Part shown: positions 1 to 64,000 of the stretch, piece after piece
Layout: every line of letters begins with the position of its first letter
Position numbering within the stretch: position 1 is the stretch's first letter
DNA from: a virus
Virus record (IMG/VR): IMGVR_UViG_3300024518_002836
Span: 1 to 64,000 of that record
DNA length: 64,000 nucleotides
Reading direction: 5' to 3' (one strand)
Made by a program: the position numbers and the translations under genes
The notes under the pieces: model-generated
What the model saw: the letters and a program-made list of their open reading frames with translations, nothing else
The model's database searches: none
What the model was told of the DNA's origin: nothing

Positions 1-936
1 AGTTCCAGCGCCGTCAGTTTCATCAGCATCAATTAAATATTTATGCCCACTTCCAGCTAATCCATAACTAACTGCCACTACTTCTGTGTCTGTTTTTAAT
101 GGTCCCTTCCAAATGCTGAATTTAGTCCCTTTAGGAATATCTGAACCATAAGCCGGAGAAAATTCAAAAGAATCTCCCGCTACATCTGAAGTGCTAATCT
201 CAGTAATTTTAGCAAAGTGGTGTTTTTTAGGTTCATCTACAAATAACATAACAAAATAATCATATGTATCTAATAATGATGTTGATAATAAAAGAGAAAT
301 GCCAGAATCAAGCGGCATTTCTATTCTATATCCAGAACTATTTTCTCTATTTTCAAAATATCCATCTAAATTACCACCAAATCCATTTGATGGACCATAT
401 CTATTTACTGCGTCCTCAGTAGCATGAGTAAATGTAGCTGAAGAACTAACTCCATATTGTGCAGCACCATCAGTTCCAGTAGAACTAGTATCATTAGCAG
501 AATCCTGTGGAGGAGTTTCTCCATCATTTCTAATTTCGTAACAAACTACTCTATTTTTAGAAGATTTATATGTGGCTTTTAATTGGTCATTATTATCAAT
601 TGTTACTGCACTAGTAGTTGTCCATTTAATTACATTTATATCAAGATATGGGTTAATAGTATCAATAATACCAATAAGTGCACCAGAATCAGAATATACA
701 CTATCTCCTTCTTTAAACACATCAGGGATAACTCCACCAGAATTATCATCTACATATAAAGTAGAACTACCGGAACCAGTAGTTGCTGCGGCAAAAACTC
801 CACTATCCACCAAAGCCCCGTCACAAATAACTAAAGGATTAGTTGGACAATCATAATACACATTACCATTAGCAATAGATGGAGTATCACCGGGTTTAGA
901 ACCCTGTGACATTGGGAATAGAATAGTATTAGGCAT
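1..936 (-). CDS. Distal tail/structural protein, 3' end outside the window (partial)
   Basis: The minus frame is open from an ATG at 936 to the window edge, 312 codons. The start forms a TAATG overlap with the stop of the preceding tail gene. The visible part is rich in Ser, Thr, Gly, Asn and Asp with few Lys, starts MPNTILFPMSQG, and looks like a beta-rich virion surface or baseplate protein. No family is recognised. It follows tape measure and two tail proteins, so a distal tail or fibre role is inferred from position and composition. Confidence 0.75.
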   Translation of the reverse strand, partial: MPNTILFPMSQGSKPGDTPSIANGNVYYDCPTNPLVICDGALVDSGVFAAATTGSGSSTLYVDDNSGGVIPDVFKEGDSVYSDSGALIGIIDTINPYLDINVIKWTTTSAVTIDNNDQLKATYKSSKNRVVCYEIRNDGETPPQDSANDTSSTGTDGAAQYGVSSSATFTHATEDAVNRYGPSNGFGGNLDGYFENRENSSGYRIEMPLDSGISLLLSTSLLDTYDYFVMLFVDEPKKHHFAKITEISTSDVAGDSFEFSPAYGSDIPKGTKFSIWKGPLKTDTEVVAVSYGLAGSGHKYLIDADETDGAGT

Positions 937-1754
937 TAAATATCAACCTCTTCAAATCTTAAATATAATAATAAAGTTTCATAAAAAGGCACCAATGTAT
1001 GTATATCTGAAAAATCTGTTTGATAACCTTTAGTCAAACACAATTCATGTAACTCTCCCATAAATTGTTTTCTAGTTGCAGCCTCGCCTGAAGAAGAATT
1101 AATGGTTCCAATATAACAGTCTGTATTATCCATACTAAACGCCATATTAGCTGTTCCCTTTCCAGCATGAAGCATACTAGCAATAATAACCCCATTAACT
1201 ATTATATCCATACTTCCCGTTGAAGAACTAAAAGATACTGCTATGTGATAAGGAGTAAGTAAATATAATGCTTCGGGATTTGTATTATAACCAGTAGTCC
1301 CTTTAATAACTGCCGGGCTATTTAATGTAGAAGTTGCACCACTAGCAGTAACCACAAATTGAATTTTATATTCAGCGGGCGTATTAGCATAACTAGATGC
1401 TGTATTCACTAAATATAATTGCATATTAGTGCTATAAAAAATACACATTGAATGAGTCAATCTATTAGTAATATCTAAAAATCTCCTACTTTGAGAATTA
1501 GTAGCAGTTTGATTAGGTAATGTTTTAGTTGAATTTTTAATGGTCGAAGAAGAATTACCATTACAGTCGTAAGCCGTTATTATTGATTCTAATGTAAATG
1601 ACCCTTCTAAATCCCAAACACCATAAGTCACATCATCAGATGTAATTCCTGTTCCACCATCAGGAATATTTTTATCATAATCTAATAACAAATGCCCATT
1701 ACACATTACCGGGAATACTAAAGAATTCCTATTTCCAATAAAAGTTTGATACAA
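936..1754 (-). CDS. Tail protein with LamG/concanavalin-like fold (predicted)
   Basis: This is a 272-residue protein. The central and C-terminal part (about residues 150-230) reads like a jelly-roll LamG/lectin domain: a strand with HIAVSFSSSTG, then MDIIVNGVII, then a loop and NTDCYIGTINSSS. Such domains are common in virus tail proteins that bind surface glycans. Residues 1-60 contain FPVMCNGHLLLDY and VWDLEGSFTLE strands. It lies in the distal tail cluster, 9 nt after the preceding gene. Glycan binding is inference; the fold call is from pattern only. Confidence 0.6.
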   Translation of the reverse strand: MYQTFIGNRNSLVFPVMCNGHLLLDYDKNIPDGGTGITSDDVTYGVWDLEGSFTLESIITAYDCNGNSSSTIKNSTKTLPNQTATNSQSRRFLDITNRLTHSMCIFYSTNMQLYLVNTASSYANTPAEYKIQFVVTASGATSTLNSPAVIKGTTGYNTNPEALYLLTPYHIAVSFSSSTGSMDIIVNGVIIASMLHAGKGTANMAFSMDNTDCYIGTINSSSGEAATRKQFMGELHELCLTKGYQTDFSDIHTLVPFYETLLLYLRFEEVDI

Positions 1755-1763
1755 AATATCACC

Positions 1764-2489
1764 TCAGAAAGACACATCTGCAATTTGGAAATCCATAGAA
1801 AATTCAATAAATGGTTGACCGGGAGTAAATGTAGTCGAAAAATTTCTAACAAAACCTTTTAATCCATATTTAACGATATCTGTTGCTCCAGTAACAATTG
1901 ATGGAAAATTTCCTATACCTGTAATATCTAAAGTGCCTTGATTATCACTATCTCTAGTTTTAAATGAAAAGGGGATTAATGGACAATCTTTCATTTCTGT
2001 GGCTGCTGTAATATCTGTTGCAGAACCATCATCGGAAATAGTGTAATAATCCCAATCATCTGCAACTCTAGATGGTATAAGAATAATCAATTTATTAGGA
2101 TTTTGATTTTTCTGAAGGAATGATGAATCGACATAGGAATGAATTAATTGTGCTACTTCAAATGAAGTTAAAAATTTAGAAGTATCATTTGTGGTATTTC
2201 CGTGAACCCAATTTTTAATAATGGTTTGTTCAGTAATAATCCCATTAAGGCTTACCGTCTTATCAGTCATTCCCAAATCTAATGCGGCGGTTTTTGATTC
2301 GCCATAGATTAAACCAGACCCCGGTAAAGCATGGGATATTACTTGTTTGGAAGTATTAATAGCAATACTTTCACATTTTAAAGCAATTCTATTTGCAGCC
2401 CATCCTGCACCTGTTGAATCATCTGCCTTACTTCCTCTAGCAGATAAATCAAGCCAAACATATTGATTATCTAAATCTGTAAATGTCAT
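1764..2489 (-). CDS. Distal tail protein (predicted)
   Basis: A 241-residue protein directly after the tape measure gene, overlapping its stop by 4 nt (ATGA). This is the usual place of the distal tail (Dit-like) protein. Composition is mixed alpha/beta with no membrane segment. The C-terminal segment (GFVRNFSTTFTPGQPFIEFSMDF) looks like closing beta strands. No sequence family is recognised; the role is inferred from gene order alone. Confidence 0.6.
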   Translation of the reverse strand: MTFTDLDNQYVWLDLSARGSKADDSTGAGWAANRIALKCESIAINTSKQVISHALPGSGLIYGESKTAALDLGMTDKTVSLNGIITEQTIIKNWVHGNTTNDTSKFLTSFEVAQLIHSYVDSSFLQKNQNPNKLIILIPSRVADDWDYYTISDDGSATDITAATEMKDCPLIPFSFKTRDSDNQGTLDITGIGNFPSIVTGATDIVKYGLKGFVRNFSTTFTPGQPFIEFSMDFQIADVSF

Positions 2490-4732
2490 GATATCGACCT
2501 ACTTGATGATGATGTTGTTCTATTAATTTCAGTATTAACTAATTGGCCAACCTTTCTAGCAATATCTCTAATTTCTCTATCAGATGCTCCTATTCTTCCA
2601 TTAACATGAACATTGATTGTATTATTTATAGTATTACTTCCCATCATTGATTTAGAGTCTTTATTACTATGCACTCTAGAACCTTTAGGTAATTTAACTA
2701 GTTCTGGTCCCTTTTCTCCAACCAAAATGTGTTTATTAGTATTAACAACTCCACCTTCAGCCATTTCAGCACCAATTTTACCACCAATAGCAGCACCCGC
2801 AATAGCACCAGCGGGGCCACCCATCATAAAACCTACTCCTGCCCCTATACCGGCACCACCAATCATTTTAGAATTATCTCCAACCCACTCTTTAATAGCA
2901 CCTATGATACCTTGAAGATACGTAATAATTTCATCTTTATATACTGAGATAAAGCCAAGACCCATTAATATTGCAGCCCCAACCATAAGCCCAAGCATTG
3001 GTATGGCTCCAATTAAAGCCATCATTCCCGCAAATATGTGAGCCGCTATATATTTAACTATTGCCCATATTGTCCAAACAACCAATACTGCTGCTATACC
3101 TTTTAATAATTTTTTCATATGACCGGGCTCTTTAATCCAATTCACAAAACCAACAACTATACCTGCACCAATTGTGAATAATAAACCTAAACCTAGTAAT
3201 AATAAATCTACTACTAAGAAAAATGTAGTTATTGCCAATTCAATTAAACCATCAATCATACCACCAAAATCTCCTGTAAATGCTGAATATATAATTTTCC
3301 ATAATGCCATAAACCAATCTATTACTCCACTGATAACCCTTCCAAAAGTTTCACCTAAACTAAGGAATGCAAACATTGAGTCTTCTAGCCCCTTAGTTAC
3401 AGATTTCATACCATCCCAAATCATATTTATGACCTTGAATACTATAAACACGCCAATAATTAACATGAAGAAATACATTAATGCTACTTTCATCTTACTA
3501 AATACAAATAGCATATTTGGTAAAACCTTCTTAAACTTGCCTCTTAAATTATCATTTATCCCTGTTAGTTTTTTCGTTATGCCTTGCTCGAATATAGCAC
3601 CTTTTAAGAATTTACCAAAAACCGCCCCTCTTTCTGCTAAGAAATCTCCTCTGGCTTTTTGGTCACCGAAAACACCTTGTTTTTTTATCCCTTTTAATAT
3701 TCCTTTTGTATGTTCTATTAAACCCTTTCCGCCTTCTTTTTTTCTCAATCCAAGACTTGCTCCAACGATTCCCATTTTACCCCCAAATTCACTAACTGCC
3801 TCCATCTTTTCATTAAAGTCCTTAATGTACTCTTCTCTTCCAGAAAGCTTTGCATCTTCACGGCGAACCTTTATTCCCCCTTTAACATAACCTTCCTTAT
3901 CCTTTTCTTCTTTTGTCCACTTAACTTCTTCTATTTTGTCTCGACCTTTCTTTCCAAACAATTTATCTCTTACACTTTCAGCCTTAGTCAACATTTTTAA
4001 TTCTAACTTTGCCATTCTTGGACGAAACCATTGTCTAACCTTTCCACCATAAATAGCCTTTTTTTGTCTATCTAACAATTCATCCATTGCTTTTACTTCT
4101 AATCTTACTAATTTTATAGCATCCTCTTTTCCAACATTTCGTTTTATTAGTAATTTATATGATAAACTTTCTTTCATTAAATTATCATGGTCACTAGCCT
4201 TAAGAAATTTGTTAAGCTTTTGGGCCTTATTAAAATAATCACTTTCAATATCGGCATAGTTTTCCATAGCCTTTGCTGCCCTATCAGTAATTTCGAGCTT
4301 TTTCTCTTGAGCAGTTTGATAAATAGACACAACATCAATAACACCACGCATAGCATTTTGAATTGACCATAATCCTGTTCCTGAAAGAAGCCTTGAACCT
4401 GCTGTCCATAATTTACTTTGAGACATGGCTTGGAACATTGATTTGTCCATGCCTTTTGTGACTTGAGTGACTTCAAGAATTTGACGTTTAACCTCCATCA
4501 TGCTATCTTTGAATCGTTGATTTTCAGTAGTAGCATCTAAATAAGTTTCAGTTTGTTCTTTTATTGCTTTAGAATGTTCTTTTTGAGCGGCAGTTGTTTC
4601 CTTTTGTACTTTTTCTGACTCTATCATTTTTTGACTCATTAACGTTAATGCAACATTATTTTTCATCATAAATTCATTCATAGTATTTAAAGACTCATTC
4701 ATCTTATCAAAAGTATTTTTAAATGCTCCCAT
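2486..4732 (-). CDS. Tail tape measure protein
   Basis: This 748-residue protein is the longest of the tail cluster. The first 130 residues are Met/Glu/Lys-rich coiled coil. Several hydrophobic membrane-like segments follow at about residues 410-440 and 490-610, then a Gly/Ala-rich stretch. Near the C-terminus it has GEKGPELVKLPKGSRV, a motif seen at the end of many phage tape measure proteins. The family sets tail length and forms the DNA channel. It follows the two tail chaperone frames, the classical order. Start ATG at 4732 has GGTGATATT just upstream. Confidence 0.9.
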   Translation of the reverse strand: MGAFKNTFDKMNESLNTMNEFMMKNNVALTLMSQKMIESEKVQKETTAAQKEHSKAIKEQTETYLDATTENQRFKDSMMEVKRQILEVTQVTKGMDKSMFQAMSQSKLWTAGSRLLSGTGLWSIQNAMRGVIDVVSIYQTAQEKKLEITDRAAKAMENYADIESDYFNKAQKLNKFLKASDHDNLMKESLSYKLLIKRNVGKEDAIKLVRLEVKAMDELLDRQKKAIYGGKVRQWFRPRMAKLELKMLTKAESVRDKLFGKKGRDKIEEVKWTKEEKDKEGYVKGGIKVRREDAKLSGREEYIKDFNEKMEAVSEFGGKMGIVGASLGLRKKEGGKGLIEHTKGILKGIKKQGVFGDQKARGDFLAERGAVFGKFLKGAIFEQGITKKLTGINDNLRGKFKKVLPNMLFVFSKMKVALMYFFMLIIGVFIVFKVINMIWDGMKSVTKGLEDSMFAFLSLGETFGRVISGVIDWFMALWKIIYSAFTGDFGGMIDGLIELAITTFFLVVDLLLLGLGLLFTIGAGIVVGFVNWIKEPGHMKKLLKGIAAVLVVWTIWAIVKYIAAHIFAGMMALIGAIPMLGLMVGAAILMGLGFISVYKDEIITYLQGIIGAIKEWVGDNSKMIGGAGIGAGVGFMMGGPAGAIAGAAIGGKIGAEMAEGGVVNTNKHILVGEKGPELVKLPKGSRVHSNKDSKSMMGSNTINNTINVHVNGRIGASDREIRDIARKVGQLVNTEINRTTSSSSRSIS

Positions 4733-4740
4733 AATATCAC

Positions 4741-4950
4741 CTAATATTTACTCTTTGCATCATTAAATGACTTATCCATCTCTTCTGCTTTTATCATTTC
4801 TACTGCCGCATGAACCGATAATAAATCATTAACCATTTTCGCTGGCATTTTGTAAACTTCTAATGGGCTAATTGCTAAGGCTTTCGCCAAACTATAAACG
4901 ACAATTAAGGAGGCATCTTGTGGGGTCGCTTTCCCACTTTTAATCGCCAC
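4741..4950 (-). CDS. Tail assembly chaperone, second frame (T part)
   Basis: This 69-residue frame begins at GTG 4950, three bases after the end of the upstream chaperone frame, and lies one reading frame back from it. It is alpha-helical (SLIVVYSLAKALAISPLEVYK). A slippery A AAA AAC heptamer at 4968-4962 lies in the correct phase to fuse this frame to the upstream protein. In known tailed phages the frameshifted G-T protein recruits the tape measure protein and tail tube subunits. It is probably made mainly as the fusion rather than from its own GTG. Confidence 0.75.
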   Translation of the reverse strand: MAIKSGKATPQDASLIVVYSLAKALAISPLEVYKMPAKMVNDLLSVHAAVEMIKAEEMDKSFNDAKSKY

Positions 4951-4952
4951 CT

Positions 4953-5324
4953 TCAGCCTTCGTTTTTTCCTTCATCCCCCTGTAAATCCGAAAACGGATT
5001 TGGGAGGACTTCTTTAAGTTGGTTGCCCACATAGGGCGAGAGTCGTAATAAATCAACAGCACTAAGACTTGGCTCAGTTTTGTCAATAAAATTATCAACC
5101 ATGAATTTATACATGGCATTCAGGTCTAAGTCCATCTCTTGCGTCTTAGCGTTTAATTTTAAAACGCTTGTAGTCGCTTGCTCTACTTGTAACCAAGTAG
5201 GCTGATTTACCCAAACTTTAAGATATTCTTCTGAGTCAGGTGATACTCGCACATAATGCAATTCACTTTCACTCGCGGCAAACAGGTTGTTTTTGTCCGT
5301 TACTACTTTTTTATTATCTAACAT
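4953..5324 (-). CDS. Tail assembly chaperone, first frame (G part)
   Basis: A 123-residue acidic protein between the tail tube gene and the tape measure gene. It contains HYVRVSPDSEEYLKVWVNQPTW and LDLNAMYKFMVDNFIDKTE, which resemble phage tail chaperones that start with a beta domain and end in helices. I chose ATG 5324 rather than the in-frame GTG at 5339 because GGAAGTGATTAAAATG matches the start context used throughout this operon. The last codons GGA AAA AAC are the frameshift site. Confidence 0.75.
   Translation of the reverse strand: MLDNKKVVTDKNNLFAASESELHYVRVSPDSEEYLKVWVNQPTWLQVEQATTSVLKLNAKTQEMDLDLNAMYKFMVDNFIDKTEPSLSAVDLLRLSPYVGNQLKEVLPNPFSDLQGDEGKNEG
4962..4968 (-). promoter_or_regulatory. 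Programmed -1 ribosomal frameshift site A_AAA_AAC
   Basis: On the minus strand the end of the chaperone gene reads GGA AAA AAC GAA GGC TGA. The heptamer A AAA AAC is in the phase X_XXY_YYZ needed for simultaneous -1 slippage. After slippage the frame continues CGA AGG CTG AAG GTG GCG and enters the downstream frame. About 25 nt further, GTGGG and CCCAC can pair as a 5-bp stem that could stimulate slippage. Confidence 0.75.
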
Positions 5325-5376
5325 TTTAATCACTTCCACCTACCACGTTACATACATACTGTGGTGGAAAATTAAA

Positions 5377-5508
5377 TTACTCTTTAGGTTCCGTTTTTGG
5401 CTCCTCTTTAGTTTCTGTCTTTTTATTGATAGGCTTAGCCTTTTTCTTTTTTTCAGCCTCTTTGAGATTCTTTTCAAATAGAATTCTTTTATCTAATTTA
5501 CTTACCAT
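5377..5508 (-). CDS. Small Lys/Glu-rich protein of the tail cluster
   Basis: A 43-residue protein (MVSKLDKRILFEKNL...) with start ATG 5508 preceded by GGTGATTTTT and stop at 5377. It is almost entirely charged, with runs of Lys and Glu, and is probably unstructured or helical. It sits between the tail tube and tail chaperone genes. No family is recognised. Confidence 0.6.
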   Translation of the reverse strand: MVSKLDKRILFEKNLKEAEKKKKAKPINKKTETKEEPKTEPKE

Positions 5509-5513
5509 AAAAA

Positions 5514-7121
5514 TCACCCTTGTAATACCCAATGGGTTTTAACTGTACAAAGATTTAAATTTCTAGGCATAACAGTCGCTTCGACTGTAATTGGTCCCTT
5601 ATCATCAGGAATAGTCCAATTACTTGCAGTAATATGATAATCTTCGAACTTCAAAAGAATCTGTTCGGTATTATCTTTATCAAATTGTAAATCAATTGTG
5701 GATGTGACGGACGGAACTTCTGCTTCTGTAAATAATTCTTCAAAGAGAGCATCATCAGTTACAAGTGCTGTAAATGATAATTCATAATTTCTTTGTGCGG
5801 GTAAACCATATTTAATATCTTTATTTCCAATACCAATAAATCTCTTATCTTGCAGATTATTGTTAATGGTTAAAGATAGATTTGTAATTTTCAAAAATGG
5901 AGTCCCAAAAATACTAAATGAACCCTTTGAAAAGAAGAACGGGTCTAAACATTCCACTTCTGAATTTTCATAATTAAACAGTGATGTGTTAGTTGTTTGA
6001 CCGCCTCTTGCTTCGTAATTAGTAGTTCGTGCTAATTTATTAACAGCAGCAGTATTTAAATCCATTGTTAATTTTAACTCTTCATTTTCATTAGCGGTCA
6101 TAGTCATAGTATTAACTCTATTACCTCTAGCAATTCTAACAAAAGTATGAGATTCACTCGCGGCACCTGTTTCAGTAGTTAATGTCGTATCAGGATTTTT
6201 TGCAATTGATTGTTCAAGGGCAAAGGAGGGCAATTCAGAAGTTTCTGATTCTGTAAACGTATAAGTAATCGCTTTTTCAACAGCAACAGCAGTTGAAGTT
6301 GTTCTTACTACTTTCTCTAATTGACCCGATACATCTGAACCTTGTAGAATTGGTGGCATCAAAGTTTTAGCCTGTGAAATTCCAGAAGTGGCAACAGCGG
6401 CTTTATAAAAAATTGGGCCAGTTTCTACATGGGTAGTATTTGTGATTTCTGAACTAAATGTAGAACCACCACCATTATCAATATAAACGTCACCGGCAGT
6501 AACACCATAATAACCAGAAGGCATAGTAATATTAGCCAATTCACAGTCAAGTGTTGCACATTTTCCAAAAGCGTAATAAAGCCAAGCACCTGTATGTGCT
6601 GCTAAATTAATATTTCCGCCTGAAGCGGTTTTAATACCTTTGTATTGATGAGTAAAATTTCTTGAACCACCAAGTTGTAAATTGAGTTGTTTCATTTCAA
6701 TATCAACATTGGGGAATGCTGCGGATTCAACAAGACCTAACCAATTATCAGCATTTAATCTTGAAATAGAACCATATTTTGGCCCAGGACAAGGAGCAGC
6801 ATAACTTCTAACGATAGCAAAATCAGTTTCATCCACTAAAGTCCCTGTTGCGTGAGCAGGTGTAATGGTAAAAGCAGTAGTTGTATTACCAGTAATTGTA
6901 TGAGTAGAAGCAGGTGTCGCATTTGACACATCTGCATCATATAAATCTAAAGTGCAACCAACATACAAATCAGGCACTAATAACATTCCTGTTTGGAATG
7001 CGTTAGATGTTACTAAACTTGTTGTTGTGCTTGATGTATCTAAAGTGATACATAATTCTAATTCTGGTACTAGTGTTAAACTAGCGCCACTTCCCAGAAA
7101 AATTTCGTTATTTACTACCAT
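5514..7121 (-). CDS. Major tail tube protein (predicted)
   Basis: This 535-residue protein is rich in Thr, Ser, Ala and Asn. The C-terminal 100 residues (RNYELSFTALVTDD, STIDLQFDKDN, ILLKFEDYHITASNWTIP, PITVEATVMPRNL) have the alternating beta pattern and conserved order of phage tail tube proteins. It lies just before the chaperone frames and tape measure. At 535 residues it is long for a tube protein; the N-terminal 250 residues may be added surface domains. A good start context (GGGTGAATTAAAATG) precedes ATG 7121. Confidence 0.7.
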   Translation of the reverse strand: MVVNNEIFLGSGASLTLVPELELCITLDTSSTTTSLVTSNAFQTGMLLVPDLYVGCTLDLYDADVSNATPASTHTITGNTTTAFTITPAHATGTLVDETDFAIVRSYAAPCPGPKYGSISRLNADNWLGLVESAAFPNVDIEMKQLNLQLGGSRNFTHQYKGIKTASGGNINLAAHTGAWLYYAFGKCATLDCELANITMPSGYYGVTAGDVYIDNGGGSTFSSEITNTTHVETGPIFYKAAVATSGISQAKTLMPPILQGSDVSGQLEKVVRTTSTAVAVEKAITYTFTESETSELPSFALEQSIAKNPDTTLTTETGAASESHTFVRIARGNRVNTMTMTANENEELKLTMDLNTAAVNKLARTTNYEARGGQTTNTSLFNYENSEVECLDPFFFSKGSFSIFGTPFLKITNLSLTINNNLQDKRFIGIGNKDIKYGLPAQRNYELSFTALVTDDALFEELFTEAEVPSVTSTIDLQFDKDNTEQILLKFEDYHITASNWTIPDDKGPITVEATVMPRNLNLCTVKTHWVLQG

Positions 7122-7151
7122 TTTAATTCACCCTTTTAGTTTACATACATA

Positions 7152-7733
7152 CTAAGGTATGGACACCGCAAACTTCTTCATATCTGCGGTTAATTTATAT
7201 CCAAAGAGTCTTTTGTTCCTATCATTTGATTCGGTTCTATTACCAACAAAAATTTGATGAAACTTAGTTGATTCACCATCAGATAAAGTGACAGTTACAC
7301 CCTTACGGTTATGTTCTAACCGATGGCGTAAGACTTTATAGAGGTTTTCCAATCTATCGCGGGCAAAGTTTGCGTCGGATGCTCCACGTTCATCTTGAAG
7401 AGTTCTTATACTGATTGACATATTATATTGTTCATTACGAACATCCCATGAAATAGTAGGATATTCAATTGTTTGTCCACTTTCATATACAATAATAATG
7501 TCACCAGAGGATAAATCATACCTCATGGCTTTATTCTTATTCATATTTCTAATATCTACTACTGTCGGTGTTCCAACTAAAGTTGCCCAAGATGCTCCTA
7601 ATACAGTTTCTGCTGATTTAGACCAACTATTAACTGAAGAATAGGCAACACCATCAATAGTAGATACTGTTGCCCCATCATCAGAATAATCTGTGGGGTT
7701 AATTAATGCTACTAAAAATGTTGTTTCGTCCAT
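7152..7733 (-). CDS. Neck / tail completion protein (predicted)
   Basis: A 193-residue protein between the connector genes and the tail tube gene. It includes VVDIRNMNKNKAMRYDLSSGDIIIVYESG and SWDVRNEQYNMSISIRTLQDERGASD, a pattern like small head-tail joining proteins. ATG 7733 is chosen over the in-frame TTG at 7745 because GAGTGATAAT lies 6 nt upstream. The role rests on gene order and length. Confidence 0.55.
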   Translation of the reverse strand: MDETTFLVALINPTDYSDDGATVSTIDGVAYSSVNSWSKSAETVLGASWATLVGTPTVVDIRNMNKNKAMRYDLSSGDIIIVYESGQTIEYPTISWDVRNEQYNMSISIRTLQDERGASDANFARDRLENLYKVLRHRLEHNRKGVTVTLSDGESTKFHQIFVGNRTESNDRNKRLFGYKLTADMKKFAVSIP

Positions 7734-7737
7734 ATTA

Positions 7738-7968
7738 TCACTCAAACATTTTAATTAATTCTTTATTATGAGCATCTTCAATTTCCTTTTCAATATTTCT
7801 AAAGAACTCTGCTTCTACTCTTTCTGAAATTAACCTTTTATCCGAAATAGCAAAACCTGGAAAATAATCTGCAATGACTTGTTCTCTTTCTAATTCTAAT
7901 TTAACTAACTCTTCTAACAAATACCTTCTTTTTTCTAATTTAAGTAGGACTTTATCCATCGCGCCCAT
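7738..7968 (-). CDS. Small helical protein in the connector region
   Basis: A 76-residue, strongly helical charged protein (KRRYLLEELVKLELEREQ). ATG 7968 is preceded by GAGTGATTAAT. It is placed between the adaptor protein and the neck protein. Function unknown; a structural or chaperone role in head completion is possible. Confidence 0.6.
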   Translation of the reverse strand: MGAMDKVLLKLEKRRYLLEELVKLELEREQVIADYFPGFAISDKRLISERVEAEFFRNIEKEIEDAHNKELIKMFE

Positions 7969-7973
7969 ATTAA

Positions 7974-9074
7974 TCACTCGATTAAAAATATAGTCTCTCT
8001 AGTGAGTTTAAGTAAATCTTCTACTTCTTTCTTTAATAAATCGTATTTCATTTTAATATCAATTTGTGAACCTGATTCTGCAATTAGAACAGTTTGGTCA
8101 TCATGTCTAAGGATTTCACACGCTACAAGTTTTGTTGCTGCATCTGAAATAATTCCGGGAACTCTAGGATTACCTGCAATATACGTAATCCTAATAGAAT
8201 TCTTTTCCATATATGGAAATTTAGTTCTGAAGAAAATCCTTCCTTCATCATCTAATCTCCACCAAGTTCCAAGTCTTTTCATTTGTTCATTATCTGTAAA
8301 TCCAGATACAGAAAGACCCGTTGAAACATAACTACCACTAGTATCAATAGCAATTGAACAATTAGAACCATCATCTGATAATAACAAAGATGAGATAATA
8401 ACGGTATTTTCATCTTCACTATCTAATGTAGCATAGAAATATTTAGCCGGATTATCTGATTCTGATTTAGAAGCAACTGCTCCAGTAATCATTGCAGTAT
8501 TAGTAGGAAACGTTTCATTAATTAAATACACTAATTCTTGAGCGGAAGTTTTTGAACCAAGAGTATTATTAAATTGACTAGATGCAGTTCCACTATCTAA
8601 TGAAATTACTGTAGAATTAGGTAATGTTAAATTGATTCTATTAGTAGTTCCTCTATTATCTGAACTGAAAGTTACTTTAGCAGTAGCCGAGGCTAAATCA
8701 GTCCATGTATTACCTTGCCAAACTTCAATTCTAATCATTTTGCGAATATGTCGATGGTTTAATTGACAAAACCCGACATAATCAGACCACCATGAGGGCC
8801 ATTTACGAAGAGAACCCCCTGTCGGACTACGGAAATTGTGCATTTCATTAGCGTAAAAGATGGGTCTATAAGACATACCCGTTGTTTCATCAATATAATC
8901 TTCCGCATTTTTAATATATTGACCTACTTGAGAATAATCAGGATTGGTTGTTCCAGAAAAAGATGGAATTTGTAGTAAATCTGCAACAAGGTTTTCATTA
9001 GTGTAATGCCCTTGTCCAGTAGCATAATTAGGATTAATTGCAGTATAGTCAGAAGGAGAGGATAGTTTAACCAT
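7974..9074 (-). CDS. Head-tail connector / adaptor protein (predicted)
   Basis: This 366-residue protein begins with helices typical of phage adaptor proteins (SQVGQYIKNAEDYIDETTGMSYRP) and ends with ISDAATKLVACEILRHDD plus a final helix (KMKYDLLKKEVEDLLKL), as in connectors that dock beneath the portal. Between them (about residues 110-270) is a beta-rich insertion. ATG 9074 fits the GGGGGTGCATTTAATG context and gives an 8-nt overlap with the upstream gene. The family call is from pattern only. Confidence 0.65.
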   Translation of the reverse strand: MVKLSSPSDYTAINPNYATGQGHYTNENLVADLLQIPSFSGTTNPDYSQVGQYIKNAEDYIDETTGMSYRPIFYANEMHNFRSPTGGSLRKWPSWWSDYVGFCQLNHRHIRKMIRIEVWQGNTWTDLASATAKVTFSSDNRGTTNRINLTLPNSTVISLDSGTASSQFNNTLGSKTSAQELVYLINETFPTNTAMITGAVASKSESDNPAKYFYATLDSEDENTVIISSLLLSDDGSNCSIAIDTSGSYVSTGLSVSGFTDNEQMKRLGTWWRLDDEGRIFFRTKFPYMEKNSIRITYIAGNPRVPGIISDAATKLVACEILRHDDQTVLIAESGSQIDIKMKYDLLKKEVEDLLKLTRETIFLIE

Positions 9075-10659
9075 TAAATGCACCCCCAATAGCCTCTTCT
9101 AATTTAGCCAATCTAGAAGTAACATGAGTTGCTAAAAATTTCCTTTGTGGATTATATCCTAATGAACGTCTTTTTCGTCTATCCTTTTCTTCTTTCATAG
9201 TTAAGGGTTGAGTAGTATCTCTCTTCTTACCAAATCTAAACTTTAATGCCCTTTCACCCTGCGAACCAGATGGATTCATTAATAGTTCTGGGGTTAAAAT
9301 CCTATTTTGAGTATATAACCAATCAGAAGTAATACTAATATCACGTTCACCTTCTTTTCTAGTAATAATTAATGTTATTTTATAGTCCCCAATAGATGTT
9401 AATGACATAGGCATTCCAATTATTTGAAAGTGATGGTATAAAGCATTATTATCCCAATTATATTCTAACCACTTATGAACATTTTCTTTTGTTGGAGAAT
9501 GGAATAATTCAATAGCATCATTAATAGAAGAACTATCAACATTTAAATTCTTTTTTGCCTTTGATGCTTCAATCCTCTCTGTTTTTTCAGAAACTTGTTC
9601 TTCTAAATCCTTTTCACCATATGGATGACGGGCAATAATTTTCTTTCCTAGCCCAGCCGTAAGGAGGGGCAAACTTTTCTTTCCTGCTTTAATATCTTTA
9701 ATATCTGGTAAATCTTTTGTTTCTCCTGTAACGGTATCATAAATTTCCCAATCCTTTCGTTTAAGAGGAACTTTTCTCCATTCTTTTTTCCCAGAATCAA
9801 TATCTTTTCTTTTAATTTTTTTTTCTTTCCACTTGGTTTCACCCATTCTTTTCATATGACTGGCAAATGGTGTTCTTGCTCCTTCCAATTTAAATGGCAT
9901 TCCCTTAGCACTAGGTTTAATGACCTTACTATCGTGTTGAAATGATACTCGTTGTTTTGGAAAAATAGCTCGTAATCTTTTCAAATGAACTTTTTTATCT
10001 GTAAGGTTAATATTAAATTTAATGATTAACTTATCTCCACCATGTTTTCCTAATCCTCCACTTTTAGTGATGTCAATTGAGCCTTTATCATACCCATGTT
10101 TTAACTCTTCATTAGTTAAATTAACGGGGTCATCCTCATCAAAAACTCTATCTTGAAGGGGCTTTAATTTTGGTTTTCCATACGTAAATAATGGTTGAAA
10201 AAAATCTTCATGACTAACCTCCTCTGCAATATCTTTAACCTTCCAATTAGTATCATCTACATCCAAATATAATCTACTAACCAAATCTTTATCTTTACTC
10301 CCATCAATAATTTTATGTTCACCAATATATTTTTCAACGGCATCAAGTAAATCCATATCAAGAATGGACTCTTTAGCCTTATTAACCCTTTCAAGCCAAT
10401 CGTCTTGTTTATTGGGTTCAGTCGGAGGTTCCGACCATTTTTCCTCTTCGTCTGCACTAGGAGGATAAGCCCGAATAGTCCGGTCTTTAATATTTTTTAA
10501 CTGTTTAGGAATTATGTCTAATTCATCTACTTGTTTTAAATTAAATAAATATAGACCAATTGCCTGTTTAAGTTCAGAAATAGTAACTTCTTGGAGAATC
10601 CTTTTATTCCTATCGAATTTATCCCCATCAATTTGAAACCAATGGTATCGAAAAGACAT
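9067..10659 (-). CDS. Structural-region protein of unknown function
   Basis: A 530-residue basic protein with no recognised family. Residues 1-100 are helical (ILQEVTISELKQAIGLYLF). The middle is Lys-rich and contains VHLKRLRAIFPKQR. Residues 380-430 contain HKWLEYNWDNNALYHHFQIIG, and the C-terminus is very basic (RRKRRSLGYNPQRK). Lying between the minor capsid module and the connector, it could be a head-associated or minor capsid protein. Confidence 0.65.
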   Translation of the reverse strand: MSFRYHWFQIDGDKFDRNKRILQEVTISELKQAIGLYLFNLKQVDELDIIPKQLKNIKDRTIRAYPPSADEEEKWSEPPTEPNKQDDWLERVNKAKESILDMDLLDAVEKYIGEHKIIDGSKDKDLVSRLYLDVDDTNWKVKDIAEEVSHEDFFQPLFTYGKPKLKPLQDRVFDEDDPVNLTNEELKHGYDKGSIDITKSGGLGKHGGDKLIIKFNINLTDKKVHLKRLRAIFPKQRVSFQHDSKVIKPSAKGMPFKLEGARTPFASHMKRMGETKWKEKKIKRKDIDSGKKEWRKVPLKRKDWEIYDTVTGETKDLPDIKDIKAGKKSLPLLTAGLGKKIIARHPYGEKDLEEQVSEKTERIEASKAKKNLNVDSSSINDAIELFHSPTKENVHKWLEYNWDNNALYHHFQIIGMPMSLTSIGDYKITLIITRKEGERDISITSDWLYTQNRILTPELLMNPSGSQGERALKFRFGKKRDTTQPLTMKEEKDRRKRRSLGYNPQRKFLATHVTSRLAKLEEAIGGAFNG

Positions 10660-10676
10660 TCATTTTAACCCCCAAA

Positions 10677-11330
10677 TCAGACTAGCCATTTAGCCCATGC
10701 TGCTGCTTTGGATAATGTTTGCCCTAATCCTAAACCACCTTGAGGCGGCGTATATGACATTTGTCCCGTTTGGGGGTCAATCCAATATGGATTATTCATT
10801 TGGTCGTAACCATTTGGAGGAACCGGATAACCGCTTTGCATACCCTGATTGATTCCCATAGCAGCCCCTGAAGCGCCTCCAACGGTCGCACCCATGCCGA
10901 CCCCTACCGGGGCTGAATGCGGCCCTCCTGTGGTTTGTGGACTAAAGCCTTGACTCTCTAAATACTGTTGTTTAGCCATTTTGCGCTGAACGATAACTTC
11001 GCTATTAACAGCAGAAGCTAATAAAGTCTGAATGTCTAATTGGATATTTTCTTGTGTGATAGAATTATATTCCGATAAACACTTTTCTTGCAAGGTTATA
11101 TGATTAGTAGTTGGATTTAATACAAATTCTAATTTAGAAAGCATTTGTGAAATAACACGTTGTAACACATCCTCAAATATTTTTTCAAATGAAACCATAA
11201 ACTCTTCGCCATGATACTGGAAGAATTCTTCCACATGGTTTTCTTGAAGAGTCAATAAATTATTTATATTTTTAAAGCTTTGATTCTGGGAATCAGCTAA
11301 TGCAGAATTCAATGTACTGTTTCTAACCAT
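10677..11330 (-). CDS. Structural-region protein with helical N-terminus and Gly/Pro-rich tail
   Basis: A 217-residue protein. Residues 1-125 are helical and acidic (VEEFFQYHGEEFMVSFEKIFEDVLQ). Residues 130-200 are Gly, Pro, Met and Gln-rich, with GVGMGATVGGASGAAMG and PYWIDPQTGQMSYTPPQGG. ATG 11330 is 8 nt after GGAGGT. The tail resembles low-complexity virion proteins. Function unknown. Confidence 0.6.
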   Translation of the reverse strand: MVRNSTLNSALADSQNQSFKNINNLLTLQENHVEEFFQYHGEEFMVSFEKIFEDVLQRVISQMLSKLEFVLNPTTNHITLQEKCLSEYNSITQENIQLDIQTLLASAVNSEVIVQRKMAKQQYLESQGFSPQTTGGPHSAPVGVGMGATVGGASGAAMGINQGMQSGYPVPPNGYDQMNNPYWIDPQTGQMSYTPPQGGLGLGQTLSKAAAWAKWLV

Positions 11331-11967
11331 TTTCATTTACCTCCAATAAAGGAATAATTTGTTGTATCTGTAATAACTTACCTTGAACTTCTAACATGAT
11401 TCTAGTATATTGTTGATAAGGCATTTCTTTAGTTCCTTTAGGCGGCTCAATAGTCCATCCGGCAGATATTAAAGTGATTACTTCTGTTGCGGTTAAATCG
11501 GTTAATGGTCCTCTAGAAACCATATTTGGAAAGCGTGGCTTAGGAATGTATTTTTTAAATTCTAACCCATGATTATTTGCAAGAATCTGTTGTTCTAATG
11601 TTTCCATTTGAATAAACATTGATGCGTGTTTAGGACAATAATTACCTTTTAATGGTCTGCCCTTATATACTTCTGATAAAGGAATTGGTGGTCGCATTGT
11701 ATCTGAAGCATCCCATTCATGATATGCACCACATACTATACAACGACATTTAACATTAAATTTAGCTCCATATTTAAAAATGAACCTTTTCTTTTCCGGA
11801 TAAAGAACCTTTCTAATTTCCTTTAATTGTTTCTTTTCTTTTGAACTCTTATATTCATAAGAAGTAATAGGACCGGGCATTCTAGCCACTTGAAGTGTAG
11901 TAAACCCCATTGTTGAATTAGGGCCATTTAAATTAAGTAAACCGGGTGGGGAAAAAGATATGCTCAT
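11323..11967 (-). CDS. Zinc-binding protein next to the small GTPase
   Basis: A 214-residue protein with CRCIVCGAYHEW and, about 35 residues later, GNYCPKHA, giving a likely C-x2-C...C-x2-H zinc site in the middle. The N-terminus is Pro/Gly-rich and the C-terminal helix (YTRIMLEVQGKLLQIQQIIPLL) is amphipathic. ATG 11967 is preceded by GGTGATTAAA. It follows the GTPase gene at 10 nt spacing, so the two products may act together; that is inference. Confidence 0.6.
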   Translation of the reverse strand: MSISFSPPGLLNLNGPNSTMGFTTLQVARMPGPITSYEYKSSKEKKQLKEIRKVLYPEKKRFIFKYGAKFNVKCRCIVCGAYHEWDASDTMRPPIPLSEVYKGRPLKGNYCPKHASMFIQMETLEQQILANNHGLEFKKYIPKPRFPNMVSRGPLTDLTATEVITLISAGWTIEPPKGTKEMPYQQYTRIMLEVQGKLLQIQQIIPLLEVNENG

Positions 11968-11977
11968 TTTAATCACC

Positions 11978-12646
11978 TTAATAATCATCACACATTGTCA
12001 TTACTCCCCGGTATACCATCTCCGGGTCTGATTTGGCTGAAACGACGTATTTGAAACAGGGGATTCCTTTTTCATTGAGCCGTTGCATACCGTATGCGAA
12101 TGGTTCAAAAATTGGGTGGTTAGACATATTGTCGAGTTCAAATCCATTCCCCCATAAATCAAATTTATTTGCCCATAATCCTACTGCTATTGGGTAATCT
12201 TTATCCTTTTTTCTTTTTCTTTTGTTACCATCTCGCCAATATGAATCACAAATTAAATCTATTAAATATTGCCAAGCTAATTGATTTTGCATATTTACAT
12301 TACTAGTTAGATGCCGATTATCTATCATAAATATTATATATCTTGGTTGTCTTTTCCTCATATCCCTTTTCCATAATTCCCAGTATTTAGATTCTCCGCC
12401 AACATCTGCTACTTTAACTGTGTGTATATCTTTATCAATCTTAATTAATTTTCTAGTGGGGCGTTCTAATCCAACTGTTCTCTTTTTAATTTCAGGGACT
12501 TCGCCTCTAGTTTGTAATTGTCTATGAAGTGTAGTTTTTCCTACTTCTGATGCACCATATATTCCAAAATTAATTGCATGGACTCTTTTCCAAAATGCTC
12601 CTAATGCTTCAATAAATACAATAGCGAAACCTGCGACGACTGACAC
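11978..12646 (-). CDS. Membrane-anchored Ras/Arf-like small GTPase
   Basis: A 222-residue protein with all guanine-nucleotide motifs in order: G1 GASEVGKT (31-38), G3 DVGGE (81-85), G4 NKFD (160-163) and G5 SAK (203-205). The spacing fits small GTPases, with DxGG as in the Arf/Rag type. Residues 2-18 are hydrophobic, suggesting a membrane anchor. A Lys/Arg-rich insert lies at 140-150. It is flanked by two membrane proteins (12.7-13.3 kb) and a zinc protein, all inside the capsid-to-connector region. The nucleotide-binding call is secure; the role in the virion or assembly is unknown. Confidence 0.85.
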   Translation of the reverse strand: MSVVAGFAIVFIEALGAFWKRVHAINFGIYGASEVGKTTLHRQLQTRGEVPEIKKRTVGLERPTRKLIKIDKDIHTVKVADVGGESKYWELWKRDMRKRQPRYIIFMIDNRHLTSNVNMQNQLAWQYLIDLICDSYWRDGNKRKRKKDKDYPIAVGLWANKFDLWGNGFELDNMSNHPIFEPFAYGMQRLNEKGIPCFKYVVSAKSDPEMVYRGVMTMCDDY

Positions 12647-12703
12647 ATATAATCACCTAATTAGGGTATAAAAATAAAGCTCTTTCTTACTTCTCTCATA
12701 ATT

Positions 12704-12916
12704 TCAACTCCAAATTCTTGATAACCAATTCCAACTTACTCCAAAAAAATTAATTCCAAATACTCCACAAATATTACCTATAAGAAGTGATGCAACAACG
12801 GCTGTAATACCATACATCCACGCTCTAATTTTAAGAAATACAATATCAGCAGAATGTGCTCTTGTCATATCATATGCAACAGATGTTTCATCCAATCCAA
12901 ACAAGTCTAATAGCAA
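12704..12916 (-). CDS. Small membrane protein upstream of the GTPase
   Basis: A 70-residue protein read from TTG 12916, 6 nt after GAGGAA. It has one clear membrane segment at about 32-55 (WMYGITAVVASLLIGNICGV). No ATG start is available. It lies between a two-helix membrane protein and the GTPase gene and may form a membrane complex with them. Confidence 0.6.
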   Translation of the reverse strand: MLLDLFGLDETSVAYDMTRAHSADIVFLKIRAWMYGITAVVASLLIGNICGVFGINFFGVSWNWLSRIWS

Positions 12917-12931
12917 ATTAATTCCTCAGTA

Positions 12932-13312
12932 TTATGGCTCGATTCCATCGAGAAAAACACTTGGAACTTCATTGTCATTATACGGTTTAGTATATGGACT
13001 CATATTCATCTGTCTCATAGAATCAACAATTTTACTTTTCTGCTGTTCTTCCCTTTTTCTCTTTTCCCAATACATATGGATTTTTCTATCGAGAAGCCAT
13101 AATTCCATACGGTCATTCATTATTAAGTCGAACACTGCTTTAATACCCATAACAAATCCAATGGTAATTAAAGAGAATAGTGCTGCATGGCTTAATGCTG
13201 ACCACGGTAACTCTGCTCCATAGTTTGCATAAAAATAAATATTCATTCCACTAACTGCACCAACGAATAATATCGCCATAACTAATCTAGTATCTTTATT
13301 TATTGCCGCCAT
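12932..13312 (-). CDS. Membrane protein, two predicted transmembrane segments
   Basis: A 126-residue protein with membrane segments at about 10-28 (LVMAILFVGAVSGMNIYFY) and 42-64 (ALFSLITIGFVMGIKAVFDLI), followed by a charged helix (KRKREEQQKSK) and a Pro-rich tail. It is the first gene of a membrane/GTPase module downstream of the decoration-like protein. An internal-membrane or host-membrane contact function is possible; no family recognised. Confidence 0.65.
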   Translation of the reverse strand: MAAINKDTRLVMAILFVGAVSGMNIYFYANYGAELPWSALSHAALFSLITIGFVMGIKAVFDLIMNDRMELWLLDRKIHMYWEKRKREEQQKSKIVDSMRQMNMSPYTKPYNDNEVPSVFLDGIEP

Positions 13313-13322
13313 TTAAATCACC

Positions 13323-13667
13323 TTAAGCATACTCAACCGTGAGATTAGGGGTTCCAGATGTAACATCAACATATAACCCATTATCGCAAATAACTGCATG
13401 CATATCATATTCTATATTTGTCCCTGTAAAGGCTGTTGCTGCTTGGTCGCCACCAGAAGTATCATCTATTATGACGCTTCTTTGACCGGGAATTAATAAT
13501 TTTGCAACAATTTTACCACTTGCAGCAGTATTATCGTAAACTATAATTGTAGTTGCATCCGAAGCGTGTGCATTATACGCATGAATACTAACCAATTTAC
13601 ATCTTCCTGAAAAAACCTTTGTATCAGCGGTAATTAAACCACTACTTCTGCAACCTGCATGACTCAT
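13323..13667 (-). CDS. Decoration-like capsid protein (predicted)
   Basis: A 114-residue, mostly beta protein. It contains GRCKLVSIHAYNAHASDATTI, IVYDNTAASGKIVAKLLIPG and NGLYVDVTSGTPNLTVEY, a pattern common to small head decoration proteins: paired strands, one DNTAASGK-type turn and a C-terminal NGLYV strand. It lies just downstream of the major capsid cluster, after a strong hairpin. Probably abundant on the virion; inference from pattern and position. Confidence 0.6.
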   Translation of the reverse strand: MSHAGCRSSGLITADTKVFSGRCKLVSIHAYNAHASDATTIIVYDNTAASGKIVAKLLIPGQRSVIIDDTSGGDQAATAFTGTNIEYDMHAVICDNGLYVDVTSGTPNLTVEYA

Positions 13668-13690
13668 TTTTTAATCACCTATTAATGGAG

Positions 13691-13723
13691 GCCTCTCCCC
13701 CTGAAGGGGGAAGAGAGAGAGGC
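13691..13723 (-). terminator. Strong hairpin between capsid and membrane modules
   Basis: CCCCC(TGAA)GGGGG at 13697-13710 is enclosed by GCCTCT and AGAGGC with a bulge. It lies 20 nt after the stop of the 13,743 gene in the direction of reading. There is no clear T run, so it may be a processing or partial-termination site that sets capsid transcripts above downstream ones. Confidence 0.5.
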
Positions 13724-13742
13724 ACATATTAACCTGACGAAA

Positions 13743-14120
13743 TCATTCGGATTCATCGGCTGAATCAGCCTCATCCGAAGTTTCGGCTGTAACCACCTTT
13801 CTATTTAATGTGGGTGTTACTGTATTGACTACTGCCTTTGTTTTTTGAACAAAGGTGCTAGGTGCTTTTTCAGGAGAAATGGTAGAAATAACCTCTTCTC
13901 TAGAATCCAAACCTAATAGTCTTTGTGCTAATGCTAATTTTTTATCACTAAGACCTTCTACTTCTTCCTCAGAAAGAATAACATCGAATTGGGATGAACC
14001 CAAATAAGATACGACATTATCAGCAGATAATTCAGCAGATTCACCACGACGCAATTGCCCACATTTTAACGTTTGGACATATTTTTGAGGGTTATCCTCT
14101 CTTAGTCGTAATTGTGCCAT
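13743..14120 (-). CDS. Small acidic-tailed protein after the capsid gene
   Basis: A 125-residue protein (MAQLRLREDNPQ...). The N-terminal 60 residues look beta/alpha and the C-terminal 30 are Thr/Ser/Glu/Asp-rich, ending TSDEADSADESE. It is in the major capsid cluster, between a decoration-like gene and a strong hairpin. Function unknown. Confidence 0.6.
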   Translation of the reverse strand: MAQLRLREDNPQKYVQTLKCGQLRRGESAELSADNVVSYLGSSQFDVILSEEEVEGLSDKKLALAQRLLGLDSREEVISTISPEKAPSTFVQKTKAVVNTVTPTLNRKVVTAETSDEADSADESE

Positions 14121-14129
14121 TTAATCGCC

Positions 14130-14498
14130 TCAGATTAAGCCCCAAACACGAAGTCTAAATGCTACATCATCAAAGTTATGTCCATTAGTATATTCAGCAC
14201 AGTCGCCATCATTATCATAACAGAATATTTTAATGCTACTATTACTTGTATAATCACCAGTTAAAACATCTGTTACTTCTATGAAAGCACCTGTTTTACC
14301 GTCATTAGATGCTGTTGATTGACCCGTTAGACAGGCGGCGGTAATTCTTGCTAATCCTACATCAGAAGCATTAATTACATCTGCATCGTGATAAACAGTC
14401 ATCTTCACTATACAGTCCACCATATATTCATCACCAACCACGCGAGGTCGTGAAACCCCGCGATGGTCGGGTATTATTGTAATAAATTGTAGTGTCAT
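14130..14498 (-). CDS. Capsid cement or decoration-like protein (predicted)
   Basis: A 122-residue beta-rich protein 12 nt downstream of the major capsid gene, the usual place of a head stabilising protein. It has strands FITIIPDHRG, YMVDCIVKMTVYHDAD and ending VAFRLRVWGLI, with almost no Lys. The role is inferred from position, size and composition. Confidence 0.55.
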   Translation of the reverse strand: MTLQFITIIPDHRGVSRPRVVGDEYMVDCIVKMTVYHDADVINASDVGLARITAACLTGQSTASNDGKTGAFIEVTDVLTGDYTSNSSIKIFCYDNDGDCAEYTNGHNFDDVAFRLRVWGLI

Positions 14499-14509
14499 TT
14501 TAAATCAAC

Positions 14510-15874
14510 TCACTGAAGATTTGTTAACTTGCCTTGTCCCTTAAAGAAAGTGCAGCCAGTTTCGCCCATTGTTCGGAACATGGCCTTGTTTCCAAGTGCG
14601 CCAACACCAAACGGGTTTCCAGAATTGATACCATCCTCGAAGTATTGAGTCGGTTTCATCACAGCCAACCATAAATGGTCAGTATCTAAGAACAGCATAT
14701 CACTCACTTGAGTTGTTGCTTCTCCAGAATTAGGCATATCCTTGCAAGGAATCAACGGAATGTCGAAATACGTAGCAACACGGAAACCGACTTCTCGACC
14801 CTTAATACCACGAACACCTTGATGCGAAGGAATAATCTCTTTTCGCTCCATAAAGCGTTCCTGCGCTTGGAGTAAATCAGCAATCGCTTGAATCGTATCA
14901 TAGCCACTTAAGATAACTTTGGGCGTTCCACCATTCGTGCGTAGGTTCTGCAAAGTAGTGTTAATTAGCGTTAAAGTAAGCGAACGAACATCTGCCGCAG
15001 CATAACCATCACCGTAATTCACATACGAATCCATAAAAGACGTATTGTATGCGTTTGCAACTAAATCACGACTGTTGTTTCCATACAAATAACTGTATTG
15101 GTCAATTAATCCACCAGTCGAAGACGTTGAAGCCATACTTCCGTGCATTCCTGCATCAACCATAGCCTCTAATTCTTGGCTACTTGCAACAATTTTATTC
15201 AAAGATGTGTAATTGAGTTCAATGTCTGCATATGATGTGTGGTCATAGTTTTCAAGGGGCATAACCAGCATTTTGGACTGAACCTCAGCGTGGAATTTAC
15301 CCATATCTTCACGAACGATGTTACGAATATCACCGATACCATCATCAATTTTAGCCATTTCTGCTGCTACTTCGGAGTAACCGAACATATGTGCAACAGT
15401 TTTAGGACTCATGAATAAGGTCGCATATTCAGGTGCAAGTTCTGAAAGACCAACAGTATTTAAAGAATGATTTTCTTTTACACCGCCAAGAGTATCTGCT
15501 GAAGGTGCGCTCATATCTGCTGTTGGAGTTGCTGACATATCAGTTGTTCCAATTGCAAAAGCCGCCGCACTTCCACCCATAGGTCTGTCAATCATTACTC
15601 GCCAACCACTAGAAGAATACGGACGCTTTGGAAGAATCGAAAGAGGATTAATCTCTTGATTCAGCATACTCCAAACTTTCTGACCATAAATTACGTTATA
15701 TAAGTTAGATAAGTTAGATGCCGCTGTGCCTACAAACGCATTTGTTGCATTTGTGTCGTGAGCCGTGTGTAAGCCTAGTAAAGACCCACCGCTTTTCAGA
15801 ATGTCATTCGTGCCGCCAAAAGTGCCGTATGTTGCGGCTTCAAGGTCAGCAATTGTGTTAATGTATTTTACCAT
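14510..15874 (-). CDS. Major capsid protein (predicted HK97-type)
   Basis: A 454-residue protein directly downstream of the protease/scaffold, as in HK97-type head modules. ATG 15874 has TGATTAAA just upstream. Its N-terminal 100 residues, the FMSPKTVAHMFGYSEVAAEMAK segment and the C-terminal MKPTQYFEDGIN...GALGNKAMFRTMGETGC strands fit capsid proteins. Codon choice here is more G/C-rich than in neighbouring genes, as expected for a highly expressed product. The family is not recognised by signature motif; context is strong. Confidence 0.85.
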   Translation of the reverse strand: MVKYINTIADLEAATYGTFGGTNDILKSGGSLLGLHTAHDTNATNAFVGTAASNLSNLYNVIYGQKVWSMLNQEINPLSILPKRPYSSSGWRVMIDRPMGGSAAAFAIGTTDMSATPTADMSAPSADTLGGVKENHSLNTVGLSELAPEYATLFMSPKTVAHMFGYSEVAAEMAKIDDGIGDIRNIVREDMGKFHAEVQSKMLVMPLENYDHTSYADIELNYTSLNKIVASSQELEAMVDAGMHGSMASTSSTGGLIDQYSYLYGNNSRDLVANAYNTSFMDSYVNYGDGYAAADVRSLTLTLINTTLQNLRTNGGTPKVILSGYDTIQAIADLLQAQERFMERKEIIPSHQGVRGIKGREVGFRVATYFDIPLIPCKDMPNSGEATTQVSDMLFLDTDHLWLAVMKPTQYFEDGINSGNPFGVGALGNKAMFRTMGETGCTFFKGQGKLTNLQ

Positions 15875-15904
15875 TTTAATCACCATTTATTGTTTCCAGC
15901 GTAT

Positions 15905-17224
15905 TCAGCGGAAATTGCGCTCCAGACGAGACATAGCAAGATGGATTTCATTCCAATCCATCTTTGCGATTTCATCATAAGAAGGAACATCTAACGCATC
16001 AACGGCCTCTTGCCGCTTGATGATTACATTCTCCTTATCGTTCTTGAGTGTGTCAATGAGTTCACTAAATTGCTTCTTGAGTTCATTGACTTCTGTTCGG
16101 GGGTCGTATTCAGCCTTAGCAATTGCTTCTGCCTTGTTAGCAACCTCACTATTGAATCTTTGTTGGAATCCAGACTTAATATCTTCATAAGCCATCTTTT
16201 CCATTTGTTCCGCCTTGAATTCAGCATATGCCTTTTCAAGGTTTTCTGCACTTAAATCTAAAGTGGGCGTATCGCCACCATAAAGAGACTTCTTTGCTTC
16301 AGTCCCAGAAACAACTGCAATCTGTCCATGCTTGTTCGAGGGGTTTCCACCAGAAACAATTTCTAAACCAGCCTCATCTTCTAATGGCGCTCCATACGGA
16401 ACATCAGTTTTGCTCTTTTGTGCTAATTCAAGGTCATCGCCTTCATCAACTACTTCTTCTTCACCATGCGCCGATTCTAAATCATCGGGTAATGGTGCTT
16501 CTTCTTCAGATTCTTCGGTATCTAAGTATTCACCTGTCATGTTTTGTTCACCATCCACTAACTCTAGGTCGGTTGGTTCTTCTACGGAACGCGGATTTGC
16601 TTCCTTAGAAATGTTTTCTCCTTTAATTTCTTTAAGGAGACTATTCAGTTCTTCTAATGCCTTTGTAACTTCAGTCATTTCATCACCATTATCTTGTTTT
16701 AAAATATCAAATTTTGCTTCAGGGTTAATTCCTTTTTCACAAATTGTAACTTCATGTAATTCCAATTTACTAATTTCGTTATAATCCCCTAATTCTTTAT
16801 TCTGCTTCTTTCTTTTTTCTAACGCTTGACCGCCAATACTAAAAGAACGAAGAGTACCTTTTCTTATATCTCGACTAACTTCCTTAGCCTTTTCAATATC
16901 ATCTCTTAATTTAATTACTACAAAAAACCCAACATCATCAACGCTGCTTTTCCATAATCTCCCAGAAACATCTCTATATTCTTTAACTACTTCTCCAACT
17001 TGAACATTTGAATGATTTGTCATCACGTTGCTAAACTTTGGAGTAGTCATGAATTTTTTTACAGCATCTCCTAATGCGTCTAAGGTAATTAAATCGTTTT
17101 GTTTATCAACAATTTCAATAGAAGCATATCCACCAATATATAACTCATCTGATTTTAATATCTGAAAATCATGCGAAATACTGGGTTTAATCGAAGGACT
17201 AAACTGTATGGCGGCGCTCGTCAC
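15905..17224 (-). CDS. Prohead protease fused to scaffolding domain
   Basis: A 439-residue protein. Residues 28-175 match XkdF/S78-like head maturation proteases: GGYASIEIVDKQ, MTNHSNVQVG (His71), GFFVVIKL, GTLRSFSIGG (Ser127/129) and ELHEVTICEKGINPEA (His157). The rest is acidic coiled coil, a scaffold. The last 22 residues, including EIAKMDWNEIHLAMSRL, resemble the end of the 20,314 gene product and the N-terminal tag on 28 other proteins, so this helix may be the capsid-binding element. The start is GTG 17224. Known for the family: cleaves scaffold and capsid delta domains during maturation. Confidence 0.85.
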   Translation of the reverse strand: MTSAAIQFSPSIKPSISHDFQILKSDELYIGGYASIEIVDKQNDLITLDALGDAVKKFMTTPKFSNVMTNHSNVQVGEVVKEYRDVSGRLWKSSVDDVGFFVVIKLRDDIEKAKEVSRDIRKGTLRSFSIGGQALEKRKKQNKELGDYNEISKLELHEVTICEKGINPEAKFDILKQDNGDEMTEVTKALEELNSLLKEIKGENISKEANPRSVEEPTDLELVDGEQNMTGEYLDTEESEEEAPLPDDLESAHGEEEVVDEGDDLELAQKSKTDVPYGAPLEDEAGLEIVSGGNPSNKHGQIAVVSGTEAKKSLYGGDTPTLDLSAENLEKAYAEFKAEQMEKMAYEDIKSGFQQRFNSEVANKAEAIAKAEYDPRTEVNELKKQFSELIDTLKNDKENVIIKRQEAVDALDVPSYDEIAKMDWNEIHLAMSRLERNFR

Positions 17225-17260
17225 AATAACACAACCTGATTCTAGTATATGAAGCGAAGC

Positions 17261-19819
17261 CTATTCAAGCGTGGTGAAGGACAAATCTTTATTCTCATCT
17301 TCCCTAACATCCCATATACCATCATCTGTGGACGATTCAACAGGTTCTTCAACAAAACTTGAAAATGCTAACCATTGTTTCTGTCCCTTTAAAGGAATAA
17401 CCCGTAAATGTAACTTAGTATCAAATTTCTCTCCCTTAAGGAAATATTCGTGATAACCATGTCTCTGCACTCCCAATTCAATAGACCCCTTATCAATTAG
17501 TTTTTCCTTAGAAACGGTCTCTTGGACTCTTGCTGGATATTTACCCGCTTTACCAAATAAATCAAACACATTATCAATCGAATCAATTTGTATTTCCCAG
17601 CCTATTTGTTCTTTATTTAAAAGAAAACTTAAATCCAAATTACCATCTTTTCTAAGGTATAATTTAAAATCACCCTTTCTATATTCTTCGGGAGTTTTAT
17701 ACCCTTTAACAATAGTCATAGGATTCGTTTCAAACCCTTCTTCTAATATTTCTTCATCATCCAAAGTCGTAAAATTAGTATTACTTAAAGGAATAATATC
17801 ATTAAATTTATTTTTCATATCTTCTGCTAATTTTTTAGGGTTATCGTTCCAAACCTCTTTAAATAATCTTTTAAAATCCTTATCTCTAAGACCATTTTCT
17901 ATAATATCTTCCAATTCCATTTCATTATCATTTTCTCTAATTAGTTTTATTATTATTGCCCTCATATGGCCGGTCTTTGCTTTTAATAATTCAACAATTT
18001 CTTCTTTAACAACATCTAAATCCACAAGAGCATTTTTAGCCATTAAATTATTATTTTTAAAACCATAAATGGTAAATCCATCCATATCATATTTAAGAAT
18101 AATTTCAGTTTCTCCATGAATATCATCAGTAATAGAAATGCCCTTCTCCAAAGCCCTTGCCTTGTAAGATTTAGTATCACCATCAGTATTGGCTAACAAC
18201 TCCAAAGTTATTAATTTATCAGGAGTCTCTACTTCAGGAATTTCAATCACTTTAGCTGAATAAACTCTAAATTGTCCCTTACTATTCTTCTTCACTTCAT
18301 CAACCTTCACACGAATAATTTTACCAATCTCAACATTAATTTTAGTATTTAATGCTTTACCAACATTTAAATAATACCTATCATTAACCTTCTCAGATTG
18401 AAGTTTCCTTGCTTCTGCTGGTAATATAGGTCCAGCCCCTAAAGTGTAAGAATTTAAATTAGATTTGGTCGTTTTCTTATCCAATACTATCAAATCTAAA
18501 TCAACAAATTTCTTCCATTTAATCCATTTTGGGTTCTTTTTTGCTCCTTTAATATATGTAGAAGTAAGGTCTTTAATAACTACTCCTTCAGCAGTTGGAA
18601 TCTTCATTATCTCTTTAGCATATTTATTAATATCAGACAAACTATCAGCAATTCTAGTGTCCTTTTTAGAAGGGAACTGTAATTTTTCATCAGAATGAAT
18701 AGAGTAATTTTGGAAAAGAATATTAATCCTATCTTGAAGAGGAGAATCAGTTAAATCTCTATCATTATGACGCATAATATCAAACACATGACATTTCAAT
18801 ACACCATCTGATTTTTTCCCCTTAAAAATTTTAGCCACGACTTGTGCTCTATGTAAGGGTTTATCATTTTCAAACAACATTAGTTCCCCATCAAGAATAC
18901 ATTCACCAAATTTCTTTTCTTTAAGAATTTTAACCTGTTCTGAACATCTATCAGTAATATCATTACCATTAAATGAATAAATCGAAACCTTATTATCAAT
19001 TTTATGTAATTGTATCCTCATTCCATCGTATTTTTCCTGAACAAGCCAATCTCCTGTAAATCCTTTAAGTTCATTAATATCATCTACATCGAAGATTCTA
19101 TACATTGGCTTATTTGGGACAAGGAAGTGAATATCGTCCTTTTCCTTGTCGGCCTTCTCAATATCAAGACCGAGTAATTCCTCCCACTCGGATTTGGAAT
19201 AAAATTTTAGATACAAAGCCTTTAATAAGGACATAGCACCCTTAACTTTGGCTTTAACCTCTTGTGTATTTTTCTCATCCCCATAATGCTCCATAATGTA
19301 GGGGGTGATGGTCTTCTCATGTAGGTCTAGGCCGTCATACCCGTCAGTAATTTGGTCGCCTTTGGGGAGATATTCCGACCAAAATTCAATTGGAAGGGCG
19401 TTTCGGTCATCTCTAATCGCCCAATGGATAAATAGAGCAAGATGTGCTTTATTTTCTAATAGTCTTTCTAGAACTTGTTCCTTGAATTCTTTAGAAAATG
19501 GGTCTTTAACATAATCACTATCATATCTAAGAGTTTTAATGGCATTATAGATAGTCTGAGCTAATGTTGATTCAGGATTATTTGCTTCAGAAGATTCTAA
19601 ATCCTTTTCATCTAATACTCGTTTTAATTGTCTAGAAAGGTCATCAATATCTGAATAAATATTTTTCAATTTATCAATAGACTTTTGCCAATCCTTAGCA
19701 TAATCTTTTGGTTGCTGTCTAGCAGTAAGATAGGATGCCCTAATCTCTTCAAAAAGGCGCTGAATACGCCTAGAAAGAGGATTTTTCTCTTTCTTAAATC
19801 GGAGACCACTTAAAGGCAT
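17261..19819 (-). CDS. ATP-dependent DNA ligase with long C-terminal extension
   Basis: An 852-residue protein. The adenylation motif EKYDGMR has its lysine at 263; LDGEL (309-313), EGVVIKD (411-417) and KWIKWKK (431-437) are the other nucleotidyltransferase motifs, and an OB-fold follows to about 530. Residues 1-250 form a helical DNA-binding region. After 530 come about 320 further residues, ending in a beta-rich part (FKLYLRKDGNLDLSFLL, RHGYHEYFLKG) that somewhat recalls LigD-type phosphoesterase domains, though its identity is unsure. It is unusual to find a ligase inside a head gene cluster. Confidence 0.85.
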   Translation of the reverse strand: MPLSGLRFKKEKNPLSRRIQRLFEEIRASYLTARQQPKDYAKDWQKSIDKLKNIYSDIDDLSRQLKRVLDEKDLESSEANNPESTLAQTIYNAIKTLRYDSDYVKDPFSKEFKEQVLERLLENKAHLALFIHWAIRDDRNALPIEFWSEYLPKGDQITDGYDGLDLHEKTITPYIMEHYGDEKNTQEVKAKVKGAMSLLKALYLKFYSKSEWEELLGLDIEKADKEKDDIHFLVPNKPMYRIFDVDDINELKGFTGDWLVQEKYDGMRIQLHKIDNKVSIYSFNGNDITDRCSEQVKILKEKKFGECILDGELMLFENDKPLHRAQVVAKIFKGKKSDGVLKCHVFDIMRHNDRDLTDSPLQDRINILFQNYSIHSDEKLQFPSKKDTRIADSLSDINKYAKEIMKIPTAEGVVIKDLTSTYIKGAKKNPKWIKWKKFVDLDLIVLDKKTTKSNLNSYTLGAGPILPAEARKLQSEKVNDRYYLNVGKALNTKINVEIGKIIRVKVDEVKKNSKGQFRVYSAKVIEIPEVETPDKLITLELLANTDGDTKSYKARALEKGISITDDIHGETEIILKYDMDGFTIYGFKNNNLMAKNALVDLDVVKEEIVELLKAKTGHMRAIIIKLIRENDNEMELEDIIENGLRDKDFKRLFKEVWNDNPKKLAEDMKNKFNDIIPLSNTNFTTLDDEEILEEGFETNPMTIVKGYKTPEEYRKGDFKLYLRKDGNLDLSFLLNKEQIGWEIQIDSIDNVFDLFGKAGKYPARVQETVSKEKLIDKGSIELGVQRHGYHEYFLKGEKFDTKLHLRVIPLKGQKQWLAFSSFVEEPVESSTDDGIWDVREDENKDLSFTTLE

Positions 19820-19828
19820 TTATATCAC

Positions 19829-20317
19829 TTAAAAACCAGAAGATAACATTAGTAAAACATGTCTAATAGATTCGGGATTAGGACTAGAATTACTAATTTC
19901 TAATTTTAATAATTTGTGAATTAGTGCTTCTTTTTCATTTTTAGGACCCTGTTCTAATACAGTATATGCTTCAACAACTAATTCATCTAACTCTTTACTA
20001 AATTTCTTTAAATCATCTAATTGTGCCTGAAGTGATTCAGTAGTAATAGATTTAACTGTCCCGTCTGTAACATAAATATTTTCCGGAACACCTTTACTTC
20101 CATCCATAGGAGTAGTCCGACTCAATGTTTTGTATTCCTTTACTTTCTCAGCCTTTGGTCTAACGAGTTTAACATCTTCTCCACCAGCAGGGTCACAATT
20201 ATGTTCTTCTGTTGCCGATTCCAATTGAAGTTCACTTTCATCATCAGCACTATGAAGATTATTCATCGTGTCAACTTGAACCTCTTTTAATTTTTTCAAG
20301 ATTGCATCAATATTCAT
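19829..20317 (-). CDS. Small protein of the scaffold neighbourhood
   Basis: A 162-residue protein. The start MNIDAILKKLKEVQ is a short amphipathic helix somewhat like the tag of neighbouring proteins but without the Trp. Residues 25-50 are acidic, and residues 95-140 are coiled coil (LQAQLDDLKKFSKELDELV). It overlaps the preceding gene by 4 nt. It could be a scaffold or core component. Function unknown. Confidence 0.6.
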   Translation of the reverse strand: MNIDAILKKLKEVQVDTMNNLHSADDESELQLESATEEHNCDPAGGEDVKLVRPKAEKVKEYKTLSRTTPMDGSKGVPENIYVTDGTVKSITTESLQAQLDDLKKFSKELDELVVEAYTVLEQGPKNEKEALIHKLLKLEISNSSPNPESIRHVLLMLSSGF

Positions 20318-20562
20318 ATTGTTCCGCCCCCTAATTTAGTAACAAGAGTATTAATCTCATCCCAACTCATCTTAGCAATAGTGTTAGAATCAGGAACAAC
20401 TCCATCTACCGCAACCATTTGTGGTGTTGGGCTATCAACCTTTACAAAACCAGATTTCATTAAAATGTTTTCGCTATTATACACAGTATCTTCTAGTTTT
20501 TGGATTTTATCCACTAATAATTTCAGCACTTCTAGCGTTTCGTCCTTTGTTTCTTCGCTCAT
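20314..20562 (-). CDS. Small scaffold-like protein with C-terminal tag-like helix
   Basis: An 82-residue acidic protein with a helical N-terminus (EVLKLLVDKIQKLEDTV). Its last 22 residues (61-82), with TIAKMSWDEINTLVTKL, align with the C-terminus of the protease/scaffold (EIAKMDWNEIHLAMSRL), both preceded by VP. KMSWDEI also matches the N-terminal tag M-S-W-x-x-I. This places the tag motif at the C-terminus of two assembly proteins. A scaffold or accessory scaffold role is inferred. Confidence 0.65.
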   Translation of the reverse strand: MSEETKDETLEVLKLLVDKIQKLEDTVYNSENILMKSGFVKVDSPTPQMVAVDGVVPDSNTIAKMSWDEINTLVTKLGGGTI

Positions 20563-20891
20563 TTCTTTCTCAACCCCTTACTCTTAGGATAAATAATCTC
20601 ACGAAGTTCTCTATACATTTCTTCGTAAGATTTACGTAATTTGGCAGCCAAAGCAACAACATCTACATTTTGCTCAGAAATACTTTTAACTTTCTTTTGC
20701 ATTTTTTTGTCAGCTTTAACTAAATCTAATTTTCTCATAAGGTCAATTAATTCACCCATTCTAGTGAAATCTTGACCAAAATATTCTGAAGGTTCTGCTG
20801 CTGATAAAACCTTTTTAAGTTTCTTTTTTTCTTTAACAGACAGACTAGCCAATGCTGGGCTGTCCTCTTTAATTACATCAAACCATGTCAT
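20559..20891 (-). CDS. Tagged internal protein (MTWFDVIK)
   Basis: A 110-residue basic helical protein. The N-terminal tag MTWFDVIK is followed by a Lys-rich helical bundle and a C-terminus ending SKGLRKK. It overlaps its upstream neighbour by 4 nt. The tag suggests loading into the procapsid; the basic body could bind packaged DNA. Both are inference. Confidence 0.65.
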   Translation of the reverse strand: MTWFDVIKEDSPALASLSVKEKKKLKKVLSAAEPSEYFGQDFTRMGELIDLMRKLDLVKADKKMQKKVKSISEQNVDVVALAAKLRKSYEEMYRELREIIYPKSKGLRKK

Positions 20892-21193
20892 GCTAAATCA
20901 CCCAATCTATTTTCATAAAATTCTATAACATCATCAACGTCTGTAAATTTTACAAAGCGTTCTTCGTCTTTAAAACCACTTACCCAATATTCTTGTTTAA
21001 TTGCTAAGAATTTTATTACGCTATATTCTTCATTTTTATGAACACTAATACTAAATGAATCAGGAAGACCTTGAAGTAAAGGTTTAACATATTCAACAGA
21101 TGCAGTAAATCCTAATTTTTTTAATGCATCTACAATAAAATTAGCAGTTACCCTTACTGAATTCTCATTCTTTAATACACTTTCCCAACTCAT
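20888..21193 (-). CDS. Tagged internal protein (MSWESVLK)
   Basis: A 101-residue protein. After the tag comes an alpha/beta domain: a helix (VTANFIVDALKKLG), then strands SFSISVHKN, YSVIKFLAIKQEYWVSGF, then a helix (VDDVIEFYENRL). It looks like a compact folded domain of a small-effector kind. No family recognised. Overlaps both neighbours by 4 nt. Confidence 0.65.
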   Translation of the reverse strand: MSWESVLKNENSVRVTANFIVDALKKLGFTASVEYVKPLLQGLPDSFSISVHKNEEYSVIKFLAIKQEYWVSGFKDEERFVKFTDVDDVIEFYENRLGDLA

Positions 21194-24012
21194 TCTTCTT
21201 CTTCCCTCCTTTTTCTATCTCTTTCTTTTGATGCTGCATGGTGTCGTTCCGTATCTCTTATTCTATTTTTAGGAGCAACCCATTTCGGGTCTTTAGATTG
21301 AACCTCTATTTCTTTTTCTTTTTCTGGTTCCTGTTCATCTATATGCTTTTCTTTATCTTGTCTTTCTTCTTCTGCTAAACGCTCAACCTTATCTTCATAA
21401 GATTCTGGAATATATTTATCTCCTTCTTTTTCTTTACGCTCTTCTTCTTCTTGCAGATGACTGAATTCACCCATAAGGTTTGCATTCCCTGCTTCCAATA
21501 ATTGTTCAATATTCACAGCATCATCATCAACAAATTCATGGTCATCTCCTTCTATATATTCAATCACATTTCCAGCAACATCAACAATTTGTTCATCTAA
21601 ATGTAATCCCTGACCAATATATTCTTCGTCCGGAAGGTAGTCTCGATAATCAACTTTCTCATCTTTAGCATAAGAAACAGCACCCATTTGCTCAACTCTT
21701 CTATCAAATAAATGCGGAAAATCTTCTACATTTGGGTGTTGTCCAGATGCTAAAGCTCTAATTAATCTAGTTCTATTAGAATCAATCTTTTGTTGAGTTA
21801 ATATCGTTCTAAACTTCTTCCTTTTCTGACGCTCCTTATCCATAAAAAGATTATATTCAGGTAACATTATATTAACAAGCCTTTTTAAGTCGTCTTCATC
21901 ATATTTCTTTCCAGCCTTAACAACTCGTACTAAAGACGTAATTCTTAAATCTAATTCCTCTTTCTTTTCTGTAGAAAAATTAGTCCTTCTTCTAGTTTTA
22001 GTAGTGGGTTTATAGAAAGGGTCCTCTTTTAATGCTAACTCTTGAAATCTTTTTAAATCTTTATTAGCAATTTTATTAAAATTCTTTTCTATCTTTTTAG
22101 ATAACTCGTTAATCATTTTAGTAAGTTCTTTTTTAATTGGTTCCCATGAAGGAATGTTTTCTTTTACTTCTCCCCATACGCGCTTAATCGCTTCATAGTT
22201 TATTAATAATTCAATATACTCATCATCAGTTGGATTATCTTTATCCATATCTTTTATTGTATCAGAAATCGCATCTAATAATCTTCTAGCATCTTGTTCA
22301 GGTAAACTTTTATATTCATCACCTTCTAATTCTTCTTGCATAGTTAATGCGTCGTCATGAAAATCTAAAAGTGTTTCTAACATTAATTCTTGCTCATCTG
22401 TTAATTCTGGTTTCTCAACTTGTTTTTCACCAGTATCTAATTTTTTTCTAATCCTTTTAATAATATATCTAGCACTAACCACTAAATCTGCATTTAAATC
22501 TCCTTCTTTTAATGCTTTAATAAAGATTTTTAATAATATATTGAGATTTTTCCTAAAAATAGTATGATGTTCCGGGCGGGTTTTCCCATCTTCTTCATAT
22601 GAAATGCCAAAATCGCTTTTACCAGATACTGACTGTTCATCAAACATTTCTAATTGTTCTGAAGTAAGGTTTGAAAAAAAGGATTGTAATTTTTGTAATA
22701 ATTCTATCCCATCATTATCACCGGGAACTCTTAATAAATAAGATAATTCTTCATCATACGCTTCCCAGTTTTTCAAATTTCCTGATTTACCTGTTCCTAG
22801 TCGACCAGATTTAGGCATATCTTTCATATAATTAGGGTGAGCATTTTTAACCTCTCTAACAAACTCTTTAAATTTAATAGTGTAATCATCAAGGAATGGT
22901 TTTAAATCCGCAGTTAAAGTGAATGCTTTAACATCATCAATAAACTTCTGCTTTCTAGCTTTTAATCTAATCATCTCTTCATAAGATACTGGAATATATT
23001 CTTTCCCTTCTTTTATTTCACGCTCTTCTTCTGCTTCCCTATGTTGTTTTCTTTCTTTTGTTTCTACGATTTCAGGTTTAGGTGTCTTCTCTTTCTCTTC
23101 TACTGGCCCACCTAATTCTTTTTTAGTTTTAGTTATCCTATCTTTAATTTGTTTGATTTGTATATCTAACTTATCATTGATTCTAGCATTTTTATTATAT
23201 CTAGCTCTTATATTCTTTACAAGACTTTCTATTGGTAAGATGTCTCCAACTTTCTTATGTTGTTCTCTTGCTTCTTTAATTTCACGTTCTAACTCTCTTG
23301 CATCAGCATTTAAATATAATGTTTCTAATTTATTTAACTTTCCTGTTAATATCTTAAGGCCTGTTTTTAACAAACTATTTTTAATTTTAGGATTATTCCT
23401 TTCTTCATAACTATGCCCCATTAATTTAGTGTAATGGTTTTTTAATTCAACAAAATCTTCCTTAAAGAATTGTAATTGTTCTTTCATATCATTGATTAAT
23501 AAAGCGTGTTCTTTTTGTTCTTCTTTCCACCAAGAAGTAATCTGTTTTCTTTTTTCTTTTTTCTCAGAAGCAGATAATTTTTTACCCTTACCTGCTCTTC
23601 TTTTTAAATTCGTAATATGTCTTAAAAGCCCCTTATCATCTGGCTCATCAGTAGCGATAATTTTTTGATTTATTAACGATTCTAGTAAATCCTTTTTTTC
23701 CTCAGATTTAGGACCAAGTAATATTTTTAAGTTTTTAGTAGGAATATCTTCGGATTCTTCAATACGCGCTATCATATTTTTATAACCCTTAGCCTGTCTT
23801 GCAAACTGCTCTTTTCCCAATTCAATATCTTCTGGAATATCTTTAATCATAGATACTGTTTCTTTCATAGCCTCCTTCCAATATTCTCCACCTAATTCTT
23901 CTAAACCTTCTTCTCTAGCAGCCTCGACACCTTTTATTAATTCGCCCATAAACACTTTGGTTAAAGTATAAGGGTCGCGTTTACCAATTAGGTGGGCTTT
24001 GAGTAAGGTCAT
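21190..24012 (-). CDS. Very large coiled-coil protein, shortened tag
   Basis: A 940-residue, highly charged, almost all-helical protein. ATG 24012 is chosen over in-frame GTG codons at 24027/24024 because GGTGA lies 8 nt upstream; it gives MTLLKAHLIG, close to the LLKAH of the 32,508 gene (MSWQILLKAHHF). Long Glu/Lys coiled-coil runs fill residues 100-350 and 550-720. The C-terminus is extremely charged (KERDRKRREEEE). It may be an internal core or jumbo internal protein. No enzyme motif seen. Confidence 0.65.
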   Translation of the reverse strand: MTLLKAHLIGKRDPYTLTKVFMGELIKGVEAAREEGLEELGGEYWKEAMKETVSMIKDIPEDIELGKEQFARQAKGYKNMIARIEESEDIPTKNLKILLGPKSEEKKDLLESLINQKIIATDEPDDKGLLRHITNLKRRAGKGKKLSASEKKEKRKQITSWWKEEQKEHALLINDMKEQLQFFKEDFVELKNHYTKLMGHSYEERNNPKIKNSLLKTGLKILTGKLNKLETLYLNADARELEREIKEAREQHKKVGDILPIESLVKNIRARYNKNARINDKLDIQIKQIKDRITKTKKELGGPVEEKEKTPKPEIVETKERKQHREAEEEREIKEGKEYIPVSYEEMIRLKARKQKFIDDVKAFTLTADLKPFLDDYTIKFKEFVREVKNAHPNYMKDMPKSGRLGTGKSGNLKNWEAYDEELSYLLRVPGDNDGIELLQKLQSFFSNLTSEQLEMFDEQSVSGKSDFGISYEEDGKTRPEHHTIFRKNLNILLKIFIKALKEGDLNADLVVSARYIIKRIRKKLDTGEKQVEKPELTDEQELMLETLLDFHDDALTMQEELEGDEYKSLPEQDARRLLDAISDTIKDMDKDNPTDDEYIELLINYEAIKRVWGEVKENIPSWEPIKKELTKMINELSKKIEKNFNKIANKDLKRFQELALKEDPFYKPTTKTRRRTNFSTEKKEELDLRITSLVRVVKAGKKYDEDDLKRLVNIMLPEYNLFMDKERQKRKKFRTILTQQKIDSNRTRLIRALASGQHPNVEDFPHLFDRRVEQMGAVSYAKDEKVDYRDYLPDEEYIGQGLHLDEQIVDVAGNVIEYIEGDDHEFVDDDAVNIEQLLEAGNANLMGEFSHLQEEEERKEKEGDKYIPESYEDKVERLAEEERQDKEKHIDEQEPEKEKEIEVQSKDPKWVAPKNRIRDTERHHAASKERDRKRREEEE

Positions 24013-24020
24013 TAAAGAAT

Positions 24021-24239
24021 TCACCACTTATTTTCTGTCCTTTTTTGTTTCTTAGGAAGATGCACTACATAATCAATATCATTTGAAGATGTTCTTTCAT
24101 TATTATGATTTTTCTTATCTGGTAATTGCATAGGAGTAAGGTTTCTATCAATTGGTTTTTTCTGTTCTGCTAAACTCAGCATCTTTTCAGTCTCTTGAAG
24201 TTCTCTTCTAATCTTTGCTACTTCTTTTCTATTTGTCAT
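24021..24239 (-). CDS. Small helical protein
   Basis: A 72-residue basic protein, MTNRKEVAKIRRELQETEKML..., with a helical first half and a disordered polar second half (NHNNERTSSND). It lies between two tagged proteins and has no Trp tag itself. Function unknown. Confidence 0.55.
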   Translation of the reverse strand: MTNRKEVAKIRRELQETEKMLSLAEQKKPIDRNLTPMQLPDKKNHNNERTSSNDIDYVVHLPKKQKRTENKW

Positions 24240-24682
24240 TATCTTACCTCCGGAATATTTTTCTTACGAATCATACGTCTAATCTTACCAAGAAGGCGCT
24301 TTTGTTCTCTAGGTTCCTCTCTAGCCCTTGTTGCTAAAAGTGTAACCGCATCAGCCAACTCCCCATATTGCCCTCTAGATTCTCTCATAAGTCTAGCACG
24401 AACTTCTTTAATGTTTGCTCTAGTATCATCACCAGTAGAAACATCTTCGTCTATTGGTTCTCTTCTAGGTTCAGCAGTTTTACGAGAAGATGGAGAAATA
24501 GTTTTTCTACCAAATGTAGGCCTACCTTGCATTTCTTCCGGCATTCCTTTCGGATGCTCCGCAATTTTAGGACCAACATCCAAAGTGGTTTGTCCGGGGT
24601 TTTTTCTAGCAATATTCGCTGCACGTCTAATTCGACGAGTCTGCTCTATTTTAGATTCTTTTAGTATTTTAAACCAAGTCAT
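24239..24682 (-). CDS. Tagged basic protein (MTWFKILK)
   Basis: A 147-residue protein with Arg-rich helices (EQTRRIRRAANIARKN near the start; LLGKIRRMIRKKN near the end) separated by a polar linker. The strong positive charge and the tag suggest a DNA-associated protein carried inside the head; inference only. It lies directly downstream of the portal gene. Confidence 0.65.
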   Translation of the reverse strand: MTWFKILKESKIEQTRRIRRAANIARKNPGQTTLDVGPKIAEHPKGMPEEMQGRPTFGRKTISPSSRKTAEPRREPIDEDVSTGDDTRANIKEVRARLMRESRGQYGELADAVTLLATRAREEPREQKRLLGKIRRMIRKKNIPEVR

Positions 24683-24686
24683 TTAA

Positions 24687-26321
24687 TCACCTCGTTTCTG
24701 TGCGTTTATCAACATTTTGATTACCTGCCTCTTTAGGCAAGCCTGTGGCTCTCTTATCAGGCCCTACGCTCATTGAGGGTTTATTCCTTGTGGCTCCGGC
24801 GTCCACCTTCGGAGTATCTTTTCCTCCCTGCATCATTTGTTCCTGCATTTGCCCCATTTGACTAGAATCTATATTAGTTCCAGCATACGGGTCAGTTTCG
24901 ACTTTACCTCCTTTTTCGCCAGAAGGTGCCTGTTGTGGCTCAGGCGGTTCCTTCTTAAACGTAAACTCACCTTCTTCATTCATATCCACCACAAACCCAA
25001 GATTCTTAATTGACGCAGCAATGTTAACTTCAATTTCTCTCTTCCGCATTACTGCAATTTCATCTTCTTCTTCGGAAGGCGGTAATACTAATCGCCAATC
25101 TGTAATCCCGAATTCTTTAACCACCCATGGAAATACATAATGGTTATAAACGTTCTGAGCCATTTCAACTGCACGGTTAGTAACAAGGATTTGCATACCC
25201 TCATTATTTAATCCACCGCTAGCCGAATTATCCGCCATAAAGATTTTACTCACACCATAGAATGCAGAAATTCTATCTCGAAGGTCTTCCTTAACAGCAA
25301 CATATTCCATTTCTTTAAGCGAATCCATAAATTTAATCCACTCAATAGACCCCTTACCATTTTCTGCTTCAATACCCATAACTGGAATAAAATGTTGGTC
25401 TTCTTCCATTTTTTCTTTAACTGCTCTCCAAAAAGTTCGCATTGATTCAATATTACGAGTTTGAACAGCAAGCAATCCTTTAGGCATACGGCTCTTTGTA
25501 TAAGAAGTGTTCACATAATTCTCCATAGCAATAAGAGTAGTAATATGATTAAATAATGTAATAATAGGAGAAGAACCATACATTCTACCCGGTGAATACT
25601 TGCTAAAATGTAATACTTCTCCTTCAATAAAATATTGGTCTTCACCATGAACGCGATTTACATAATGAACCGGATAAAGAGTCTCATTTGTTTCTGGATG
25701 ACACTCAAAAGCATTTTCTGCAAGATACTCTCTATCATTAAGTGCAGTAAACCCTTTAGTTCCACGTTCACCAACTTCATCAGAATAAATAGCCATAGTA
25801 ACCGGGTCTGCCCTATAAATTTCTTTGACTTTGTGAAGTTTAATATCACCATTACCATCTAAATAATACTCTTTAACAAGAACAACATAAGCATCATCAA
25901 CAATATTTAAATCATCTTCTAACTCTTTAAATACATCAATTAACATTTGATTAGATTTATTAACATAACCATCAAACATATTTTTTGCGTATTTTAATTG
26001 ATTTTGATTAGGCTTTCTTAAATTAATAGAACCACATTCAGAACACTCTTCAACAGGAGCCTCATGTTCTTTATCACAATCTAAACATTTCTGTGCAAAC
26101 TTTTTTCGCCATTCATATCCCCGTCGGAATACTTCATTTTTTAATTGTGTAATACACGTTCTAGTAATTACCGAATTATGAGCCAAATTAAATAATAACG
26201 GGGTAGTCATTAAATAATTTGCCTCTCTTTCCTGAATACCTAAGTTAAACACCTTTCGGTCAGCAGGTTTAGGAGTGCTTCTCCTTAAGAAATTTCTAAT
26301 AGACCACTTTCTCTTTACCAT
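24687..26321 (-). CDS. Portal protein
   Basis: A 544-residue protein. The clip and stem pattern is typical: ADPVTMAIYSDE, GEVLHFSKYSPGRMYGSSPI, then ISAFYGVSKIFMADNSASGGLNNEGMQ and MAQNVYNHYVFPWVVKEFG. Residues 75-100 carry a four-Cys zinc knuckle (CLDCDKEH...CSECGS), uncommon in portals. The last 80 residues are Pro/Gly/Gln-rich and disordered. The family forms the dodecameric DNA gateway at one capsid vertex. It is downstream of the large terminase and a homing endonuclease. Confidence 0.9.
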   Translation of the reverse strand: MVKRKWSIRNFLRRSTPKPADRKVFNLGIQEREANYLMTTPLLFNLAHNSVITRTCITQLKNEVFRRGYEWRKKFAQKCLDCDKEHEAPVEECSECGSINLRKPNQNQLKYAKNMFDGYVNKSNQMLIDVFKELEDDLNIVDDAYVVLVKEYYLDGNGDIKLHKVKEIYRADPVTMAIYSDEVGERGTKGFTALNDREYLAENAFECHPETNETLYPVHYVNRVHGEDQYFIEGEVLHFSKYSPGRMYGSSPIITLFNHITTLIAMENYVNTSYTKSRMPKGLLAVQTRNIESMRTFWRAVKEKMEEDQHFIPVMGIEAENGKGSIEWIKFMDSLKEMEYVAVKEDLRDRISAFYGVSKIFMADNSASGGLNNEGMQILVTNRAVEMAQNVYNHYVFPWVVKEFGITDWRLVLPPSEEEDEIAVMRKREIEVNIAASIKNLGFVVDMNEEGEFTFKKEPPEPQQAPSGEKGGKVETDPYAGTNIDSSQMGQMQEQMMQGGKDTPKVDAGATRNKPSMSVGPDKRATGLPKEAGNQNVDKRTETR

Positions 26322-26330
26322 AATTATACC

Positions 26331-26486
26331 TCAATAAGGCTTATTCCATTTTTTAGCTTCTTCTAATTTACAACTAAAACATTTATCGGCTAATGTATTT
26401 TTCCGTTTTGGGCAAAATCTACATCTATATTTTAACGGTACTTTAAGTTTAATGCTAATAATAATTCTAGATAATCTTCTTCCCAT
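26331..26486 (-). CDS. Small zinc-ribbon peptide
   Basis: A 51-residue basic protein with YRCRFCPKRKNTLADKCFSC, i.e. C-x2-C...C-x2-C. The start overlaps the stop of the homing endonuclease gene (TGATG). It resembles short zinc-ribbon proteins found across virus genomes; no specific function. Confidence 0.6.
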   Translation of the reverse strand: MGRRLSRIIISIKLKVPLKYRCRFCPKRKNTLADKCFSCKLEEAKKWNKPY

Positions 26487-27841
26487 CACTCCTCACCTTG
26501 AGATGTTTTAGAGATACTGTCTAAATCATCCATAAGACTAATTTTACAATTATTATGTAATTTAGCAACGGTTTCAAAATCAATACCATATTGTGAGAAG
26601 TCATAATTAACATGGTCTTTGTGATTTTCATATTTCATTAACTTGAAAATTTCTTCACATCGACTTTTATACCAATCAGCCTTTTTATAGCCCTTTTTCA
26701 TACGAATCAATTCAAGAAGTAAATCAGCATTTGCACCTTTCATTCTAAAATGTGGACGACACTTAGTTAGTAATTCAGTAACATCTGATTGAGAATAAAA
26801 ATTTAATCTATTAACTGGTCTAGTACCTTGAGGAGATTTTTGGTCAAGATGTAATTTACCAATTCCCAATGCTTTTTGAATCTCAATCATAAAGGCTTTA
26901 CCTCTATCCCCAGTAGCAACTAATCCTACTCTTGGATTATGACTTTTATCCACAGTAATATAGCCATCAGAGTCAATAAACGCGGCAGTATAAGAATACA
27001 AGTCCTTTTTAATCTCATCGGGCAATTTATAGTTGGCTCCCTCAATAGAAGTAATCCCAATCTTTTTAATTTGCTTAGATATGGTTTGTGGCGAACACAG
27101 TTTATATAATTTATTTGACATTTTTTCATGAATTTGCCTAGAAGAAATCCCCGGTGAATCACAAACAGCCTTAATAATAAATTCTGAGATTTGTTTATTG
27201 AGATTTTTTCTAACGGATTGATGAGGTATCTCTTTTAAGAAAGAACGAAATTCCTTTTTCGAAGAAGACATTTGTTTAGATAATCTAGAATATTCTTTAG
27301 AATAAGCAGTGCCTTTAATATCTAAATCCGCCTCCCAAAATTTACAAAGAATATCAACCATTCTACTTCTATCTGAATAATCTTTCAAAGAATTAATTTT
27401 CTTTAAATCCATCTCATTATACTTCATTTTCTTAAGAGGAGATTGATATTTATCTAACCAATAAATAGATTTAATACAATCATTTAAATGAGATGAATAG
27501 GAATTAATTAAATTTTCAATACCCTTAGTTAATTTAATTTTATTATCCCCTTTAACGGTCCTACGATATTTTCGTAAATCTTTAACTAATGTGGAAATAT
27601 TTTGATTATCACAAGTACAATCTTCAGGATAATCATCTAATTTCTTTTTAACTCTAGATAAATTAATATTAAATTGCTTAGCCATATTAATGGATAATTC
27701 ATATTCATCACATAAAGGCTGCTTTCTAATCCATTTAACTAAATCTGCCTCTTCAAGAATTAACTCACGCTCTTCCTCAATAGGCTCTAATTCATCTGCG
27801 GCTGCACGAAGTTTACTAGAAGTTAAGACCAAGAACACCAC
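26486..27841 (-). CDS. LAGLIDADG-type homing endonuclease, free-standing
   Basis: A 451-residue protein. YTAAFIDSDGYI at 284-295 is a LAGLIDADG-type helix with its catalytic acid, followed by RVGLVATGDRGKAFMIEIQKALGIGKL and NRLNFYSQSDVTELLTKCRPHF, as in this family. Residues 225-270 look like a winged helix (GISSRQIHEKMSNKLYKLCSPQTISKQIKKIG). One clear motif suggests dimer action. The gene starts inside the terminase gene, sharing 26 nt, with GGAGGT of the terminase end as its ribosome site. The exact start (GTG 27841 or TTG 27832) is unsure. Known family role: cuts an intronless or insertion-free allele to spread itself. Confidence 0.8.
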   Translation of the reverse strand: MVFLVLTSSKLRAAADELEPIEEERELILEEADLVKWIRKQPLCDEYELSINMAKQFNINLSRVKKKLDDYPEDCTCDNQNISTLVKDLRKYRRTVKGDNKIKLTKGIENLINSYSSHLNDCIKSIYWLDKYQSPLKKMKYNEMDLKKINSLKDYSDRSRMVDILCKFWEADLDIKGTAYSKEYSRLSKQMSSSKKEFRSFLKEIPHQSVRKNLNKQISEFIIKAVCDSPGISSRQIHEKMSNKLYKLCSPQTISKQIKKIGITSIEGANYKLPDEIKKDLYSYTAAFIDSDGYITVDKSHNPRVGLVATGDRGKAFMIEIQKALGIGKLHLDQKSPQGTRPVNRLNFYSQSDVTELLTKCRPHFRMKGANADLLLELIRMKKGYKKADWYKSRCEEIFKLMKYENHKDHVNYDFSQYGIDFETVAKLHNNCKISLMDDLDSISKTSQGEE

Positions 27842-29252
27842 CTCCTATTACATTAACTGAATTTTCTTTAGAATCAAATAAATCCAAATCATCTAGCAAT
27901 ATGAAATGGTCAAGCGATTGGTGAGTTGCAGCGTTTGCTAGAGCAAGCCCCATAACTAAATCGTCGTGAGCGCCGACCCCTTCAAACCTACCGCTGTCGG
28001 TGATAGCAAACATTGATAATTCATCTAAAATGGTATCTGTAACACGTCTGCTCTCTTCATTACCTCTAGGGAAAATGATTTTATGGTTCTCAATATTCAT
28101 TTGTAAATTAAGGATGATTTCTTGCTTCTTCTTTCTAGTAGTAGTAAAATCATGAACATTGAGGTCAGTCTCATTCCTTAATTCTTGAGTAAAAGACTTA
28201 GCAAAGGTGTTAGTCTCTAAAAATATGGATTCGGGTCTAAATAATTGCCCAATTAATTTAAGTTTATTGATATTTTCACGGAATTCAACATTTTTACTTC
28301 TATCCACAAACACAACACGTTTATTTCTATTTTCATCCACTTCTAAAACAAGAATAACATTGTAATCACCATCAGTTGAAATTGCAGGGTCAACACCAAC
28401 AAAATATTTATACCCCTTTCGTTCACGCATTAATAATATGTCTTTCTTCCCTAATTTTTTACATTCATCTAAATGTTCAGGATTAAATAATGATGTTCCA
28501 GTTGAAATAGGAATACACATATATTCCCTTGTGAATTTTAATGAACCCACTTCAGATTTACGTTGCATTAGTGCATCATAACCCCAACGTTCCGGCCAAA
28601 GTGGCTCATTTAATTGATTTAAACAGGGATACCTTCTAACAGTATAAGCATCATTCTCCTCCAGTTCTGTAAAAATATCAGTATATGTAAATGGAGTTCC
28701 AATCATTCTTAATGATGCAGTATGGTGAAGAGTAGGAATCATATCACCAAAGAACCAATCTGTAACCTTTTTAATTGCAGATAAACTAAATTCCTTTAAT
28801 GGGTCATCAATAATAATTTCTTGAGGGTGAAGACCACGAATCTGTGAACCAATTGAACGTTCAAGAATAGAGTTACCATTTGTAAGTGTAATATTTCCCA
28901 CAGCCCAACCGCGACTAGGGCGGAATTGTTTTAATGCGGGTTTATTAAAAAGGCGGTCAATATCTCTCATGTGAACCATAGTCTGTTTATGGTTAGAAGA
29001 AATGTATAGCATTTGAAATGGTGGCGGTTGAAATACTAAATTCCATACAGCCCATGAGTGCATGAAGACAGATTTGCCGTGGTCACGACTACAAATAATA
29101 ACCGTCCTAGTAGTATTATTCATCATTTCTAACCATTCTTCATGGAATGATGTAAAATCAAACCCTAAAATGTGTTGAAAGAAATATGGGAATGAAGATT
29201 TAGAAATCTCCATATCCATTTCAGTTGTGAAATCTAATTGTTCAGTTTCCAT
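27816..29252 (-). CDS. Terminase large subunit
   Basis: A 478-residue protein with Walker A CSRDHGKS (54-61), Walker B EIIIDD (145-150), a coupling motif region MIGTPFTYTD, and an RNase H-type nuclease domain beginning FVGVDPAIS (Asp288), with FLETN and GAHDDLVMGLALA supplying further acidic residues. It is the ATP-driven packaging motor and nuclease. It ends in a complete C-terminus and overlaps the homing endonuclease gene. ATG 29252 lies near the end of a tagged protein gene. Confidence 0.95.
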   Translation of the reverse strand: METEQLDFTTEMDMEISKSSFPYFFQHILGFDFTSFHEEWLEMMNNTTRTVIICSRDHGKSVFMHSWAVWNLVFQPPPFQMLYISSNHKQTMVHMRDIDRLFNKPALKQFRPSRGWAVGNITLTNGNSILERSIGSQIRGLHPQEIIIDDPLKEFSLSAIKKVTDWFFGDMIPTLHHTASLRMIGTPFTYTDIFTELEENDAYTVRRYPCLNQLNEPLWPERWGYDALMQRKSEVGSLKFTREYMCIPISTGTSLFNPEHLDECKKLGKKDILLMRERKGYKYFVGVDPAISTDGDYNVILVLEVDENRNKRVVFVDRSKNVEFRENINKLKLIGQLFRPESIFLETNTFAKSFTQELRNETDLNVHDFTTTRKKKQEIILNLQMNIENHKIIFPRGNEESRRVTDTILDELSMFAITDSGRFEGVGAHDDLVMGLALANAATHQSLDHFILLDDLDLFDSKENSVNVIGGGVLGLNF

Positions 29253-29255
29253 ATA

Positions 29256-29552
29256 TCAAGACCCATCCGTTTCTTCATTATATTCTTTATAATCAAACTC
29301 ATCATTACTAATATGAACAGAAGGTTGTCGTAAATCTGTTTGGGTAATTCTACTAAGTTTAGCTAAATCCCAAGCATCTAATAAAGGAAGAGAAAATCTC
29401 TCATTATCATTTTGATAAATACCAAATCCAGAATGTTCATTAATATCAACATATTCATATTTCTTACCATCCATAACTATTAACCTTGGCCATTTATTAC
29501 CATCACCATCTGTATGAGTTGCACCACGTTTTAAAATATCTTCCCATGTCAT
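29256..29552 (-). CDS. Tagged protein (MTWEDILK)
   Basis: A 98-residue protein. The tag is followed by a beta-rich small domain (KWPRLIVMDGKKYEYVDINEH, GFGIYQNDNERFSLPLLDAW) and an acidic tail. It is just upstream of the large terminase. Fold unrecognised. Confidence 0.65.
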   Translation of the reverse strand: MTWEDILKRGATHTDGDGNKWPRLIVMDGKKYEYVDINEHSGFGIYQNDNERFSLPLLDAWDLAKLSRITQTDLRQPSVHISNDEFDYKEYNEETDGS

Positions 29553-30082
29553 TCAACCCAACCTCCTAATACGTTCCACCAATTTAATTTCTTTTTGATT
29601 ACAAATGCCGTTCGCATATCTTCACTTTGATATTCTTCTCTAAATAATTCAATAATTTCTTGTGGAACATTAGGATAATTTTCAGGATTTATATCATATT
29701 TATTTTTAATATAGTTATTTACCCACGCAGTCTTTACTCTGGGATTATCATTATTAACTCCAGCTAACTGGGGAATACCACCATATTCGTCTCTTCTCCA
29801 TTGAAAAAATCGCAACCCACTTTTTAATCCCCGCCTACCTTTTAATCCACCCGAAAGTAAATACTCACCTTTATGCTCATAACCAGAAATAGCCACGACT
29901 TCATTATTAGTAGTATCTCTTCTAATTAACCATTGAGTTAATCTATACCAAGTATTAAATTTTCCACCCGTTCTAGGTTCCATTTTATCTGAAGGATTAT
30001 CTTCATTCCAAAGATGAATTGCGCTACCCATAGTCATAGGTCCTTCAATTTTATAACGTTCTTTAGGACCAAATACCATCAT
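29549..30082 (-). CDS. Unknown protein with DUF-like DNA-binding look and C-terminal NWWNVL
   Basis: A 177-residue basic protein (FNTWYRLTQWLIRRD; GLKSGLRFFQWRRDEYG; AWVNNYIKNKYDINPE). It carries no N-terminal tag, but its end, KKKLNWWNVLGGWVE, resembles the tag core N-W-x-x-[IV]-L. Whether that is functional is uncertain because the last residues also encode the ribosome site (GGAGG) of the next gene. Start may be either of two adjacent ATGs. Confidence 0.6.
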   Translation of the reverse strand: MMVFGPKERYKIEGPMTMGSAIHLWNEDNPSDKMEPRTGGKFNTWYRLTQWLIRRDTTNNEVVAISGYEHKGEYLLSGGLKGRRGLKSGLRFFQWRRDEYGGIPQLAGVNNDNPRVKTAWVNNYIKNKYDINPENYPNVPQEIIELFREEYQSEDMRTAFVIKKKLNWWNVLGGWVE

Positions 30083-32505
30083 CTACACAATCCTTTAATC
30101 TCATAAATAACATCTTCAGATAAACCATGGTTGGTTGCTAAAGCTTTAAAAGAATTTTGCGAATAAACAATCTTAGTAATATCAGTTGCATTAACATCTA
30201 CCCTATATTTAGATTCCATTTTAGTAATGATATAATCCATAGCATCAAAATCATTAATAGATAATGTTGCATAAACAACCTCTTTACCTTTCATCCGCCT
30301 AATAGCATCATGGGCATTAAGTAACGACTTGTTAATATCTGGAATATTATTTAATTTTTCTAAAGATGTCAAATCAATAATGCTATCAACCACTTGTTGT
30401 AATTTAGTAACATTAATTCCCATTCTCTCACGTTCAGCTATAAATTCTTTACTCCTACTATCCATTAAATGAGTGCGTAATGATAATGCTATTGAACCAG
30501 CCGGCCCTTCCTTTTTCCACTCTTTATATCTAATCTCTGCCTTTGAGCCATCTTTCCAAGAATATAAGTGTAAATCCTCTTCCTCATCTCTAGCCCTCAA
30601 ATATCTATTTAATTGGTCTGACGCATATTGTTGCGCCCATTCTATATCACCAAATAGGTTAGTAAAGGACTCAATAGTTTCTTCTAATACCTTAATATAA
30701 TTTTCTTTATCATCATCATTTTCTGCAACAGACTCATCCTTAAGGTGTGCTTCAATTTGAATTAAATCCTGATAATTCATATTAGCGGTTAATGTAGCAC
30801 CCATTTCTTTTCTTTTGACTAAAGGAGGATGTTGACTAAAAGTAGTTCCTAATACATTAAAGAAATGAGTTCCTGAACTTTCAGAAGAGAAACTTGGTAG
30901 TATCTCATTAATAAAAAGATTAGATTTACCCATAATAGGAATAAAATAATATTTATCTAAGGCATCTAATAACACCGTTATTTTATCATTAATATCTTCA
31001 TCTTCAAACACTCTAACTTTGGGGTCCACTCCCGGTTGATAACGTGGACGCTTTAATCCAATTTGAGTAGGTTTTGTTTGTTTAACCCCTAATGGTCCAG
31101 TAAATAACGGAGTTTTGCTTTTAGCGGCTGCTGGATTATCATACCCGGCTTTAGGATGAGTAGTTTCCATATGAACTTGTTCTTGACCAGAAACTTTTAA
31201 TAAAATATCAGAAAGAGTTTCAAAAAAGATAGAAGTTTTATCATTCAATGTTGAAATCTTTTGAGTATACTGTTTATAATTATCTGCTACCCAACTAGTT
31301 AATGGTATATAAAACTCATCATTACCCGTAGTTTCAAATGCTTCCTTTTTAATTTTAGCCATTTTTCTTTTAAGGTCCCTTTCCATAGAAGTTAACTTTC
31401 GTAATTTAACCATTTCTATCCAAGCATTAAATCTTTTCTCAGCTTTTTCTATTTCATACGTTCTAATAGGGAAATTTAATTTATCTTCTAATAGACTATA
31501 ATAAATAGGGTCTACAAACTCAAATGAACTTAACTCTTTTCTTCTATCCTCTTCTGTTAATGTGTGTAAAGGTTCTCTTTGAGTTTCTGTTATTTGTTCA
31601 CCAAATGCTCTACTTCCTTTTGTTTCCGCGTGACCTCTTCGTAATTTAGAAGCAGCAGTTAAATTTTCATAATCTCTAGACTTACGCCGTTGCTCAAGAT
31701 TTTCTGCAGAAACACCTAATTCTTTTGTAAGGGCAGCAAAGACAAATGCAACCCAACTACCTATACGAGAGCTTAATTTAAGAAATTCTACTTCTTTAGC
31801 AGGAACCTTTTCAATATACTCAGGAGGAAGTTCTAATTTATTAATAAGTTCTTCTATATTATCTGGTAATTTAGATGAATCTGGAATCTTTTTTAAAGCC
31901 TTAACTGCAGATTTTACCTCCTTATATTCCTTACTAATTTTCCCCCAATATACATACATTGTATCTCTTTCACTAGTAAGATTAATATTCATAATACCCT
32001 TAATCAATTCTTGAGGAGCCAATTCTACTTTATCTAACTCTTCCTTTGGAACATTCCTAGCAATTAAATCATCTAAATGTTCAATAATCTCTTCAATATG
32101 TTCTTTTTCTTGTGAGGATAATCTAGGTTTAGAAGCAAAGGTTGTTAATTTAGCACGACTAGTTTCCCAATTTTTAACAGAACTAGCACTAGGAGTAATA
32201 TCATTAATATTTAAATCCGGGTCACTTAAATCTTCAATAGTGAATTTTCCACCTTCAAATTTAACTGACTTTTGAACATTTGATATAAATTCTCTCTTAA
32301 ACCTTGTCTCTTCTTGAGCATCAATATCTTCACCAAATTCTTCTTTAACCTCTTCAATTAAATCCTTAATCTCTTGAATCCCTATATCAGGAATTCGTAG
32401 TCTAGCCGTCCTACTTCTCCACTTATTAATTTTTGTATTAATACCACCTTCACCAGAAGAAATTATATCAATCAGTTCTTGTTTTAGTTCGTCTCTTCTT
32501 GTCAT
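30079..32505 (-). CDS. Large coiled-coil protein without the tag
   Basis: An 808-residue, highly charged helical protein with no recognised domain. ATG 32505 follows GGAAGGTGTGATT. The N-terminus MTRRDELKQELIDIIS lacks the Trp tag. Residues 440-500 are Pro/Lys-rich, and the C-terminus (DATDITKIVYSQNSFKALATNHG) looks globular. It lies between two large tagged proteins, so it may be a partner in an internal core structure. Confidence 0.65.
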   Translation of the reverse strand: MTRRDELKQELIDIISSGEGGINTKINKWRSRTARLRIPDIGIQEIKDLIEEVKEEFGEDIDAQEETRFKREFISNVQKSVKFEGGKFTIEDLSDPDLNINDITPSASSVKNWETSRAKLTTFASKPRLSSQEKEHIEEIIEHLDDLIARNVPKEELDKVELAPQELIKGIMNINLTSERDTMYVYWGKISKEYKEVKSAVKALKKIPDSSKLPDNIEELINKLELPPEYIEKVPAKEVEFLKLSSRIGSWVAFVFAALTKELGVSAENLEQRRKSRDYENLTAASKLRRGHAETKGSRAFGEQITETQREPLHTLTEEDRRKELSSFEFVDPIYYSLLEDKLNFPIRTYEIEKAEKRFNAWIEMVKLRKLTSMERDLKRKMAKIKKEAFETTGNDEFYIPLTSWVADNYKQYTQKISTLNDKTSIFFETLSDILLKVSGQEQVHMETTHPKAGYDNPAAAKSKTPLFTGPLGVKQTKPTQIGLKRPRYQPGVDPKVRVFEDEDINDKITVLLDALDKYYFIPIMGKSNLFINEILPSFSSESSGTHFFNVLGTTFSQHPPLVKRKEMGATLTANMNYQDLIQIEAHLKDESVAENDDDKENYIKVLEETIESFTNLFGDIEWAQQYASDQLNRYLRARDEEEDLHLYSWKDGSKAEIRYKEWKKEGPAGSIALSLRTHLMDSRSKEFIAERERMGINVTKLQQVVDSIIDLTSLEKLNNIPDINKSLLNAHDAIRRMKGKEVVYATLSINDFDAMDYIITKMESKYRVDVNATDITKIVYSQNSFKALATNHGLSEDVIYEIKGLCR

Positions 32506-32507
32506 AA

Positions 32508-34565
32508 TCACACCTTCCTAATTAATCCTCTAGCATGTAATAAATTAAAAATAGTATCGTTATACTGTAAATACTTCCCCTGATTATTAATCATATTTTG
32601 TAAATGGGATTCTAATATTTCTATAACCTTTTTTCTAATACTACTAATAATTGTATCAAACTCTGTATAAAATAATTCTACTAATTTTTTCTTTTCTTCT
32701 ATACTAACACCTTGTTTTAAAGCATTATCATATTTACCATTATCATCTAACATATCATTTAATTTACTTCTTCCAAATAATTTAATTTCAATATGTCTAA
32801 TCTCTTTAATTAAATCTAAAATATTAATAGTCTTAGTTTTAGATGGAGTATGTTTACGTTGTAATTCTGATAATTTAGCCCTATCATCTACAACATCGTC
32901 AAACATAAAAGCAATAGATTTTTTAAATGGGTCCGAAAATTGCTGTGCTAATTCTGGTTCATCTTGTTTACTGGCTAATAATAAATCCCCAAACATTTCT
33001 TGTTCCTGCCATTGTTGATTATCTTCTTCATCAATAAATTCAAGATAGGCCCAATCTAAAGCATCCCAAGCATCTTGAACAGTTTCAGAGCTATCGGTAT
33101 CTTGTTTAATATCCTTAATAATATGATTATGTATCATTTTTACTCTTTTATCATATACCTCTCCACTTCTAGGTAAAGACCAAATAGGAACAGTTTCTCC
33201 AGTTTTAGTAACCATGGTTCCATTAGTAGTAAAACCTACTGAATTGTCTTGTGGGGCAGAAGATACAAAATCTGTATACCCACCTTTCCACATATCATCT
33301 AAAATATCTTTATATTTATTTTTATTTTTTAAGATATGAATAATAAAATCTTTGAATAGTTTAGGCACTCCTTTTCTATAATTATACAATTTTTGTTTAA
33401 AATTACTAACCATATTATTACTTGCAATTTCCCCTTCAGGGGTTTCAAAACGCTCTAACATCTTTTCTTTAAATTCTTCATACCCATATTTAGTTGCGGG
33501 AATAATCTCATGTGGTAAAGCAAAGCCTAACATCCTTTCCATTTCTTCTTTTGTTGCTGAACCCTGATTAATCTTAAACGCAGCATCTATAATTCTTTCT
33601 TTAACAGCACTAATATTAACTGCTTTACTTTCCATATCAGTAGTTAATTTTTGAGCAAGGCCTAATTCAACATCATTTAAATCATGCGTTAAAATGCCTT
33701 TGAATGTTTCAGTAAAATTATTTCTGTTCCCACCTTTAGTTTGAAGGGTTCTTAATTCTTTAATCTTAAAGGGTCTAGTAGATTGTTTTTCTACACCTTT
33801 TCTTTTTCCTTTAATCTTCTTCCACCCTCTAGGTTTCTTTGAAGCAACAGTTTTTCCACCTAATTTAGCAGGTTCTTGAATATTAGTAAAAAATGTAATT
33901 ACTAATTCTGGAGTAATATCAGCAACAGTATAATTTATACTTTCCTCAACATCGGTATATTTAGCATACATACTAGAAAGTTTTGGAAACCCTTCAGGTA
34001 AATTTTTAGCGATAATTCTATTAATACCATCTCCTAATTCTCCTCGAAATTTATCGAAAGTCCTAACTCTATCACCGGGAAAAGCAGAAACAAGTTCCTC
34101 TTCTAACTCTCCCCAATCTACTTCTTCATCTTTATTTAATTCTTCGGCGGCTTCTTTAAATAAGGCTAATAATTCTACTCTATACTCTCCGCCTATTATC
34201 CCACCTATCCTCCCACCTTCTTTAGTAGCACCTTCTTTATATTCACCAATATCCTCTTCAAAGGCTTCTCGAATAGTATTGTAGTTATCAATCATCAATT
34301 GTTTTTTCTCATTTTCTTCCCGCCAATCCATATCAGGATATAATCTATCTAATTCATCTTGTAATCCGGATATAAAATTATTTGCTGTCTCATAATTACG
34401 TAAGACAGACCTAAACGATTCTGAATATTTAGGGTTCTTAGGAAGTAAAGTTTTCCCAGTTAAAATAAATCCTTTAATTGAAGCAGAATTTCCAGTTAAA
34501 AGTTCCACCCAAGAAGTATGACTATGAGGAAAATGGTGCGCTTTAAGTAAAATTTGCCAACTCAT
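32508..34565 (-). CDS. Large tagged protein (MSWQILLK)
   Basis: A 685-residue helical protein. ATG 34565 (TAATG overlap with the preceding stop) gives the tag at the very start; an in-frame ATG at 34580 would add five residues. Near residue 60 LRNYETANNFISGLQDELD is coiled coil; a basic run (KKPRGWKKIKGKRKGVEK) lies near residue 260. Acidic and polar helices follow. An internal core protein is possible; no enzyme motif. Confidence 0.65.
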   Translation of the reverse strand: MSWQILLKAHHFPHSHTSWVELLTGNSASIKGFILTGKTLLPKNPKYSESFRSVLRNYETANNFISGLQDELDRLYPDMDWREENEKKQLMIDNYNTIREAFEEDIGEYKEGATKEGGRIGGIIGGEYRVELLALFKEAAEELNKDEEVDWGELEEELVSAFPGDRVRTFDKFRGELGDGINRIIAKNLPEGFPKLSSMYAKYTDVEESINYTVADITPELVITFFTNIQEPAKLGGKTVASKKPRGWKKIKGKRKGVEKQSTRPFKIKELRTLQTKGGNRNNFTETFKGILTHDLNDVELGLAQKLTTDMESKAVNISAVKERIIDAAFKINQGSATKEEMERMLGFALPHEIIPATKYGYEEFKEKMLERFETPEGEIASNNMVSNFKQKLYNYRKGVPKLFKDFIIHILKNKNKYKDILDDMWKGGYTDFVSSAPQDNSVGFTTNGTMVTKTGETVPIWSLPRSGEVYDKRVKMIHNHIIKDIKQDTDSSETVQDAWDALDWAYLEFIDEEDNQQWQEQEMFGDLLLASKQDEPELAQQFSDPFKKSIAFMFDDVVDDRAKLSELQRKHTPSKTKTINILDLIKEIRHIEIKLFGRSKLNDMLDDNGKYDNALKQGVSIEEKKKLVELFYTEFDTIISSIRKKVIEILESHLQNMINNQGKYLQYNDTIFNLLHARGLIRKV

Positions 34566-34825
34566 TATGAATGCTCCCATTGTGCCATAATATGTATATG
34601 TATATTTGAAAGTGCTTCTTGAGTTTGTTGTAAACTATCATTATAAATTTGTAGTAATTTGATAGTCTGAAGGTCATCTTTATACGTAGGATTTTCTTTT
34701 ATAAATTCTCGAAGTGCTACTATTAAATCGTTGATACTTTTCATGCTAGTATTTGCCCAATTGTTAATATTTAAGGCATATTTATCCCCTTCTTCTATTT
34801 TTTTAATACTATCTTCCCAACTCAT
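34565..34825 (-). CDS. Tagged small protein (MSWEDSIK)
   Basis: An 86-residue all-helical protein. ATG 34825 follows GGAGTGATTACA, the repeated start cassette. The body looks like a helical hairpin (SMKSINDLIVALREFIKE; LLQIYNDSLQQTQEALSNI). Function unknown. Confidence 0.65.
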   Translation of the reverse strand: MSWEDSIKKIEEGDKYALNINNWANTSMKSINDLIVALREFIKENPTYKDDLQTIKLLQIYNDSLQQTQEALSNIHIHIMAQWEHS

Positions 34826-34830
34826 TGTAA

Positions 34831-35058
34831 TCACTCCTGTATCTTAGGTTCAAGTGTTTTTACCAACCAATTACTAGGGCCATTAAAAACTTCTTCTTCG
34901 GTGATTACATATTCAACTTCGGAATAGCCATCTTCTTCCATATGTAAAATAGCCATTACATTTTGTTTTCTTCCGGTTTCATTTGCTAATTTTTGTGCCG
35001 CTTCAATGGCTTCATATTCATAGCGATATTCCTTTTTCAAAATGTTTTTCCAACTCAT
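34831..35058 (-). CDS. Tagged small protein (MSWKNILK)
   Basis: A 75-residue protein: tag, a helix (YEAIEAAQKLANETG), then strands (NVMAILHMEEDGYSEVEYVIT) and a tail. The layout suggests a small alpha/beta domain. Start in the GGAGAGATTACAATGAGTTGG cassette. Confidence 0.65.
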   Translation of the reverse strand: MSWKNILKKEYRYEYEAIEAAQKLANETGRKQNVMAILHMEEDGYSEVEYVITEEEVFNGPSNWLVKTLEPKIQE

Positions 35059-35261
35059 TGTAATCTCTCCTTATCTTTAATATTCATAGCGGGTTGTGTA
35101 ACTTCTCCACCTTCTTTACTACATTTAGGACAAATATCAAATTCCATCCCTTCTTCATCATAAAATTTAGCCCACTTATTCTTATCATATTCTTCAATTG
35201 AATATCTTTTACCACATTCTAAACAAGGGATTTTACCTTTGAGAACATTTTGCCAACTCAT
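35055..35261 (-). CDS. Tagged zinc-ribbon protein (MSWQNVLK)
   Basis: A 68-residue protein: tag, then CLECGKRYS and DICPKCSKEG, a C-x2-C...C-x2-C zinc ribbon around residues 13-47. ATG 35261 follows GGAGGAATTACA; upstream in-frame codons overlap the previous gene and are rejected. C-terminal RLQ is encoded by the start cassette of the next gene. Confidence 0.7.
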   Translation of the reverse strand: MSWQNVLKGKIPCLECGKRYSIEEYDKNKWAKFYDEEGMEFDICPKCSKEGGEVTQPAMNIKDKERLQ

Positions 35262-35274
35262 TGTAATTCCTCCT

Positions 35275-35532
35275 TCATTCTTTTTCAAAGAAGTTTAAGT
35301 AGTCATCTATAAAGTAGCCATATCTATTATCTAATCTATCTTCAAACATATGTCTTGCATCATCTTCGCTCATTAAAAGAGAACCTTCTTTGGCGGGTGA
35401 AGTCAAAATATAACTCCCGTAGTGCGGTTCAATTTCATAATATGCTAAGTGTTTATACTCAGGGTGAAAGCCCTTAACATCTTTTACATCGTGGTCAAAT
35501 TGTTCTTCTTTCAATATTTTTTTCCAACTCAT
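35275..35532 (-). CDS. Tagged small protein (MSWKKILK)
   Basis: An 85-residue protein: tag, then an aromatic-rich part (YKHLAYYEIEPHYGSYILTSPA) and an acidic helix (SEDDARHMFEDRLDNRYGYFIDDYLNFF quoted in part: DDARHMFEDRL). Probably a compact alpha/beta domain; no family recognised. Confidence 0.65.
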   Translation of the reverse strand: MSWKKILKEEQFDHDVKDVKGFHPEYKHLAYYEIEPHYGSYILTSPAKEGSLLMSEDDARHMFEDRLDNRYGYFIDDYLNFFEKE

Positions 35533-35747
35533 TGTAATTTCTCCTTCACACTTTCATAATCTAGGTCTTGGTCTGTTGCATCAATAGTTATGACCTGCCC
35601 TACTAATTTTTTAATGCTACCATTTAACACCAAAGCAACCATTTCTCCTGTATCGGCAATTGTTAGACTTCCTGAAATACCTTCTTTAGAAGAACCATCA
35701 TCATACATTAAGACTAATTGTTTTTTCAATATACTTTGCCAACTCAT
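35529..35747 (-). CDS. Tagged small beta protein (MSWQSILK)
   Basis: A 72-residue protein: tag, then beta strands QLVLMYDDG, SGSLTIADTG, MVALVLNGS, VGQVITIDA, a small barrel-like pattern, ending in KEKLQ from the next gene's start cassette. Function unknown. Confidence 0.65.
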   Translation of the reverse strand: MSWQSILKKQLVLMYDDGSSKEGISGSLTIADTGEMVALVLNGSIKKLVGQVITIDATDQDLDYESVKEKLQ

Positions 35748-35986
35748 TGTAATCTCTCCAATGCTTTTATTGCTTTAGGCAAACCAATATCTGTTTTTGG
35801 GTCATAATTAGCAGAAGCCATAACGACTTCCAAATCATCAATTAAATTAGGAATATTATCTCTTGTGATATTTTCACCCCTACCAATATAATTTTCCAAT
35901 CCATCTTCATCATCCCCGTACCAAAGCCTCAATGCTTCTCTAACTTTAATATTTAAATCATCTTTTAATATATTTTTCCAACTCAT
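35744..35986 (-). CDS. Tagged small protein (MSWKNILK)
   Basis: An 80-residue acidic helical protein. After the tag: NIKVREALRLWYGDDEDGLENYIG, then NIPNLIDDLEVVMASANYD. Ends ALERLQ, the RLQ being encoded by the following start cassette. Unknown function. Confidence 0.65.
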   Translation of the reverse strand: MSWKNILKDDLNIKVREALRLWYGDDEDGLENYIGRGENITRDNIPNLIDDLEVVMASANYDPKTDIGLPKAIKALERLQ

Positions 35987-36285
35987 TGTAATCTCTCCTG
36001 CATTCTTTTTCGTTCTTCTTCGGAATACACATAGTTTCCTTCTTTATCTTTTTTGAAAGGGTTGGGCTTTTCTAAACCTTCTAGTGTTTCAAAATTGCCT
36101 TGAAAATCAAATCGAGGTCGTTCTTTAAGATAATTAGAAATCGCTTCATATTTTTCTTTTCGTGTTAAAGTTATATAATCATCAAATTTATTTAAGGGTA
36201 TTTTGTGTTTAACTTCTTTCCCTTTACTATCTCTATAAGATACAGTAATTACCTTAGATTTTTTTAGAATATCTTGCCAACTCAT
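35983..36285 (-). CDS. Tagged small protein (MSWQDILK)
   Basis: A 100-residue protein. ATG 36285 gives the tag directly; six extra in-frame codons upstream overlap the previous gene and lack a better ribosome site. The body has strands VITVSYRDSKGKEVKHKIPL and a charged helical tail (EEERKRMQERLQ). Unknown function. Confidence 0.65.
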   Translation of the reverse strand: MSWQDILKKSKVITVSYRDSKGKEVKHKIPLNKFDDYITLTRKEKYEAISNYLKERPRFDFQGNFETLEGLEKPNPFKKDKEGNYVYSEEERKRMQERLQ

Positions 36286-36287
36286 TC

Positions 36288-36638
36288 TTAATCCACCACC
36301 CAATCATATCTATTAGTTTTAGGATTCCATATTGGTGTAATACTCGGTTTATTTTCTTCTCCTGTTCTCGATTCCCAAAATCTTTTAGCATCTTCTGTTT
36401 GATTCGATGATTCATTTTTGACCGGCACTCCGGTTACTTTTTCAGCATAATTATAAATCTTAGTTCCAATTCCTTGTCGAGTAGATTTTGTCTTTATTCT
36501 AAAAGGAACTAATTTATCCTCAAATACAAAGAAAGAACCTTCACTATCTTCTCCGGCTTTGACTTCAATCACTTTTAAACCACTTTCTTCTGTAAATGTA
36601 TGAGTCAATTCTAATTTTAATATTTGCATCCAACTCAT
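36288..36638 (-). CDS. Tagged protein with GNAT-like motif (MSWMQILK)
   Basis: A 116-residue protein. After the tag come strands (SGLKVIEVKAGEDSEGSFFVF, LVPFRIKT) and TRQGIGTKIYNYAEKV, which resembles the R/Q-x-x-G-x-G acetyl-CoA loop of GNAT acetyltransferases, then AKRFWESR as in their C-terminal part. It is shorter than a full GNAT domain (about 140). An acetyltransferase-derived protein is a guess with modest support. Confidence 0.6.
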   Translation of the reverse strand: MSWMQILKLELTHTFTEESGLKVIEVKAGEDSEGSFFVFEDKLVPFRIKTKSTRQGIGTKIYNYAEKVTGVPVKNESSNQTEDAKRFWESRTGEENKPSITPIWNPKTNRYDWVVD

Positions 36639-36802
36639 TGTAATTCTTCCTGCATTTTATGTAGCCCATTCCACAAATCTTGTGTAATTTCATCCATTGT
36701 AATATCCAATGTGATTTCTCCCCATCTATACAAATCCCAAATGAATAATGAGATAATCAATAAACAACCTATTAAGAAACCAAGAAGAAAGTAAAGTATC
36801 AT
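36635..36802 (-). CDS. Small membrane protein without the tag
   Basis: A 55-residue protein. Residues 2-22 (ILYFLLGFLIGCLLIISLFIW) form one membrane segment, then an acidic helix ending MQEELQ. It uses the same upstream cassette (GATTACAATG) as its tagged neighbours but lacks MSW. No family recognised. Confidence 0.6.
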   Translation of the reverse strand: MILYFLLGFLIGCLLIISLFIWDLYRWGEITLDITMDEITQDLWNGLHKMQEELQ

Positions 36803-36807
36803 TGTAA

Positions 36808-37023
36808 TCATCCCTCATTAAGTTCTTTTTCTAGATTTTCTATCATTTTAATAAGTTTTTTTGTTTCCAAAGAACGCATTTGTGGGTCAATAGATGATTG
36901 TCTGAGTAATTTTTCCTTTAGACCTCTAATTCTAGCCTCAAGTTTTCTTCTCTTATCTGCTTTTTTTCTAGATTCTTCTTTCCAATCATGTTCATCTATT
37001 TTTAATAAAGAAAACCAACTCAT
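36808..37023 (-). CDS. Tagged coiled-coil protein (MSWFSLLK)
   Basis: A 71-residue, highly charged protein: tag then a long coiled coil with Lys/Arg clusters (SRKKADKRRKLEARIRGLKE) and a C-terminal heptad (KKLIKMIENLEKELNEG). Unknown function. Confidence 0.65.
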   Translation of the reverse strand: MSWFSLLKIDEHDWKEESRKKADKRRKLEARIRGLKEKLLRQSSIDPQMRSLETKKLIKMIENLEKELNEG

Positions 37024-37682
37024 TGCAATTTCCTCTCCATTTCATTTCTAACTTCTAACCAAACATTTGGATGCTGTTGTGCAAGAACTTCTTTAACAAT
37101 CTGCATTTGAGCAATGATAATAGTATCTTGTCTCTTATGCACTAACTTACCTTTGAACTCCATAAGATACTTTAAACTCTCACGAACTTCTCTAGCCAAC
37201 TTAGTCAATGAATCAATTTCTCGGAAATCTAAATTCTCCTTTTGGAAAACTTCATCCAATTTAACGTCTAATTTTTGAATATTTTTAGACAGTAATTCAA
37301 TTTCATCTAACTCCTTTTTAGCAAGAATAGCCGAAGCGGATTTTTGAACTAACGGCTGTAAATGGGATTGCATATGTAATCGAACTTGTTGAACAGTAGT
37401 TTGTAATGTCGCGGCTAATGCACTAGGTTTTAATGAACCCTCAGACAAACCAGTTTCAAACATTTCCCTTCCACTACTAATGCACAATTTGCACTTAGGA
37501 TTAGATTTATCATCATATTCTCCAACATGATTTCTCATATGTCTAGAAGCAGTTCCAGAGGGCCAATCCATTTTCTGGTCTAAATCATCAGGCATAACGG
37601 AAATAGCATTGATATTATCTTCGTATTCAACCCGTTCATCATGTTGGCAAAACTTACAATGCTTTCTAGTTTTTCTACTCAT
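37020..37682 (-). CDS. Terminase small subunit-like DNA-binding protein (predicted)
   Basis: A 220-residue protein starting MSRKTRKHCKFCQHDERVEYED. Two zinc-finger-like modules appear: CKFCQHDER with GTASRHMRNHVGEY, and CKLCISSGREMFETG with TTVQQVRLHMQSHL; each pairs C-x2-C with a later H-x3-H-like helix. A coiled-coil oligomerisation region follows (residues 130-215), like small terminases that recognise packaging sites. ATG 37682 follows TGA of the upstream gene by 5 nt. The call rests on domain order and position in the late operon before the large subunit. Confidence 0.6.
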   Translation of the reverse strand: MSRKTRKHCKFCQHDERVEYEDNINAISVMPDDLDQKMDWPSGTASRHMRNHVGEYDDKSNPKCKLCISSGREMFETGLSEGSLKPSALAATLQTTVQQVRLHMQSHLQPLVQKSASAILAKKELDEIELLSKNIQKLDVKLDEVFQKENLDFREIDSLTKLAREVRESLKYLMEFKGKLVHKRQDTIIIAQMQIVKEVLAQQHPNVWLEVRNEMERKLQ

Positions 37683-37687
37683 TAAAT

Positions 37688-38956
37688 TCAACTCCATAAG
37701 TAACTATGCCAAGAACCTTTAATTGCGCTCTTTTGTATAGCCCAACCCGGCAAATTATCTTTATTAGCCTTACGTTCTCTTTCAAACAATACCTTTCTAC
37801 TTTCCTCTTCTCTAGCAGGGTCGTGTAAGAAAACACCTTTAAGTTTACCATGAACAACATCATTCAAGAACTTCTCACCTCTATTATTAAGAATGGTTCT
37901 AACTAACCTAAGAGAAATTTTATCTACAAAGAACGATTTAATTTCAACCAACGGTTTACCTTTATCATTCTCAAGATTATCCTTTTTCCTATAATGAATA
38001 ATAAAAGCAGAATCCTTTTTATCTATCACGTTAATCTTTTTTGTTTGTAAAGCCCGCATTACGGCTGCGAAATTAATATGAAGACGCTTAAAAGGAACAT
38101 TACCAGTTGGGTCTCTATAAGACTTTTGGTCAGATAACACCTCATCTAAAGCCGCTATAAATGAAGGGGCCTTTTCTAATCCTTGTCTATCTACCTTACC
38201 TTTAATATGCCATTTATTAATAGAACCTATATTGCCCTCGTCTACAATTTTAATAAAAGATTTTAACAAGGGTAATAACCCCGCATTAATCCCAGGAATG
38301 TCTTGAATCTTTCCTTCAGGAGCAAACAATGCTTGCCAAAATGGAGGCTGGGCATCATTTTCTTCACTTGAATACCAATGAGGTTCAGCAGCAGGAAGGC
38401 TCTCCTGTTTACCAGTAGCCTTTCTATGCTTAATATAGTTAGGTGTTCGATAATGCCCATAAACCTTTTCCCAAGATTCAGCACCATCTTTACCAACAGT
38501 AGCAGGAACAGTAAATATAATGTTTCTAGGGTTTAATTTAGTAGTATTCTTCACTCTTTCTAAACCCTTTACATAAAGTTCAATATCTTTCAATTCATCC
38601 TTATCCACTAACTCTTCATCTCCAACTATTTTAACTAATTCTTCAACCATCTGATAAACACCTTTCCCGTAATTCTTTACTCCAGAACGTTTAACTTCCG
38701 CTCTAACGTGCTTATCAATAAAATCGAATAAATTGGTTGCTCCCTTTTGACCAGTAGTTCCAACATCTGTTTTAGACACAGATTTACACTTAGTAACCCA
38801 ATTACTTAAAGACTCAATAACATTTTTAAATGCTGGAGAATATTCAATTTCACCTGTATCACCATCTCCTAAATCAACTCTCTTAGGCCCCTTCTTCTTT
38901 TCTTCTTTTTTAGGGGCCTTATAAATAGGCGCTTTAAGGATAGTTTGCCAAGTCAT
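37688..38956 (-). CDS. Large tagged protein (MTWQTILK)
   Basis: A 422-residue protein of mixed alpha/beta composition. After the tag comes a Lys/Pro-rich linker (YKAPKKEEKKKGPKRVD), then a globular body with strands KINVIDKKDSAFIIHYRKK, VEIKSFFVDKISLRLV. It appears enzymatic in composition but no catalytic motif is recognised. A candidate for an injected enzyme. Confidence 0.65.
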   Translation of the reverse strand: MTWQTILKAPIYKAPKKEEKKKGPKRVDLGDGDTGEIEYSPAFKNVIESLSNWVTKCKSVSKTDVGTTGQKGATNLFDFIDKHVRAEVKRSGVKNYGKGVYQMVEELVKIVGDEELVDKDELKDIELYVKGLERVKNTTKLNPRNIIFTVPATVGKDGAESWEKVYGHYRTPNYIKHRKATGKQESLPAAEPHWYSSEENDAQPPFWQALFAPEGKIQDIPGINAGLLPLLKSFIKIVDEGNIGSINKWHIKGKVDRQGLEKAPSFIAALDEVLSDQKSYRDPTGNVPFKRLHINFAAVMRALQTKKINVIDKKDSAFIIHYRKKDNLENDKGKPLVEIKSFFVDKISLRLVRTILNNRGEKFLNDVVHGKLKGVFLHDPAREEESRKVLFERERKANKDNLPGWAIQKSAIKGSWHSYLWS

Positions 38957-39564
38957 TAATTATTCCCCCTTTGTGAAATACCCCTTGTATTTACTTTATC
39001 TCTAGTGGTTAATCCATGTTGAATATAGTAATTATACAAATTATTAATATTCGGGAAAATATTATTCAGCCATTCTTGTAATCTCATTGAATCTAAACTG
39101 AAAATTAACTTATCCCATTCTTCTTCAGTATTTGCTTGCTCAAATTTTCCTTCAATTTTTCGTGCAAACGTGGCAAAAGGCATGGCTGCTGGATTATTGG
39201 GCTGACCACCTTCGCGCATAGCCCTCATCATTTGAATAACTTCAAATCTATGGAAACCCTTATGAATTATCCAATCTATTGCCTTTTGCCAATTTGGGGG
39301 CTTAGACCATATTTCTATAGGTCCCTCTTCAGGTTCTTCTAACTCCTTTTTGCGTTTTTCCCACTCTTCTCTAGATTCATACGAGCGTCTAGGAATTTCT
39401 GCTTTTAATACATTTTCCCAACTCATTGTAATCGCTTCCTTCTTAACAGATTCAACTTGCTCAACAGTTTCTAAAGCATCAACCATTGGTTCATCAGTAT
39501 CGCCATCACCGTCAAGGTCTGGGTAATCAGGCCGTTGGCCTTTAATTGTATTTTCCCAACTCAT
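38956..39564 (-). CDS. Protein with two tandem tags (MSWENTIK...MSWENVLK)
   Basis: A 202-residue protein. The first tag is followed by a short acidic linker containing DLDGDGDTDEP (a calcium-loop-like Asp pattern), then residues KKEAIT and a second full tag MSWENVLKAE at residues 47-56. The second tag is preceded by the DNA cassette AAGGAAGCGATTACAATGAGTTGG, so a shorter product from ATG 39426 is possible. The body is helical and acidic. The structure shows an apparent fusion of two tagged genes. Confidence 0.7.
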   Translation of the reverse strand: MSWENTIKGQRPDYPDLDGDGDTDEPMVDALETVEQVESVKKEAITMSWENVLKAEIPRRSYESREEWEKRKKELEEPEEGPIEIWSKPPNWQKAIDWIIHKGFHRFEVIQMMRAMREGGQPNNPAAMPFATFARKIEGKFEQANTEEEWDKLIFSLDSMRLQEWLNNIFPNINNLYNYYIQHGLTTRDKVNTRGISQRGNN

Positions 39565-39626
39565 TGATTATCCCTCATTCGCTTAAAGTAAAACTCTAAA
39601 ATATTTTGTTTCCAAAGTTCTTTCAT
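39561..39626 (-). CDS. Possible 21-residue tag-like peptide
   Basis: Minus-strand ATG 39626, 8 nt after GGAGGGATTAAA, encodes MKELWKQNILEFYFKRMRDN and stops with an ATGA overlap on the next gene. LWKQNIL recalls the W-x-x-[IV]-L tag core. Very short, so its reality is uncertain. Confidence 0.4.
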   Translation of the reverse strand: MKELWKQNILEFYFKRMRDNQ

Positions 39627-39627
39627 T

Positions 39628-39807
39628 TTAATCCCTCCAAAAATCCGGTTCTTCTGGAACAACTTTCTTTTCACTAACTTTCGGCTTTTTCTTTTTAGGA
39701 CCAAATGATGTATTGGTAATCCCCGCCTTACTGCTAGTGATGGGACCACCCTCCTTAAGCGTTGCCCACCAAGCATCCACAGAATGTTTATTTTTATCTT
39801 TAACCAT
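39628..39807 (-). CDS. Small basic protein with tag-like DAWWATLK
   Basis: ATG 39807 directly follows the stop of the upstream tagged gene and reads MVKDKNKHSVDAWWATLKEGG, 59 residues, ending PDFWRD. WWATLK is a diverged version of the tag core. A longer frame in another phase crosses the same DNA, but this one has the operon-style start and overlaps. Lys-rich; unknown function. Confidence 0.5.
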   Translation of the reverse strand: MVKDKNKHSVDAWWATLKEGGPITSSKAGITNTSFGPKKKKPKVSEKKVVPEEPDFWRD

Positions 39808-40800
39808 TCATTCTTCCTCCTCATTTTTCTGACCTATGATTCTATTTAACGAAGCCGTAACTTCTGCATCAGCACCAATAACCCTATTACCTAATCCTTG
39901 GTCTTCAGCCCAACGTCTAATAATTTCTAATTCTTTAACCCCAATATTTCCACCTTCAGAATCGCCCCTATAAGAATTAGGAATGGGAAAATCATCTTTC
40001 ATCATCCAGCGTCTGACTACTGTTGGAGTAACTCTAAACCATTCGGAAAGAGGACCTATTCCATAAGAGGACTGATATGCAGGCTTTGGTTGAACATGAA
40101 CCCCTTTAATTCTATCTCTCCAAGTTGTATGTTGTTTACCTTTAGGTTGTCCTCTTACAGCCCTAGAAAGTCTCCTTTTAGATGGAGTCCTTCTACTAAT
40201 TCTCTTTTCGGGGGCAAACCTAGATATTAAAGTTCTAAATCTACGAGTTAAATCTTCCTCGGTCATTCTTCTAGCTTTACGCGTATTTCTATCAATGGTG
40301 TGACCCGGATTTTCTCTTTCAAAAGACTCTTTAAGTTCTTCAAAGGTTTCACTTGGTTTACTGGTTTCAATTTCCTTTTCTTCAACATTAACTTTAAAAA
40401 TCTCCTTAAATTTAACCCGTGTTAAATTCAATAACTCATCTAAACTATCAGCATATCTAATTTCTTGTAGTGATGCTGCTGCTGCTGTTGCGGCTTGATA
40501 ACCAACTAATTGAATATTATTACCCTCCAGTACCCGATATAGTAAACTAGCTTTAAGGGCAGTTTCAGGATTACCATTAAAGGCCTGTCTAATAAAAGAA
40601 ATGTATACTGATGGAATAGGTGTACTATTTGGTTTATCTACAACCCTAACTTGAGGTTTTCGACCAACACCTTCAGAACTAATTTGTTCTATTTCCTGTC
40701 TTAATCTAATTAAAAGTTCTGCTTTATCAACAATTAAAAACTGTTCATCTTCAGTTTTTATTTTTAATATGGTAAACCAATTAATTCTATTCATGTTCAT
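39808..40800 (-). CDS. Tagged protein with late HTH-like domain (INWFTILK)
   Basis: A 330-residue protein. Likely start ATG 40800 (or 40794) gives MNMNRINWFTILKIK, so the tag sits after a short lead. Residues 190-240 are very basic (KRISRRTPSKRRLSRAVRG), and residues 255-290 (LSEWFRVTPTVVRRWMMKDDFP) look like a MerR/helix-turn-helix unit followed by VKELEIIRRWAEDQG. It may be a DNA-binding protein loaded into the head. Confidence 0.65.
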   Translation of the reverse strand: MNMNRINWFTILKIKTEDEQFLIVDKAELLIRLRQEIEQISSEGVGRKPQVRVVDKPNSTPIPSVYISFIRQAFNGNPETALKASLLYRVLEGNNIQLVGYQAATAAAASLQEIRYADSLDELLNLTRVKFKEIFKVNVEEKEIETSKPSETFEELKESFERENPGHTIDRNTRKARRMTEEDLTRRFRTLISRFAPEKRISRRTPSKRRLSRAVRGQPKGKQHTTWRDRIKGVHVQPKPAYQSSYGIGPLSEWFRVTPTVVRRWMMKDDFPIPNSYRGDSEGGNIGVKELEIIRRWAEDQGLGNRVIGADAEVTASLNRIIGQKNEEEE

Positions 40801-41821
40801 CACGCCATTGCCTTGCATCTTTTATATCTTGCTCCATTCTATGTATATTAGCCCTAGCGGGACTAACTCTCCTAGCAAGAGAAGTCCACCGATTAGCAAT
40901 GTCAGGATCATACGTAGCTTTAGTATTAATTCTAAGTAAATCTTGACGGGCTTCCTGAATTATTGTCAGCCCTTGTGCATAATATGGCGCATCTAAACCT
41001 CTATACCACCATTCTTTCATATTTGGGGTTGCTTGCTGCGTTTGACCAAATGACCACCTACGACCCCTACCAGCAATATACTCTTCAAATGCTTTTTTAT
41101 CAGATAATGCCGACAGAATGATACCCACATAATAATCTCCAGAAACAATGTGAACACTCTCAGGACGAAAACAAACTTCTTGAGCTTTTTTATCGTCAAT
41201 CATATAATCAACACAAGTGTCGTAAGTCCGATGACTTAAATTAAATCGTATTCTTAAATTATTAATTAGTTTACCACGATGACCAGATTCACCCGAAACA
41301 TGGCGCGAAGGCAACCAATCCGGCCAAATTCTAATAGTTAACCCATGATGCGTTTCTTTAAATTTAAGTCGAGAATCATTAGCAAAATCACTCAACACGT
41401 CTAAAATTAATTTTCTAGCACGTTCTCTAGGTAATTGTTGGGCTTGAGTTTTCCCTTTCCTAACTCTATCCATCAAGTTATCTAAGTTTTGTATTAAATT
41501 ATTAAATATATTTCCTGCTATACTTATTTTTGCAGTAGATTCTCCTTTAACCCGTTCATGATAATTTTTCATATGTTCTAATCCCTTAGAAGGTAAAGTA
41601 GAACTATCCCTCAATTGTTCAGGGTCGCCTCTTGTATCATAACCTTTAGGCTTATCCGTTCTAATTGAACCAAAAGACCACCATTTTTTAAAACTATGTT
41701 TATGACTATCATCTAATAAATTCGATAGATATTTAATGTATTTACCAACTTCTGGAGTTTCATGAGCTTCAGGGTTTGGATATGGGTTTGGATTTACCTT
41801 TAAAATATTAAACCAATTCAT
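40787..41821 (-). CDS. Large tagged protein (MNWFNILK)
   Basis: A 344-residue protein. Tag, then NPNPYPNPEAHETPE linker and a globular body: FKETHHGLTIRIWPDWLPS, LINNLRIRFNLSHRTYDTCVDYMI, SVHIVSGDYYVGIILSALSD. Mixed alpha/beta, possibly an enzyme. No catalytic motif recognised. TAATG overlap with its upstream gene. Confidence 0.65.
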   Translation of the reverse strand: MNWFNILKVNPNPYPNPEAHETPEVGKYIKYLSNLLDDSHKHSFKKWWSFGSIRTDKPKGYDTRGDPEQLRDSSTLPSKGLEHMKNYHERVKGESTAKISIAGNIFNNLIQNLDNLMDRVRKGKTQAQQLPRERARKLILDVLSDFANDSRLKFKETHHGLTIRIWPDWLPSRHVSGESGHRGKLINNLRIRFNLSHRTYDTCVDYMIDDKKAQEVCFRPESVHIVSGDYYVGIILSALSDKKAFEEYIAGRGRRWSFGQTQQATPNMKEWWYRGLDAPYYAQGLTIIQEARQDLLRINTKATYDPDIANRWTSLARRVSPARANIHRMEQDIKDARQWRDEHE

Positions 41822-42003
41822 TAAAATGACCCCCCTTCACACTCTTTCCATTCTTCTAAAATTTTACGTAATTTTTTAGTATGCGCATTAAAACTTGATT
41901 CTCTCGCTTTGAAAGTACTATTCTCATAAGCATTCATATCCGTAGATTCCCGAAATTTTATATCTTCTTTAAGAGCCTCTTTTAATACATCAAACCAACT
42001 CAT
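41821..42003 (-). CDS. Tagged small protein (MSWFDVLK)
   Basis: A 60-residue helical protein; the tag runs into a long amphipathic helix (EALKEDIKFRESTDMN) and a basic helix (HTKKLRKILEEWKE). Unknown function. Confidence 0.6.
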   Translation of the reverse strand: MSWFDVLKEALKEDIKFRESTDMNAYENSTFKARESSFNAHTKKLRKILEEWKECEGGSF

Positions 42004-42206
42004 AAGAAATCCCTCGGATATACTCTCCCCTCAGTAATAAACTCTTTGACAAATTCTATAACTCTTTGATTAATATAAGTTTCTAACTCTTCTTTAGAAC
42101 CTTTCCAACCCTCTTCTAATAAGGCACGTTTAATCTCTTCTTTTAATTTTAAAATCATCGATTTAATATCCTCTCTTGCTGATTTTAAAACTAATTGCCA
42201 AGACAT
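42000..42206 (-). CDS. Tagged small protein (MSWQLVLK)
   Basis: A 68-residue helical protein. After the tag, a coiled coil (KSMILKLKEEIKRALLEEG) and a C-terminal helix (INQRVIEFVKEFI). Unknown function. Confidence 0.6.
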   Translation of the reverse strand: MSWQLVLKSAREDIKSMILKLKEEIKRALLEEGWKGSKEELETYINQRVIEFVKEFITEGRVYPRDFL

Positions 42207-42207
42207 A

Positions 42208-42534
42208 TTATTCCTCTTCCTCTACACTATAATCTTCCATAATAGTATCAATATCTTCATCAAAATTTTCTACAACCTGTACCCAATCAACATCGGATAG
42301 ACCATCTGAAGGACTCATTTCTATTAATTCATCCATGAACCCATCAATATGAGCCATCTTTTCAGGAAGAATAGAAGCAAGAGCCTCTAAAATCTCTTCC
42401 TTAGTGTGTTTCTTTTTTACTAAGAATTTAATATCATCAAGAATACTCATATAAAATCCATAATCATTCATTGTCCATAAATCTGCTGACCGTGTTGCAG
42501 TAGCAGTATCTTTTAGTATATCTTGCCAAGCCAT
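42208..42534 (-). CDS. Tagged small acidic protein (MAWQDILK)
   Basis: A 108-residue acidic protein. Tag, then helices (MDEYGFYMSI-like NDYGFYMSILDDIKFLVK; KEEILEALASILPEKMAH) and an acidic tail DYSVEEEE. The Glu tail overlaps the ribosome site of the next gene. Unknown function. Confidence 0.65.
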   Translation of the reverse strand: MAWQDILKDTATATRSADLWTMNDYGFYMSILDDIKFLVKKKHTKEEILEALASILPEKMAHIDGFMDELIEMSPSDGLSDVDWVQVVENFDEDIDTIMEDYSVEEEE

Positions 42535-42535
42535 A

Positions 42536-42826
42536 TTAATCCTTCCAATATTCTCTTCTTAATCTCCATAACTTTCTAGGACCTTTACTTTCTCTTATTG
42601 ACGGGTCATTCATACTTTCAAACGATTCTCTATTTGTTCCGGGAGCAGTATTATGTTTAATAAACATAGCAATCCTTCTACTATTACTACCCACCAATTC
42701 AACTAGTTCAGCAACAGTCCTCCATTCACCATCACTCATAATATGCAATATTTTATTTCTTTCCTTATAGGTTAACCTAGGAGTTTTACCCGCGCGTTGG
42801 CCCTTAATAAGAATTTCTTTCCACAT
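42536..42826 (-). CDS. Tagged winged-helix protein (MWKEIL)
   Basis: A 96-residue protein. After a shortened tag, YKERNKILHIMSDGEWRTVAELVELVGSNSRRIAMFIK is a winged-helix pattern (quoted key part: SDGEWRTVAELVELVG), and the wing continues PRKLWRLRREYW. Likely binds DNA. It shares the W-R-[ST]-V layout with the 42,831 gene. Confidence 0.65.
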   Translation of the reverse strand: MWKEILIKGQRAGKTPRLTYKERNKILHIMSDGEWRTVAELVELVGSNSRRIAMFIKHNTAPGTNRESFESMNDPSIRESKGPRKLWRLRREYWKD

Positions 42827-42830
42827 ATTA

Positions 42831-43151
42831 TCACTTAATTAATCTATAACTATTTGGATGGGAAAATCGTTTACCTCCAACAGTAGTTTGTTGTTTAATG
42901 GCCCGTCTTTGTTCATACTTTAATTCTTGAGAACGTCTAGGTTTTCTAGCATAATTCAAATACGGCCTAATATGAGCCTCATGAATTTTCTGTCCTGTTT
43001 TAAGATGTCTAAATTCAGATAAAGCTAATTCTTGAAAAATCTCATTAACGCTTCTCCATCTATAATCTAACATTAAATCATCAATTAAGTCTCTAGCCTT
43101 TTTGGGTATCCTATTTCTATATCTTCCTATTTTCAATACTTCTTCCCACAT
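42831..43151 (-). CDS. Tagged winged-helix-like protein (MWEEVLK)
   Basis: A 106-residue protein. Start ATG 43151 gives MWEEVLKIGRYRNRIPKKA. LMLDYRWRSVNEIFQELAL aligns in layout with the winged helix of the next gene (SDGEWRTVAELVELVG). The second half is very basic (ARKPRRSQELKYEQRRAIK). Probably DNA-binding; the two genes may be an old duplication. Confidence 0.6.
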   Translation of the reverse strand: MWEEVLKIGRYRNRIPKKARDLIDDLMLDYRWRSVNEIFQELALSEFRHLKTGQKIHEAHIRPYLNYARKPRRSQELKYEQRRAIKQQTTVGGKRFSHPNSYRLIK

Positions 43152-43156
43152 AATCA

Positions 43157-43441
43157 TCAAACCTTATGACTATCTGGATAACTTCTACCTGAATATTTAC
43201 CCTTTCTAAAAACCCCCCATAATTCACCATATGAAGAATTAGCAAGACTGATTTGCCTAACCATTCCTCTAGCGACTTCACCATGTTGAATATACCACTC
43301 ATTCATCCTATCTCTAGTTTCTTTTGCTTCTTGACTAGTAGAATGCAATGAACGTAATATCCAACTTTTAGGGGGCTTTTGAACCCATAAATGGCGCTCT
43401 GGATGATTACGCTTAAATTTTAAAACCTCGGCCCAAGACAT
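43157..43441 (-). CDS. Tagged basic protein (MSWAEVLK)
   Basis: A 94-residue basic protein: tag, then RNHPERHLWVQKPPKSW, a helix (SQEAKETRDRMNEWYIQHG) and a C-terminal basic tail. Unknown function. Confidence 0.6.
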   Translation of the reverse strand: MSWAEVLKFKRNHPERHLWVQKPPKSWILRSLHSTSQEAKETRDRMNEWYIQHGEVARGMVRQISLANSSYGELWGVFRKGKYSGRSYPDSHKV

Positions 43442-43717
43442 TTATTCCGCGCCCCAGTTATCAAATAACCTACTAAGTTCTCTCCGTTTTGCACGATAAT
43501 CCTTTGTTTGCACATCTTTTAACCTCTGTAATGTTTGCATAGCGACATCGTTTTCCCATAGTCGGGGCATTGCGCGTAAACTATTAATTAAATTTTGGAT
43601 TGCTGTATCTATTTCTACTTCAATAAGTGATTTTAAATCTTCCGGATTAGCATATCTTTTAGCATCACTAATTGCATCTGATGTACTAATTTTTAATATA
43701 TCATTCCAATTGTTCAT
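43442..43717 (-). CDS. Tagged small helical protein (MNNWNDILK)
   Basis: A 91-residue protein. ATG 43717 follows GGTGTTTTAAA, so the tag M-N-N-W-x-x-I-L-K is one residue longer than usual. Three helices follow (NPEDLKSLIEVEIDTAIQNL, MQTLQRLKDVQ, RRELSRLFDNWG). Unknown function. Confidence 0.65.
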   Translation of the reverse strand: MNNWNDILKISTSDAISDAKRYANPEDLKSLIEVEIDTAIQNLINSLRAMPRLWENDVAMQTLQRLKDVQTKDYRAKRRELSRLFDNWGAE

Positions 43718-43727
43718 TTTAAAACAC

Positions 43728-43967
43728 CTATTCATCAATCTTTGTTCCACGATTACCAAATCCAAACTCTTCAGGTTTTAAATCTTCCCAATTTGCATTC
43801 AATTCATAAAGCATATCACTAGCACTATTAAGACTATGACCATGTTTTTCTAGTTCCTTTACTGCATTCTTTAAGTCTATGTATAAATTACGATAAACAC
43901 TCATTAACTTTGCTCTACCTATCGGGGTTAAATCCTCATCTTTAATTATATTTTGCCAATTAGTCAT
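43728..43967 (-). CDS. Tagged small helical protein (MTNWQNIIK)
   Basis: A 79-residue protein with ATG 43967 and the variant tag M-T-N-W. Helices follow (GRAKLMSVYRNLYIDLKNAVKEL; SASDMLYELNANWEDL). Unknown function. Confidence 0.6.
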   Translation of the reverse strand: MTNWQNIIKDEDLTPIGRAKLMSVYRNLYIDLKNAVKELEKHGHSLNSASDMLYELNANWEDLKPEEFGFGNRGTKIDE

Positions 43968-44000
43968 TTTAAACACAATTCCTGAGATTTTGGGCTGTAA

Positions 44001-44252
44001 TTATTTTAACTCTTTCTCTAATTTCTCTTGAACCTTTTTTGCTTCTCTAAGAAAGTTCTCTATAATGGATATTGGATTATTAATTCTTAAAATTCGCGGT
44101 TCTTCAGGTCTACCTTTTTCTAATTCCTCTAAAACATTTTCAATTGCACTTATAATATTAGGCATTCTTGATTTAACTTTAAGCGAACTTACTTTATCAT
44201 GTAAGAAATCATTTTCTGAATACTCTTTTTTGATTGAATCTTTCCAATTCAT
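44001..44252 (-). CDS. First gene of the late operon: tagged protein (MNWKDSIK)
   Basis: An 83-residue helical protein. ATG 44252 follows GGTGATTTTA. Helices follow the tag (RMPNIISAIENVLEELEKG, NPISIIENFLREAKKVQEKLE). It is the first minus-strand gene after the divergent regulatory region, so the promoter for the whole 44-kb late operon should lie just to its right. Confidence 0.65.
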   Translation of the reverse strand: MNWKDSIKKEYSENDFLHDKVSSLKVKSRMPNIISAIENVLEELEKGRPEEPRILRINNPISIIENFLREAKKVQEKLEKELK

Positions 44253-44759
44253 TAAAATCACCTTTATTTTTCAAATTTTGGGCTGTAATTTATGAGGGAC
44301 TAGCAAAATCTTTTTTGGGCTATTGATTCTATTTCCAGGATAAGGATACATTGATTCAACTAAGGATGAACATAACTAGGGGTATTGTTTGTTTGTAATG
44401 GTCTAGATTAGTGGGCCAAAGTATCGTTAAAGTATAGTATGAGAGTAACATTAACCTAAGCGATGTTATACTAGAATATGAGTTAACTTAGGACGAAATC
44501 ATCATAGGAGGCATTAGGTATTAAGATGGCGGTTGAACGGGTAAGGTTTCTTTCGTTCATTTTGACAATTAGCCTAATTAGCCAATTAATTTCTTTTGAT
44601 TTAAAAATCGGTGCAAAGCATATGGTTGGGTTAAATACTCCAATCCGTTATCCAACCATATGGAATTAAGTGGCAGAGAGTCTGCGTAAAGCGGCTTATA
44701 TGGTGATGCTAAAATATAAGACGTAGCAGCGTCTGACACTGCCTTCCTTAAGGCTAAAG

Positions 44760-44867
44760 ATACGCTATTCGCGTATTTGCTACGCAACCATATGGTAAGT
44801 TGTTTGTGAACTATAATGAAATGAGAGAGTGAAACGTGAAGTTCGTAAGTATATGCGAATAGCATAT
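44760..44867. repeat. Repeat unit 1: two GAATA-loop hairpins around CCATATGG
   Basis: Hairpin ATACGC(TATTC)GCGTAT at 44,760-44,776 in minus orientation, CCATATGG at 44,788-44,795, then ATATGC(GAATA)GCATAT at 44,851-44,867 in plus orientation. The same head-to-head layout recurs near 48.65 and 49.65 kb. Confidence 0.75.
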
Positions 44868-44959
44868 GATGAAGAAGTTCCCGAGTGTAATTAATATGTG
44901 AACACATTGGGCTGGCTGTTAGGGTTTGGCGGAGTTACCTTATTAGGGGTCATATCTTT

Positions 44960-45011
44960 ATTAAGTATCAGCGTTATAATAACACTAATATCTTATAAAG
45001 GACCATATGGT
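44960..45011. repeat. Direct repeat DR-1 with internal hairpin (copy 1)
   Basis: This 52-bp element is about 88% identical to 49,758-49,810 and both end in AGGACCATATGGT. The arms TATCAGCGTT and AACACTAATA can form a stem with loop ATAAT; differences between the copies preserve pairing on the minus strand. Confidence 0.75.
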
Positions 45012-45073
45012 GGTACTTTGGTACACCCCATTATCAAGGTTAACAAAACCTATCTTATGCGGAGACACAAAAA

Positions 45074-45271
45074 ATGTTCTTTAATCGAAGAATCACAGCC
45101 TTGAATGTTGAATCAACATTCACACTCAAGATTGGGCACGACAGAAACATGAACTTGATTATCAAGGAATTGAGCGTAAAGGCGGATAACGTCGATGACT
45201 TGATTTTGCAGGTAAAGGATGCTTTGGAACAATTCAACGCCATGAAGGTTGAACAAATGCTAGGTGAATAA
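45074..45271 (+). CDS. Small beta/alpha protein
   Basis: A 65-residue protein with two strands (ITALNVESTFTLKIGHD, MNLIIKELSVKA) and a helix (VDDLILQVKDALEQFNAM). ATG follows GGAGACACAAAAA. First gene of a short rightward operon. Unknown function. Confidence 0.65.
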   Translation: MFFNRRITALNVESTFTLKIGHDRNMNLIIKELSVKADNVDDLILQVKDALEQFNAMKVEQMLGE

Positions 45272-45272
45272 G

Positions 45273-45413
45273 ATGATATGCAATCACATGAATTACACAG
45301 AATCAGCGCACGAACGAGCATGGAACCCAATGACAGGTATTGTTGAATTTCGATTCATTCAAATCTGCCTAGATTGTGGCAAACAATGGACTCTTGATAA
45401 TCTGGAGGACTGA
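45273..45413 (+). CDS. Small zinc-binding protein
   Basis: A 46-residue protein MICNHMNYTESAHERAWNP... with C-x2-H near the start and CLDCGKQW near the end, a likely C-H-C-C zinc site. AGGTGA lies 5 nt before the ATG. Resembles small phage zinc-finger proteins with a general Asn-His-Met start. Confidence 0.6.
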   Translation: MICNHMNYTESAHERAWNPMTGIVEFRFIQICLDCGKQWTLDNLED

Positions 45414-45415
45414 AT

Positions 45416-45595
45416 ATGAAGACACACGAAGAAATGCACGAATTGAGCCTAACCGAATTGAAGGACTATATTCAAGGCGTTTGGAGCCATCTTTATGATG
45501 CACAGGCAATCAGAGAGTATCGAGTAAAGATTGGCGAACCGAACCTATTGGCTGCACCGACTGAAGTTGAGTTTGAAGAAGAGGAAGAAGAATGA
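45416..45595 (+). CDS. Small helical protein with acidic tail
   Basis: A 59-residue protein; helix ELSLTELKDYIQGVWSHLYDAQAIREY, then a tail of Glu residues. The tail codons GAG GAA GAA GAA TGA also supply the ribosome site and ATGA overlap for the next gene. Unknown function. Confidence 0.6.
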   Translation: MKTHEEMHELSLTELKDYIQGVWSHLYDAQAIREYRVKIGEPNLLAAPTEVEFEEEEEE

Positions 45596-45681
45596 TTTGT
45601 GGTATTTGTGACGGTTGGATAATAAACACGCATAATTGGTCTGATGAGGAACAATGTGATTGTAAGGAGGAAGAGGAATGA
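45592..45681 (+). CDS. Very small four-Cys protein
   Basis: A 29-residue peptide MICGICDGWIIN...QCDCKEEEE with C-x2-C and C-x-C, a minimal zinc-binding knuckle. ATGA overlaps on both sides support translation. Unknown function. Confidence 0.5.
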   Translation: MICGICDGWIINTHNWSDEEQCDCKEEEE

Positions 45682-45836
45682 ATTATTATGAATTTATGGA
45701 AAGCCCACACCATGCTTTAGATGTTATTGCAGATTTAATACGATTTGAGGCATCACCTGAAGAACAAACCGCATGGCTTAAAGCAGTTATTAAATTAGGA
45801 TTTGTAGAAAACATGGAATTGGAGGAAGAAGAATGA
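45678..45836 (+). CDS. Small helical protein
   Basis: A 52-residue protein: MNYYEFMESPHHALDVIADL, then EEQTAWLKAVIKLGF and a Glu tail. ATGA overlaps with both neighbours. Unknown function. Confidence 0.55.
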   Translation: MNYYEFMESPHHALDVIADLIRFEASPEEQTAWLKAVIKLGFVENMELEEEE

Positions 45837-46021
45837 GTATATTTCAAAGGCAGCATTATGAGGCAATTGCGGAGTGTTGTGGTTACATATCTACCGTAAA
45901 GGGCCGTGAAATGGTCGTTGAGTCAATGATTAAACTGTTTGAGCGGGATAATCCTAACTTCCAACCTGATAGGTTCAGAGAAAGGGTCAAACAATACGCA
46001 GAAGGCATAATTATGCGTTAA
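45833..46021 (+). CDS. Small helical protein
   Basis: A 62-residue protein: a helix with EAIAECCGYISTVKGREMVVESMIK and the segment NPNFQPDRFRERVKQ, as in phage proteins whose end resembles a small DNA-binding helix. Overlaps its upstream gene by 4 nt. Unknown function. Confidence 0.6.
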   Translation: MSIFQRQHYEAIAECCGYISTVKGREMVVESMIKLFERDNPNFQPDRFRERVKQYAEGIIMR

Positions 46022-46037
46022 TAGAAGAGGGAAAGAC

Positions 46038-46163
46038 ATGAATGATTTTTGGATAATATTCTTAGTAACACTCGGTTTACTCGAAATAGTATTTTGGGCA
46101 GCAGCGTGGAGATATGCTAAGAAAGTGTGGCTTAGACTAATGGGGATTTCTCATGGGAAATAG
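46038..46163 (+). CDS. Small membrane protein
   Basis: A 41-residue protein: MNDFWIIFLVTLGLLEIVFW forms one membrane segment, followed by a basic tail (RYAKKVWLRL). GAGGGAAAGAC precedes the ATG. It overlaps the following gene by 11 nt. Confidence 0.55.
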   Translation: MNDFWIIFLVTLGLLEIVFWAAAWRYAKKVWLRLMGISHGK

Positions 46164-46482
46164 AGGTAAACGCAGTAGAGAGCGATGGGTTCCCAGACAG
46201 GAACAAAAGGGCTTAGACAAAATAGAACGACGAAAGATAGCACAGGAAGAAATTGAAGCAGAAGTGAGGAATGCTTTTTATTCAGTCGAAGGTGAATGTC
46301 GTTCATGTGGGTCAAAGGAAAATGTATTGGAAACCGATAAAGTATTAACAGGTGGAAGAAGACATAAATTATGTCAAGAATGTTTAGATTACATACTAAA
46401 AAAAGTGAATAAAAGGAGAGAGTTAAATGTGGAAAGCAGGAACAAAAATGGGAAAGAGCCTAAAAGCACGAACAAGGAGTAA
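46153..46482 (+). CDS. Zinc-binding protein, HNH-like or Zn-finger
   Basis: A 109-residue basic protein. ECRSCGSKENVLETDKV followed by RRHKLCQECLDYI forms a C-x2-C...C-x2-C pattern around 50-80, as in small HNH-type or zinc-finger virus proteins, though no HNH catalytic His is clear. Lys-rich at both ends. Confidence 0.6.
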   Translation: MGNRGKRSRERWVPRQEQKGLDKIERRKIAQEEIEAEVRNAFYSVEGECRSCGSKENVLETDKVLTGGRRHKLCQECLDYILKKVNKRRELNVESRNKNGKEPKSTNKE

Positions 46483-46540
46483 TGCGCTCCGAGAGGAAAG
46501 AAAAAAGCGTTATTTCGCTTCTTTTAAGAAAAAGATTTAA
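46427..46540 (+). CDS. Very small basic peptide
   Basis: A 37-residue peptide MWKAGTKMGKSLKARTRSN... in a different frame, overlapping the end of the zinc protein gene. AGGAGAGAGTTAA precedes its ATG. Almost half of its residues are Lys or Arg. It ends just before a terminator-like hairpin, which supports a real 3' end. Confidence 0.5.
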   Translation: MWKAGTKMGKSLKARTRSNALREERKKRYFASFKKKI

Positions 46541-46548
46541 TTCTTTTT

Positions 46549-46564
46549 CCCTTCGGGGTTTTTA
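46549..46564 (+). terminator. Small UUCG hairpin with T run
   Basis: CCC(TTCG)GGG followed by TTTTTAAT, 10 nt after the end of the small basic peptide gene. Short stem, but the T run fits a terminator or stable 3' end. Confidence 0.5.
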
Positions 46565-46629
46565 ATCCAAAGTATTACCTACCATATGGTAACACTTTGT
46601 TACCCCACTTTAAATCACCTGTTATCCTT

Positions 46630-47050
46630 CTTATTGTCCGTGGATGCAAACATGGACACGTTGTGGCTGAATAATCTCTTTATCAGAGATAAAGCACACG
46701 TCGCAGATTCCGTAGCCGGAACGACTTGAGCCAATCTGGGGAAAGTCAAGAATACTTCGGTATTCGCCTTTTAGCGAGGCCAGCGAAAACTCATAGTAAC
46801 GATATGGGGCGTGGTTGGAAGTAACCCTCGATTCTTTTTGCGCAAATCAAAAGAAACGAGATAGGGAGAAAACTTGAGAGAAGGCGCGTTAATCGGCGCG
46901 TAGCCTCTTCAACACCTACTTATCCCCACGGGATGAAAACAGTAGAAAGGTATCATACTGAGAGCAATTTTGGTCAATAGCGCTACTGAAAGAGTCATGA
47001 ATCTTTCAGATATCTTCGCACCGAATAGACACTTTGATGCAAACCTGTTG
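46630..47050 (+). ncRNA. Candidate large structured non-coding RNA
   Basis: About 400 bases without a convincing gene hold a chain of perfect or near-perfect hairpins: ATCTCT/AGAGAT, TTCCG(TAGC)CGGAA, GACTT/AAGTC, GAATAC(TTCG)GTATTC, GGTT/AACC, TTCTTTT/AAAAGAA, GAAGGC...GCCTCTTC enclosing CGCG/CGCG, and CTGAAAGA/TCTTTCAG. The G+C content is higher than in the flanks. The plus strand is assumed because flanking genes point right; the exact ends are unknown. No known RNA family is recognised (one stretch GGGGAAAGTC recalls RNase P, but other conserved regions are not found). Confidence 0.5.
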
Positions 47051-47207
47051 GATTCCTATCCCTTTCCTGAGAGTGCGTCTAAAAAATGTTTAGGGCAAAT
47101 CCTGAAGAACATTTATCGCTCTCTTCCCCGAAAAGACAAGATACCATCAACAGTCAACAGGCTAAGTAGTGCGGGCTTGAGGAAAAAAAAACAGGAGATG
47201 ACACAAA

Positions 47208-47570
47208 ATGACCAATTTCGTAAATATGACAGCACACCCAATCAACATCATGAATGACAATATGACCATTCCCTTTGTCATTGAACCGAGTGGTGAAGTA
47301 ATTCGTTTGGATGAAGAATGGAGCAACCGCGCTAACGACGAATCTGTTGAATTGAATCTAGAAAATGGTGAAATCTTCAATCTCACAATCATGCATTGCA
47401 AATACACGGCTTCTGGTAATATTCCTGAAAAGGTCGAAGGCACGGTTTACATCGTATCTGCGATGGTTGCAAATGCTTACCCATATCGAGAAGATTTCTT
47501 GATTCCCGCAAAGATGGTAAAGGACCACAATGGCCGCATTCGCGGTTGTCAGGCCCTTGCTCACGTTTAG
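47208..47570 (+). CDS. Conserved phage protein of the NxTxHPIxI family
   Basis: A 120-residue protein. It has FVNMTAHPINIM near the start, PSGEVIRL, then VEGTVYIVSAMVANAYPYREDFLIPA and KDHNGRIRGCQAL at the end. This layout (NLTPHPI, PSG, GTxYIVS, DLLxP, GRIxGC) is shared by many phage hypothetical proteins. Function not established. AGGAGATGACACAAA precedes the ATG. Codons are relatively G/C-rich, unlike its neighbours. Confidence 0.75.
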   Translation: MTNFVNMTAHPINIMNDNMTIPFVIEPSGEVIRLDEEWSNRANDESVELNLENGEIFNLTIMHCKYTASGNIPEKVEGTVYIVSAMVANAYPYREDFLIPAKMVKDHNGRIRGCQALAHV

Positions 47571-47641
47571 TGGGTCAGGGCCCCATTAAAACTCAAAGTT
47601 TTTAAGACCCATATGGTAGCACTTTGGAATAAATAAAATGT

Positions 47642-47694
47642 CCCCGTTCTCACTAACGAACAAATGCTAAGTTTGCTCGAAAGTGAGAATAGGG
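47642..47694. terminator. Two-sided terminator hairpin between convergent genes
   Basis: CCC..TTCTCACT pairs with AGTGAGAA..GGG, and inside it CGAACAAA pairs with TTTGCTCG. The element lies between the convergent genes ending at 47,570 (plus) and 47,713 (minus), so it can serve both strands. Confidence 0.6.
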
Positions 47695-47712
47695 TGGAGA
47701 AGGGAATTACCC

Positions 47713-48366
47713 TCACTCTTCTTCTTCGCCTCCGTCGGCTTCAGAAGATTCCGGCGCTGAAATCACCGGAATATGTCCATTCATGCTACCATCCCAACAA
47801 ATAGCATCGCTATCGCCATTGAGATGATTTCGGTAGTAAGTCGTGAGTCGAGACTTCATGGATTTGAGGAGAGTTGCCTCATATTCCTCCAAATCCTCGT
47901 ATGTTCCACCCCCGGACTTACCATGCTTCCGAACGATTTCACCATAAAGAGGGTCCGTCGCAAAAGGCGCAGCGAACGCTGCTGCATATTGCGCAGAAAT
48001 CGTTTGAATCGCCTGTTGGATTTCGTCGGGTAGGCTGCTTTCGCGGCCGCGCGAAATCGGGCTGTTCGGAAGCATCGCAAAAAGGTTCGTGATATTCGTC
48101 CAGAACCTTTTTCGGTTTTCGGGGTCATTTCGGCCTTGATTGAGATTCCATTCAATCACGGCTTGCATATCGCCTACGTCGTTATTCTCCAAATGAAGGA
48201 GAACCTTATTTTCGTTCTTTGACCATTTCTGGTCATCCATTGAGTAGTCTGCCATTTTCATCATCACATCCATTTGTTCAGTAAGTGGGATTATTCCCTT
48301 CTCCATTAGTAACTTTGGCGTGAGTTTGATAACGGGGAACATTACATTTGCCCAAAGTGCATCCAT
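47713..48366 (-). CDS. Acidic-tailed paralog family protein, copy A
   Basis: A 217-residue protein, the only leftward gene in this region. Residues 70-175 align with the 50,362 gene product: SPISRGRESSLP versus SPVRRGKKSNLP, then KHGKSGGG versus KHAKSGGG, with a matching helix before and after. It ends in Glu-rich EADGGEEEE. The start codon overlaps a CCATATGG palindrome (48,363-48,370), so expression may be controlled there. Function unknown; this family seems linked to the repeat zone. Confidence 0.7.
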   Translation of the reverse strand: MDALWANVMFPVIKLTPKLLMEKGIIPLTEQMDVMMKMADYSMDDQKWSKNENKVLLHLENNDVGDMQAVIEWNLNQGRNDPENRKRFWTNITNLFAMLPNSPISRGRESSLPDEIQQAIQTISAQYAAAFAAPFATDPLYGEIVRKHGKSGGGTYEDLEEYEATLLKSMKSRLTTYYRNHLNGDSDAICWDGSMNGHIPVISAPESSEADGGEEEE

Positions 48367-48370
48367 ATGG

Positions 48371-48823
48371 TTGTGGTAATAATGAAATTATACCTTGACT
48401 GAAAGGAATCCTTAATGAGGCTACTGGTATGTTAATTGTGCTATTCGCCCAATTCTTTTCATACCACCGCCATATGGTAGGAGGTTGTTAATGGTTTAGT
48501 ATATGATAAGGCCGTTAGGCTCATTGATACAAACCTTTAACTTCTGAACTAAGCGTTAGCGGTCCTTAAAAAAATAATTGGGGTAACTTTAACGGGCTAC
48601 GCCCGCAAGTTTGCTTTATCTGCTATTCGCAGATTCACAAATCAGTTACCATATGATTGTGTAACAAGATACGCGAATAGTGTATCGTATCCGTAGAAAA
48701 GAAAAAACTTTATTGGGGATTCGTTCCTCAACCTTAAATTCTTTAAAGGCAACCATATGGTAATGGAACTTTGTGGATTACCCTATAATAGCACAAAAAT
48801 CGTATTTACTGGAGCGAGTGAAA
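48371..48823. other. Intergenic repeat zone, about 450 bp, no gene seen
   Basis: Contains CCATATGG at 48,470 and 48,753, the variant CCATATGA at 48,651, one CTATTCGC half-element at 48,440, repeat unit 2 (48,620-48,686) and AGCGGTCCTTA at 48,553, which recurs at 49,420. It should hold the promoter of the leftward gene starting at 48,366 and of the rightward gene at 48,824. Confidence 0.6.
48620..48686. repeat. Repeat unit 2: two GAATA-loop hairpins around CCATATG
   Basis: Hairpin ATCTGC(TATTC)GCAGAT at 48,620-48,636 in minus orientation, CCATATGA at 48,651, and GATACGC(GAATA)GTGTATC at 48,668-48,686 in plus orientation. The stems differ from those of unit 1 but pair fully (one G-T wobble). 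Confidence 0.75.
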
Positions 48824-49210
48824 ATGAGCAGCGAACGACATGATACACGAAAGACAATGATTGAGGCAATCATCGAGGATAACGAACATCTCTCAGACGA
48901 GAAGAAAGAAGAATTGGCGAACCTCTGGGCAATCCCGGCAAATACCCCGGAAATGCAGAAAGCCATCTGGGACGGCACACGGCAGATTCTGAAGGGCGTC
49001 GAAGGTGTCGATATCAGCATCAATGCGAAAGAGGCCGAGTTTGCCGGAGTCAAGGACTCTATCATTTCTCACCTTCAGGCTGCATATAATGTATGCCCTG
49101 AGTTTTTCCTTCAGCGCGGCGTTAAGGGTGTTTATCTCCCCTATGACGATTCTATCGAAATGCCTAATTCAGTCTGGGATATCTTCATGGGACGACAGAA
49201 GAAGGCCTGA
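48824..49210 (+). CDS. Helical protein, possibly of the same paralog family (copy C)
   Basis: A 128-residue protein. TPEMQKAIWDGTRQILKGVEGVDISI resembles the segment before the S-P motif in the 50,362 product (ERVWDSIKSMIRGLDGSPV). ATG 48824 is 8 nt after GGAGCGAGTG; an upstream in-frame GTG is rejected. Relationship to the paralogs is tentative. Codons are G/C-rich compared with neighbours. Confidence 0.6.
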   Translation: MSSERHDTRKTMIEAIIEDNEHLSDEKKEELANLWAIPANTPEMQKAIWDGTRQILKGVEGVDISINAKEAEFAGVKDSIISHLQAAYNVCPEFFLQRGVKGVYLPYDDSIEMPNSVWDIFMGRQKKA

Positions 49211-49220
49211 CTACACTCAA

Positions 49221-49282
49221 GACCCCCCATACGACCGCAGAAGGGCAAATTGCCCTTCTGTGTGTCAATGGGGTGGTTTTAA
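49221..49282 (+). terminator. Strong rho-independent-like terminator
   Basis: CAGAAGGGCAA/TTGCCCTTCTG at 49,238-49,260 (11 bp) is nested within CCCCCAT/ATGGGGTGG and is followed by TTTTAATTT. It lies right after the stop of the 48,824 gene. Confidence 0.7.
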
Positions 49283-49300
49283 TTTCAAAGTGTAAACCTA

Positions 49301-49365
49301 CCATATGGATAGGAAAATTGAGGTCGGTGAGGCGAATTGACTAAATATGCGAATAGCATATAGTC
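49301..49365 (+). repeat. Repeat unit 3: CCATATGG plus GAATA-loop hairpin
   Basis: CCATATGG at 49,301-49,308 followed by GACTA-ATATGC(GAATA)GCATA-TAGTC at 49,339-49,365, a longer stem with one bulge. Confidence 0.7.
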
Positions 49366-49398
49366 ATTTAGCGTAGCGTGAGCCGTAGACCCGTATTT

Positions 49399-49427
49399 AG
49401 CGAAGCGGTCCGTAAGCGAAGCGGTCC
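49399..49427 (+). repeat. Tandem 13-bp repeat AGCGAAGCGGTCC
   Basis: Two identical copies at 49,399-49,411 and 49,415-49,427 separated by GTA. Part of the motif (AGCGGTCCTTA) also occurs at 48,552. Confidence 0.65.
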
Positions 49428-49516
49428 TTATTTTGGGGTCAATCAGTAGATTCAGTCGAAACAATAATGATTCTTAATGAATGCAGAATCATTACTCCTT
49501 CATCTTATACATGCAA

Positions 49517-49585
49517 CCATATGGTGAGTGGCTGTATTAAGTTATGCGTAGCAAATACGCGAATAGTGTATGGTTAACTTAATAC
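49517..49585 (+). repeat. Repeat unit 4: CCATATGG plus extended hairpin
   Basis: CCATATGG at 49,517-49,524. The outer stem GTATTAAGTTA (49,534-49,544) pairs with TAACTTAATAC (49,575-49,585). The inner part is TGCGTAGCAA then ATACGC(GAATA)GTGTAT. Confidence 0.75.
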
Positions 49586-49616
49586 AATGAACGAATGCCC
49601 AAATTAAGGTTTATTA

Positions 49617-49718
49617 ATATGCTATTCGCATATTAGCCTAAAGGCCCAACCATATGGTTAGTAGGCATTAAACTATTGCGAAGCAAATATGCGAATAGTA
49701 TATGGTATAGTTTAATGC
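49617..49718. repeat. Repeat unit 5: two hairpins around CCATATGG
   Basis: TAATATGC(TATTC)GCATATTA at 49,615-49,635 in minus orientation, CCATATGG at 49,650-49,657, then outer stem GCATTAAACTA (49,665-49,675) with TAGTTTAATGC (49,708-49,718) around TTGCGAAGCAA and ATATGC(GAATA)GTATAT. The outer stem differs in sequence from unit 4 but has the same length. Confidence 0.75.
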
Positions 49719-49757
49719 AATAAGACCTTAAAAAACAATTAAGGTCTAAACACTATT

Positions 49758-49810
49758 ATTAAGTATTAATGTCATAATAACATTAATATCTTATAATAGG
49801 ACCATATGGT
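49758..49810. repeat. Direct repeat DR-1 with internal hairpin (copy 2)
   Basis: Second copy of the 44,960 element. The arms TATTAATGT/ACATTAATA pair perfectly here. Ends with the same AGGACCATATGGT. Confidence 0.75.
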
Positions 49811-50361
49811 TGTTCCTGCGAGAGATGGCCTCTTTTGAGCGGAAAGCCTCTAACCCATCTAAACGCTATACCGAGAGCCACCAAAGAAAACTTACTCGAA
49901 TATGTTGGGTAGTAGGAAAGGGGTCAGCCCAATTGACATATACAATATCCTATACCATAGTGGATAAGATATAAGTATTGAATATAGTTATATTACGGGT
50001 GCGCGCAATTAGATTAGAATAACAGGGTTTTGACTAGGAGGGAGGTGTCACGCGTGACAATGTTCTGGATGAGTTTCAAACGAGTTTCAAAAGAAGGCTA
50101 AAGATTGTAATGGTTGAAAATGAATATAGTATTGAGTGGGCCGTGGTGCCGAAGTGGTGTGATATGGGGCGAAAGTCAGGGGTGCTTTGAATGAGATATT
50201 AGGGTGAACATGAGGCAGAATGTATCAATATCATGTGTATCAATGTAAAGCCTACACCTATTCCTTTATATGGCGTTGCGGTGAACGTGATTATGCCCCG
50301 CAACGGGTATATGATTTAGATAGATGATAATTAAAACACCAAACAATTGAAGGTGAAAAAG

Positions 50362-50850
50362 ATGACAATGGAAGGTTGGCAAGCAAGAACTGAAGAAGTA
50401 GCGGAATTTATCGCAGTAGACGGATTTGATGCACAGTTGCAGCAAGTGGTTCAATTTCAGATTAATTTCGGAAATGAAAACTCTGAGCAGCAAGAGCGCG
50501 TTTGGGACTCAATTAAGAGTATGATTCGCGGATTAGACGGTAGTCCTGTTCGTCGTGGAAAGAAGAGTAATCTTCCGGCAAGCGTGAACGTGGCTATTGC
50601 TCAAGTGAGCAGTGAAGTGGAAGGATTAGCAGCAGACTGGTTTGACCAGAATTCGCTGTTACAGTGTGTTTTACTGAAACACGCTAAGTCTGGTGGTGGA
50701 ATGTTTTCCGATGGTTCGGAATATGGTGCCGCATTAGGCAAGAAGATTGGCACACGTTTAAAGCGAATGTATGCTGAGGAATCATGGAATGGGACTGTTG
50801 AAGGATTAACTTCCACAACGGCTCCGGCCCTTGAAGAAGAGGAAGAGTGA
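50362..50850 (+). CDS. Acidic-tailed paralog family protein, copy B
   Basis: A 162-residue protein whose residues 30-140 align with the leftward 47,713 product (QQVVQFQIN/QAVIEWNLN; DGSPVRRGKKSNLP/NSPISRGRESSLP; KHAKSGGG/KHGKSGGG). It is shorter at the N-terminus and ends ALEEEEE. ATG 50362 follows AAGGTGAAAAAG. Two diverged copies on opposite strands flank the repeat zone. Function unknown. Confidence 0.7.
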   Translation: MTMEGWQARTEEVAEFIAVDGFDAQLQQVVQFQINFGNENSEQQERVWDSIKSMIRGLDGSPVRRGKKSNLPASVNVAIAQVSSEVEGLAADWFDQNSLLQCVLLKHAKSGGGMFSDGSEYGAALGKKIGTRLKRMYAEESWNGTVEGLTSTTAPALEEEEE

Positions 50851-51393
50851 TTATCACTCAAATGGATGCAATCGGGGAATGTAATAATTCCTCGGTTGTG
50901 TCCTATTTTTTTTATTTAGGTTGATATAGAATTGATTTGATATTAATGAACGTAATAAGTTACGTTTGAAGGGGGGCGCCGTTTACCTTAAAGGAAGTGC
51001 GAAAGGCTCCTATGTAAGTGGATAGAATGATAACGTATCAATATGGTATGTGTATCAACACGATACACAGTTTTGATAGGGAACCGCATAGTGGTTTAAT
51101 ATAATTATGTATGTGTATTATATGTATCATATGTATTCATACATAGGGCATATTCTGAGCGCGCACTCCCCCACAGACGCCCCACTCACTCGATACACAT
51201 ATACACGATACACATTAGACCATACACATGATATTCATACCAAACCGGGGGGCGGTTCAGGGCAATTTCGTTGTATCTCCCATCGAATACACATCCGATA
51301 CACTCAATGAGGGGCCATAATTTAAAATGGATTTAAATCAATTTATGAGAAGACTTAAAGAAAAGTCTATTCATATGACAAGAGGTGAAAACA
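50851..51393. other. Non-coding region with GTGTATC/GATACAC repeats
   Basis: No convincing gene. GTGTATC(AACAC)GATACAC at 51,050-51,068 is a perfect interrupted palindrome; GATACAC recurs at 51,192, 51,207 and 51,297, and GTGTATC at 50,235. A TATGTAT-rich stretch lies at 51,105-51,150. This looks like an operator cluster or iteron-type origin upstream of the HTH-DUF3310 gene. Confidence 0.6.
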
Positions 51394-51903
51394 ATGGTAA
51401 AACGTTGGATTAATAGAAAAGAAGTAAAGGAACTGTTTAAGGTAAGCCCAGCAAGGCTTAAGAAACTAGCCCAATTAAATTTGGTAGAAACTAAGACGGA
51501 AAGTGGAAAAAGGGGGCGACCGAGTATATTATACAATACTGCTCAATTGCGAAATTTTCTCAAGAATAGCGAACCACAACGTAAAGCATTACTAAATATC
51601 GTACGGGGGGTCTTGCCCTCAAATGAGGAAAATTTGAAGGCTTGGTCGGCAATTGTAGAAAAAACAGCAGATTTATCGTATACTAAACCATTATCTATTG
51701 TTGAAGAAGCACCTGAAGAAAAGGTTAATCATCCGGCTTACTATAATACAGGTAGTATTGAAGTAATTGATGCTATTGATGATTGGGGATTGGACTTTAG
51801 CGCAGGTAATGTTGTGAAATACGTTGTTCGTGCGGCACATAAGAATAATCAACAAGAAGATTTAGAAAAGGCTATGTGGTATATTCAACGCTTGCTTGGT
51901 TAA
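51394..51903 (+). CDS. HTH-DUF3310 fusion protein
   Basis: A 169-residue protein. Residues 5-30 (NRKEVKELFKVSPARLKKLAQ) are an HTH-like DNA-binding part. The last 60 residues (VNHPAYYNTGSIEVIDAIDDW, then AGNVVKYVVRAAHKN and EDLEKAMWYIQRLL) match DUF3310, a common phage family sometimes labelled nucleotide kinase without firm support. ATG 51394 is preceded by GAGGTGAAAACA; the in-frame GTG at 51385 is part of that ribosome site. The GTGTATC palindromes upstream could be its own operator. Confidence 0.8.
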   Translation: MVKRWINRKEVKELFKVSPARLKKLAQLNLVETKTESGKRGRPSILYNTAQLRNFLKNSEPQRKALLNIVRGVLPSNEENLKAWSAIVEKTADLSYTKPLSIVEEAPEEKVNHPAYYNTGSIEVIDAIDDWGLDFSAGNVVKYVVRAAHKNNQQEDLEKAMWYIQRLLG

Positions 51904-52123
51904 AACCAAGTAACGTGTATTCCACGACAGTTAAGCACAAACTTGGGTGAAAGCACACTTGAGGCTTATTAGGTGAAAACTGAAAGGTTAAAGGTGATTA
52001 AGTTTAGTAGCCCGAACCGTGTGATTCTGGTTCAAAAGCAGGTGGAGGCCTGTATAATAGCGAAAATTGCCTCAAGACTGAAACAGGTCCACACAATAGA
52101 CGCTCGCGGTATAATATACAATA
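51904..52123 (+). ncRNA. Possible structured leader before the tRNA cluster
   Basis: GTGGAGGCCTGT at 52,042-52,053 pairs with ACAGGTCCAC at 52,083-52,092 (10 bp, two-base bulge). A T-arm-like GGTTCAAA occurs at 52,029, but the rest does not fold as a tRNA. It may be part of the tRNA transcript or a small RNA. Confidence 0.3.
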
Positions 52124-52297
52124 GGGCCATTGGCGCAGTTAGGTAGCGCATCGGGCTTTTAAGGGGTTTATCGAATAATAAGGAGAAAATCTTTTCCGTA
52201 CATCGAGATAGTAGTTTCAATTATTTGGTTGTTTCCACTATGAACTTCTTTCCTCGAAGATACCCGATGGTCGTGGGTTCAAATCCCACATGGCCCT
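52124..52297 (+). tRNA. tRNA-Lys(UUU) with intron of about 100 nt
   Basis: Acceptor GGGCCAT/ATGGCCC, D stem GCGC/GCGC, anticodon stem TCGGG/CCCGA, loop C-TTT-AA after U33, T stem GTGGG/CCCAC with TTCAAAT. The intron begins after A37 or A38 (52,161/52,162) and ends at about 52,261; TATC and GATA near its ends can form the central helix of a bulge-helix-bulge. Discriminator base is T, unusual for Lys; CCA is not encoded. Confidence 0.85.
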
Positions 52298-52431
52298 CCT
52301 ATTCAAAAACATCACATCTTTCCTGAGCATGAAACAAAAGGCTCAATCCTACTCTTTAGAGCAAACTAAAGGTGAGTCCCAACCTCTACCGAATAGACTT
52401 AAAATATGGTATTAATAAAATAAATTTAAAG

Positions 52432-52481
52432 AAATACTTTAAGCACCTCGGTCTTGATTGATGCAGAGCCTTAAGGTATTT
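52432..52481 (+). other. Hairpin between tRNA-Lys and tRNA-Leu
   Basis: AAATACTTTAAG pairs with CTTAAGGTATTT around a 26-nt loop. It lies in the 244-bp spacer between two tRNAs, which shows no gene. Confidence 0.45.
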
Positions 52482-52541
52482 ATATTAAAAAACCATCCTG
52501 AATATGATGCTTCATTTTTTTGAAGAAAGTGTTCTATATAC

Positions 52542-52626
52542 GCGGGGTTTCCAGAGTGGTCAAATGGGAGAGGCTTAAGACCTCTTGGATAATCCTTCGC
52601 AGGTTCAAATCCTGCACCCCGCACCA
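52542..52626 (+). tRNA. tRNA-Leu(UAA), CCA encoded
   Basis: Acceptor GCGGGGT/ACCCCGC, anticodon stem AGAGG/CCTCT with loop CTTAAGA (anticodon TAA), a long class II variable arm (TGGATAATCCTTC), T stem GCAGG/CCTGC and an encoded ACCA end at 52,623-52,626. Confidence 0.95.
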
Positions 52627-52636
52627 ATTCTTAAAA

Positions 52637-52710
52637 GGACAGTTAGCACAGTCTGGAAGTGCGCCACGCTCATAACGTGGTAGTCATTGGTTCAAATCCG
52701 ATACTGTCCA
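52637..52710 (+). tRNA. tRNA-Met(CAU), elongator or Ile-type
   Basis: Acceptor GGACAGT/ACTGTCC, anticodon stem CCACG/CGTGG with loop CTCATAA (CAT), T arm ATTGG TTCAAAT CCGAT. It lacks the GGG/CCC anticodon stem of archaeal initiators. Could be elongator Met or, if lysidine/agmatidine-modified, Ile2. Confidence 0.95.
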
Positions 52711-52726
52711 TTAACGAGGCATAAAT

Positions 52727-52828
52727 ATGAGAAATATAATTTTATTTGAGAAAATATTAGATAAAATGGGCGAAGTAAACTCATTTGATGTTAGATACCA
52801 ATTAATAATTAGTTGGTGTGTAACATGA
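52727..52828 (+). CDS. Very small helical peptide
   Basis: A 33-residue peptide MRNIILFEKILDKMGEVNS..., between tRNA-Met and the next gene with an ATGA overlap. Its reality depends on translational coupling only. Confidence 0.45.
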   Translation: MRNIILFEKILDKMGEVNSFDVRYQLIISWCVT

Positions 52829-52956
52829 TATGTTTTAAATGTAAAGAAGAAATGTTTTGTATTGAGACCTTTACTCAAGGCCAACAATCAATAGTGGGCT
52901 TTGAGTGTAGACCCTGCAAAATAAAGTATGAGGTGAAGAACAATGCCAATGTGTAA
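52825..52956 (+). CDS. Small zinc-ribbon protein
   Basis: A 43-residue protein MICFKCKEEMFCIE...GFECRPCKIKYEV with C-x2-C...C-x2-C. Overlaps both neighbours. Unknown function. Confidence 0.6.
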   Translation: MICFKCKEEMFCIETFTQGQQSIVGFECRPCKIKYEVKNNANV

Positions 52957-53041
52957 AAAATGTTCTTGCACCCGATTTATTGGGCATGGTAACAAAGTAT
53001 ATTGTGTTAATTGTAATGAGGTGATAAAATGGCTGAATTAA
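52943..53041 (+). CDS. Very small zinc-ribbon peptide
   Basis: A 32-residue peptide MPMCKKCSCTRFIGHGNKV with CVNCNE, another C-x2-C...C-x2-C. GAGGTGAAGAACA precedes it. Its 3' end overlaps the next gene in another frame. Confidence 0.55.
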   Translation: MPMCKKCSCTRFIGHGNKVYCVNCNEVIKWLN

Positions 53042-53274
53042 ATGACCATCAAGATAGTGAACATTTTTTATATGATAAATCTTGGAAAGAAATTGAAGAT
53101 ATGTTAGACGATGCCGAACGTCGGTTAAACTATCATCTAACTAAAATCAGTCGAAAGAACATTTCTAAGAAACAACAAGTTTATCACTTGAGGAACTACA
53201 AGGCTCTTCAAGGGGTAATCAAAACACTTCGATGGGTATTGGGTGACATTAGCATTCAAGACCCATTAGAATAA
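53029..53274 (+). CDS. Small helical protein
   Basis: An 81-residue charged helical protein: DKSWKEIEDMLDDAERRLNYH, then basic SRKNISKKQQVYHLRNYKAL and IKTLRWVLGDI. GAGGTGATAAA precedes the ATG. Unknown function. Confidence 0.6.
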   Translation: MAELNDHQDSEHFLYDKSWKEIEDMLDDAERRLNYHLTKISRKNISKKQQVYHLRNYKALQGVIKTLRWVLGDISIQDPLE

Positions 53275-53287
53275 AAAGGTGAAAAAA

Positions 53288-53479
53288 ATGAACGTAGAAG
53301 AAGTAACAATAATTGTGGCTATGGTTATGTCCGTAATGCCAGTAATGTGGATTGCCTATCTATACTATAGATTGGAAATCAATAAACTAAAACTTGCTGT
53401 TAAGATTGAACAGACACGTTCTGAAACAAATTTAGTAGTTTCGGAAACAAAGCCTACACTATTCCCTGAACAGGAGTAA
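53288..53479 (+). CDS. Small membrane protein
   Basis: A 63-residue protein with one membrane segment at 7-28 (TIIVAMVMSVMPVMWIAYLYY) followed by a coiled coil and polar tail, a layout like small phage membrane proteins. ATG 53288 follows AGGTGAAAAAA. Confidence 0.6.
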   Translation: MNVEEVTIIVAMVMSVMPVMWIAYLYYRLEINKLKLAVKIEQTRSETNLVVSETKPTLFPEQE

Positions 53480-53490
53480 TGTAGCAATTT

Positions 53491-53567
53491 GGGCATATAA
53501 TGTAGTTTGGAAATCATTTTGGCCTTCTAAGCCGAGAACAGGGGTTCAAATCCTCTTATGCCCGCCA
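53491..53567 (+). tRNA. tRNA-Arg(UCU), CCA encoded
   Basis: Acceptor GGGCATA/TATGCCC, anticodon stem TTGGC/GCCGA with loop CTTCTAA (TCT), T arm AGGGG TTCAAAT CCTCT, discriminator G and encoded CCA at 53,565-53,567. D stem is weak (ATG/CAT). It decodes AGA/AGG, codons that are frequent in this A+T-rich genome. Confidence 0.9.
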
Positions 53568-53583
53568 AACTAAAGAAAAAGAG

Positions 53584-53961
53584 ATGAATAGAATGATGAA
53601 TGAACAGACAGAAAAAAGAACACTTGAATTTAATTGTATCAGAGTTTATGATTTAAGAAGACTAACTGCAAATCCAACCACAGATTCATATGTGGTTTCA
53701 TATCATTTGCAGAAAAGAATTGATACACATACTTTATGTGGATATAAAACAGATACATGGAGAAAGACAGGTAAATGGATTAATGCCAGTGAAGCCTTAT
53801 TTGTGGATTCTCCTACGGAGAGAGACTCAATTTGTTTCAGATGTTTGAGACTTTGGGCAGTTAAAAATCGACTCCAATACCCTCGGCTATGGATGACTGG
53901 TCGAATTGAAAATGAAGAATATCGAAATGAACATTCAGGATTTCGAGTTAAAGAGAAGTGA
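53584..53961 (+). CDS. Small protein with possible zinc site
   Basis: A 125-residue protein. Contains HTLCGYKTDTW and SICFRCLRLWAVKNRL, with Cys pairs that may bind zinc. Basic overall. Unknown function; it starts 16 nt after tRNA-Arg. Confidence 0.6.
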   Translation: MNRMMNEQTEKRTLEFNCIRVYDLRRLTANPTTDSYVVSYHLQKRIDTHTLCGYKTDTWRKTGKWINASEALFVDSPTERDSICFRCLRLWAVKNRLQYPRLWMTGRIENEEYRNEHSGFRVKEK

Positions 53962-53967
53962 TGATAA

Positions 53968-54216
53968 ATGAGAAGAATGAATAAAGAAACAGCAGGTGTA
54001 TATGCAACATATAATTGCCAATTGTATTTTAATGTAGAAAATGTAGATAAAGAACAAGTAGTAGATTGGTGGATTAAGCATGGAACGATGTATTTGAAAC
54101 TAAAAGACGATAGTGTTATTACTATTGGCGGTGGTGATATTGAAATAGATTACGGGTGGCCTATGTCTGAATGTGAATATGATATAGACTTTATCGAATT
54201 AGAGGTGCATGACTAA
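53968..54216 (+). CDS. Small beta-rich protein
   Basis: An 82-residue protein: YATYNCQLYFNVENVDKEQV, WWIKHGTMYLKLKDDSVITI, then an acidic end (CEYDIDFIELEVHD). Unknown function. Confidence 0.6.
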   Translation: MRRMNKETAGVYATYNCQLYFNVENVDKEQVVDWWIKHGTMYLKLKDDSVITIGGGDIEIDYGWPMSECEYDIDFIELEVHD

Positions 54217-54461
54217 TGAGCGTAGTAGAATTTAGAATAATTAATGATATGGGATTGCCTCCTATTGTTATAACCATGAATGACGATGATGAGGTAAAAG
54301 TAGTATTAAATACTTATCACCGATTATGGCTTTCTTTGAATAGAAAACTTATTGGTGGAAGTGCAGAAGCATTGTTTGAAAAGATTGACATGATTTTATC
54401 TAGTTATCTAGAAGAACAATATCGCTTTGAAAAAGAGGATAGGGATTTTAATGAAGTGTAA
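54216..54461 (+). CDS. Small alpha/beta protein
   Basis: An 81-residue protein: VEFRIINDMGLPPIVITMNDDD, VVLNTYHRLWLSLNRKLIGG, acidic C-terminal helix. Overlaps the next gene. Unknown function. Confidence 0.6.
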   Translation: MSVVEFRIINDMGLPPIVITMNDDDEVKVVLNTYHRLWLSLNRKLIGGSAEALFEKIDMILSSYLEEQYRFEKEDRDFNEV

Positions 54462-54846
54462 GGCTTGCGAAGGCGTAGGTTCATTTGAAGTCTTAGAAAA
54501 AGGTATCTCGTATAAGAATGCGTGTTATCTATGTGAAGGTGTAGGCGAAACTACTATTTGTAAAAAATGTAATGGTTTAGGAGAATTTATTTCTAATAAT
54601 CGTTTTACTCCTTGTATGGCTTGCCGAGGCAACGGACACTCCCCAAAGATTGAATACGTGTGCCGACTATGCGATAATACGCGAGTAGTATATGTTGATA
54701 ATAAACTTCCGTGGGAAGAAGACGCTATATTGGAAAAAGAAATGTGTGATTGTTCAATTCAAGAACACATGATTGATGAAAAAGGAAATAACACAAAGTA
54801 TTTTTACGAAATACACAATGTAAGGAGGAATTATAATGGAGTTTGA
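54451..54846 (+). CDS. DnaJ-type zinc-finger protein without J domain
   Basis: A 131-residue protein with repeats of C-x2-C-x-G-x-G: CKACEGVGSFE, CYLCEGVGETTI, CKKCNGLGEF, CMACRGNGHS, then CRLCDN and CDC. This is the cysteine-rich domain of DnaJ/Hsp40 without the J domain that would call DnaK. Phages carry several such stand-alone proteins; they may bind unfolded peptides. ATG 54451 is chosen over the in-frame TTG upstream. Confidence 0.75.
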   Translation: MKCKACEGVGSFEVLEKGISYKNACYLCEGVGETTICKKCNGLGEFISNNRFTPCMACRGNGHSPKIEYVCRLCDNTRVVYVDNKLPWEEDAILEKEMCDCSIQEHMIDEKGNNTKYFYEIHNVRRNYNGV

Positions 54847-56092
54847 AGAAGTATTACCTAGAAGGTCGTTGAAAGAAGGACGTTGGGATAAAATATTGAA
54901 AGCACGAATGATAGAGTTATCCGTAGCAGATAACTATGATGATTGTAAGCATGAATGGATTGTTACCGGCGAAACTTGGTATATTCCTTTTGTTGAAGAA
55001 GCGGGTATGGTTTTACCTGATTATCATAATGTTCATGCTCATGAATGTCTTTGTGGTCATCCTATTGTTTGGCATTTTGAGATTGAAAATACTGAGAATG
55101 GTCATAAGGATATTGTGGGTTCAGAACATATTGAATCATACATGGTCATTAGACATTTAGAGGCTAAGGGCATTGACCCTACTACTATTACTGAAGACAT
55201 GATTGATAAGTGGGTTTCAGAACAAATTAAATCTCTTAAGGCTAAATGGTGGTGGGACTTGCATGGTGAACAATTTGAAGAATGGTTTGCTCATATTTCT
55301 GATTTAGATTTGCGTGTGAATGTTAGGCCTAAAGGTCGTCGTTGGGACTATTCAACTCGTCAATATGAAAATGAACACGTTATTCGTAAGCGAGCCGAAG
55401 GTAAGTTTGGACAACCCGGATATAAAATGGCTAGTATTGTTTGGCGATGGAATCATGAAGATAATACTCGGAATCAAAGAGATGGTCGAGGCTATCCTAA
55501 TGAACGCTTGTGGAATGATTTACAAATGTTCTATATTACAGCACAGCGCCATATAACACGTCTTAATGAAGAGGATGAAAAAAGAGCAGCCCGGCTTGAA
55601 CTTCTTAAGGAGCAAGAGCGTATAAATGAACTTGCTAGACAAGAGAGATTAGAGGCTAGTCGAATCTTTAGAGAAGAGGCTCGACAAAGAAGAGAAAAGA
55701 ACGATGCAAAGGAAGCAGAATTAGATGGGGCGCGTGAACAAAAGCGACTCAATCGAGCAATTGCTGCTAGAATTAACAATGAAGGGGCAGACGAGAAGTT
55801 TTCCGATGCTTGTGAATACTATGACATTCCTACTTTCTCTGCTCAACTTGGTCATAATGATTGGGAGAGAACTTTTTTGTCTGATATGATTACACAACTT
55901 TCAGATGGAAAGGATTTGTCAGAAGCACAACTGAATCGGTTGCGAAAGATTGTAATTGATGAACCGTTACCTGCTACTGATAAGCAGATTTGGTATATTA
56001 AGAAATTAGCAGTAGATGGATATACTCCCCCGGAGGGATTAACTCGGACTGAGGCTAGTATTCTAATTAATGAATTAAAGGGGGGTGAATAA
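54836..56092 (+). CDS. Large unknown early protein with zinc site and coiled coil
   Basis: A 418-residue protein. DCKHEW and HECLCGHPIVWHFEI (about 35-80) look like a zinc site. Residues 235-320 are a long Arg/Glu coiled coil (QERINELARQERLEASRIF). The C-terminus, ATDKQIWYIKKLAVDGYTPP and LTRTEASILINELKGG, matches the short T-x-KQ...I-x-x-L...LT-x-x-EAS motif seen at the end of DNA-processing and replication proteins. Function unknown. Confidence 0.65.
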   Translation: MEFEEVLPRRSLKEGRWDKILKARMIELSVADNYDDCKHEWIVTGETWYIPFVEEAGMVLPDYHNVHAHECLCGHPIVWHFEIENTENGHKDIVGSEHIESYMVIRHLEAKGIDPTTITEDMIDKWVSEQIKSLKAKWWWDLHGEQFEEWFAHISDLDLRVNVRPKGRRWDYSTRQYENEHVIRKRAEGKFGQPGYKMASIVWRWNHEDNTRNQRDGRGYPNERLWNDLQMFYITAQRHITRLNEEDEKRAARLELLKEQERINELARQERLEASRIFREEARQRREKNDAKEAELDGAREQKRLNRAIAARINNEGADEKFSDACEYYDIPTFSAQLGHNDWERTFLSDMITQLSDGKDLSEAQLNRLRKIVIDEPLPATDKQIWYIKKLAVDGYTPPEGLTRTEASILINELKGGE

Positions 56093-56094
56093 TT

Positions 56095-56160
56095 ATGTTT
56101 GGACTATGGACTTTATTAAAAGCTATTTTGAGTGTAATGGATGACACAATTGGTGAGTAA
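56095..56160 (+). CDS. Possible 21-residue peptide with tag-like start
   Basis: MFGLWTLLKAILSVMDDTIGE follows a very strong ribosome site (GGGGGGTGAATAATT). LWTLLKAI resembles LLKAH of the tagged proteins, but it is on the plus strand, away from the late genes. Could be chance or a mobile tag. Confidence 0.4.
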   Translation: MFGLWTLLKAILSVMDDTIGE

Positions 56161-56161
56161 G

Positions 56162-57334
56162 ATGTTTTATGTTGTATGGATATGTAAATCTGTGTCTTCT
56201 AATATGAAGAGTAAAAAGGCTTGTGGAAGGCATACTGTTGCTTATTCACTATTTAATCCTCTTTTAAATCCAAAGAAGATATTAAAGACTTGTGTTTGTG
56301 GAAAAAAGACTTCTGTGAGCGTGTTGAACAAAACTTTAGTCCCAATTATTTTTGAATCATCTAATGGTGCTAAAAAGTGGATGACTGAAGTAAATGAGTT
56401 TAATAATATTCTTCCAATGCAAAAAGTAAATCCTAATTACAATTATGTATGGAGATGTGTGCAATCGCCAAACGCACGTATAACTGCTAAGAAAGGGTGT
56501 TTGAAGTATCAGTATGCAAAATCAGAGGAAAATCCTTTGCTGAAAACTGAAAGGACTGTGAAAAAATGTTGGTATTGTAGTAAAAGGACCGTCATGAATA
56601 TGAAAAGTGGGTCATTAATCCCAATGTTATTTGATAGTAGGCACCATGCTAAAAAATGGGTAAATACTATGAATTCATTAGAGGAAGTAGAAGAACCGAT
56701 TGTCACAAATGAAACTATGGATATTCACACAGCAAAAATATATTCGGCTTTCGCTAGAGCAAATAAAAATAAAGATGGTTGGGTGTTAAAGCGAAATATT
56801 AGGGATTTGGCATTTGTTTATGAAAACATGGCCCATGCGTCTTTTTATAGACATTGGAAAAAGATTAGTGACGATTTTGATGTGATGAAAGATGGTAGAA
56901 ATGTTCATATTAGAATGAAACGTATTAATACTGATGTTATGGTTTTGGAAAAAGATAATGAACATATTTCTAAGGAAGTATTAAAAATGATTAAAAAACT
57001 TAATAATGCAAAAAATGATAATTATGTGTTACGGAAACAAATAACAGAGTTAAAAGAAACAATAGACAAGTTAAATATAGATTTGCTTGATAAAGAGGCG
57101 ACTAAAGAACAATGGACACCATTAGTTACGCAAACAGTAGCCGAGAATCAAATGTTGCGTTTAAGGATAAATGAATATGAAGCCCTCCTTAAACACTATG
57201 AACAGACTATGGCTGTGCTATTGGAGAGAATGATAACAGAACGGGGGGTCTTAAATACCCCTGTAACCACGGAAAATCGCGCCGAAAGCGGGGGAATCGT
57301 GGAAAGGGCGACACAAAATGAGGTGAACAAATGA
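56162..57334 (+). CDS. Protein with duplicated zinc module and coiled coil
   Basis: A 390-residue protein. Two repeats occur: VWICKSVSS...KKACGRHTV...TCVCGKKTSVSV...LVPIIFESSNGAKKW (5-85) and VWRCVQSPN...KKGCLKYQY...KCWYCSKRTVMN...LIPMLFDSRHHAKKW (90-170), each with several Cys. Residues 195-260 look winged-helix (KRNIRDLAFVYENMAHASFYRHW), followed by coiled coil. A DNA- or RNA-binding role is likely. ATG 56162 follows GGTGAGTAAG. Confidence 0.65.
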   Translation: MFYVVWICKSVSSNMKSKKACGRHTVAYSLFNPLLNPKKILKTCVCGKKTSVSVLNKTLVPIIFESSNGAKKWMTEVNEFNNILPMQKVNPNYNYVWRCVQSPNARITAKKGCLKYQYAKSEENPLLKTERTVKKCWYCSKRTVMNMKSGSLIPMLFDSRHHAKKWVNTMNSLEEVEEPIVTNETMDIHTAKIYSAFARANKNKDGWVLKRNIRDLAFVYENMAHASFYRHWKKISDDFDVMKDGRNVHIRMKRINTDVMVLEKDNEHISKEVLKMIKKLNNAKNDNYVLRKQITELKETIDKLNIDLLDKEATKEQWTPLVTQTVAENQMLRLRINEYEALLKHYEQTMAVLLERMITERGVLNTPVTTENRAESGGIVERATQNEVNK

Positions 57335-57531
57335 AATTGAGAATTTTGAACGAAACCGGACATACTGAATTAGTAGTTAACACAAGCGAAGTAATTGACC
57401 AAATTAATGACCACCCGACACATTGGGTGTTTGTTGATGGCGAGATGGTTTCCCGTGAAACAGTTAATACTGTGAATTGGGATGAAGTCGAGCAAGTAGA
57501 TTTAACCCCCGCAATTGTTGGTGGGTATTAA
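57331..57531 (+). CDS. Small protein of unknown function
   Basis: A 66-residue protein: MKLRILNETGHTELVVNTSE and HWVFVDGEMVSRETVNTVNW. Beta-rich, similar to small ubiquitin-fold or effector proteins only in composition. It ends before a terminator. Confidence 0.6.
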   Translation: MKLRILNETGHTELVVNTSEVIDQINDHPTHWVFVDGEMVSRETVNTVNWDEVEQVDLTPAIVGGY

Positions 57532-57544
57532 TCTATGATGTGGG

Positions 57545-57576
57545 GAGAGGACAGTTAATTCTGTCCTCTCTTCATT
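57545..57576 (+). terminator. Strong terminator hairpin
   Basis: GAGAGGACAG(TTAATT)CTGTCCTCTC, a perfect 10-bp stem, followed by TTCATTTC. A second imperfect hairpin (TGGACTACTC-TTCG-GGGTAATCCA) follows at 57,587. It ends the preceding operon and precedes the reductase operon. Confidence 0.75.
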
Positions 57577-57637
57577 TCTAAATAAATGGACTACTCTTCG
57601 GGGTAATCCATGTATTTTAATTTAGAGAGGGGGAAAT

Positions 57638-58045
57638 TTGACAGAAAAATATAATTTTTTATCAATAGATGCTCTCGAAATGATTTTATCTCAATTGGGT
57701 TGGAATTATTCTAATTCTTTAAACGATATTATAGGTGAACATCAATCCTATTCTTTAAAGAGGATTCCATTCAGGGCGGATTTCTACCCACCCGGATGGA
57801 GATTAGCAGCATCTAAAAAAGCAATAATTATTTCTGATGGAGAAACAGAAATAGAATATAAAGGAGAACTATTTTATTCTCCGTGGGAAATCTTTGACCG
57901 ATTTGGTGAAGATTCCCTGTTAGATATTAACAATTGGAACTTCATTGTTGAACGTCAATGGTTAATTAGGAAATTAAATGGAGATTGGGTGAAATCATTC
58001 ACGTTATTAACGGAATGCCCATTCAGAACAGTAATAAGGTGTTAA
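57638..58045 (+). CDS. Unknown protein upstream of ribonucleotide reductase
   Basis: A 135-residue protein from TTG 57638, 7 nt after GAGAGGGGG. MTEKYNFLSIDALEMILSQL is helical; then KAIIISDGETEIEYKGELFY strands and SPWEIFDRFGED. The start codon is unusual. It ends 2 nt before the reductase start and may be coupled to it. Confidence 0.6.
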   Translation: MTEKYNFLSIDALEMILSQLGWNYSNSLNDIIGEHQSYSLKRIPFRADFYPPGWRLAASKKAIIISDGETEIEYKGELFYSPWEIFDRFGEDSLLDINNWNFIVERQWLIRKLNGDWVKSFTLLTECPFRTVIRC

Positions 58046-58047
58046 AA

Positions 58048-60207
58048 ATGTTACCAGATGAAAAACCGTGGGTGCAAAACCTACTACAACAACGATATTA
58101 TCAAAAGGAAGAATCTACATGGCCGCAAATATGCCAACGTGTAGCGTCTTTAGGTAAAACGGCAGAAGATAAAGCAGCATTTTTTAATTATTTGCTACAT
58201 TGTGATTTCCTACCTAATAGCCCGACATTGTTTAATGCGGGAACAGGTAAGGGAAATCTATCTGCGTGTTATGTATTACCAATGAAAGATTCATTAGAAG
58301 AAATTTTTGATTCTACTAAAAATACCGCATTAATCCATAAATATGGTGGAGGAACTGGGTTTGATTTTAGTAGAATTAGACCAGAAAATTCTCCGGTTGG
58401 TGGAACAAATCAAGTAGCATCAGGACCACTTTCATTTATGAGAGTTATTGATGCTAACACACAAGAAATCAAACAGGGAGGAAAGCGTCGTGGAGCAAAT
58501 ATGGCGGAATTACGTATTGACCATCCTGACATTATCAAATTCATTAAGATGAAGCATGAAGAAGGAACACTATCTAATTTTAATATTAGTGTGAGTGTTA
58601 CTGATGAGTTTATGGAGCAATTTCAGAAATACCCTGATGACAATTTTGTTGCAAAGTGGAATGATGATTTTTTCCTCATTACTTTAGAAGACGATGAAGT
58701 TATTCCTGTTAGCCCTAGCACAGTTATAGAACAATCAGAAAAGACTAAGCATTATACCTATCGTCAAGTTTGGGATTTGATTGCTCAATCAGCATGGGAA
58801 TGTGCAGACCCCGGTATTATTTTCATTGATAGGATTAATGAGCAAATGCCAGCAAGTTACTTGGCTTGTGAAGAATACCTAGAAGAAACTGGAGATGACT
58901 TAACTATACGCGCAACTAATCCTTGTGGTGAACAGCCACTTCCTGATTATGGTTCTTGTAATCTTGTTGCGCTAAACATTGGTAATTTCGTTATTAAGGG
59001 CCAAATGGATTGGAAGGCTCTTCAAGAAGCAATTAAGTATGCTTATCGTTTAGGAGAAGCCGTGATTGATAGTAATGTTTATCCTATTTCAGAAATCGAA
59101 TCGCATAGTCGTGCGTATAGAAATATCGGAATCGGAGTTATGGGCTATGCTGATGCGTGTATTCTATTGGGTATGAAGTATGGTCAAGAAGACGCTTTGG
59201 CGTTTGGTGAAGAAGTAATGAAGTTCATCTATAAATGGACGTTTGTTGAGTCTGTTGATTATGCTGAAACATTTGGAGCATTCAAGGGTTGGGAATATGG
59301 AGACTATCGACCATTAATTGATAGAAGACAACTTCCACCGGAAACGCGAAAGAAGTATAAGGCAACAGGGATTAGAAACATTTGTTTGACTACTATTGCC
59401 CCAACAGGTAGTATTGGTTATATTGCAGATTGTTCCACCGGAATTGAGCCACATTTCGCGGCCCGCGTGTTCCGTATTGACGAGTCAAACCCTGAAGGCA
59501 CATGGATTACTACCCCTCTCGCGGCACAATACCCTGAAGTATTCGTTACAGCCCAAGATTTGCCCATTGATGAGCATATTGCTACTCAAGCGACATTTCA
59601 AAAGTGGGTGGATTCGGGCATCAGCAAGACCATCAATATGGATAGTGAAGTTACTATTGAAGATGTTAAACGGGCATATATGCTTGCTTGGGATGCTAAT
59701 TGTAAAGGTGTGACTATTTATCGAGATGGGTCCAAATCTAAACAGGTGTTAAATACTAATGATAGTACATTTAAACCAAAGGACTTAGATGATATTAGCG
59801 AGGCGGTTAGATTTAGATTACCTGCTGAGGGATTAGATGATGAGTTTATTTATATTACGGTGTCTCATAATAGTAATCAACCTATTGAAATGTTTGTGAA
59901 TTATCCTTACTTAAATAGGCCTTCAATCGAACACACTCAAAAGCGAGAACAATTAGATAGTATTTCTAGACTTATTTCTGTTGGACTACGATACCATATT
60001 CCGTTAGATAAATTGATTGAACAATTAGAGAAATCAAAGGGTTCTATGCGTGGAACAGTAGCACAGATTTCAAATGTATTAAAAGAATTCGCATCAAGAA
60101 GTGACGACCCGTATACTGAAAAATGTGTAGATTGTGATAATGGGAGTATGATATTTCAAGGTGGTTGTGCGACCTGTAATGAATGTGGACATTCTGAGTG
60201 TGGTTGA
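58048..60207 (+). CDS. nrdJ: Class II (B12-dependent) ribonucleotide reductase
   Basis: A 719-residue protein. LPNSPTLFNAG, SACYVLPM (Cys74, one of the redox pair), KYGGGTGFDFSRIRP, GGKRRGANMAEL, NPCGEQPL (Asn291, Cys293, Glu295 catalytic set) and YGSCNLVALN (Cys304) identify the family; APTGSIGYIAD-type sequence follows. The end carries CVDCDNGSMIFQGGCATC and CGHSECG, a zinc-ribbon/redox tail. It makes deoxyribonucleotides using adenosylcobalamin supplied by the host. ATG 58048 (AAGGTGTTAAA upstream) is chosen over an in-frame TTG at 57985. Confidence 0.95.
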   Translation: MLPDEKPWVQNLLQQRYYQKEESTWPQICQRVASLGKTAEDKAAFFNYLLHCDFLPNSPTLFNAGTGKGNLSACYVLPMKDSLEEIFDSTKNTALIHKYGGGTGFDFSRIRPENSPVGGTNQVASGPLSFMRVIDANTQEIKQGGKRRGANMAELRIDHPDIIKFIKMKHEEGTLSNFNISVSVTDEFMEQFQKYPDDNFVAKWNDDFFLITLEDDEVIPVSPSTVIEQSEKTKHYTYRQVWDLIAQSAWECADPGIIFIDRINEQMPASYLACEEYLEETGDDLTIRATNPCGEQPLPDYGSCNLVALNIGNFVIKGQMDWKALQEAIKYAYRLGEAVIDSNVYPISEIESHSRAYRNIGIGVMGYADACILLGMKYGQEDALAFGEEVMKFIYKWTFVESVDYAETFGAFKGWEYGDYRPLIDRRQLPPETRKKYKATGIRNICLTTIAPTGSIGYIADCSTGIEPHFAARVFRIDESNPEGTWITTPLAAQYPEVFVTAQDLPIDEHIATQATFQKWVDSGISKTINMDSEVTIEDVKRAYMLAWDANCKGVTIYRDGSKSKQVLNTNDSTFKPKDLDDISEAVRFRLPAEGLDDEFIYITVSHNSNQPIEMFVNYPYLNRPSIEHTQKREQLDSISRLISVGLRYHIPLDKLIEQLEKSKGSMRGTVAQISNVLKEFASRSDDPYTEKCVDCDNGSMIFQGGCATCNECGHSECG

Positions 60208-60208
60208 T

Positions 60209-60493
60209 ATGTGGTGGGATAATAAATTTAAAGATTGGGCTAAGTTTGAAGAAACCATTGAAGAAATGGTTAAAGAAAATAAATATATTGATGGACAATT
60301 TGTATTAGATGTTATGGATAAAAGCATGGATATTGTTGATTGGAAAGATAGAATAGATTTCGTATTAACTAGAACTTTTAATGGGTTCAAACACCCATCA
60401 GGAAAATTTGCATATACGCATTTTATCACAACAGCAAATGCGATAGAAGATAGATTAGATTATTATAGAAAAAACTCGGAGGAAGAAGAATGA
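60209..60493 (+). CDS. Small acidic helical protein after the reductase
   Basis: A 94-residue acidic protein: KFEETIEEMVKENKYIDGQF, DIVDWKDRIDFVL, HFITTANAIEDRLDYYRKN, Glu tail. ATG 60209 lies 2 nt after the reductase stop. Unknown function. Confidence 0.6.
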   Translation: MWWDNKFKDWAKFEETIEEMVKENKYIDGQFVLDVMDKSMDIVDWKDRIDFVLTRTFNGFKHPSGKFAYTHFITTANAIEDRLDYYRKNSEEEE

Positions 60494-60819
60494 ATTTTGA
60501 AGGTTATAAAGAATTAACAGAAATGAATAAAGGACAAATGGTTGACTTTTTTAAAGACCAACTGTGTCCAAGTAGAGTGCGTGGTGCTAATAAAATTATA
60601 ACAGCCACTAATACAGTAAAAAGAACTGGCATCGACAGCAAATCAATTGATTATGAGTTATTAACAACTTATTCTCAATCAACAATAGGGACTAATATGA
60701 GTCTACATCGGCCTGTAATTGGTGATACTGAATATACATGGGGAGAATTGAAAAAACATCCTGCGGATTTATTACGAGTAATGATTTATCAATATCTTAA
60801 ACAACAGGAGGCAAAGTAA
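60490..60819 (+). CDS. Small protein of unknown function
   Basis: A 109-residue protein: NKGQMVDFFKDQLCPSRVRG, TNTVKRTGIDSKSIDYELLTTY, TWGELKKHPADLLRVMIYQYL. Mixed alpha/beta. Overlaps its upstream gene by 4 nt. Unknown function. Confidence 0.6.
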   Translation: MNFEGYKELTEMNKGQMVDFFKDQLCPSRVRGANKIITATNTVKRTGIDSKSIDYELLTTYSQSTIGTNMSLHRPVIGDTEYTWGELKKHPADLLRVMIYQYLKQQEAK

Positions 60820-60980
60820 TGGAAACTTTTAGATACAGAATTACCTTTTTACGCAGTAGTGGTAGCGTTTGGGTTCAAGATTATGATAGCCCAGAAGCAA
60901 TCGCTAGAGACATTGAATCACACATTGAGGAATACCCTCATATCATTGTTTCAAAACAGCGTATCATAAAGGATGATTAA
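60819..60980 (+). CDS. Small alpha/beta protein
   Basis: A 53-residue protein METFRYRITFLRSSGSVWVQ, helix SPEAIARDIESHI, strand HIIVSKQRII: a beta-alpha-beta pattern. CAGGAGGCAAAGTA precedes the ATG. Unknown function. Confidence 0.55.
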   Translation: METFRYRITFLRSSGSVWVQDYDSPEAIARDIESHIEEYPHIIVSKQRIIKDD

Positions 60981-60981
60981 A

Positions 60982-61149
60982 ATGAGTAAAGACCCTGATT
61001 ATGTAAAGAGCAGACGCTCCTATATGAAAAGAATTGCTACTAGATGTAGGCTTTGTGGTAAGCAATTGCTTGACCCTATGGAAGCAAGAAAAGAAGTGCA
61101 CGAAGGGTGTATTAAACAATATAAGCGTAACAGTTATGGAGTGAAATAA
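60982..61149 (+). CDS. Small zinc-finger protein
   Basis: A 55-residue basic protein: RCRLCGKQLLDPMEARKEVHEGCIKQY, giving C-x2-C...H-x2-C (the histidine in VHEGC). Typical of small virus zinc-finger proteins. Directly abuts the next gene. Confidence 0.65.
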   Translation: MSKDPDYVKSRRSYMKRIATRCRLCGKQLLDPMEARKEVHEGCIKQYKRNSYGVK

Positions 61150-62394
61150 ATGACATATGAACGATTAGACATTTTTACACCAGATGATTCTGGAAGAAGT
61201 TATTCTACCTTTGTTGGAGTAGATGGAGAAAATATGATATGGCAAGAACCACTTCGAGGATATCGACATCAACAACAATCAAATGGTATTCGGCCTAACT
61301 ATTATAGAAATGAACATGAACCTACTATTAAAGCAATCAAAATTTGGCTTCAAGGTTATTTGGGTTGGGGCAAGAGTGGCCGGGAACAATTTAATGGTTT
61401 CTTTATTATTTCTAAGGGTATGGATAAAGCCCAAATTCATTGTTCAAAAATTGGAAATAAATATATGATTCAAGGGATGGTGACTACTAAAGATACTGCG
61501 ATTACTGCAATTGCTCGGACTGTTTATCGTTCTTGTTTTGAAACTGATACTGCTAAATTAGAAAGGTATTGTTTCAATAATATCCTTTTACCTGAAAATG
61601 TTTCATACGCTCTAGAAAATAGAGCGCCGTATCATTGGTATAATAAGGGTATTAAAATTGATGTTCGATTTAATGTCAGAATGATTGCCGCAGATGAGTG
61701 CGCAATTGAAATTTCAGATGGTATTTGGGCTCCAATTTCAGTAAAGAAAATGAATACATATATGAATTATTATTGGAAGGGGCAGAAATCTTCGTCTTGG
61801 TTTAAGGCGAGATTGACGCCAAAGAAATTATGGGAAAAATTATTGCATAATGAACCGACTAAAGGCCAAACGAAAATGATGATTGCTTTTCTAGAACAGA
61901 ACAGAACAGATGCTCTTGTTCAGAAGAGGGCATATGCATTGGTTAATGATTTAGAAAAACAATATCCTGATAGAATTAAAGTCTTTTGGGATGAAGAAAC
62001 TGGAAAGCTAGTTAAGGCTATGTTGATTAAAGGTAAAATTGCTGATTGGTTAATTACTGATAATAAGTATAAATCTAATATTCAGGCAGTATCAACCTAT
62101 GTCTATTTGAAACAGAATATTGATGGTATGAAAAAACATACAAGCGGTGTTTTTGCAGGTGGTATATTGAAGGGACCAATTTGTATTGATAATATGACGA
62201 AGAATTCTTCAATTGGTGACCAATTTGCAGCAAGAGCAATGGCTTTATTAAATGATAAAATTACAATAACATTAGTTAGCACCATTAATCATTATCTATC
62301 AGATGTTCATTTTGATGGTCAATATGAACATAGGATAAATTTTGGAGAAGTGAAATATGATGAAATTGATAAAGTGTGTAACAATAATAGTTGA
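61150..62394 (+). CDS. Large unknown early protein
   Basis: A 414-residue protein. Strands and helices alternate: NGFFIISKGMDKAQIHCSKIG, NVRMIAADECAIEISDGIWAP, TPKKLWEKLLHNEPTKGQTK, QKRAYALVNDLEKQYPDRIKVF. It lies upstream of the transcription factor and ThiF-like genes. It may be an enzyme or a DNA-binding protein; I do not recognise a family. Confidence 0.65.
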   Translation: MTYERLDIFTPDDSGRSYSTFVGVDGENMIWQEPLRGYRHQQQSNGIRPNYYRNEHEPTIKAIKIWLQGYLGWGKSGREQFNGFFIISKGMDKAQIHCSKIGNKYMIQGMVTTKDTAITAIARTVYRSCFETDTAKLERYCFNNILLPENVSYALENRAPYHWYNKGIKIDVRFNVRMIAADECAIEISDGIWAPISVKKMNTYMNYYWKGQKSSSWFKARLTPKKLWEKLLHNEPTKGQTKMMIAFLEQNRTDALVQKRAYALVNDLEKQYPDRIKVFWDEETGKLVKAMLIKGKIADWLITDNKYKSNIQAVSTYVYLKQNIDGMKKHTSGVFAGGILKGPICIDNMTKNSSIGDQFAARAMALLNDKITITLVSTINHYLSDVHFDGQYEHRINFGEVKYDEIDKVCNNNS

Positions 62395-62512
62395 AACTGA
62401 TTCCCAAGACATTTGGGATGATTCTCTTAAAGATATGAAAGATATGATTAAATTAATGACTAATATTACAAGAAGGATTAAAATTATAAACATTGAGGAT
62501 GTAAAAAAATGA
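62357..62512 (+). CDS. Small helical peptide overlapping its neighbours
   Basis: A 51-residue peptide MMKLIKCVTIIVETDSQDIW... in another frame from the gene it overlaps by 38 nt, ending in ATGA overlap with transcription factor B. GGAGAAGTGAAAT precedes it. Unknown function. Confidence 0.5.
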   Translation: MMKLIKCVTIIVETDSQDIWDDSLKDMKDMIKLMTNITRRIKIINIEDVKK

Positions 62513-63465
62513 CAGAAGTAGAAGACATAATAAAATGCACAGAATGTGCAAGTAGAAATTTAATTATTGACGATTTTCGTGGAGAATTATATTGTTATGA
62601 TTGTGGAGTAGTATTAGATGAAGATATTATTGAGACTACTTCGGCCGGGAGACAAAAACCGGGCGACCCACAATCTGAATTAAGTCATGAAAGAAATAGA
62701 GAAGGTTTTATTCTAGGTAGTACGGTTGGATATAGAAACCATGATGGTTCTAGCAATAATACTAAAATTGCTCGTTCTCTTAGACGAATGGATAAACGTG
62801 TGAAATTAACTGCTCAAGAACGTAATCAACAACGGGGATTAGTTTTATGTAATATGCTTGCTTCTGAATTTGAGACTAGCCATAATTTTAAAGAACAAGT
62901 ATCTTGGAACTATAAAAAGATTCAAGTGGGTCAGGTGTTAAATGGTATGTCTTTAGAAATTAGAGCGGCTGCTATTGTGTACTATACGTTTAAGGATAAT
63001 GGCATATCTAGAACTATTAATGAAGTGTGTTCTAAAAATAGTGCGCATCCAAGACAAGTAGCAAAATCTGCTAGAAAGATTGCATCATTTTTTAGAAAAC
63101 CTTGGGTCTTATCACAAAAAAACATTGCGGTAGAAATTGAAAAGTATTGTAGTTTGTTGGGTGTTCATAGAGATTATACTAATGCCGCAATTAAAATTGG
63201 AATAAAGATGCACCAAATGGCAGAAGAAAGATTTATTACTGCTAACGTTGGATTTACAGCAGCCTGTATTTATTTAGCGGGGCGTTTAATGCCTCATGTT
63301 TCTATTAGAACTCAAATTGAAATTTCAACAGTCTGTAATATCACGGAAGTGACATTGAGAAATAATATGTTGAATTTATTAAAAATGATTAATTTAACTA
63401 GAGACGATTTAGAGGGATTAACAGTAGATAGTTTATTGGAAGGAGCGTATAAAAATGAAGAATGA
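62509..63465 (+). CDS. tfb: Archaeal transcription factor B (TFIIB-like)
   Basis: A 318-residue protein. A zinc ribbon with C10, C13, C29, C32 (CTECASRNLIIDD...LYCYDCGVVLDEDIIE), then a B-reader/linker with RNREGFILGSTVGY, and two cyclin-like repeats: first about 110-200 (LEIRAAAIVYYTFKDNG...), second about 205-300 (TNAAIKIGIKMHQMAEE, VGFTAACIYLAGRL). TFB recruits RNA polymerase to TATA promoters together with TBP. A virus-encoded copy could redirect host transcription to viral promoters. It fixes the host as archaeal. Confidence 0.95.
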   Translation: MTEVEDIIKCTECASRNLIIDDFRGELYCYDCGVVLDEDIIETTSAGRQKPGDPQSELSHERNREGFILGSTVGYRNHDGSSNNTKIARSLRRMDKRVKLTAQERNQQRGLVLCNMLASEFETSHNFKEQVSWNYKKIQVGQVLNGMSLEIRAAAIVYYTFKDNGISRTINEVCSKNSAHPRQVAKSARKIASFFRKPWVLSQKNIAVEIEKYCSLLGVHRDYTNAAIKIGIKMHQMAEERFITANVGFTAACIYLAGRLMPHVSIRTQIEISTVCNITEVTLRNNMLNLLKMINLTRDDLEGLTVDSLLEGAYKNEE

Positions 63466-64000
63466 GAGAAATATATTAATTATTGGAGCAGGTGGAATTG
63501 GAGGATATTTGATTCCACTATTAGATAAAACTGGGTTATATACGATGACAGTATCTGACCCTGACATTGTTGAAAAGAAAAATTTAACCTATCAAAACTT
63601 TCGCACTAAAGAGGTGGGAATGAATAAGGCGTCGGTTATGGATTGGAATTATGGTTCTGTTACAAGAGGAATAACTTATCCTATTCTAACAAGTAAACAG
63701 ATTCAGAATTATGATTTGATTATTTGCTGTGCAGATAATTTAGATGTGAGAAGAATGCTTTATCGCGATGATGTTAAATGGTTGGACCTGAGAGCGCAAG
63801 GTAGAAATTGTGCCTTCATTTCCTTTAGAGCAGATAAGATGAAGCATGATGTTTTGTTGGCCGGACCTGAAGGTTCATTTAGTTGTCAAGGCAATTCATG
63901 GGATGGTTCAACAGCCGCTCAACATTTTTCACATTTGATTGCAGCAGGAATGGGAGCAGAATGGATTCACCGGTATTTCGCAGGTGATGATGTAGCAGAT
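63455..64000 (+). CDS. E1/ThiF/MoeB-like adenylyltransferase (partial)
   Basis: ATG 63455 after GGAAGGAG; open to the window edge, 182 codons. ILIIGAGGIGGYLIPLL is the nucleotide-binding Rossmann start; VSDPDIVEKKNLTYQNF is the usual D-x-D-x-V-x-x-x-N-x-x-R/Q motif; GMNKASVM and IICCADNLDVRRML follow in family order. These enzymes adenylate the C-terminus of ubiquitin-like or sulfur-carrier proteins. The thiol-bearing part is not yet visible. Partner genes (ubiquitin-like, E2, JAB) are not seen here. Confidence 0.85.
   Translation, partial: MKNERNILIIGAGGIGGYLIPLLDKTGLYTMTVSDPDIVEKKNLTYQNFRTKEVGMNKASVMDWNYGSVTRGITYPILTSKQIQNYDLIICCADNLDVRRMLYRDDVKWLDLRAQGRNCAFISFRADKMKHDVLLAGPEGSFSCQGNSWDGSTAAQHFSHLIAAGMGAEWIHRYFAGDDVAD

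Follow-up and report, generated by a model that had tools for sequence, protein, structure and literature searches.

The cassette array and its setting

A 5.2-kb array of gene cassettes was found at positions 44619-49808 of a 64,000-nt stretch of viral DNA, IMG/VR record IMGVR_UViG_3300024518_002836 (hereafter called the window, meaning the whole stretch that was analysed). The cassettes are delimited by ACCATATGGT palindromes. Most contain one small gene without known function; others are noncoding, with a high degree of structure. At the cassette ends stand CTTTG arms that read inward, with a GAATA hairpin instead in the noncoding cassettes of three viruses. The sequence CCATATGG occurs 13 times in the window, against 0.8 expected, with 12 of these in 44656-49809; it forms the cassette boundary, a point absent from an earlier note on this DNA, which had been made from the letters alone and had described the hairpins. 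The left boundary sequence, GCAAAGCATATGGT, is present as a single copy in eight of the nine array-bearing viruses that were analysed whole. The array and its genes are listed below; features without a sign have no assigned strand.

44619-49808, cassette array, 14 CATATG sites bounding coding and noncoding cassettes
44611-44628 (+), array left boundary, GTGCAAAG-CATATG-GTTG
44657-44662, CATATG boundary site
44789-44794, CATATG boundary site, outward hairpins at either side
45004-45009, CATATG boundary site, CTTTG arm at right
46583-46588, CATATG boundary site, CAAAG/CTTTG arms at either side
47208-47570 (+), gene of cassette 46583-47615, PHROG 30542, without assigned function
47610-47615, CATATG boundary site, arms at either side
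47713-48249 (-), cassette gene of family c6, without Pfam family
48364-48369, CATATG boundary site, CAAAG arm at left
48471-48476, CATATG boundary site
48650-48655, CATATG boundary site (CATATGA), hairpins at either side
48754-48759, CATATG boundary site, CTTTG-loop hairpin GGTAAT..ATTACC at right
48824-49210 (+), gene of cassette 48754-49307, without Pfam family
49302-49307, CATATG boundary site, CAAAG arm at left
49518-49523, CATATG boundary site
49651-49656, CATATG boundary site, hairpins at either side
49803-49808, CATATG site, right end of array
50353-50850 (+), conserved right-flank gene adjoining the array, paralogue of cassette family c6

Magroviruses are abundant marine viruses whose hosts are uncultured archaea. 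The earlier note had supposed an archaeal virus, correctly, and the window proved to originate from a magrovirus-type tailed virus associated with Poseidoniales, hosts that are known from the magrovirus literature. The assignment to Magrovirales was made by gene content, without phylogeny, against PMC10768690 and PMC12999244: a tailed-virus module, split PolB, RFC-s, archaeal primase, ATP-dependent ligase, TFB, chaperonin and divergent halves are all present. The array lies at the switch from minus-strand (structural) to plus-strand (replication) genes, and the GC skew flips sign there. This skew change and the structured noncoding DNA would suit a replication origin, with the palindromes and hairpins as initiator sites. 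However, the sites are scattered through 3-5 kb, the order of the genes that separate them changes, and the skew here also tracks gene strand; an origin of this kind is improbable.

Hairpins at the cassette ends

The core GCGAATAGY (GCGAATAGC/T) was found in nine copies in the window, all within 44764-49699, against an expectation of 0.43 from dinucleotide shuffles and a maximum of three in 100 shuffles. All eight hairpins of the earlier note were recovered, with the stems ATATGC/GCATAT, ATACGC/GCGTAT and ATCTGC/GCAGAT and the G.T variants, and a ninth was added (48440, minus strand). The two 11-bp outer stems described there (49534-49544/49575-49585 and 49665-49675/49708-49718) were likewise present; they differ from each other at three pairs, each altered on both arms.

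44760-44776 (-), GAATA hairpin 1
44851-44867 (+), GAATA hairpin 2, stem holds a non-boundary CATATG
48434-48454 (-), GAATA hairpin 3, one G.A mismatch, not among the eight of the earlier note
48618-48634 (-), GAATA hairpin 4
48668-48686 (+), GAATA hairpin 5, G.T pair
49345-49361 (+), GAATA hairpin 6
49534-49585 (+), GAATA hairpin 7, 11-bp outer stem GTATTAAGTTA/TAACTTAATAC
49617-49633 (-), GAATA hairpin 8
49665-49718 (+), GAATA hairpin 9, 11-bp outer stem GCATTAAACTA/TAGTTTAATGC

An arrangement of hairpin, CCATATGG and opposed hairpin had also been proposed. It was confirmed: with the nearest CATATG as starting point, every genuine hairpin but one reads inward, and the sole exception does so too if the CATATG within another hairpin's stem is disregarded. 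Selection on structure, argued previously from changes on both arms, was corroborated with 25 GAATA hairpins from three viruses, nine from the window and 16 from two relatives, in which pairing is kept through two-sided changes. Stem cells were paired in 92.0% of cases versus 74.9% after shuffling (0/500), and 26 cells had two-sided changes versus 6.0 (0/500), distributed over six of the seven stem pairs. The covariation score was 0.518, compared with 0.194 for shuffled stems and 0.139 for the best slid control.

The same note had suggested that further members be sought in relatives, and GAATA hairpins were indeed present in two related viruses. A covariance model, R1, gave confident matches only in this virus and those two relatives, with one marginal match (E=0.0015) outside the array of a third relative, G010. 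As the matches are confined to the three source viruses apart from the marginal one, the GAATA hairpins are clade-specific. The array, like its CTTTG arms, is far more widely spread. Selection on structure stands, but the earlier proposal, a family of small RNAs or stem-loops that serve replication or regulation, is too narrow, and the hairpins do not form a free-standing RNA family. The GAATA hairpins are end elements of noncoding cassettes in a family-wide array.

The noncoding cassettes folded better than their shuffles on both strands (z down to -7.9), while coding controls were mostly near 0. These cassettes might be transcribed into small RNAs with the GAATA hairpins as leader hairpins bound by a virus or host protein, an explanation that covers the hairpins only and is compatible with a cassette array. 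The constant loop on a covarying stem would suit it, as would the strong structure of the noncoding cassettes and, within the six inner pairs, the excess of G.U over A.C when the GAATA strand is read (6 versus 1); the loop, as GAAUA, would presumably conform to the GNRNA pentaloop type of lambda boxB. Yet both cassette strands fold about equally, CATATG ends included, and the hairpins read inward from the boundary just as the CTTTG arms do. Rfam at gathering score matched nothing within the array and only tRNAs elsewhere. We consider a function as RNA unlikely.

The CTTTG arms were surveyed at 298 sites in 43 arrays. Arms were present on 362 of 424 internal sides and 81 of 86 inner sides of terminal sites, and on only 22 of 86 outer sides of terminal sites and 4 of 282 sides of CATATG outside arrays, which indicates that the arms belong to the cassettes. 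The 3' arm is mostly spaced 6 nt from the palindrome. Long CTTTG arms showed stem covariation (z=12.5 versus re-paired arms). A comparison of G.T with A.C mismatches in the CTTTG hairpins gave no strand bias by which strand and molecule could be told. The idea that the short arm marks the gene 5' end did not hold: arms at the 5' end are, on the whole, the longer ones.

There is also a likeness to MITEs in segments 100-220 bp long that have matching ends, strong structure and CATATG at either end; the noncoding cassettes might be small nonautonomous transposons with CATATG terminal repeats, inserted next to one another at CATATG. Against this, all of them lie in one locus, end to end, and have single boundary sites in common; CCATATGG hardly occurs outside arrays (at 2 of 141 CATATG); and unrelated protein genes are flanked by the identical boundaries. 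Such an origin is very improbable.

Rearrangement and predicted promoter signals at CATATG

Cassette order and orientation differ between viruses, and the array of single-gene cassettes varies in content. The nucleotide homologues of the c6 gene (47713-48249) are cassettes of the related records G003, G005 and G008, located elsewhere within their arrays. G055 and G037, whose flanks are 94.5% identical, differ in one cassette, c18, relocated from c1|c19 to c4|c2; its boundaries coincide exactly with CATATG. Cassette c37 is inverted between G023 and G025, and the block c14-c38 has moved between G010 and G012. Among close relatives, 31.7% of breakpoints lie no more than 6 nt from a site, versus 1.9% for random positions, and a site lies within 32 of 40 junction intervals. 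Several close relatives have the same cassette order, and cassette movement is thus not frequent.

Among 198 ORF-bearing cassettes, 71 have their ATG at a distance of 46-54 nt from CATATG and 76 at 80-118 nt. In the former class, relative to the ATG, CTTTG occupies positions -42 to -38 and an AT-rich box positions -25 to -21. From these characteristic distances, the 5' end of a cassette also carries a predicted promoter.

The PeSL elements of T4-type phages were reportedly described by Arbiol and colleagues in 2010 as 'mobile regulatory cassettes'. As proposed for those elements, the palindrome and CTTTG could bind a virus transcription factor upstream of each gene, and ordinary recombination through repeated intergenic sequences could reorder the cassettes incidentally, with no dedicated recombination. 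The distances and the two sequence elements given above agree with this explanation, as does the TFIIB homologue that these viruses themselves encode. PMC3950731 makes the same proposal for the haloarchaeal tailed virus HGTV-1, reporting its PeSL-like promoter and inverted-repeat motifs from Sencilo et al. 2013. Other observations fit it poorly. Junctions between cassettes are tandem, convergent and divergent in 60, 15 and 10 cases, and the full palindrome CCATATGG is kept in all 15 convergent (3'|3') junctions, mostly with arms, where a promoter is unneeded; it is also kept wherever the array terminates toward a gene's 3' end. CATATG is therefore not only a promoter element. The predominant 6-nt spacing of the 3' arm also counts against regulation as the whole explanation, as do single cassettes that were inverted or moved with only about 10 bp in common at the junction. 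Finally, the HGTV-1 stretch has a plain CTTAAGTA promoter box and no palindromic boundary. Regulatory modules with incidental shuffling are, on balance, rather unlikely as a full account.

Proposed mechanism and comparison with known systems

The locus is best read as an integron-like or PeSL-like island in which cassettes are shuffled by recombination at CATATG. It is probably a modular gene-cassette array of magrovirus-type viruses, with cassettes moved, exchanged and inverted as units at CATATG and with the hairpins as cassette-end elements. Every cassette spans the DNA between two neighbouring CATATG sites. In a coding cassette, a 5' end that bears a predicted promoter precedes what is usually a single small gene, and the 3' end has a CAAAG arm, as a rule 6 nt away from the palindrome. 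Whole cassettes move, swap and invert with breakpoints at the common palindrome ACCATATGGT, the symmetry of which makes rejoining possible in either orientation. The covarying hairpins mark the cassette ends, reading inward from the boundary, each with a conserved loop on a varying but paired stem; the loop contains CTTTG in coding cassettes, whereas in three viruses the noncoding cassettes have GAATA. Most likely the hairpins function as folded single strands. We favour a role in which cassette ends are recognised or brought together while a strongly structured cassette recombines or replicates, and a further, regulatory role at the 5' end. The comparisons show the array with its boundaries, the movement and inversion of cassettes between relatives, the covariation and the placing of genes relative to the site; that recombination is directed to the site, and that an enzyme and the hairpins have parts in it, is inferred.

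Several observations weigh against this explanation. No known recombinase was found in the records searched: PF00589 (tyrosine recombinase, including integron integrase) was absent in 11 records, nine of them with arrays (all 14 control genomes were positive); PF00239 (serine recombinase) was not found; and PF01797 (Y1 transposase) was absent in 15 records, with a positive control, although such an enzyme could act in trans. Profiles of four conserved proteins without assigned function gave nothing usable against the PDB, and AlphaFold models of two such proteins (mean pLDDT 73.6 and 80.0) gave no significant fold match. Published magroviruses are said to be without integrase or transposase (PMC10768690) and without integrase (PMC12999244). 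Homologous recombination or template switching at promoter repeats could also move cassettes without a dedicated system, and the three large related records G015, G046 and G048 have no site of the CATATG-array form. The absence of a strand bias in the CTTTG hairpins belongs here too. Tentatively, and with somewhat less than an even chance of being right, a new dedicated system may operate in the array, in which ACCATATGGT is cut and rejoined either by a virus recombinase not yet recognised as such or by the virus's replication machinery working on single strands in folded form, with the CTTTG and GAATA hairpins as cassette-end signals.

The array resembles PeSLs in its small genes without known function, each preceded by a promoter and inverted-repeat module (here, by sequence, the ATG distances, AT-rich box and CTTTG hairpin), in the coincidence of module sequences with shuffling boundaries, and in its occurrence in tailed viruses. 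Unlike a PeSL, the module is not confined to promoters before genes: the palindrome stands at both cassette ends, even where two 3' ends meet or the array terminates. Inverted cassettes also occur, stems covary around fixed loops, and some cassettes are noncoding. The HGTV-1 stretch, in contrast, has no CCATATGG in 30 kb and keeps one orientation over 28 kb. Integrons share the array of one-gene cassettes, the fixed left edge, rearrangement at cassette boundaries, and cassette-end hairpins conserved in structure and variable in sequence, which are putative rather than established recombination substrates here. The array differs from integrons in lacking an integron integrase in any record searched, in the two orientations of its cassettes (among them one inverted cassette), in promoter-like 5' ends on most cassettes, and in a boundary that is a short palindrome and not attC. 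Shufflons of the R64 type likewise contain several segments, parted by short repeated sites, that are inverted and reordered; here no serine or tyrosine recombinase was found, and the segments are independent genes rather than alternative ends of one gene. REP/RAYT and Y1 (IS200/IS605) elements have small imperfect hairpins for which single-strand recognition is conceivable, but here no Y1 HUH transposase was found, loops are constant while stems vary, and only one locus is involved.

If such a dedicated system exists, the locus would be an integron-like, orientation-free gene-shuffling island without an integrase, and with a dedicated enzyme it would represent a cassette-recombination system that belongs to none of the known integrase, invertase and HUH families. 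A conserved island of small genes that are swapped, moved and flipped at a defined palindrome offers a concrete place and sequence for tests of how magroviruses gain and arrange accessory genes.

Distribution of the array and its genes

About 42 related IMG/VR records carry one such array each, and the array is present in the window and in the other whole records that span the region. The CATATG site pattern was clustered (three or more matches) in 31 of 50 magrovirus records and 2 of 24 shorter ones, and a control pattern was almost never found. The array may have gone unremarked until now, although an earlier description in the magrovirus literature is possible. Among the matches listed from 85,000 cellular genomes, one contig, L177, had an array; it is a misbinned magrovirus contig with the same cassette genes, and the other listed matches were scattered, chance-like singles. 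The c6 cassette protein had no relatives in viral_contigs, and the INPHARED phage collection contained no relative of the right-flank protein nor of one core protein. The array bounds pools of small genes and structured noncoding cassettes. One small gene of the pool, Kyano_Gp96, is common to hundreds of phage records, mostly from cyanophages.

A hairpin-bearing array at a palindromic site

The core GCGAATAGY occurs nine times in the window against 0.43 expected, always within 44764-49699. All eight small hairpins with a constant GAATA loop that an earlier note had listed were found again, along with a ninth that has one mismatch in its stem, and the two 11-bp outer stems that it described as differing in sequence proved to differ at three pairs, all compensated. 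The same 5-kb region (44656-49809) holds 12 copies of CCATATGG, with one copy elsewhere in the window, and the site consensus is CAAAG-N-CCATATGG-N-CTTTG. A scan with the hairpin DNA returned two relatives, each with hairpins paired with CCATATGG as in the window; more relatives were gathered by protein scans and site scans.

The virus, whose record is 68 kb in total, is by gene content a magrovirus-type head-tail virus, in agreement with published descriptions of Magrovirales (PMC10768690, PMC12999244), for which the host Poseidoniales is taken from the same literature (PMC10768690, PMC12999244). The genes include those for portal, SU10-like capsid protein, tail tube, a TFIIB homologue and chaperonin, and for replication and repair those for RFC small subunit, PolB in two parts, primase, ERCC4 nuclease and ATP-dependent ligase, some of them detected only in relatives' records, because the window's record ends at 68 kb.

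A single CATATG cluster was present in each of the nine whole records spanning the region, and in the window's virus it sits (44619-49808) where the genes change strand and GC skew reverses sign. A one-arm version of the pattern matched at least three times in 31 of 50 further magrovirus records and 2 of 24 shorter ones (counted from tables), which with the first nine gives 42 records with an array; three large records (G015, G046 and G048) had zero matches to it. Among the matches listed from a site scan of 84,980 cellular genomes, the one multi-site contig was a misbinned virus contig. That contig, L177 (NZTP01000027.1), filed under an Altibacter MAG (Bacteroidota), carries a magrovirus array with c0, c1, c2, c12 and c32-like cassette genes and the flank gene, and is evidently a misbinned archaeal-virus contig. 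Record G031 (IMGVR_UViG_3300021958_000021, 184733 bp), double the usual size, has two differing arrays at 5.3-9.0 kb and 99.6-102.4 kb and is probably two viruses joined during assembly.

Cassette ends and content

The survey covered 298 sites in 43 arrays and 255 cassettes, the segments from one CATATG to the next, with a median length of about 560 bp. Arms (CTTTG or CAAAG, read inward) were present on 362 of 424 internal sides of sites and, at terminal sites, on 81 of 86 inner but 22 of 86 outer sides, whereas for CATATG outside arrays only 4 of 282 sides carried one; the arms therefore belong to cassette ends. Cassettes fall into 40 recurrent nucleotide families whose order and orientation differ between arrays. 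Most contain a gene for a single small protein; the proteins tested matched no known family except Kyano_Gp96, present in 422 phage records, for the most part cyanophages. Six families (c1, c2, c8, c9, c25 and c30) resemble one protein family (RRGRES.../HGRTGG), which suggests repeated duplication into the array. The right-flank gene (50353-50850) and the c6 cassette gene (47713-48249) are paralogues.

In 71 of 198 ORF-bearing cassettes, from unrelated gene families, 46-54 nt separate ATG from CATATG; relative to the start codon, CTTTG occupies -42 to -38 in these and an AT-rich box -25 to -21. In another 76 the distance is 80-118 nt, and several of those have GGTGA or GGAGG resembling a Shine-Dalgarno sequence. 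From these distances and boxes, the cassette 5' end would also hold a promoter. A promoter alone is insufficient as an explanation, since CCATATGG is retained at 15 of 15 convergent junctions, where 3' end meets 3' end, with both arms present as a rule.

Stems of the long CTTTG arms enclose CTTTG and mostly start directly after CATATG, and their pairing exceeds that of re-dealt arms (mean 5.22 against 4.33, z=12.5). The GAATA hairpins, 25 copies in noncoding cassettes of the window's virus and two relatives (G000, G003 and G005), have 92% of cells paired and two-sided changes in 6 of 7 pairs; their covariation score of 0.518, compared with 0.194 after shuffling and no more than 0.139 in slid controls, bears out the earlier reading of pairing-preserving changes as selection on structure. 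Of 27 cases, 25 point inward from the closest boundary, the exceptions being a stemless motif within a gene and a case that hinges on a CATATG inside another hairpin. Given this shared orientation, GAATA hairpins seem to correspond, in noncoding cassettes, to the CTTTG arms. Arm sequence varies while pairing is constant, which argues against sequence-specific binding of duplex arms, and selection appears to act on a single strand in its folded form, either DNA or RNA. On the GAATA strand G.U exceeds A.C by 6 to 1, which hints at that strand and is compatible with RNA or DNA. For most of the window's noncoding cassettes, taken from CATATG to CATATG, each of the two strands gives a better fold than shuffled sequence.

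Cassette movement

Two records with flanks 94.5% identical, G055 and G037, have the orders c1 c18 c19 c4 c2 c0 c20 c21 and c1 c19 c4 c18 c2 c0 c20 c21; c18 has relocated, and both its ends lie exactly at CATATG. Elsewhere c37 is in opposite orientation (G023 and G025) and a c14-c38 block is at a different place (G010 and G012). Each pair was counted in both directions, so the values that follow are partly non-independent. In close pairs 31.7% of rearrangement breakpoints lay within 6 nt of a site against 1.9% of random points and a site fell inside 32 of 40 junction intervals, and over all pairs 9.1% lay within 5 nt against 1.5%.

We are highly confident in the array structure of cassettes, boundaries and movement, and lean slightly towards recombination directed to the site as opposed to incidental. 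The favoured reading is that mobile cassettes are rejoined at the palindromic site, with hairpins serving as cassette-end signals. Searches for tyrosine and serine recombinases and Y1 transposases found none in the records covered, and modelled structures of two conserved proteins of no known function gave no significant match; Magrovirales are described as having no integrase (PMC10768690, PMC12999244) and no transposase (PMC10768690). The responsible enzyme may be an unrecognised or host-encoded one, or there may be none if replication template switching does the job.

The closest known kinds are the promoter and stem-loop (PeSL) modules of T4-type phages, a similar proposal for the haloarchaeal tailed virus HGTV-1 (PMC3950731), and integron arrays. 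Over the 30 kb examined, HGTV-1 has a plain CTTAAGTA promoter box, zero CCATATGG and genes in one orientation across 28 kb, and thus differs from the magrovirus array with its CCATATGG boundaries and varying orientation. Integrons have an integrase and cassettes in a single orientation, whereas the array showed neither. On these differences it is filed as a variant of the shuffling of modules seen in tailed viruses. That the recombination system is of a categorically new type is a possible and more exciting reading.

Other elements

The array and the flank gene are separated by conserved noncoding sequence (49809-50340; GGCTCTTTTG...AACCCAT...GCCACCAAAGAA), also present in L012, which resembles a replication element or a structured RNA. 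Two cassettes contain long stretches without genes (L012 2200-2720, and window 46600-47200 upstream of a PHROG 30542 gene) that may encode a further structured RNA. The hairpin model gave one marginal match outside any array, in G010 (L038 18971-18997; E=0.0015 in 0.88 Mb). A tRNA with a long insertion at 52124-52297, matched by Rfam and not by ARAGORN, is probably an intron-bearing archaeal tRNA in the virus.
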